Part shown: piece by piece, positions 1 through 21,679 of the stretch | How the letters are laid out: every line of letters begins with the position of its first letter | Position numbering within the stretch: the stretch's first letter is position 1 | Origin: a virus | Virus record (IMG/VR): IMGVR_UViG_3300025818_000228 | Coordinates: 1 to 21,679 of that record | Reading direction: 5' to 3' (one strand) | Length of the DNA stretch: 21,679 bases | Program-made: the position numbers and the translations under genes | Notes under the pieces: model-generated | Told to the model about the DNA's origin: nothing | Database searches by the model: none | The model's input: only the letters and a program-made list of their open reading frames with translations

Positions 1-155
1 GTCAGTCAGTGTTGTTTGTGTATGACGCTAATTTTAATGCTAGAGTGGACGTAAGAAATGGTAGCGGTGTAGCTCCGATAATACCGTTTACTACTACAAT
101 AGGTGTGACTAATGCTGGTGGTAGTGTAAATGCCAGCCGTAACAGTGATGTGTAA
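1..155 (+). CDS. 3' end of an unidentified phage protein (partial)
   Basis: Reading from base 3, an open frame runs into the window without a start codon and ends at TAA 153-155. The last 50 or so residues are rich in Val, Asn, Gly and Ser and end in SRNSDV, which fits a beta-rich virion protein. Its stop overlaps the ATG of the next gene by one base (TAATG), so the two are probably translationally coupled and part of the same late operon. The composition (codons such as GGT, GCT and ACT) matches the downstream structural genes. I do not recognise a family, and the gene start is outside the window. Confidence 0.7.
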   Translation, partial: QSVLFVYDANFNARVDVRNGSGVAPIIPFTTTIGVTNAGGSVNASRNSDV

Positions 156-781
156 TGCCATATTACAGCGAGCCGTTTACCTTCAATTTTGATACGTCGC
201 TAATAGCCGTCGATAGTGGAGTAGTCGATGTAGACTGCAATACTCTCTATGATGCTATTAAGTTAGCGCAATGGAGTGAGGAGGGAATTATCTATGAAAG
301 AATCGGAAAAGGATCAGGGCTTGATGACCTCGGACCCGGCGTCCAAGTCGGTATCACCGTCGAGTTACTGGGGTCGTGGCAACTGTTGTTTCCAGTCGGA
401 AACTACATTGCACGAGTCGCCGGAGGAAACCTCGTCGGAGGACCAGGGGGAGACCCAGTCGCTTACTCAGCAGGAGTGCAAACCCTCTTAATTCAATCAG
501 CGAATAGTACGGTAGTTAGCACGTCTGGAAGCATACCTACAGCTACACAGATAGCGGATACAGTTTTGAAACGGTCTACAAGTAATGTAGAAGCAAGCGG
601 AACAGGTGACACTTTATCGCTAAAATCGCTTTATGGAATGATTGCTCAAGGCGTTCATAACACACAGGTTAATGGCTCAAAGCTGGTGATAACTAAAAGT
701 GATGACAGTACGACGCTAGGGGAGCGTACTATAACAACTGATGCAACGGCATTACCGATTACAGGGCTAGATAGTGACTAA
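155..781 (+). CDS. Putative virion structural protein, function unknown
   Basis: A 208-residue protein. The N-terminal half (about residues 1-110) alternates hydrophobic and polar residues, with Gly-rich turns (a GNYIARVAGGNLVGG stretch near 82-96), and looks like a beta-sandwich. The second half has a low-complexity Ser/Thr linker followed by a motif of the type IPTATQIADTVLKR, seen in many phage head or tail accessory proteins, then a beta-rich tail. No signal peptide or membrane segment is visible. It starts by a one-base overlap with the preceding stop and lacks an obvious Shine-Dalgarno sequence, which suggests coupling. Lying upstream of scaffold and capsid genes, it could be a head fibre, neck or decoration component. 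The exact role is inference. Confidence 0.72.
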   Translation: MPYYSEPFTFNFDTSLIAVDSGVVDVDCNTLYDAIKLAQWSEEGIIYERIGKGSGLDDLGPGVQVGITVELLGSWQLLFPVGNYIARVAGGNLVGGPGGDPVAYSAGVQTLLIQSANSTVVSTSGSIPTATQIADTVLKRSTSNVEASGTGDTLSLKSLYGMIAQGVHNTQVNGSKLVITKSDDSTTLGERTITTDATALPITGLDSD

Positions 782-1103
782 TGGTGGCTTTCAGAATCAT
801 CTACACTTTTTGTATGGCTTACCTGGCGGTATTCTTACTAGAAGAGATACCTCGGATATTCTGGACGTTGATAGGAAGCGCAGAAAGAGGGAGGAGCAAC
901 GGCTAGAAGAAATAGTAGCCGCTCAGCTTCTCCAAGAGCAGCTCGAGCAGGTAGAGCTAGCGCCGGAGGTAGAGGAAGAGACTTTAAGAGAGGTTTTACA
1001 AGCTAAGCTCTATCAGGAGCCAAAGCTTGGCGAGGTAGTGGGGATTGATAGGAAGCGGCGGATAACGCTCCTTCTTATGTTATTGGAGTTAGATGATGAG
1101 TAA
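774..1103 (+). CDS. Small charged coiled-coil protein, hypothetical
   Basis: A 109-residue protein starting with GTG at 774, inside the end of the previous gene (8-base overlap); no in-frame ATG lies near the start. The N-terminal 25 residues are aromatic and Gly-rich. The rest is highly charged and helical, with a Glu/Gln/Leu-rich coiled-coil-like stretch at about residues 38-80. The pentapeptide DRKRR occurs twice, at about 33-37 and 92-96, bracketing the acidic helix. The C-terminus is a leucine-rich segment ending in acidic residues. It precedes the scaffold cluster and may be a minor virion or assembly protein, but I recognise no family. The GTG start and the overlap make the exact N-terminus uncertain. 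Confidence 0.6.
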   Translation: MTNGGFQNHLHFLYGLPGGILTRRDTSDILDVDRKRRKREEQRLEEIVAAQLLQEQLEQVELAPEVEEETLREVLQAKLYQEPKLGEVVGIDRKRRITLLLMLLELDDE

Positions 1104-1407
1104 ATACAAGCTATATCAGTGGTGTCCGGTACAAAAAAAAGTAGTACCAATAGAAGAGGTTAGGCGGGAAACATGGGCTAGAGATCTCTTTATTCAAGAT
1201 GACATGGAGCCAACTAGAAACCCTCTTAATCCAAAAGAGATATTTACGAGCAAATCTAAGCTCCGTAAACGGTATCAAGAAGCGGGAGTGGTGGAAGTGG
1301 GCGACGCTTACGAGCGAGGTTACGATCCGCATAAGCGCTTTGATGATGACAACAAGAAGCTAACTAATAACATTATGCAACAACTGCGGGAGAGGTTGAA
1401 TGGATAA
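1096..1407 (+). CDS. Conserved small phage protein upstream of scaffold
   Basis: A protein of 103 residues if it starts at the second of two adjacent ATG codons. GGAG at 1085-1088 lies 7 bases before ATG 1096 but only 4 before ATG 1093, so 1096 is preferred. The segment FIQDDMEP followed by a Ser/Lys/Arg/Tyr helix and EAGVVEVGD resembles a small protein that many podoviruses encode just before scaffold and capsid genes, in which a peptide announcing 'dT-dP...y-SKS--R---k-----EvG' is typical. That resemblance is from memory. There is no membrane segment. It overlaps the upstream gene by 8 bases and the scaffold gene by 8 bases, so all three are probably co-translated. Its molecular role is unknown. 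Confidence 0.68.
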   Translation: MSKYKLYQWCPVQKKVVPIEEVRRETWARDLFIQDDMEPTRNPLNPKEIFTSKSKLRKRYQEAGVVEVGDAYERGYDPHKRFDDDNKKLTNNIMQQLRERLNG

Positions 1408-2419
1408 CGAAGAAAGAACAGAAGAGGTAGTAGAGGTAGTAGAGGAATCTAACAGCATTAGAGACTCCTTAGAATCAAATTACACTGGGGAAGAGGAAAG
1501 CTCTATAGCTGATACAGCGGTAGCTCCGACAAATTATAGAGAGGAAGAGGCAGTAGGAGCTCCTCGAGCGGTAGCACCTCCTTCGGATATGAATAAGGCA
1601 GAGCAAGAAGCGTTTCTTAATCCTACTCGGGAAAATAGTCACGTTTTACAGGGCTATCTTTCTAGGCGCTCTTTAGAGACTCGGCAAGAGTACGAAAAGA
1701 GAAGGGTAGAGCTAGAAAAGCTACAGAATGAGACTCAGCCATTTTATGAGACCTACAATAAGCACCGAGATCACTACAGTAAGACCGGCATAAGCGCTAA
1801 AGATGTATTTGATCGGTCGATCGAGTGGGATATGGCTATGCAGAGCAATCCAGTGGATACGGCGCTAGATTGGTTAGATGCTTATGGGTTGACGGTAGAT
1901 GACCTACTAGATAGAGCGCCAATACCTGGGGAGGTATCAAGGCAAGAGCCAGCTCCTAATGCCAATTACCTTACTAGGGAAGAGGCAGAATCCATAGCGG
2001 AGGAGAGGATCAGCCGCATGCTGGAGGAGCAGCGAGAAAAAGAGGTAGCCGTACAAACCCTAGGTAGTGTACAACAGTTTATGCAGAGTAAACCTCTCTT
2101 TACAGCTACCGATGCACAGACGGCAGCGCAGCTAGAAGAGAGAATGGCTCCTATAGTGTCGGCTCTAAGCCAACAGGGTGGGCGCTCCTCTCAAGAGGTT
2201 CTTGAGACAGCGTATAACTATGTGGTAAAGGGCGATCCAATCTTCAGCGACCTCGAGCGAAAGCTTACAGGTGCTAGAGATGTGAAAGCACAACAGGCGC
2301 AGACTGCTAGAGCTAAAAAAGCTACTAAAAGCATTTCGGGCAGTGTAGGTAGCGCTCCCCCGAAGATAGACGTAAAAGACATAAGAGAGAATCTACGGCG
2401 AAGATTAAGCGAGCTGTAG
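1400..2419 (+). CDS. Capsid scaffolding protein
   Basis: A 339-residue protein directly upstream of the major capsid gene, the usual position of the scaffold. The first 70 residues are very acidic (many Glu in the first 35). Long charged helices follow (about 85-125 and 195-215) with coiled-coil character. The C-terminal 35 residues are basic and helical (ENLRRRLSEL at the end), as expected for the capsid-binding helix of scaffolds. No Cys is present, which is common in scaffolds that are expelled or proteolysed. ATG 1400 is preceded by GGGAGAGG (good ribosome site) and overlaps the previous gene. The role is to nucleate procapsid assembly and set its size. The function is inferred from context and composition, since scaffolds diverge too fast for motif proof. 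Confidence 0.85.
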   Translation: MDNEERTEEVVEVVEESNSIRDSLESNYTGEEESSIADTAVAPTNYREEEAVGAPRAVAPPSDMNKAEQEAFLNPTRENSHVLQGYLSRRSLETRQEYEKRRVELEKLQNETQPFYETYNKHRDHYSKTGISAKDVFDRSIEWDMAMQSNPVDTALDWLDAYGLTVDDLLDRAPIPGEVSRQEPAPNANYLTREEAESIAEERISRMLEEQREKEVAVQTLGSVQQFMQSKPLFTATDAQTAAQLEERMAPIVSALSQQGGRSSQEVLETAYNYVVKGDPIFSDLERKLTGARDVKAQQAQTARAKKATKSISGSVGSAPPKIDVKDIRENLRRRLSEL

Positions 2420-2440
2420 GTCTTAATAATGGGGTAAGAA

Positions 2441-3397
2441 ATGGCTAATATACAAGAAGCATTGGTAGCGACGCTGTTTGATCAGAGCGATGCCATTGCA
2501 GATTTGGTTCTAGGGAACCATCCTGTTCTACGTACACTAACGGAGAAGGGGAACATCGTTCGCAAGAGCGGTGGTTATGAGTTCCGAAAGCCAGTTATGT
2601 ACAACGATAGCGCTGTAGGTAATTGGTATTCGGGTTACAGTGCGTTTGATCTTACGGCTTCCGACGATCTAACGGCTTTCCAGTTTGCAGTTAAGCAAGC
2701 ATATGAGCCGGTAGCTATCAACGGTCGTGAGAGACGAGCTAACCGAGGTGAGGCAGAGCTACTCGATCTAGTGGAAGCTAAGATTAAGGCAGCTACTTCT
2801 CGACTTAAAAACAACGTATCTAACTCTCTTCGGGGTGACGGTACAGGAGCTGGCGGATTGGAGCTAGACGGTCTTAAAAAGATGGTCTCAACTTCTCCAA
2901 CTGCTGGTACTTACGGTGGTATTGATCGTTCTACAAATACGTTTGCAAGAAACGTAGCTGTAAACGTAACAATGTCAGCTACTAATATCCAAGAAACCAT
3001 CACGGATACTATCTCCCAAGTAACTCGGGGCGATGAAATGCCGGATTTGGGTGTAATGGATAGAACAGCGTGGAAGTACCTACACAGCTCTCTTACTGCT
3101 ATTCAGCGTATCCAAGCGCCGAAGAAGAAGGGAGAAGCGGGCTTTCGTTTGCTCAACTATGATGGTGTAGATTTTGTCTTTGACGGTGGTTTCGGTACCG
3201 CTGTCCTTGAGACTAATTCTTGCCGTTTGCTAAATACGGAGTATATCACTTTCGATATGGTTCGTGACGCAGACTTCAAGCCGCTAACGCCAGATATGCA
3301 GCGACCAGTAGATCAGGACGCAATGTTCTCGATCATTATTCTGGAAGCTAACTTGTGTTGCTCGGCTCCGCCGCTTCAAGCTGTAATTTACGCATAA
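2441..3397 (+). CDS. Major capsid protein (HK97-fold type)
   Basis: A 318-residue protein forming the icosahedral shell. It follows the scaffold and precedes the decoration gene, as expected. Features consistent with an HK97-fold shell protein of podovirus type are the N-terminal helix, an extended-loop-like Tyr/Phe-rich segment (about 48-75), a long helix (about 99-130), the P-domain-like segment ending in GVMDRTAWKYL (about 203-213), and a beta-rich C-terminus with a Cys-Cys pair near the end. There is no prohead protease gene nearby and no obvious delta-domain, so assembly probably relies on the separate scaffold. Codon choice differs from neighbouring genes (more CGT, AAC, TTC and ATC, fewer AGA and ATA), typical of very high expression. 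The upstream ribosome site is only GGGG at about 2432-2435. Confidence 0.9.
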   Translation: MANIQEALVATLFDQSDAIADLVLGNHPVLRTLTEKGNIVRKSGGYEFRKPVMYNDSAVGNWYSGYSAFDLTASDDLTAFQFAVKQAYEPVAINGRERRANRGEAELLDLVEAKIKAATSRLKNNVSNSLRGDGTGAGGLELDGLKKMVSTSPTAGTYGGIDRSTNTFARNVAVNVTMSATNIQETITDTISQVTRGDEMPDLGVMDRTAWKYLHSSLTAIQRIQAPKKKGEAGFRLLNYDGVDFVFDGGFGTAVLETNSCRLLNTEYITFDMVRDADFKPLTPDMQRPVDQDAMFSIIILEANLCCSAPPLQAVIYA

Positions 3398-3410
3398 GGA
3401 GGGTAGAGAA

Positions 3411-3896
3411 ATGAGTAAATCAGGATCATTTGGTGTTAATTACACTAAGACATTTACAACAGCGGATGATGGATTGCCGGCGGTGGTTGGCGATCTAGGT
3501 AGCTCGAAGCATGGAGATTTTATCTTCGTTCAAGCTGATGGAGCTATAGATCAATATGCTGCGGTAAAGATTAGCGACGATGGGCAAGCTGCTATGCTTA
3601 CGACTACCAACGCTGGTAGTAATAACTTGCAGGTAGGTATTGCTCAGGTAGCTGCTGCTGACAATGAATACCTATGGGTATGGGTTGGAGGCGTAGCTGG
3701 TGGTGGAGTAGGAAGCGGAATTAAGGTTAAAGCCGCTGCTTCTTACGCTGCTGATGCTAACCTACAAACAACGGCGACTGCTGGTGTTGTTGATGATGCT
3801 TCTACTACGCTTATTAAGAACGTAGTCGGGCTTACAACGCTTACAGGCGCTGGAACAGTAGAGGTCAAATCTACTGGCTATTTGACGGTTAATTAA
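3411..3896 (+). CDS. Capsid decoration protein-like (head stabilisation)
   Basis: A 161-residue protein 13 bases after the capsid gene with a strong ribosome site (AAGGAGGG at about 3396-3403). It is dominated by Gly, Ala, Val and Thr in alternating strands. It has the layout of small beta-rich capsid-associated proteins (DUF2190/decoration type): a 'd-ya-vk---dG-a----' N-terminal half, a central WVWVGG strand, and a Thr-rich C-terminus ending in LTVN. It is predicted to bind the outside of the shell and stabilise the expanded head. There is no signal peptide. It is followed at once by an intrinsic terminator, so capsid and decoration transcripts may be more abundant than the tail genes. The family assignment is by pattern and position only. 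Confidence 0.75.
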   Translation: MSKSGSFGVNYTKTFTTADDGLPAVVGDLGSSKHGDFIFVQADGAIDQYAAVKISDDGQAAMLTTTNAGSNNLQVGIAQVAAADNEYLWVWVGGVAGGGVGSGIKVKAAASYAADANLQTTATAGVVDDASTTLIKNVVGLTTLTGAGTVEVKSTGYLTVN

Positions 3897-3906
3897 CCGG
3901 CATAAA

Positions 3907-3937
3907 AGGGGAGGGAAACCTCCCCTACTTTATTTTG
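3907..3937 (+). terminator. Intrinsic terminator after capsid/decoration genes
   Basis: A perfect 8-bp stem (AGGGGAGG 3907-3914 with CCTCCCCT 3919-3926) is closed by a GAAA tetraloop (GNRA type), followed by ACTTTATTTT. It sits 11 bases after the decoration stop and before the next start at 3951. The following genes are in the same direction with no obvious new promoter, so termination is probably partial and sets the ratio of capsid to tail transcripts. Confidence 0.88.
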
Positions 3938-3950
3938 GGAGATAATAAAG

Positions 3951-4595
3951 ATGAGAGATTACGCACAGTTATTAGAAGAAAGAAATAGCGGTAGAAATCC
4001 GCTCCATAGAGCAAATGTACGCTTTACTTTAGAGTACAGAGAGAATCCATTAAAGAGCGCTGCTGAAGGAATGCCGGTTTATGACGAGGTAGAGACCATT
4101 TGGGTTAAGTTTGGCGGCATGGATGAAACCGTTCGAGCGGTAGAAAAACGAGATAAAGAGGGTGTTTTTAGAGAGCAGTACGAAGCTTGGAAAGCTGGCA
4201 TAGAGTTAGGGTTAAAAGGTACTCCAATAGACGAGTGGAGCGCTATTCCTGGTTCAGCAGCTAGAGAGTTTAAGCATATCGGCTTCCATACCATTGAGCA
4301 GCTAGCAGAAGCTCCAGATGCTGCAAAGCAAAAGTTAGGGACGTTAGGTAGGTTTTGTGATGTTGCTAAGAGGTGGGTAGAAAACTCACAGAGCGATCAG
4401 TCTCGAGTAGTAGCGCTAGAGCAAGCTGTAGAAGCCGAAAGAAAGCGCAGCAAATCCCTCGAGGAAAAGCTAGAGGTTTTAATAGCAAGAATTAACGCTA
4501 CGGAAGGGACAGATCTCAAATTAGATGTAGCAGAGACCGATCCAGATAGTGATATACTAGCGGTAAAACGGAAACGACGTAGAAAGGTGGAATGA
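3951..4595 (+). CDS. Virion-associated protein with HhH-like segment and coiled coil
   Basis: A 214-residue protein. It begins 14 bases after the terminator with GGGAGAT at 3937-3943 as ribosome site. The N-terminal half includes a motif like 'w-kf-G--Detv-----D' (about 51-67). A segment at about 113-140 (IGFHTIEQLAEAPDAAKQKLG) resembles a helix-hairpin-helix-like unit also seen in single-copy virion proteins encoded beside capsid genes in other podoviruses (from memory). Residues 146-176 form a coiled coil, and the C-terminus is very basic (KRKRRRK). The stop overlaps the next ATG (ATGA, 4592-4595), implying translational coupling to the adaptor. It probably acts in the head or neck, but its exact function is unknown. 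Confidence 0.72.
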   Translation: MRDYAQLLEERNSGRNPLHRANVRFTLEYRENPLKSAAEGMPVYDEVETIWVKFGGMDETVRAVEKRDKEGVFREQYEAWKAGIELGLKGTPIDEWSAIPGSAAREFKHIGFHTIEQLAEAPDAAKQKLGTLGRFCDVAKRWVENSQSDQSRVVALEQAVEAERKRSKSLEEKLEVLIARINATEGTDLKLDVAETDPDSDILAVKRKRRRKVE

Positions 4596-5452
4596 CGACT
4601 CTTATCGAAAGCATACAAGCCGTAGCAGATGAAGCCGGATATACTATCGGCGCTTCTGTTATTGGCAATAACGACACCACAACAAAACAGCTCCTGGCAA
4701 TCGCTAATCGGGTAAATCAGGAGATGGCTAATAGCTATCTTTGGAATAAGATGTTTAAGAGTGCCAGTATAACTCTAGTGGCTGGGCAGTCTTCTTACAA
4801 TCTCCCGAATGACTTCTCAAGTTACCACTATGATACGTTCTGGAATCAGTCTTCTCGGTGGCGATTGTCAGGAGCTATCTCAGAGCAAACGTATGCTGAT
4901 AGAAAAGGTTACGGACTAAATCCTACTATTTATGATGAGTTTCAGATCCGAGGGATTACAGATAGCCGGCTAGAAATACTCCCAGCTAGCAACGCCTCTA
5001 CAGATACTATTATCTTTGAGTACGTTTCGGATCGTACTATTACACCGAAGAAATGGGTAAGCGGGCAAAGCTTTGGAAACGGTAGCTACTGTATTTACAA
5101 CGGAAATTACTACACAACAGCCACTGGAGGTACAGCAGGCGCTACTCCTCCTACTCACACTAGCGGAAGTGCTTCTGATGGCGTTCTTACTTGGACGTAT
5201 TTTGACGGCAGTTATTCAAAGTTTTTAGCTGATTCAGATAGCACGATTTTTAATCCCAAGACATTTGAGCAGGGAATACTAGAGAGGTTTGCCGAGATTC
5301 ACGGCTTGACTACAATACTACCTCGATTCCAAGAAAAGCTAGCTGATGATTTTGCAAGGCAGAAGGTTTCTAAGACTATGTTCGCCGGCGGTGAGGATAC
5401 CTTAGAAGTTTATGGTAGGGGTGGTAAAATAGGATTTGGGACACCGTTGTAA
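4592..5452 (+). CDS. Head-tail adaptor, P22 gp4-like, with inserted carbohydrate-binding-like domain
   Basis: A 286-residue protein. The N-terminal pattern (helix with AVADEAGY, then the VIGNNDTTTKQLLAIANR helix, then SSYNLPNDF, DTFWNQSSRWRLSG and IRGITDSRLEILP) matches the podovirus tail accessory/adaptor family that docks under the portal and extends the channel (P22 gp4 type). Within it, residues of about 155-205 form a compact module starting with a Trp (W155), an NGNYY core, a Gly/Thr-rich GTAG, a PTHTSGSASDG segment and ending WTYF (W201). This strongly resembles small aromatic carbohydrate-binding modules (chitin-binding CBM5/12-like layout). The adaptor helices resume afterwards (FEQGILERFAEIHGL). 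It is coupled to the upstream gene by ATGA. The core identification is fairly sure; the insert's ligand is unknown. Confidence 0.82.
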   Translation: MTTLIESIQAVADEAGYTIGASVIGNNDTTTKQLLAIANRVNQEMANSYLWNKMFKSASITLVAGQSSYNLPNDFSSYHYDTFWNQSSRWRLSGAISEQTYADRKGYGLNPTIYDEFQIRGITDSRLEILPASNASTDTIIFEYVSDRTITPKKWVSGQSFGNGSYCIYNGNYYTTATGGTAGATPPTHTSGSASDGVLTWTYFDGSYSKFLADSDSTIFNPKTFEQGILERFAEIHGLTTILPRFQEKLADDFARQKVSKTMFAGGEDTLEVYGRGGKIGFGTPL

Positions 5453-5454
5453 TT

Positions 5455-7056
5455 ATGGCAAGTTATTCAGAAATGTTAGCTCGGTATCAAGAGCTTAGAA
5501 GGCAAGGATACTCGGGGCCAGAAGCTTCAGAAATGGCTTTTGGTGAGGGTGGTATTGCAGGCGCTAAAAGAGATCAAGCTAGAAGGGCTGCTCGAGGGCA
5601 AAGAAATGCCGGCTTAGCGCAAACAGGCGGCAAGGTAGTCGGAGGGGTTGGTACTGTAGCCGCTTATGATTATTTGACTTCAACGGCAGAAGCTGCAGGA
5701 AAGACTACAGAGGGAGGAGCCAAGCTAGCAGAAGCGCTAGGAGGTGGCTCAACTACGGCTCCGACAGGGTTTAGTAGCGCTCAAGAAATGGTGCAAGCAG
5801 ATAAGTTCTATACTCCAATACAAGGCGCTGAAGTGCCAGAGGGCTTTACTGCAATAGATGTAAGTACTCAAGCTGACGGATCTATAGGGCAAGCGGTAGT
5901 GCCTACAGAGAGTTTACAAGAGCCAGGGTTTCTTGACTCTATAGACTTTGGGAAGGTGCTACAGGGTGCGGCAGGAGCAGCGCAGCTAGCTAGTGCGTAT
6001 AAGGCGTACAAGAGTGGCGACTATACCGGCGCTGGGGTAATGGGAGTGGGTGGAGCTACTAACTTGGCCGCTTCCGGTGCTTTAGGATCTGCAGCTCAAA
6101 CAGGGGCAACAGAGGCGCTCGGAGGTTATTTAGTGCCAGGCGCTCAAATAGCAGCAGGTTTATACGGTGCTAAAAAGACCGCCGATATAACTGGCTCTAT
6201 GGCCGAAGGCAAGCAGAGAGATATAGCTAGCGGTGTAAGTGGTGCTATGAGTGGGCTTTCGCTCGGTTTAGGTGCTGCTGGCTTAGCAAGTTTAGCTGGT
6301 GGTGCTGCGGGCGTAGCTGGTGGAGCGGCAGCGGGCGCTATGGCTGGCTCAGTAGTGCCGGTGGTAGGAACGATTATAGGCGCTGCTGTAGGTATTATTG
6401 CTAGTCGATACATGGGCAGTTCAAAAGATAAAGGGCAGATGCGTCGAGATAGCGTGAGAGGTGCTTTACAAGAAAGAGGCGTTTTAGACGAAAACTGGCA
6501 AGGTACTTTGGCAGATGGATCTACAACCGATTTTGGTAAAGACGGATCAGTATTAAAAACTAGTGCAATGAAGGAAATGGCTGAAGCTAATCCAACAGCA
6601 TACGAACCAACGGTGCAGTTATCTGATGCTCTAGTTTCTGCTTATGGCTTTCTTGGCGATAACAATCGTTCTTTGGGCAGAATGTTTGTAAGAGGTGCTT
6701 TAAGTAATGCCGGCGACGATCCGAATATCGCTATGGCAAATATGAAGCATTTTGCCGCTCAACAAGGCATAACTTTTGATCTTATTAAGGGCAACTTAGA
6801 TCAAGGTTTAGCAGAAGGCAGAATAGAACAGCCAGAGTATGAGCGTTTATTGACTGCAGCTACTACGCTAGTACCTCCCGACGGTGCGGAGCCAGAACAG
6901 GTGCGAGAGGTACGACCAGAAGCAGGGCAAGTAAACAGATTAAGCGCTGGTATGTACAGAGATGCAAGCGGTAATTTAGTTAAAGCTAACTCAGTTAGAG
7001 GGGCTTTAGAAAAGGCATATAACAAAACAAAGCAAGGTAAGAAAGCGGAGTTATAA
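5455..7056 (+). CDS. Internal virion / DNA-ejection protein, Gly-Ala rich
   Basis: A 533-residue protein starting 2 bases after the adaptor stop. The N-terminus contains a short helical motif (YQELRRQGYSGPEASEMA) like those seen at the start of several ejection proteins. Residues of about 165-325 are extremely rich in Ala and Gly. Glycine-zipper-like hydrophobic stretches are concentrated at about 255-318, ending in a likely membrane-inserting segment (VVPVVGTIIGAAVGIIA). This fits proteins that leave the virion and form a trans-envelope channel in the host. The tripeptide-like motif VRGAL recurs three times (about 331, 406 and 515). The C-terminus is basic (KTKQGKKAEL). It is the first of four or five such proteins in the operon. 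The role is inferred from composition and gene order. Confidence 0.78.
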   Translation: MASYSEMLARYQELRRQGYSGPEASEMAFGEGGIAGAKRDQARRAARGQRNAGLAQTGGKVVGGVGTVAAYDYLTSTAEAAGKTTEGGAKLAEALGGGSTTAPTGFSSAQEMVQADKFYTPIQGAEVPEGFTAIDVSTQADGSIGQAVVPTESLQEPGFLDSIDFGKVLQGAAGAAQLASAYKAYKSGDYTGAGVMGVGGATNLAASGALGSAAQTGATEALGGYLVPGAQIAAGLYGAKKTADITGSMAEGKQRDIASGVSGAMSGLSLGLGAAGLASLAGGAAGVAGGAAAGAMAGSVVPVVGTIIGAAVGIIASRYMGSSKDKGQMRRDSVRGALQERGVLDENWQGTLADGSTTDFGKDGSVLKTSAMKEMAEANPTAYEPTVQLSDALVSAYGFLGDNNRSLGRMFVRGALSNAGDDPNIAMANMKHFAAQQGITFDLIKGNLDQGLAEGRIEQPEYERLLTAATTLVPPDGAEPEQVREVRPEAGQVNRLSAGMYRDASGNLVKANSVRGALEKAYNKTKQGKKAEL

Positions 7057-7057
7057 G

Positions 7058-7738
7058 ATGGCTAGAGGAATGATGAGACGACCTCCAACAGGAGGAGGAC
7101 TAACAGAGCTAACACCGAGGCAACAGCGCCGACAGCAATACCTTGAAAGAAGAGGTAGGCAGTTTAGACCAGGCGGCCAAGTGCAAGCTCAGCCAACAGA
7201 GATGCCAGAGCTTACCGCAAGGCAACAGCGCCGACAGCAGTACCTAGCTAGAAGAGATGCAAGACAGCAAAGAGGCGTAGAGGATTACAGAGCGCAACAA
7301 GCAGCGCAACAAGCAGGGCAACAGCTCGGAGGGTTCCCTGGGCTTCCGTCAACGCCAGGAGGTTTCCAGCCGTATCCGCTCCAATTAAGTCCAGAGCAGA
7401 TTGCTATGTTCAGGGATAGACTCGGCCAAGGTATCCCTTTTAATCCTAACACAGTAGACATGACCCCTAATTTAGGACAACTCCCTACTGATTTAGCTGG
7501 TGGTATGGGGCAAGGACTAGGTAATTTACCTAACGGTATGCCAGCTCCAACTTATGGAGTTCCTAGCGGTATGGCCGGTGGTTATAACCCAGGGCAAGCT
7601 TTAGGCGGTATGGCTGGAGGGTATAACCCAGGGCAAGCTTTAGGCGGTGTAGCTGGAGGGTACGATCCTGCTCAAACATTAGGCGGTGCAGTAGGTGGTT
7701 TTAATCCAATAGCTAGAGGAATCAGAAAGCTTTTCTAA
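7058..7738 (+). CDS. Repeat-containing Gln/Arg/Gly-rich virion protein
   Basis: A 226-residue protein immediately downstream of the previous gene (GGAG ribosome site near 7047). The N-terminal half is basic and carries two near-identical copies of LTxRQQRRQQYLxRR (about residues 21-35 and 53-67). The C-terminal half is Pro/Gly/Asn-rich and ends with four 13-residue repeats of the type GMAGGYNPGQALG (171 to about 221). No enzymatic motif, signal peptide or clear membrane span is present. Its place between an ejection protein and the tail nozzle gene suggests a virion component, perhaps packaged with the ejection proteins and DNA because of its positive charge. I do not recognise a family; repeat-rich proteins like this vary quickly between related phages. 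Confidence 0.7.
   Translation: MARGMMRRPPTGGGLTELTPRQQRRQQYLERRGRQFRPGGQVQAQPTEMPELTARQQRRQQYLARRDARQQRGVEDYRAQQAAQQAGQQLGGFPGLPSTPGGFQPYPLQLSPEQIAMFRDRLGQGIPFNPNTVDMTPNLGQLPTDLAGGMGQGLGNLPNGMPAPTYGVPSGMAGGYNPGQALGGMAGGYNPGQALGGVAGGYDPAQTLGGAVGGFNPIARGIRKLF
7118..7248 (+). repeat. Direct repeat encoding RQQRRQQYL twice
   Basis: The stretch coding for Arg-Gln-Gln-Arg-Arg-Gln-Gln-Tyr-Leu occurs at about 7118-7155 and again at about 7211-7248. The first 20 bases (AGGCAACAGCGCCGACAGCA) are identical in both copies. The two are 93 bases apart, within the same gene and in the same reading frame. Confidence 0.85.
7568..7723 (+). repeat. Four tandem 39-bp coding repeats
   Basis: Units begin at 7568, 7607, 7646 and 7685. 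The first two encode the same 13 residues (GMAGGYNPGQALG), the third has Val, Asp, Ala and Thr substitutions, and the fourth is the most diverged (GAVGGFNP...). The decay toward the 3' end suggests recent duplication at the 5' side and makes length variation between relatives likely. Confidence 0.9.
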
Positions 7739-7746
7739 GGTGAGTA

Positions 7747-9279
7747 ATGGCGGTTCAAGGTATTACAATGCCAGCGCCGTATGGAGGGCTGGATCTAGTT
7801 AGCCCCATTGATCAGATGGAGCCGTTTCGGGCTTTGGAGTTAATCAATATAATTCCGGAAAGTAGCGCTCCTGTTCTTAGAAAGGGCTACCAGGAGTTTG
7901 CTGATACTCTTGAGGGTGTAACTGTTCAGACCGTTGCTACTATGCCGTTGGTCAACGGAGACTTCGAGCTAATTGTTTCGGCAGATGATAAGGTATTCAA
8001 GGTTAATTCTAGCGGTGTTCTAACCGATCTGGGAATAACTATAACTAATAGCGCTTGGCAGACTGAAGTTTATTCTAACCGACTTTATATGGCTAACGGC
8101 AGTGATACCGTTAAAGTATATAACAGTCTTACAGGCACAATAGCGGATTGTACCTACACTGGTGTAACTCTAGCTGATTTGATCAACGTAAACAGTTACA
8201 AGAATCGAATATATTTTGTCGAGAAAAACAGCGCTAATCTGTGGTATGGCAAAGTCAATACTATAGGTAGTAATAGCGTTACGCTCGAGGATTTATCTTT
8301 TGCTTTTACTAAGGGCGGATTTTTAGTATTCGGCGGAAGCTACACTAATCAAACGGCACAAACCAGCGCCGATTTGTTTTTAGCTGTGAGTAGTCAAGGC
8401 GAAGTTCTAGCATACGCAGGCGACGATCCCACAAATTGGAGTATAGTTGCTAGATACTTTATCGGTAAACCGTTAGGGTATCGAGCATTTATCAGGGTTA
8501 ATCAAGATGTTTGGATTTTGACCGAGCAAGGAATAGTGCCGGTTAGCGCTCTGTTCCAAGCCGATCCAGAGCAAGCTAATCAAACAGTAAGCCGGTTAGT
8601 TAATCCTTTAATTAGCGCTGCAGCTCAAACTCTTAGCTTTTCTCCAAGGTGGCAGGGGTCTTTCTTCCCAGCGGGGCGGAGGGTTTATGTGCAAGTTCCT
8701 TACAGCAACTCCAAAGCTTATCTACTTGTTTTTTCTCTTTCTACTGGCGCTTGGACAAAGTTTCACCAAGATGATGACGGCGATTGTTTGAGTTTATCAA
8801 TAGCTAACGGTAACCCCTATTACGGTAGTGCGAATGGCAAAGTCTTTCAGGCGGAGCATGAGTACGCCGATAATAGTCAGCCGATTAACTGGAAAATAGA
8901 GACAGCATTTAGCTTCTATGGAACAAGAGGCAACTACAAAGCTTTTAAGGATGTTAGACCGCTCCTCAAGACCATTCGAGGAACGGGTCTAAAGGTTGGG
9001 TTATCGACCGATTTCAAAAGAATTGCTCCTTATGAGACTATTACAACAAGCTCGGGAGGTACTTATACGCATTGGAGCGCTGCTGGTAGTGTAGCCGGCG
9101 ATGCAGGTTTTACACCGTGGGGTAGTAATTGGAGTAGTAGCGTCGATTATATATATGATAGATTTGCTACTAAGGGACAAGGACATTGCGCTAGTATTAC
9201 TTTAGCTGGCGAGTATAAAGATAAGCCGCTTGATCTGTTTGGCTTTGAGATTCGGTTTGACGTTGGAGGACAGATATAA
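7747..9279 (+). CDS. Tail nozzle / packaged-DNA stabilisation-like protein (P22 gp10-like)
   Basis: A 510-residue, beta-strand-rich protein. The N-terminal lead-in (PYGGLDLVSPIDQMEPFRALELINIIPE... LRKGYQEFA) is the characteristic opening of podovirus tail-tube or nozzle proteins. The following blade-like repeats (ELIVSADDKVFKVN, VYSNRLYMANGSDTVKVYN, NRIYFVEKNSANLWYG, VWILTEQGIVPVSALF) read like a beta-propeller. It is expected to cap the short tail below the adaptor and close the DNA channel. It has a good ribosome site (AAGGTGAG at about 7737-7744), and its stop overlaps the following ATG by one base. There is no membrane segment. The family call is from motif memory and gene order (adaptor, nozzle, ejection proteins); the exact homology to P22 gp10 needs profile searching. 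Confidence 0.82.
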   Translation: MAVQGITMPAPYGGLDLVSPIDQMEPFRALELINIIPESSAPVLRKGYQEFADTLEGVTVQTVATMPLVNGDFELIVSADDKVFKVNSSGVLTDLGITITNSAWQTEVYSNRLYMANGSDTVKVYNSLTGTIADCTYTGVTLADLINVNSYKNRIYFVEKNSANLWYGKVNTIGSNSVTLEDLSFAFTKGGFLVFGGSYTNQTAQTSADLFLAVSSQGEVLAYAGDDPTNWSIVARYFIGKPLGYRAFIRVNQDVWILTEQGIVPVSALFQADPEQANQTVSRLVNPLISAAAQTLSFSPRWQGSFFPAGRRVYVQVPYSNSKAYLLVFSLSTGAWTKFHQDDDGDCLSLSIANGNPYYGSANGKVFQAEHEYADNSQPINWKIETAFSFYGTRGNYKAFKDVRPLLKTIRGTGLKVGLSTDFKRIAPYETITTSSGGTYTHWSAAGSVAGDAGFTPWGSNWSSSVDYIYDRFATKGQGHCASITLAGEYKDKPLDLFGFEIRFDVGGQI

Positions 9280-10130
9280 TGCCAAAGAGAAAAGGAGCAA
9301 TGGGGCGAAGTCCTAAAAAGGCAGCTAGCCCAGAGCGGTTACAGAGAAGAATAGATTATCTCAGCAAGCGAGATCCTAATGATCCTCGTTTAGCTGATTT
9401 ACGCTCAAGATTAGAAGCGGCAGGTGGTGAAGTGGCAGAGACTCCTTTTGCCGAGATGTCACCACAACAGCAAATAGGGCAAATACAGACTGGAGCTGGT
9501 GAAAACATTCAAAACTATCTAGCTGCGCTACAACAGCAGGGAGCTTTCCAGCCAGGCGCTTATGAGGATACCTACCAGCAGGCATATCAAAACGTGATGG
9601 GTCAGTTTGAGTCGCAGACTGCTCCAGAGTTTGCTCGGCAAAACGAAGCAATAGAAGCTGCTATAGCTCAAAGAGGGCTAGATCCTACAGGCGCCCAAGC
9701 TCAAAGGTTAAGGGAGCAACTCTATCAGAATCAGAGTCAAGCTAGACAGCAGGCAATGTATCAAGCCGAGAATCTTGGGCGACAATTACAGCAGCAGCGA
9801 TTCCAGCAAGATTTAACTCAGTATCAAGTACCAACAGCGCAACTACAAGCGCTACAAGGGTACTATACTGGTCAACTTGGATCTATTGAAGCTCAAAAAC
9901 AGCGAGAGTTCGAGAAGCAACAACTAGCTAAGCAGTTAGCGGCAAGGGGAGGAAGTCCAGATCCGTTTGCTTTGATGGCTGCAGAGTATGGCTACAAGAG
10001 AGATCTAATTTACGATGCGGCTGCAGCTCAGGGCGAGAATCAGCAAAAAGGCCCTAGCGCTGGAGGAGCGTTTTTAACTGGCATTGGTCAGGGCATCGGT
10101 GTAGGTGTAACTAGTAGTTTAATGAGTTAA
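9279..10130 (+). CDS. Gln-rich coiled-coil internal virion protein
   Basis: A 283-residue protein with a basic start (MPKRKGAMGRSPKKAA), then a short Arg/Asp-rich helical motif and a long Gln/Ala-rich helical region (about 65-225) with coiled-coil periodicity. The C-terminus is a hydrophobic Gly-rich stretch (GGAFLTGIGQGIGVGVTSSL), which could insert in a membrane. Many podoviruses carry such a Gln-rich protein among their ejection proteins. The start codon overlaps the nozzle stop (TAATG), so production is coupled. It is probably an internal head protein injected with the DNA. The assignment is by composition and neighbours; no catalytic motif is visible. Confidence 0.73.
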   Translation: MPKRKGAMGRSPKKAASPERLQRRIDYLSKRDPNDPRLADLRSRLEAAGGEVAETPFAEMSPQQQIGQIQTGAGENIQNYLAALQQQGAFQPGAYEDTYQQAYQNVMGQFESQTAPEFARQNEAIEAAIAQRGLDPTGAQAQRLREQLYQNQSQARQQAMYQAENLGRQLQQQRFQQDLTQYQVPTAQLQALQGYYTGQLGSIEAQKQREFEKQQLAKQLAARGGSPDPFALMAAEYGYKRDLIYDAAAAQGENQQKGPSAGGAFLTGIGQGIGVGVTSSLMS

Positions 10131-10134
10131 GAAG

Positions 10135-11580
10135 ATGGCAGAAGGTGTAGATTTACTAGCAGCATTATTTGGCTCTCAGTATAAGCCAATAGAAACACCA
10201 TATGGCATAGCAGCCAGTGGAATAGCTAGCGCTTTACCGGCTGCAGTAGATCCCTACGGTAACAACTGGGAAAACTTCGGAACGGTGCTAGGAGGAGCGC
10301 TTCTCTCGGGGCTTCTCGGCTATCAAGCAAGAAAGCAAGCTGATGAGAGAAATATAGCTCAGAGCCGAGCGATAACGGAAATGCTTGCTGGGGGCATGAC
10401 CTCCGAGCGCAGAGCGCAGCTCCTCGAGGAGCAGCCAAGATTAGCAAAAGTATTTGGCCAACTAGACCTGCAAAACTATCTCTCACAAATGGAGGCAAAG
10501 AGAACGGCAAGAGCTGCAGATGTAGAAGCTCAGAGACAGTCTCAGTTAGAAAAAGCAAAAGACCTTGGCTTAACATATGAAGATGTAAAAGCAGGTAAGA
10601 TTCCTACAGGGGTGGCAGGGTATGGTACAAAAGCTGAAAACATATTAGACGGCAAAAGAAAAAGCTTCCAAGGTAAGAGCATATTTAATGCGGTACAAAA
10701 CTCAGAAGAGATCATAAAACGAATAGCTCCAGCGGTCTTTAATCAGCAAGCTATGAGTAGTAGAGATTTTGTCGTGGCAGCGGTACAGATTTTGGAGCCA
10801 GGGCTGGCGGTTCGTGAGGGCGATGAGGTTGCGGTTAAGTCGGCGGCTGGTAAGTTAAATCTTGAGTACAACAAATTAAAAAACATAATGACCGGCGAGG
10901 GAGAGCTTAGCTTACAGAATCGAACGCAGATTATGGATCTAGTGGAAAGAGCATACAACGGACGGCAAGAGACTTTTAATAATATGCTAGAGTCGGCTGC
11001 GAAGGATGCTGCTAAGTCAATTAACCGAGATTCGGAAGATGTACTAGCGGATATTAAGTCACGTTTTGCCGGTGGTCTTGGCCGTGAGAGTTATGATCAA
11101 ATGGTTAATGAAAGAGGGGTCATTCCTGGAGCGGAGCTTCCAAGCGGCTTTGATTTTGCAGGCGCTATTCGGGGCATTGCGAGGAGAGAGATACCTGCTG
11201 ATACGTTTTTTGATAGGATTAGAAGTCAATTCGGACAGCAAGAGCAAAGAGTAGCAGAAGCAGTAGCCACAACTCCAGAGGCGGTAGCTCCCGAGCGTGG
11301 TAGTGCTTTGGCAAGTGCTCTAGCTCCTACTCCTGAAGCTGCAGCGATAAGCAAGAGGGCTATTCCTACTGCTACGCCAGCTATAGCGGGTATGCAAGAA
11401 GAGCAAGTAGTTAGCGATACGGAACAAAGAAAAGCTCCTCAAATGGTAGCGCCAACAGCCGGCGGTAGCATGGATGCAGTAAAAGCTAGAATTGCAGAGT
11501 TAGTAGCAAAAGGTATTGCTAATTTGACTCAAGAGGAGCTGATAGAAATTAGAGAATACCGAAGGATGGCGGGGTTATAG
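10135..11580 (+). CDS. Internal virion / ejection protein
   Basis: A 481-residue protein with a short hydrophobic Gly/Leu segment near residues 45-65 (FGTVLGGALLSGLLGYQARKQ), followed by long charged helices (about 75-145 and 180-340). The C-terminal third is Ala/Pro/Glu-rich and looks like a flexible linker before a final helical segment (AELVAKGIANLTQEELIEIREYRRMAGL). The arrangement of one hydrophobic anchor plus long helices resembles ejection proteins of P22- and T7-type phages. It is separated from neighbours by 4 bases upstream and none downstream. No enzyme signature was found. Confidence is good that it is a virion gene, moderate that it is ejected into the host. Confidence 0.74.
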   Translation: MAEGVDLLAALFGSQYKPIETPYGIAASGIASALPAAVDPYGNNWENFGTVLGGALLSGLLGYQARKQADERNIAQSRAITEMLAGGMTSERRAQLLEEQPRLAKVFGQLDLQNYLSQMEAKRTARAADVEAQRQSQLEKAKDLGLTYEDVKAGKIPTGVAGYGTKAENILDGKRKSFQGKSIFNAVQNSEEIIKRIAPAVFNQQAMSSRDFVVAAVQILEPGLAVREGDEVAVKSAAGKLNLEYNKLKNIMTGEGELSLQNRTQIMDLVERAYNGRQETFNNMLESAAKDAAKSINRDSEDVLADIKSRFAGGLGRESYDQMVNERGVIPGAELPSGFDFAGAIRGIARREIPADTFFDRIRSQFGQQEQRVAEAVATTPEAVAPERGSALASALAPTPEAAAISKRAIPTATPAIAGMQEEQVVSDTEQRKAPQMVAPTAGGSMDAVKARIAELVAKGIANLTQEELIEIREYRRMAGL

Positions 11581-13764
11581 ATGGCTTTTGATGAAGATAC
11601 CTTAGCGATGTTAGAAAGCTTTGGGGATGTATCTAAGTACATTCAGCCGGAGGGTTTATCAGCGGGCGAGGTCGGAACAGGTTTGGCTCGATCCGTTGCT
11701 GCTGGCCCTACCTTTGGTTTATCGCAACAACTAGAAGCAGGTATTAGAGCGCCGTTTACAGAAAAAAGCTATGCCGAGGAATTAGCTGGCATAAGACAAT
11801 CTCAGCGAGCTTTTGAGGAAGAGTACCCTGTAGCGGCGCTGGGTACAGAATTAGCTTCTGGTTTGCTCTTAAATCCTTTAGGAGCTCTAGGAGCCGTTGG
11901 TAAGGGTGGTGTAGCGGTACGAAAAGCAACTTCGGCGGCTCCACAAATACAAAAGCTTTTGGCAGCCGAAAGGATAGCTAAGCCAGCGGCGGCCGTTGGC
12001 AGGTTTATAGAGTCAAAGCCATTTGCAGCAGGTGCTACTAAGTTACTAGCTAGACCGTCGGTACAAACAGCGCTAGAGAGTTATATCCGAACGGAAGGAA
12101 CAGGGAGCGACAAGCTTAAAGCAGCAGTTATAGGTGGTGCAACTGGCGGCATAGCGTCGTATGGAGGTACACAGCTAGGCAGAGCGCTTTCAGCGGCCGG
12201 AAGGCAGTCGGATAGGTTACTTCTCTCTAGCTTTGACGTAACAGGAGCAGATGTTAAGCGACTCTTAAAAAAACAAGAATCGGTAGGTTTTGTTCCCGCA
12301 AGTATAGACGAGATGGGCTTGCCGAAAACTATTCGAGAGTTTGAAAACCTCGGTAAGATAAAGCAAAAGGCAGATAAGTTAGAGAATGTTACTAGCTTAA
12401 ATGATTACGCTAAAGAGCTTGGCGGTGAAATTCAAGGAGTTCTTGAGGAGTTCAATCCTAAGCTAAAACCATTCCCTGATTTTACTGATGAGCATGCTAA
12501 GCGCTATATAAACTCCATAAGCGGTAAGGGAAGAGAGAAAGCCATAGAAATGATTTACGCCGAGCGGGACGCTATCATAAGCCAGATGAGAAGAGGCGGC
12601 GATCTTCTTGATCTGCAAGAGGCAAAGATAGGGCTTAACTATACCTTTGACAATTCACCACTAAGACCAACGGTACAGAAGGTAGTACGACAAGATCTAA
12701 GACAAGAGATAGAAGACCGTTTAGCGAAAGGGGCGGAGCTTGGCAAGCTACCTGAAACAGCGCCAGAGATAGTCAAAGGGCTAAATACTCAGTTTGGAAA
12801 AGCAGCGGAGCTTAGAGATATATTTAGGACTAGGATGGGTTCCGAGCTAGGCGGCGATATTATAGAAGACGGTTTCTTGAGCATGAGAACAACAGGAGGG
12901 GCTGGTACTGCTATCCAAGCTTCAACTCAGAGCGGTAATCCTATACCCGCTTTAATCGGCGGAGCTATGACCTTAGCAAGAATACCTGAAGCCAAAAGAG
13001 AGCTAGCTGATGTATTTGCAGATCCGGCGCTTAAAAAGTATGCGCCGGCGATTGGTCAGATCCTAGAAGCTGCTCCTCAGACGCTAGGCAGAGCTGGCGA
13101 GAGATTCTATCAGCAAACATTTGAGGAAGTACCGCAAGCTAAGAAAGAACGAGAGGAGCGAGGGCGTATGATTAGCGACGCTTTAGCAGTAGCAGCAGGG
13201 CAAGAGGTTAAGAAAGATGCGCTCCAAGAGCTGCTCGATGCGGTTAAAAAGCGCCAACCAACAGAAACAAAAGAGACACCGGCTAGCTATAAGCCATTGA
13301 CTGCAGGCGCTACAAAACAGCAAAAGATAGAGCGCTTTACTCAAGAAGATCCAATCATTCAAAGCATGATCTATCAGGAAAGTAAGGGGAAAATAAAAGC
13401 TAAAAGCGCTAAAGGAGCTGGCGGTTTAATGCAGTTAATGGCTGCTACAGCAAAGGAATTAGGGATCAAAGATAGGTTTGATCCAGAACAAAGCATCGAC
13501 GGCGGCACCAGATATTATAAGCAAATGAAAGACAAGTTTGATGATGAGGAGTTAGCTTTAGCTGCTTATAACTGGGGGCCAGGTAGTGTACAAAAAGCGC
13601 TCAACAAGCTTAAAAAACAAGGTAGAGATCAGACTTGGGCAAATATCGTCAGATATACAGGCGCTCCAGATGAGACTTTACGGTATGTTAGAGAAGTTAT
13701 AGCGAGAAGGGATAAGATAGCTGCTAATGCTGCAAGCTGGTGGGATAAGAATCTAAGAGGGTAA
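11581..13764 (+). CDS. Large internal virion protein with C-terminal lytic transglycosylase domain
   Basis: A 727-residue protein, the largest in the window. It starts directly after the previous stop. The N-terminal 250 residues contain hydrophobic Gly/Ala/Leu stretches (for example around 98-110 and 180-200), followed by a long helical middle. Residues of about 590-720 form an SLT-type (family 1) lytic transglycosylase domain: QESKG with catalytic Glu near 600, GAGGLMQLM near 616, and AAYNWGPG at 661-668. The enzyme cleaves peptidoglycan between MurNAc and GlcNAc to let DNA cross the cell wall during entry, as in T7 gp16-type internal proteins, although here the domain is at the C-terminus. 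It is the last of the ejection gene series, just before the tail fibre. Confidence 0.88.
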   Translation: MAFDEDTLAMLESFGDVSKYIQPEGLSAGEVGTGLARSVAAGPTFGLSQQLEAGIRAPFTEKSYAEELAGIRQSQRAFEEEYPVAALGTELASGLLLNPLGALGAVGKGGVAVRKATSAAPQIQKLLAAERIAKPAAAVGRFIESKPFAAGATKLLARPSVQTALESYIRTEGTGSDKLKAAVIGGATGGIASYGGTQLGRALSAAGRQSDRLLLSSFDVTGADVKRLLKKQESVGFVPASIDEMGLPKTIREFENLGKIKQKADKLENVTSLNDYAKELGGEIQGVLEEFNPKLKPFPDFTDEHAKRYINSISGKGREKAIEMIYAERDAIISQMRRGGDLLDLQEAKIGLNYTFDNSPLRPTVQKVVRQDLRQEIEDRLAKGAELGKLPETAPEIVKGLNTQFGKAAELRDIFRTRMGSELGGDIIEDGFLSMRTTGGAGTAIQASTQSGNPIPALIGGAMTLARIPEAKRELADVFADPALKKYAPAIGQILEAAPQTLGRAGERFYQQTFEEVPQAKKEREERGRMISDALAVAAGQEVKKDALQELLDAVKKRQPTETKETPASYKPLTAGATKQQKIERFTQEDPIIQSMIYQESKGKIKAKSAKGAGGLMQLMAATAKELGIKDRFDPEQSIDGGTRYYKQMKDKFDDEELALAAYNWGPGSVQKALNKLKKQGRDQTWANIVRYTGAPDETLRYVREVIARRDKIAANAASWWDKNLRG

Positions 13765-13767
13765 GAT

Positions 13768-14703
13768 ATGGTTTGGAGCGGTGGAACATTTACAAGAATA
13801 GACGGTACAACTGGCTTTCAAGATGATGAGGCGGCCGGAACAGGTATAGAGAGTGGTATTATGGATACTGCTTTTAATGACCTTGCTACAGCGGGAATCA
13901 ACGAGACGATAAACAAAGGTGGGCAAAACTCTCCGACTGCAAATCTTCCGATGGGCGGCTTTAAGCATACAGGTGTAGCTAATGCGACGGCTAGCGATCA
14001 ATATATTTCATATGGTCAACTGCTAGATGTTTCAAAAGCCGTAACCTCAACCGGAACAGAGCCAGCTTATGAGGTTACTCTTACACCAACTCCAAGTGCA
14101 TATTTTACTGGCATGACTTTCGATTTTTTATGCCATGCGTTGATGAGCGCAGATAGCGGTGGTACATTAAACGTGAATAGTTTGGGTGCAAAAGATATTT
14201 ATATTGAGTTTAGTTCAAGTGGTGGTACAACACGACGAAGGCCAGCAAAAGGCGAGTTATGTTCGGGACAAGCATATCGAGTTACTTACAACGGCACCGA
14301 GTTTATTTTGCATAACCCTACCTTTTCCTCGACGCAGATAGATTTTACTCCAACCTGGGGCTCCGCATCGGGAACAATTTCGCTAATAACAAATACTGAT
14401 ACCAACTATCGTTATTTGTCCGCCTCGACAATTAAGTTTACTAGTTATTGCACGTTAAGTTTAGCAGGCGCAGCGTCGCAATATATTGCGATACAGCTCC
14501 CTTTTACGGCCGATAACGGAGAGGATCAAACTATTTGTCCAGCAATGTTGAGAAATATTGGCGGATCGAGCTTAGTCGGCATGATTGGAATATTTGGAAA
14601 CGGAGGTACTGAGTTACGAATATTTAACACCGATTACAGTTTGATACCGATTGATACTAATTTTTTCGCAAATATAGATGTAATTTATAATATTGAGAGT
14701 TAG
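13768..14703 (+). CDS. Tail fibre / receptor-binding protein
   Basis: A 311-residue protein with GAGGG as ribosome site. The N-terminal 90 residues carry the motif NLPMGGFKHTGVANATASDQYISYGQL, widely seen at the start of collar or tail-attachment domains of phage fibres. The remaining part is beta-rich with Gly, Ser and Thr (SGGTLNVNSLGAKDIY, RPAKGELCSGQAYRVTYNGTEF are typical of fibre shaft modules). The C-terminal third (about 190-311) is more AT-rich at DNA level and lacks recognisable repeats; it may be the variable receptor-binding head. It lies between the ejection genes and the lysis cassette, a usual location. No chaperone domain or depolymerase motif was seen. Confidence 0.82.
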   Translation: MVWSGGTFTRIDGTTGFQDDEAAGTGIESGIMDTAFNDLATAGINETINKGGQNSPTANLPMGGFKHTGVANATASDQYISYGQLLDVSKAVTSTGTEPAYEVTLTPTPSAYFTGMTFDFLCHALMSADSGGTLNVNSLGAKDIYIEFSSSGGTTRRRPAKGELCSGQAYRVTYNGTEFILHNPTFSSTQIDFTPTWGSASGTISLITNTDTNYRYLSASTIKFTSYCTLSLAGAASQYIAIQLPFTADNGEDQTICPAMLRNIGGSSLVGMIGIFGNGGTELRIFNTDYSLIPIDTNFFANIDVIYNIES

Positions 14704-14704
14704 C

Positions 14705-15109
14705 GTGAAGCCGTTAATCTTACAGCGGTGTTTGCAATATCCTACCAGTACTTTTGGCATACTTGTGGTTAATGACGAGCCAAAGTTTGTTACGATAGAA
14801 AAACCGTGGCTAAATAACGAGCGTAACATTAGCTGTATTCCGATCGGGCGTTATGTTGTAAGACCGCACGACTCTCCTACTTTTGGCAAAACTCTTTTAG
14901 TCGAAGGAGTAAAAGATAGAGACCATATTTTAATCCATGCCGGCAATACCTCAGCAGATACTAAGGGCTGCATCCTTATTGGTACGGAGTTCGGTGGCTT
15001 AAATGGTATGCGAGCGATACTAAAGAGTAGAGTAGCGCTTAGAAAGCTTCTTAGTATAATTGAGGAGCCAACAGAGTTTATAGTGCGAGTGGGCTTTACT
15101 TATGGCTGA
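14705..15109 (+). CDS. DUF5675-family protein (possible cell-wall enzyme)
   Basis: A 134-residue protein from GTG 14705, one base after the fibre stop, with GAGAG at 14696-14700 as ribosome site. An upstream in-frame TTG at 14693 lies inside the fibre gene and is less likely. Conserved features of DUF5675 are visible: TFG (16-18), E32-K-P-W35, paired Asn (37-38), SCIPIGRY (43-50), and ILIHAGN (75-81) followed by DTKGCI (85-90). The H78 and C89 spacing recalls the His and Cys of L,D-transpeptidase-like YkuD sites, so a murein-modifying role is possible but unproven. There is no signal peptide. The gene opens the putative lysis cassette, where no classical endolysin was found, so it may supply or assist that function. 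Confidence 0.8.
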   Translation: MKPLILQRCLQYPTSTFGILVVNDEPKFVTIEKPWLNNERNISCIPIGRYVVRPHDSPTFGKTLLVEGVKDRDHILIHAGNTSADTKGCILIGTEFGGLNGMRAILKSRVALRKLLSIIEEPTEFIVRVGFTYG

Positions 15110-15335
15110 TATAGATAAGTTTCAGTATTGGTTTGATATTGTGGTAAAGGGCGCTATAGGCGGTCTTATTGCTTTAATGGGCTGGGATTATCGCGGTGTT
15201 AAGTCTCATTTAGAAGACCTCCAGCAAGCCAGGTATCACGTTCAAAGCGACGTTTCTGTAGTACAAACGGAGCTAAGGTACATTAAACAACAAGTAGATA
15301 AGATTGATTCTAAGATAGATAAACTAGTTAAGTGA
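15102..15335 (+). CDS. Small membrane protein with C-terminal coiled coil (lysis-associated)
   Basis: A 77-residue protein with one likely membrane segment (about 11-29, FDIVVKGAIGGLIALMGWDY) followed by a helical coiled coil (about 33-76) with heptad-like spacing of Val, Leu and Ile (VQTELRYIKQQVDKIDSKIDKLV). The layout resembles XhlA-like or holin-accessory proteins, except that the membrane segment is N-terminal. It overlaps the previous gene by 8 bases and the next by 4 (GTGA). The position between the DUF5675 protein and a secreted protein in a cassette ending in a holin-like gene supports a role in lysis timing or envelope disruption. An alternative is an inner-membrane spanin-like component. 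Confidence 0.72.
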   Translation: MADIDKFQYWFDIVVKGAIGGLIALMGWDYRGVKSHLEDLQQARYHVQSDVSVVQTELRYIKQQVDKIDSKIDKLVK

Positions 15336-16153
15336 GATGGTTTTTTTTACTACTACTGCTCCCCAGGTTAGCCGACGCCGATGCGGGGTTGTCATATCTT
15401 GGGTTGTGCTCACCGGAGTGGAATTGCAAGGCAACGATTAAAAGCTTTGATAGTGTAGATACCATTTACACTGGCTGGCTTGAGAATACGTTTGCAAAAG
15501 GTTGTAGGTGCGGTGAGAGGTTATTGAGACAAGAAAAGCCGGTAGTGCTTAGAGTACATTTAACCAACTCTCCTTGCCTCAGGAACGGAAGATGCGGTAG
15601 TTATGAGGTGTTCGCTGGTGAGACTGTAAAGACAGCCAGCAGAAAGATTGTTAAAAGAAATAGGCGATTACTAACTAAGTATAGAAGGGTAGTAAAGCGC
15701 TTTAAGAGGAGGTTAGACAATGCCACAGCGCCGGTATCTTGCTACGTTAGTCCGTGTTTGGAATGTGATTTGTCAGGAGCCGCTCGGCGCTTGTTGCATA
15801 ATTATACAGCTCGGTTACTTCCTAATTGTGCTTTGGTTGATAGCGTTTATCGTCGGCGGTGTCTAAAGAATACAATCTGCGAGAAACACGGTTCTACTCC
15901 TAGTTTTAAGGATGATAACTGCATAGCAGACCTAGACGGAGAAGACGGTAGAGTAACTAACCTAGCGGTTTTTAAGGATTATACTAAGCAATGCTTATTT
16001 AGGCATTACTGGGAGCCGATGTATAACTGTATCAGAAGGGGTTATTTTGTAGACCCAAGGAAAAGAGACTGTAAGTATAGTAGCAGGGAGATTATTAAGA
16101 AAGGAGGAGTGTTATGTCACTTATCATTCAATCAATCGTGCGACACGTTATAA
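15332..16153 (+). CDS. Secreted cysteine-rich protein, unknown function
   Basis: A 273-residue protein starting with GTG 15332, overlapping the preceding stop by 4 bases. A signal peptide is clear: MRW, then FFLLLLLP, then an Ala-Asp-Ala cleavage region near residue 16-18. The mature part has 18 Cys (for example 26, 32, 58, 60, 82, 88, 137, 142, 145, 166, 177, 183, 197, 221, 233 and 247), suggesting a disulfide-rich periplasmic protein. Conspicuous motifs are HLTNSPCLRNGRCG (76-89), CYVSPCLE (137-144), CEKHG (183-187), DLDGEDG (200-206) and WEPMYNC (227-233). The spaced strand-like motifs with E144, E184 and E228 could suit a TIM-barrel glycoside hydrolase, but that is speculation. A run of eight T at 15341-15348 encodes the signal core and is a possible slippage site. 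Confidence 0.75.
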   Translation: MRWFFLLLLLPRLADADAGLSYLGLCSPEWNCKATIKSFDSVDTIYTGWLENTFAKGCRCGERLLRQEKPVVLRVHLTNSPCLRNGRCGSYEVFAGETVKTASRKIVKRNRRLLTKYRRVVKRFKRRLDNATAPVSCYVSPCLECDLSGAARRLLHNYTARLLPNCALVDSVYRRRCLKNTICEKHGSTPSFKDDNCIADLDGEDGRVTNLAVFKDYTKQCLFRHYWEPMYNCIRRGYFVDPRKRDCKYSSREIIKKGGVLCHLSFNQSCDTL

Positions 16154-16296
16154 CGCTAGCAGCCGGAGCTTTACTTTCAATCGGAGTAACGCAACAGCAG
16201 ACTGATGATCTAGCAAAGACTGTAACGCCGATAGCGGAAGCTGCAGTGCTTTATGGCATTGCTCAAGTTTGGTCGATTAAAGAAAAGAAGCGCTAG
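16114..16296 (+). CDS. Holin-like small membrane protein
   Basis: A 60-residue protein with two hydrophobic segments (about 9-25, VRHVITLAAGALLSIGV, and about 40-53, AAVLYGIAQVWSI), separated by a short polar loop with Gln and Asp, and a basic tail (KEKKR). This is the plan of small two-segment phage holins. It has an excellent ribosome site (AGGAGGAG 16102-16109). It overlaps the end of the secreted-protein gene by 40 bases in another frame. It is the last rightward gene of the late block, and its stop overlaps the stop of the convergent gene on the other strand (both use the CTAG at 16293-16296). Predicted to permeabilise the inner membrane at the end of infection. Confidence 0.8.
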   Translation: MSLIIQSIVRHVITLAAGALLSIGVTQQQTDDLAKTVTPIAEAAVLYGIAQVWSIKEKKR

Positions 16297-16847
16297 TTTC
16301 TATTTCGTGTAAGCCGTTGTCTAAAGTTTAGCGGCGGCTTTACATAATCATCTAAATCAACGTCATCCACTGCTATCGGTGTGACTATCTTTCCTGTTTC
16401 CTTTTCATAGATCGGTAAAAACTCAGCCACAATGGGCACAGCAGCATACATGCTGATATTCTTATCGTGAGTAGTTTGAATTAGCTCTCTAGCTTTATCT
16501 ATTGCTTCCTCCCATTCTGCAGGAATCGCTATTTCCCAGATTAGTTGAGCGTTAAATAAGAGTGGCTCAGGTTCAAAAAGAAAGGATCTTAGGTATCTAT
16601 AGTTTCGCATCACATCGTTAAAAGATCTAAGTTTCCATTTAGAGTGACCAGATTTTTTAAGAGCGCTGGTACGCCGGCAGATAAAGTCTCCGAATTGACA
16701 GTAATCGTAGATAGCTCTCTCTAGCACAGCTAACCATAGGTGCATCTCGGGAGTAGTGCTTACCTTAGCTTCGGATAGGGTTTTATACTTAGACTGCTTT
16801 GATTCCCTCGGATCTCCATGCTTAAAAAAGTTATAGCTATATTTCAT
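16293..16847 (-). CDS. Conserved hypothetical phage protein
   Basis: A 184-residue protein. The middle (about residues 34-110) has a helical pattern with MHLWLAVLERAIYDYCQFG followed by a YRYLRSFLFEPEPLLFNAQLIWEIA stretch. This is reminiscent of small phage proteins in which a 'w--vl--Ai-D-' helix precedes a helix-turn-helix-like 'f--vC---gid---vr' region, but the match is weak. The C-terminal part is acidic (VDDVDLDDYV) and ends with a basic tail. It overlaps the nuclease gene upstream by 11 bases, so the two may be co-translated, and it converges on the holin gene with overlapping stops. Function unknown; it may belong to DNA metabolism or early takeover. Confidence 0.65.
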   Translation of the reverse strand: MKYSYNFFKHGDPRESKQSKYKTLSEAKVSTTPEMHLWLAVLERAIYDYCQFGDFICRRTSALKKSGHSKWKLRSFNDVMRNYRYLRSFLFEPEPLLFNAQLIWEIAIPAEWEEAIDKARELIQTTHDKNISMYAAVPIVAEFLPIYEKETGKIVTPIAVDDVDLDDYVKPPLNFRQRLTRNRN

Positions 16848-17217
16848 TTTTAAGATACTTATCTAAGGTTTCTAGAGCTTCTTGACCGCTCCAGCAGACA
16901 CAAGCGTAGTAGCCGTTTAGGTTTAACTGCTTTAGTACCTGATGCTGGTCAGGGCTTACTCGATTGGGCTTTACTTTCATCTCAATAAAAAGACCGTTGT
17001 ATTTTTCGTTTGCTACTGGGATGAAAATATCCGGCATCCCTTTAAGCAAGCCAGCTCTCTTTAGCGCTACTCTTCTTGCTATACTGCTTTTACTCTCGTT
17101 AGGTATATGACAAGCTACAGAAAGCTCGGGGCGCTTATTTACAAGCCAGCGCAAGCCGTCAAAGAATATAACCTGCTCCTGATGCTCTCTTCCTGGCTTG
17201 TATTTACGTTTTAGCAT
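16837..17217 (-). CDS. VRR-NUC domain nuclease
   Basis: A 126-residue protein with the compact layout of stand-alone VRR-NUC nucleases of phages: E14 in the first helix (EHQEQ), H37-IPNE, an Arg-rich stretch, then LLKGMPDI with catalytic D63, GLFIEMK with E79 and K81, and S-PDQHQ (Gln conserved). This family belongs to the PD-(D/E)XK superfamily and is linked to cutting branched or Holliday-like DNA. The predicted role is processing recombination or replication intermediates, in keeping with Bet and the PC4-like protein nearby. The ribosome site GAAGAGGGG lies just upstream of ATG 17217. All core residues are present, so it is probably active. Confidence 0.88.
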   Translation of the reverse strand: MLKRKYKPGREHQEQVIFFDGLRWLVNKRPELSVACHIPNESKSSIARRVALKRAGLLKGMPDIFIPVANEKYNGLFIEMKVKPNRVSPDQHQVLKQLNLNGYYACVCWSGQEALETLDKYLKNEI

Positions 17218-17295
17218 ACCCCTCTTCTACTCCGTCGGTGTTATCGGTTAAGTAGGGGCTAAATATCTTAATTTTAAGTGGGGGAATGTTTGCGT

Positions 17296-17460
17296 TCATT
17301 TGCGATACCTTGATCGTGATTTAATTCCAGAAATTGTCCTGCACCATGATGGTTTTGCCCGCATAAAGCAAATTGCAGATCCTTCTCTAGCCCAATAAAG
17401 GGATCGCCACTTGAAAAAAGATTTTGACCAACACCTAGTATTATCCAATAACCTTATCAT
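17296..17460 (-). CDS. Possible mini-ORF 3 of the reiterated segment
   Basis: A 54-codon open frame whose ATG directly follows the stop of the previous mini-ORF (TAG then ATG). The peptide starts MIRLLDN and is rich in Ser, Arg, Trp and Lys (GIKSRSRYRK at the end). An alternative frame on the same strand is also open and reads as a more ordinary protein (containing GQNHHGAGQFLELN), ending at about 17277, but has no clear start. It is not certain that either is translated. Listed because it is the third of three abutting units sharing a start sequence (ATGAT). Confidence 0.3.
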   Translation of the reverse strand: MIRLLDNTRCWSKSFFKWRSLYWAREGSAICFMRAKPSWCRTISGIKSRSRYRK

Positions 17461-17667
17461 CTACTCACCATAATAAGACCTAGAACCAGACTCAGACCTA
17501 GACTGATACAGGTGCCTAGACCTAGAGGAAAACCAAGAACAAATCGTCGACCAAAACCAAACCCTAGATTGCGACTGAACCCGTGAGCAAAACCACGGCG
17601 CTGACCCAGACCAAAACCATGAACCATACCAAGAAAAATTTTTGAAAACGCTAATTGCTTTAATCAT
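17461..17667 (-). CDS. Possible mini-ORF 2, Ser/Trp/Arg-rich low complexity
   Basis: A 68-residue open frame beginning directly after the stop of mini-ORF 1 (TAA then ATG). Its start ATGATTAA is identical to that of mini-ORF 1, and its end TATGGTGA-GTAG resembles that ORF's end. The product is almost wholly Ser, Arg, Trp, Phe and Gly (SRSRH, SESGSRSYYG near the end). Another frame of the same strand over this segment reads Gly-Leu/Gly-Phe repeats with a hydrophobic end (LGLSLVLGLIMV). The composition reflects the underlying hexamer repeat, so translation is uncertain. Confidence 0.35.
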   Translation of the reverse strand: MIKAISVFKNFSWYGSWFWSGSAPWFCSRVQSQSRVWFWSTICSWFSSRSRHLYQSRSESGSRSYYGE

Positions 17668-17706
17668 TTAATCACCATACCTAGACCAAGACCCAGACCT
17701 AGACCC
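17478..17706. repeat. Degenerate AGACCT-type hexamer repeat
   Basis: Plus-strand units related to CCTAGA / CCAAGA / CCCAGA occur in phase at 17680-17706 (about four and a half units) and at about 17478-17527, with looser copies (CCAAAACC, CCCAGACC) between 17530 and 17630. The left flanks of both dense blocks also match: TCATCTACTCACCATA at about 17457-17472 and TCATTTAATCACCATA at about 17664-17679. This indicates duplication of a larger unit of about 50 bp rather than simple slippage alone. Confidence 0.75.
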
Positions 17707-17733
17707 AATAGTATATGCAGGTAACTTAATCAT
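17668..17733 (-). CDS. Possible mini-ORF 1 (21 codons), coupled to upstream gene
   Basis: A 21-codon frame, MIKLPAYTI followed by a Gly-Ser-Arg low-complexity stretch and YGD. Its ATG overlaps the stop of the upstream leftward gene as ATGA (17730-17733), a typical coupling junction, which is the main reason to consider it real. In many phages short Gly-Ser repeat proteins occupy a similar place (from memory, unverified). Here the repeat is very short and interrupted, so it may be a decayed gene. Confidence 0.35.
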   Translation of the reverse strand: MIKLPAYTIGSRSGSWSRYGD

Positions 17734-18041
17734 TTAGTTTCTCTTGGCAGTTCATGTTTCCAATAATATGCGTCAACAATCGAATCGGTATTTACAACCA
17801 CATCGACCGTTACGGCTTCTACTTCCGATAGCGAGCCAGTTTCGATGCACTCACCAAAACGACCAGTGTCAGCAATCCAAGCGGCCTCATTTAACACGAC
17901 AAACTTACCCTTAATTGCTTTTACCCGACCGGTCACGGCAAAGGTTACCGTCCGAATTAGCCATGTTTGACCCACCTCGAACGGCAATTCTACTGCTGAA
18001 TTACCGAATAACTCTTTCATGTCTTTTAATGTTATTTCCAT
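17730..18041 (-). CDS. Conserved phage protein with AWIADTGRF motif
   Basis: A 103-residue protein with a strong ribosome site (AAAGGAG 7 bases before the ATG). The middle carries TWLIRTVTFAVTGRVKAIKGKFVVLNEAAWIADTGRF, then GSLSEVEAV and, near the end, a VDAYYWKHELP segment. I remember this as a widespread but uncharacterised small phage protein in which AWIADTGRF and a final 'w-H-LP' are the most conserved parts; no function is known to me. It is predicted to be a cytosolic small beta-barrel-like protein without a membrane segment. Its stop overlaps the start of the low-complexity mini-ORF (ATGA). The upstream neighbour is the PD-(D/E)XK-like gene, 10 bases away. Confidence 0.8.
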   Translation of the reverse strand: MEITLKDMKELFGNSAVELPFEVGQTWLIRTVTFAVTGRVKAIKGKFVVLNEAAWIADTGRFGECIETGSLSEVEAVTVDVVVNTDSIVDAYYWKHELPRETK

Positions 18042-18051
18042 TATTTCTCCT

Positions 18052-18546
18052 TTAGTTTTTTAGTTTATTTTTTAGCTCTTTTATCGGTCTAAGTTCAGTT
18101 TCGCACAGAAACCACACTGGCGTTATGAGCTTTCTTACCGCTCCTCTTTCTAAAAACATCTCCCTCGAGGCGTAGCCGGCAATCTCTACAGCGTTAGGAG
18201 CTGGGAAGCTGCAGCTTACATAAAAGTCTGCTTTTATACTTTCCCGCTTTCTAACGTAGAGATCAGCGCTTCCTCTGGTAGTGCTTTTAACCTGTATTGT
18301 AGCGTCATTTACCTTTAGATCTACTACTCCTCCATCTCCTCCAGCGGAGAGAGAGTAATCAAGGCACGTTCCTAGGTATTTCGCTACAACATATTCGGAC
18401 ATAACTCCGGCTAGATTTATGCCAAAGTCATCCTGCTTATCATCTATTTTATTGTTGGTAATGCCGTTGGCTAGCTTAGCGCAGTTTCTACGCTCGGCTA
18501 CCAAAAGGCATTGGCTTAGCTGTAAAGCCGATAAGTTATATCTCAT
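18052..18546 (-). CDS. PD-(D/E)XK-like putative nuclease
   Basis: A 164-residue protein. After a Leu/Ala-rich N-terminal helix, the segment GVMSEYVVAKYLG supplies E51, then GGDGGVVDLK supplies D71 or D76, and IQVKST supplies Q85 and K87. The order E, D, (E/Q)xK and the following small strands (DLYVR, DFYVSCSF, IAGYA) match the restriction-endonuclease-like fold found in many small phage proteins where the last acidic residue is replaced by Gln. A nuclease or a DNA-binding relic is possible; the Gln variant is known in active members of this superfamily. It starts 2 bases after the ssDNA-binding gene without a clear ribosome site, so it is probably coupled to it. Confidence 0.65.
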   Translation of the reverse strand: MRYNLSALQLSQCLLVAERRNCAKLANGITNNKIDDKQDDFGINLAGVMSEYVVAKYLGTCLDYSLSAGGDGGVVDLKVNDATIQVKSTTRGSADLYVRKRESIKADFYVSCSFPAPNAVEIAGYASREMFLERGAVRKLITPVWFLCETELRPIKELKNKLKN

Positions 18547-18548
18547 GA

Positions 18549-18833
18549 CTAGAAGGGGATGTCTTCTGAGTCGTCAACTACGTTGAAATTGTAGCCCATT
18601 ACGGAGCGTACATCTTCGCCAGTAGTGCGGTTAGTAGCTATCCACGTTTGCGCTTCTTGGAGCAAGCTTATGAGACTTACTATCTCGTTATCAAAGAAGT
18701 AGTTGGTGCTTTTCCAGTTACCTGTTTGCTTATCCTTGTAGCGCTTCTCTATCTGAATCCGAGGAGCGTTAGGTTCTCCCCATACTGCAACTTGAGTGCT
18801 TCCTTTTCTGGTACTATAGCTAGGTTTTGCCAT
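18549..18833 (-). CDS. PC4-like ssDNA-binding protein with SSB-type acidic tail
   Basis: 94 residues from ATG 18833, which has a strong AAGGAG site just upstream; an in-frame upstream start at 18884 would add 17 residues but lacks support. The body (about 8-60) reads STQVAVWGE-, then IQIEKRYKDKQTGNWKST, then a NEIVSLISLLQEA helix. This is the pattern of small PC4/p15-like single-strand DNA-binding proteins carried by phages and plasmids. The last eight residues, DDSEDIPF, copy the acidic C-terminal tip of bacterial SSB, the docking site for replication and recombination partners. It probably coats ssDNA and works with Bet. It is the first gene of the leftward operon after the non-coding control region. 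Confidence 0.78.
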   Translation of the reverse strand: MAKPSYSTRKGSTQVAVWGEPNAPRIQIEKRYKDKQTGNWKSTNYFFDNEIVSLISLLQEAQTWIATNRTTGEDVRSVMGYNFNVVDDSEDIPF

Positions 18834-18959
18834 TTGTTCTCTCCTTATAGAAACGGCGGTAAATCGCATATTACGCCACAACAATTACAGTAAGATCCTA
18901 ATTAGAACAAGTAGGTTTTATCACTTTGTAGAGTATACCCCGCAAAGTAAATATATAAC

Positions 18960-18989
18960 TTGACAAGAGTTATCCACAGGTTGTACATA
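18960..18989 (+). promoter_or_regulatory. Possible sigma70-type promoter, weak -10
   Basis: A perfect TTGACA at 18960-18965 is followed 18 bases later by TACATA (18984-18989), a poor -10 match. It would read rightward toward the lipoprotein gene 340 bases away. The DnaA box lies between the two elements, so DnaA binding could block it. On the opposite strand TATACT (18932-18937) could be a -10 for the leftward operon, without a good -35. Confidence 0.3.
18970..18978 (+). promoter_or_regulatory. Consensus DnaA box
   Basis: TTATCCACA, identical to the strict bacterial DnaA-box consensus, next to an AT-rich tract. I saw no second strict copy nearby. It lies within the spacer of a possible TTGACA promoter (18960-18965). 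Confidence 0.55.
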
Positions 18990-19033
18990 CAGTTTTAACA
19001 CCTAGTTCATTCGCTACGCTCATTCACAAACGG

Positions 19034-19059
19034 CTAAAGGGATATTGCATACCCTTTAG
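19034..19059. repeat. 8-bp inverted repeat CTAAAGGG/CCCTTTAG
   Basis: Perfect arms 19034-19041 and 19052-19059 surround ATATTGCATA. A T6 run follows at about 19071-19076, too far away for an ideal terminator. It may be an operator or a hairpin in a transcript. Confidence 0.6.
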
Positions 19060-19093
19060 AAACCCCCGCTTTTTTACGATAGTTCGACTCTTC

Positions 19094-19183
19094 CGACATA
19101 CTTACCTGATAGCGCCTAAAAACCCAATTCAAGGGGTTTTTTAGGGCGCGCTTGAAACAATTTAACAAAACGACATACTTACC
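19094..19183. repeat. 13-bp direct repeat CGACATACTTACC (two copies)
   Basis: Copies at 19094-19106 and 19171-19183, 77 bases start to start, bracketing the inverted repeat at 19112-19149. No other copy was noticed in the window. They could be protein-binding sites or phage-specific regulatory boxes. Confidence 0.8.
19112..19149. terminator. A/T-tract inverted repeat, possible bidirectional terminator
   Basis: The left arm GCGCCTAAAAACCC (19112-19125) pairs with GGGTTTTTTAGGGCGC (19134-19149), with small bulges and an 8-base loop. A and T tracts are inside the arms, so either strand has a GC base with a U-rich 3' arm. It could stop transcription from either side. Confidence 0.5.
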
Positions 19184-19327
19184 GCATTTTGAAAGCTTTA
19201 CTGATTGTTAAGTAACGAGCTTCTCGAGTGGTTGTTACGTCGCAGGGGCGTGTATCTATAGAGCTAGAGTTAGGTTAGTTAGGTCTTTTTAATAACTTTT
19301 CTAATATTTTTATTTTTAATTTTTTTA

Positions 19328-19516
19328 ATGAGTTTACTGAAAACCCCTAACTTACCTCACTTACCTAACTTCTTATTAGCGGTAGTTTTGGTAGTGTTAT
19401 CGGGCTGCTCTACAAAAGATTACAAGGTAGAGCTATGCTGGCTTACTGAAAAAGTAGATTTGTGTTATCCAGTAACTTCTGGGCTTGTGGAGGAGGAGGA
19501 AAATACTGCATACTGA
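19328..19516 (+). CDS. Small lipoprotein, lone rightward gene in the early region
   Basis: A 62-residue protein with a lipoprotein signal peptide: hydrophobic core LLAVVLVVL followed by lipobox LSGC (Cys near residue 27), then a short mature part of about 36 residues with two more Cys and an acidic end (EEEEN). No Shine-Dalgarno is visible before the ATG; the upstream region is almost pure A/T. It is the only rightward gene among leftward neighbours and is closed by its own strong terminator, a 'moron'-like layout. Candidate roles are superinfection exclusion at the envelope or an Rz1-like outer-membrane partner; neither can be shown from sequence. Confidence 0.65.
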   Translation: MSLLKTPNLPHLPNFLLAVVLVVLSGCSTKDYKVELCWLTEKVDLCYPVTSGLVEEEENTAY

Positions 19517-19538
19517 AATTGTTTCTCCTTTAGGAACA

Positions 19539-19582
19539 GCCGGTAGGCAGGTGCTTTCGCATGGCCTCCTACCGGCATTTTT
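19539..19582 (+). terminator. Strong hairpin terminator between lipoprotein and Bet genes
   Basis: GCCGGTAGG (19539-19547) pairs perfectly with CCTACCGGC (19568-19576). The inner part can extend the stem (AGG with CCT, then TGC with GCA around a TTTC loop), and ATTTTTATTT follows. It ends the rightward lipoprotein transcript. The stem also lies just past the stop of the leftward Bet gene (19585) and may act for both. Confidence 0.85.
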
Positions 19583-19584
19583 AT

Positions 19585-20424
19585 TTAGATATTTGGAAAG
19601 TCCATATCTATAGACTCAAAAGGGATTTCAGCTCGAGCTACTTTCTTTAGCTTAATTGGAGACTCCCAGATACCTGTTTGTATCTCTTTTGCTTTACATG
19701 TTTCTAAGTAAGCAATTACAGCCGGTCTTTGATTATCTTCAAAGATAGTTACATCGTAATAAGCTTTCATCTCCTCTAATGCTTTTTTCTTACTCTTCTT
19801 AGCTGGCTTCTCTTCCTTAGCATCCCAGTTAGGCAGGTCATCTTCTGCTAGAGTAATTGGCTTAGCTGGCTCCTCTTTTACCTCTTCAACTACCTCCACT
19901 GAGGGCTGAAAATTAGAAGGCATTTCTTCTTGAGTGTACAAGCCGTTTAGCTCCTGAGGGAAAGCTTTCCGTAGGGCTATAGACTCGGCTACCTTCTTAA
20001 TCATAATTCTAGGAGCAGTTTTCCACAGCCCAAAACCCTTAGCGTAATCAGCCAGTAGAGCTTCTCCTTCCATTGGGATTCGGCGGTCTTTTCTATACAC
20101 TTTACACCATGCACCAATGAATGAGTTATCAGGAACAGTTTTTACCCATTCGCCAGAAGCGTTTATCAACCCTACTTCTGCTCCGTCAAAGTCCTTACTA
20201 GCATTAGCAATAGCCCAAAAGCCGTTAATGCCGGTCATAATTTGCAGACCCTGATTGGCTTTGATGCACCAGATTTCCTTCTTAAACGGATTTAAGCCAG
20301 TGGCTTTACAGTACTGCACAAACAGCGCAAACTCCGAAGCTGTCGTTCCTTTCGCTACCGTAGCTTGCATGGTTTTTACTATCTCAGCCGAGCTATAATC
20401 TATTGTTTGTAGTTCTTTTGTCAT
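19585..20424 (-). CDS. bet: ssDNA-annealing recombinase, Bet/RecT (Red-beta) family
   Basis: A 279-residue protein. The N-terminal 160 residues show the Bet signature: ASEFALFVQYCKATGLNPF, KKEIWCIK, GLQIMTGINGFWAIANAS, FDGAEVGL, and then MIKKVAESIALRKAFPQELNGLYTQEEM, the conserved end of the core. A Lys/Glu/Pro-rich linker (about 170-218) connects to a C-terminal segment (about 219-279) that may bind SSB or another partner. The protein anneals complementary single strands in phage recombination and replication-fork repair. The matching 5'-3' exonuclease was not found in this window and may lie to the right. The ribosome site AAAGGAG lies 10 bases before ATG 20424. The PC4-like protein with an SSB-like tail in the adjacent operon is a plausible partner. 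Confidence 0.93.
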   Translation of the reverse strand: MTKELQTIDYSSAEIVKTMQATVAKGTTASEFALFVQYCKATGLNPFKKEIWCIKANQGLQIMTGINGFWAIANASKDFDGAEVGLINASGEWVKTVPDNSFIGAWCKVYRKDRRIPMEGEALLADYAKGFGLWKTAPRIMIKKVAESIALRKAFPQELNGLYTQEEMPSNFQPSVEVVEEVKEEPAKPITLAEDDLPNWDAKEEKPAKKSKKKALEEMKAYYDVTIFEDNQRPAVIAYLETCKAKEIQTGIWESPIKLKKVARAEIPFESIDMDFPNI

Positions 20425-20437
20425 CTTATTTACTCCT

Positions 20438-20623
20438 TTAGTAGTTTACTTCTTGATATGCTTTAGCTCCCCAGCTTTGGCTACAGTGCATGCTTGCAAG
20501 TTCGCAAGTAACAGTAGCAGCCGTTCGCTGTAACCCTAGCATAAGAGTTACAGCTAAAAGGGGAGCGCCAATTATAGCACTTATTACGATATAAGTTCTT
20601 ATTATATGCTTAATATTTACCAT
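20438..20623 (-). CDS. Small membrane protein
   Basis: A 61-residue protein with one hydrophobic stretch (about 10-31, YIVISAIIGAPLLAVTLMLGL), then a short tail with two Cys (CELASMHC) on the probable periplasmic side. A GGGAGG ribosome site precedes the ATG, which overlaps the upstream stop by one base (TAATG). It sits between a lipoprotein gene and Bet in one operon. Function unknown; perhaps it modifies the host membrane early in infection. Confidence 0.7.
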   Translation of the reverse strand: MVNIKHIIRTYIVISAIIGAPLLAVTLMLGLQRTAATVTCELASMHCSQSWGAKAYQEVNY

Positions 20624-20889
20624 TATTTACCTCCCTTATTACCGAAAACTAAATTGTTCCAAAAGCCGTTAGCTTCTCTTAAAGTACGCTGCTCCTCCTG
20701 GGCATGTCGCAACGTAAAAGCAGCGCTCGAGCCGTCACTAGCTTTTGTTTTAGTGTTAGCTATTATTGCGTTTTGACCATCCATAAAAGCTTGTATCCCT
20801 TCAGGAGTGCCGGCTATCAATACGCCATCACCTAATGCGCTACAGCCAGTAGCGGTCGCAAGTACAGTTAGTGCTATTATCTTTTTCAT
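20623..20889 (-). CDS. Small lipoprotein
   Basis: An 88-residue protein with signal MKKIIALTVLATATGC: a short basic start, hydrophobic core, and lipobox ATGC with Cys near residue 16. The mature 70 residues are polar, with a helical Gln/Arg/Glu-rich section (about 62-75), and end in FGNKGGK. The ribosome site AAAGGAC is 9-10 bases upstream. It may insert into the outer or inner leaflet of the envelope. It belongs to the Bet operon; the function is unknown. Confidence 0.75.
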   Translation of the reverse strand: MKKIIALTVLATATGCSALGDGVLIAGTPEGIQAFMDGQNAIIANTKTKASDGSSAAFTLRHAQEEQRTLREANGFWNNLVFGNKGGK

Positions 20890-20973
20890 TTTGTTTGTCC
20901 TTTAGTTTTTAAGTTAATTCGACTCTATACAAGCAATCGCTCCGGCCGGCTCTTAAAAAGCCAGCTAGAGCCA

Positions 20974-21369
20974 TTACTGGTTAAATATATCTAGTACATC
21001 TGGAAGGGGTTTAATGGGTTGCCCCAGTGCGTCGTTAGGTACAGTTTGAGTAGTACTTTCTATGTACTTCTTACCGTTAAAGGGGTTAATTTTGGTCTCG
21101 GTGGTAGTTATATCGCTATAACCTGTACCCCAGAGACCTCTATCCTCTACCAATTTGCTCTCAAATTGACCTGTAAACACGTTATAGTGCTGCTCTACTT
21201 TATAATGCTTCGTAGGTTGATTATTTGGCCAATACTGCGCTTCGGCCGTCATAATCATAAAGCTAAAGGCAGTAGCTATAATTATAATAGCGTAGACGGT
21301 TTTTTCGCCTAACTCAGCCATTTTATCAACTACCTCAGCACAATGGTTATCAAGCTCTCTAAATGTCAT
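20974..21369 (-). CDS. Single-span membrane or exported protein, unknown
   Basis: 131 residues from ATG 21369. This start overlaps the preceding gene's stop as ATGA and has GAGGAG 8 bases upstream; an in-frame TTG six bases earlier is too close to that site. After a charged N-terminus of about 24 residues there is a strongly hydrophobic segment (YAIIIIATAFSFMIMTAEA, about 26-44), which may be a late signal peptide (cleavage near AEA/Q) or an anchor. The mature part is rich in Tyr, Asn, Thr and Pro (WPNNQPTKHY, TTTETKINPFNGKKY) and might be periplasmic. No family is recognised. Confidence 0.7.
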   Translation of the reverse strand: MTFRELDNHCAEVVDKMAELGEKTVYAIIIIATAFSFMIMTAEAQYWPNNQPTKHYKVEQHYNVFTGQFESKLVEDRGLWGTGYSDITTTETKINPFNGKKYIESTTQTVPNDALGQPIKPLPDVLDIFNQ

Positions 21370-21533
21370 CTGCAATGCTCCTCAATTAACTTAGTCATCC
21401 CCAGCAGGAAAGCTTCTCTATCAGCTCCCTGATAATTGGTAGTAAGCTTTCCATCTTCCACCCATAGTTCGACCCCTGGGTAACAGATCTTTAGCGATAT
21501 TAAAAAAGATTTTGTTTTATTCCTTGTGCTCAT
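21366..21533 (-). CDS. Small hypothetical protein (55 aa)
   Basis: A complete short gene between two coupled neighbours: its ATG overlaps the upstream stop (TAATG at 21533) and its TGA overlaps the downstream ATG (ATGA). The product starts MSTRNKTKSF, has LWVEDGKLTTNYQGADREAF in the middle and ends with a helical KLIEEHCR. The double overlap with ordinary codon use argues that it is real. Function unknown. Confidence 0.72.
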   Translation of the reverse strand: MSTRNKTKSFLISLKICYPGVELWVEDGKLTTNYQGADREAFLLGMTKLIEEHCR

Positions 21534-21679
21534 TATCCTTTCTTATGCTCCCTATAAATTGTGTAATCAGGATCTACTTTTCTAGCCATATCCAGTATCT
21601 TCGTTCTAGCTCTACTTCCAGCTTCGTATACAGCATTAGAATCGCTATACTCGTAGTACCAGTCGTGTTTTCGTAGCAT
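21533..21679 (-). CDS. Small hypothetical protein, at window edge
   Basis: A 48-codon frame that begins with ATG exactly at the window edge and could extend further upstream, so completeness cannot be judged. The peptide begins MLRKHDWYYEYSDSN and continues as a basic helical segment ending REHKKG. It overlaps the next gene by one base. It is probably the distal end of the same leftward operon. Function unknown. Confidence 0.6.
   Translation of the reverse strand: MLRKHDWYYEYSDSNAVYEAGSRARTKILDMARKVDPDYTIYREHKKG

Follow-up and report, generated by a model that had tools for sequence, protein, structure and literature searches.

Some Sm and LSm proteins combine an Sm core with a disordered low-complexity segment, as in the RG tails of SmB, D1 and D3, the C-terminal tail of LSm4 and the disordered C-terminal domain of Hfq. 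By analogy, these tails appear to be the closest functional parallel to the phage repeat protein described here, which resembles the eukaryotic ones in being Arg-rich, but in the phages a gene of its own, coupled to the Sm-like one, encodes the segment, which follows a strict (W/R/G)-Ser period of two with Trp as frequent as Gly and RGG absent, the array being rebuilt by hexamer expansion. A small Sm-fold protein in a phage has a counterpart in PDB 3BY7, a putative cyanophage Sm-like protein of known structure that is not known to have a repeat partner; PDB sequence searches gave no chain matching the alignment of our family 1 (A1) at E values up to 1 or that of family 2 (A2) at E values up to 10.

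The array itself recalls three other kinds of sequence. Eukaryotic RS, RGG and FUS-type sticker-and-spacer regions likewise have Arg and aromatic residues spaced by Gly and Ser with composition mattering over order, whereas the phage array carries Ser at alternate residues and belongs to a phage gene with no demonstrated homology to these regions; the array protein could not be placed in any known family. C9orf72-type repeats are, by analogy only, also a hexanucleotide read as a dipeptide repeat, with the phage array differing in its single selected frame, its leader with a start codon and its hypervariable first base. The targets of diversity-generating retroelements similarly have one variable codon position per unit amid fixed neighbours, but in the array the variable base does not look as if derived from adenine (A makes up 7% of it in TCG and 30% in AGC arrays), and the phage repeats are tandem; no reverse transcriptase was recognised by eye in the ORF list of the window.

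The window, by which the whole analysed stretch is meant, is a single 21,679-base virus record. Reading of its ORFs confirmed the coordinates of three abutting minus-strand frames with zero spacing, each starting with ATGAT (Table 1), and the proposed ATGA coupling, the start of ORF 1 overlapping the stop of the upstream AWIADTGRF gene. The duplicated stop/start junctions described in the first-pass annotation are present as TATGGTGA-TTAA and TATGGTGA-GTAG and encode a common C-terminus, YG[DE]*. The degenerate hexamer on which the segment was said to be built is real though eroded, with best-phase matches to NGGTCT of 62, 62 and 47% in ORFs 1, 2 and 3 against 39, 35 and 30% in dinucleotide shuffles, none of 500 shuffles reaching the observed value for any of the three and no other segment of the window equalling ORF 2. 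Tandem Repeats Finder detected nothing at the locus beyond the best-kept stretch in ORF 1. The conserved reading is (W/R/G)-Ser, and the Gly-Leu repeats on the minus strand and Pro-Arg repeats on the plus strand that had been noted earlier are out-of-frame shadows of it. The description as a Gly-Ser repeat stands for the alternating Ser but fails for Gly as the only partner, since Trp and Arg equal Gly in frequency. In related phages the sequence here is neither missing nor unrelated, and the relatives carry an array downstream of the AWIADTGRF gene; the earlier suggestion that the segment is the decayed form of a genuine cassette not characterised before is right. ORF 1 lies directly 3′ of the Sm-like gene on the same strand, with the leader and the alternate-Ser W/R/G array being recognisable in eroded form. 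At the window locus the gene found downstream of a predicted Sm-like gene is present as eroded tandem copies.

Table 1. Features of the repeat locus, in positions of the window.
Feature	Position	Strand	Description
Predicted Sm-like (LSm-fold) gene, family 1 (AWIADTGRF)	17730..18041	-	103 aa; from AlphaFold2 model, Foldseek, VIA-align and relatives
Repeat ORF 1	17668..17733	-	21 residues; MIK leader + GSRSGSWSR + YGD; ATGA overlap with Sm-like stop; MIKLPAYTIGSRSGSWSRYGD*
Best-kept hexamer stretch, (GGTCTN)n, in ORF 1	17675..17707	-	Tandem Repeats Finder, period 6 and 12
Repeat ORF 2	17461..17667	-	68 aa; starts with a MIK leader, continues as an eroded (W/R/G)S array and ends in YGE; MIKAISVFKNFSWYGSWFWSGSAPWFCSRVQSQSRVWFWSTICSWFSSRSRHLYQSRSESGSRSYYGE*
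Repeat ORF 3	17296..17460	-	54 aa; MIR leader, W/R/K/S-rich, most eroded copy; MIRLLDNTRCWSKSFFKWRSLYWAREGSAICFMRAKPSWCRTISGIKSRSRYRK*
Next gene downstream, truncated	17204..17299	-	MNANIPPLKIKIFSPYLTDNTDGVEEGYAKT*; not part of the pair; 3′ boundary of the module

The upstream gene encodes a small protein of predicted Sm/LSm fold. Reading upstream of arrays in other phages revealed a second family of such genes, with the consensus EGLxxLLGxxVTLFCxNYIYTGKLVGVN...IVYETG in A2. Comparison of the two families by hhalign shows them to be homologous (probability 94.9, E 4.7e-8). AlphaFold2 gave mean confidences (pLDDT) of 87 for family 1 and 93.6 for family 2, the predicted structures of both containing a five-stranded Sm barrel with an N-terminal helix. 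All 50 PDB matches listed by Foldseek for each family were Sm, LSm or SmAP proteins or complexes containing them, while the best VIA-align match had a Z of 8.9 (rmsd 2.1, 65 aligned) for family 1 and 10.6 (rmsd 2.2, 68 aligned) for family 2. A Z of 8.9 would alone be middling, but the assignment is good because Sm proteins fill the list and family 2 scores higher. In the Sm1 motif the G-x-L-x-x-V spacing is kept in A1 and A2, with the Sm1 Asp and the RNA-contacting Met-Asn positions being conserved in the columns of neither alignment. The Sm2 Arg-Gly appears as GRGSI in part of family 1, as NTDSI in the window and not at all in family 2. As the Sm1 Asn is not conserved and the Sm2 Arg-Gly only partly so, the claim made here is limited to an Sm-like fold rather than a canonical Sm protein or Sm-like RNA binding, and binding of RNA by the predicted protein is not assured. 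A1 had no significant match in Pfam, NCBIfam or PHROGs and A2 none in Pfam or PHROGs.

Pairing of the two genes was seen from both sides. A search of viral contigs with the AWIADTGRF protein gave 30 loci, and an alignment-based scan gave 137 relatives, 80 of which were kept. For family 1, 78 of 89 loci have a same-strand NGG-Ser array ORF no more than 1.2 kb downstream, typically of the form MNAAVMRAGFDMSGSGSRSGSGSGSGSWSRLWSGS... or MNQAVLRIGYEWPLRSWSRSWSWSWSWSRSRSRSGSWS..., with the 11 loci lacking a tract being contig edges, eroded forms of the window clade, or the approximately seven with enough sequence and a different downstream region, where no array was found. For family 2, scanned with a single protein as the query, 35 of 38 non-redundant loci have an array by the automatic test and 37 by eye. 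From the array side, a scan of viral contigs gave 165 non-redundant arrays containing W, R and G, 33 of them at contig edges. The Sm-like gene lies upstream on the same strand in 110 of the 132 non-edge mixed arrays, with a median of 44 nt separating its stop from the array; it is on the opposite strand in none of the 165, and in six cases it lies only downstream of the array. Counted by contig, 91 of 106 non-edge contigs pair an array with the Sm-like gene, leaving about 15 with a mixed array in which the Sm-like gene was not detected.

Among monotone arrays an Sm-like gene lies upstream in only 9 of 92; these arrays, of the (RS)n, (WS)n or (GS)n type and picked up in pattern scans, mostly look like unrelated simple repeats and were set aside. 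Control loci fetched by their VRR-NUC gene (151 kb) contained neither Sm-like genes nor arrays, and no fused Sm-plus-repeat ORF was found among the loci searched. Four related long phage contigs share the leader MIKKSIYKRNI, with a family-2 gene located upstream of the array in two (L403, L404) and another 112-aa ORF lying in between in the others (L189, L216). The constant association suggests that the repeat protein probably acts together with the Sm-like protein.

The second gene, in many cases coupled in translation to the first, consists of a short leader followed by (Trp/Arg/Gly)-Ser dipeptides, mostly 10-40 units, encoded by NGG-TCx or NGG-AGY hexamers, and typically specifies 40-90 residues. 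In 245 array ORFs downstream of Sm-like genes Ser occupies the alternate position in 89% of units and its partner is Arg (33%), Trp (28%) or Gly (28%), and complete array ORFs have a median length of 68 aa and a median net charge of +10, with the protein presumably being low-complexity and disordered. The leader type goes with the Sm-like family, those of family 1 being mostly M(N/T)(A/Q)AxLRxG(F/Y/L)(D/E) (MNAAxLRxGFD-like) and those of family 2 basic and MxRxxKQK(Y/W)-like, for example MRGLKQKYR and MRRSIKQKW. The W:G:R proportions are 0.33/0.28/0.39 in TCG arrays, 0.33/0.34/0.34 in TCT arrays and 0.33/0.29/0.37 in AGC arrays; these near-thirds persist although Arg is mostly CGG in TCG arrays and AGG in AGC arrays. 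W, R and G follow one another in random order (observed/expected 0.95-1.07). The Arg codon depends on the Ser codon, AGG being rare in TCG arrays (7%) and CGG in AGC arrays (7%). In five loci (L055, L092, L114, L129 and L031) some of the Ser has given way to Thr, Ala or Gly, or of the Arg to Lys, such that the hexamer is lost while the character of the peptide is kept.

Across the family the repeat ORF is almost certainly protein-coding and under selection. Of 100 coupled (ATGA-like) starts, 94 lead into the (W/R/G)-Ser frame (p = 1.5e-37) despite widely varying leader length, and the first open ATG does so in 139 of 147 (p = 8.6e-56); these p-values and those below treat units or loci as independent, which they are not entirely, but the effects are large nevertheless. 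Among units with intact neighbours on both sides, TGG has changed to TAG or TGA in none against 912 intact TGG, while the equivalent G-to-A change in other NGG codons occurs 67 times against 1962 intact (p = 1.7e-11). Within arrays Glu is found less often than Gln and Lys combined (p = 0.0019). Strict residue-by-residue purifying selection was not seen, with single-deviation pN/pS being 1.8 in TCN arrays and 0.47 in AGY arrays. The Ser codon depends on the phage, being TCG, TCT, TCA, TCC, AGC or AGT, and on an Sm tree built from 168 distinct proteins, the resolution of which is poor, the two codon families were exchanged (TCN/AGY) at least 31 times, at least seven of these being forced by well-supported branches. 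The sisters L054 (TCA) and L089 (AGC), for instance, differ in Ser codon and have similar leaders.

Within a single array the Ser codon has a median entropy of 0, as against 1.53 bits for the first base of the partner codon, where changes alter the amino acid. Block duplications were detected in 42 of 162 arrays, and paralogous array ORFs stand in tandem, several together, at many loci (L123, L138, L167, L173 and MW202825 among them). We read this as frequent re-expansion of the array, by which synonymous sites are homogenised while selection holds the W/R/G mixture. Arrays lengthen, shrink and are rebuilt fast, with selection keeping composition, positive charge and the open frame rather than the order of residues.

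The neighbourhood of the pair is typically one of DNA metabolism, with RecT, Erf and Sak4 annealing proteins, RecE/YqaJ and Cas4-type exonucleases, Gp157, a DUF669 SSB-like protein and DNA methylases being common neighbours, and a member of one of eight recombination-type families was present in the flanks retrieved for at least 43 of 215 loci. This context is suggestive only, because RecT-type matches also fall in the control loci. In the window a RecT gene is found at 19585-20424. The intact relative of the truncated downstream gene in L007 is 201 aa long and matches phrog_3704 ('ferredoxin'), while the window copy leads directly into the VRR-NUC gene, an arrangement suggestive of deletion or recombination. 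Elsewhere in the window, a 273-aa Cys-rich ORF without a family match (15332-16153, plus strand) has a similar relative in L007 and other loci of the clade, and a 39-base tandem repeat of GGYNPGQALGGMA units (7566-7688, plus strand) lies inside a Gly/Pro/Gln-rich ORF (7058-7738).

The first-pass annotation had raised the possibility that constraint acts on the DNA or RNA rather than on the protein. In that case the repeat could be a site of recombination, replication or packaging, or a structured part of the mRNA, and the ORF would be incidental. The occurrence of GG every 6 nt with both types of Ser codon, the homogeneity of arrays within one phage at synonymous sites and the recombination genes among the neighbours would be consistent with this. 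However, the hexamer itself is not conserved, GGTCG, GGTCT, GGTCA, GGTCC, GGAGC and GGAGT all being seen, the most changed of array positions 2-6 is the first G of the GG, the arrays are free of stops with start frame and leader conserved, and the Arg fraction stays constant though CGG and AGG swap, all of which makes an element of this kind improbable. We give similarly little credence to the variants in which GG every six bases forms two-tier G-quadruplexes, an idea to which the deviation rates lend no support, or serves as a binding site for the Sm-like protein. The variability of the array could alternatively point to a decoy or counter-defence protein, with hosts recognising or being inhibited by particular W/R/G variants. 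The most variable array position is indeed nonsynonymous and turnover is fast, with tandem paralogues being frequent, but the near-equal thirds and random order fit a constraint on composition better than selection for particular sequences and the constant pairing with the Sm-like gene would be left unexplained, so that such a role seems unlikely.

The cationic Trp-rich composition and leader-plus-core look of the protein bring to mind a membrane-active or modified peptide, either a Trp/Arg-rich antimicrobial or a leader with a W-x-R cross-linked core as in darobactin, and the sole literature match for such letter strings was a darobactin paper. Such a peptide is highly improbable, as the partner gene is Sm-like rather than a maturase gene, none of the latter was noticed in the genes commonly found nearby and the repeat gene sits among genes of DNA metabolism. 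Neutral decay of the repeat in this window, after the gene had become dispensable, is a further alternative. The window clade (with L002 and L004-L008) has MIK-type leaders and TCT arrays, the arrays being well preserved in L004 and L007 and eroded in the window, L002 and L005. That the window copies match the hexamer so poorly, in an eroded form common to the window and L002, would be expected from decay, and the differences from L002 are too few for dN/dS (one synonymous and one nonsynonymous codon in ORF 2; two synonymous codons and one changed residue in ORF 3, which is conserved in L002). Against this, all 13 ORFs of the closest clade are open and most terminate in YG[EDRK] or something close to it, the probability that random drift would leave them free of stops being 0.009 for ORF 2, 0.054 for ORF 3 and 0.025-0.53 for other clade ORFs in a test that is biased because ORFs are defined by stops. 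The stop depletion across the whole family also argues against neutral decay, which we consider somewhat unlikely.

The proposal preferred here sees in the locus a worn and triplicated form of a phage module of two genes, comprising an Sm-like protein and a coupled, disordered partner that condenses nucleic acid, a reading of the whole for which we judge the case evenly balanced. We infer that the leader of the repeat protein most likely docks on the Sm-like protein, itself probably a ring, with Arg and Trp 'stickers' on a Gly/Ser background then binding nucleic acid and each other. In this way phage RNA or single-stranded DNA would be concentrated early in infection. A nucleic-acid-binding or condensing role for the tail is put forward tentatively, as slightly less than an even bet. 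We would lean a little against, while still taking seriously, the full scheme in which the Sm-like protein and a separate hypervariable tail protein form a nucleic-acid condensate, with the tail being rebuilt by hexamer expansion and its composition held.

The pair constitutes widespread phage gene families, so far unnamed and without an entry in the family libraries searched, with both linked families being present in at least 150 uncultured phage contigs. Among GenBank phages a DNA search with the region gave no match, and tblastn found only MW202573 and MW202825, phages from a spring-water metagenome that both carry the pair. None was found in the plasmids searched, and among bacterial and archaeal genomes there were four MAG contigs only, all with arrays; no description of such a gene pair was found within open-licence papers. 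Twelve contigs (L009, L011, L017, L023, L025, L028, L066, L069, L072, L102, L106 and L111) end inside or just before the array, and 27 of 215 loci end less than 300 nt 3′ of the Sm-like gene compared with 14 on the 5′ side. The arrays seem prone to interrupt assembly, and catalogues may lack them for this reason; the lack of a family-library entry is probably due to this tendency together with masking of the repeats as low complexity.

The evolution of the array is unusual in that a synonymous Ser position is frozen while the position that changes the amino acid varies. Trp, Gly and Arg being held near equal thirds whichever codons are used amounts to a natural experiment in which selection acts on composition but not on order. 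Should the proposal hold, the pair would be a minimal two-part Sm-like/low-complexity assembly made by phages, and composition-driven condensation would become testable in a small bacterial system.
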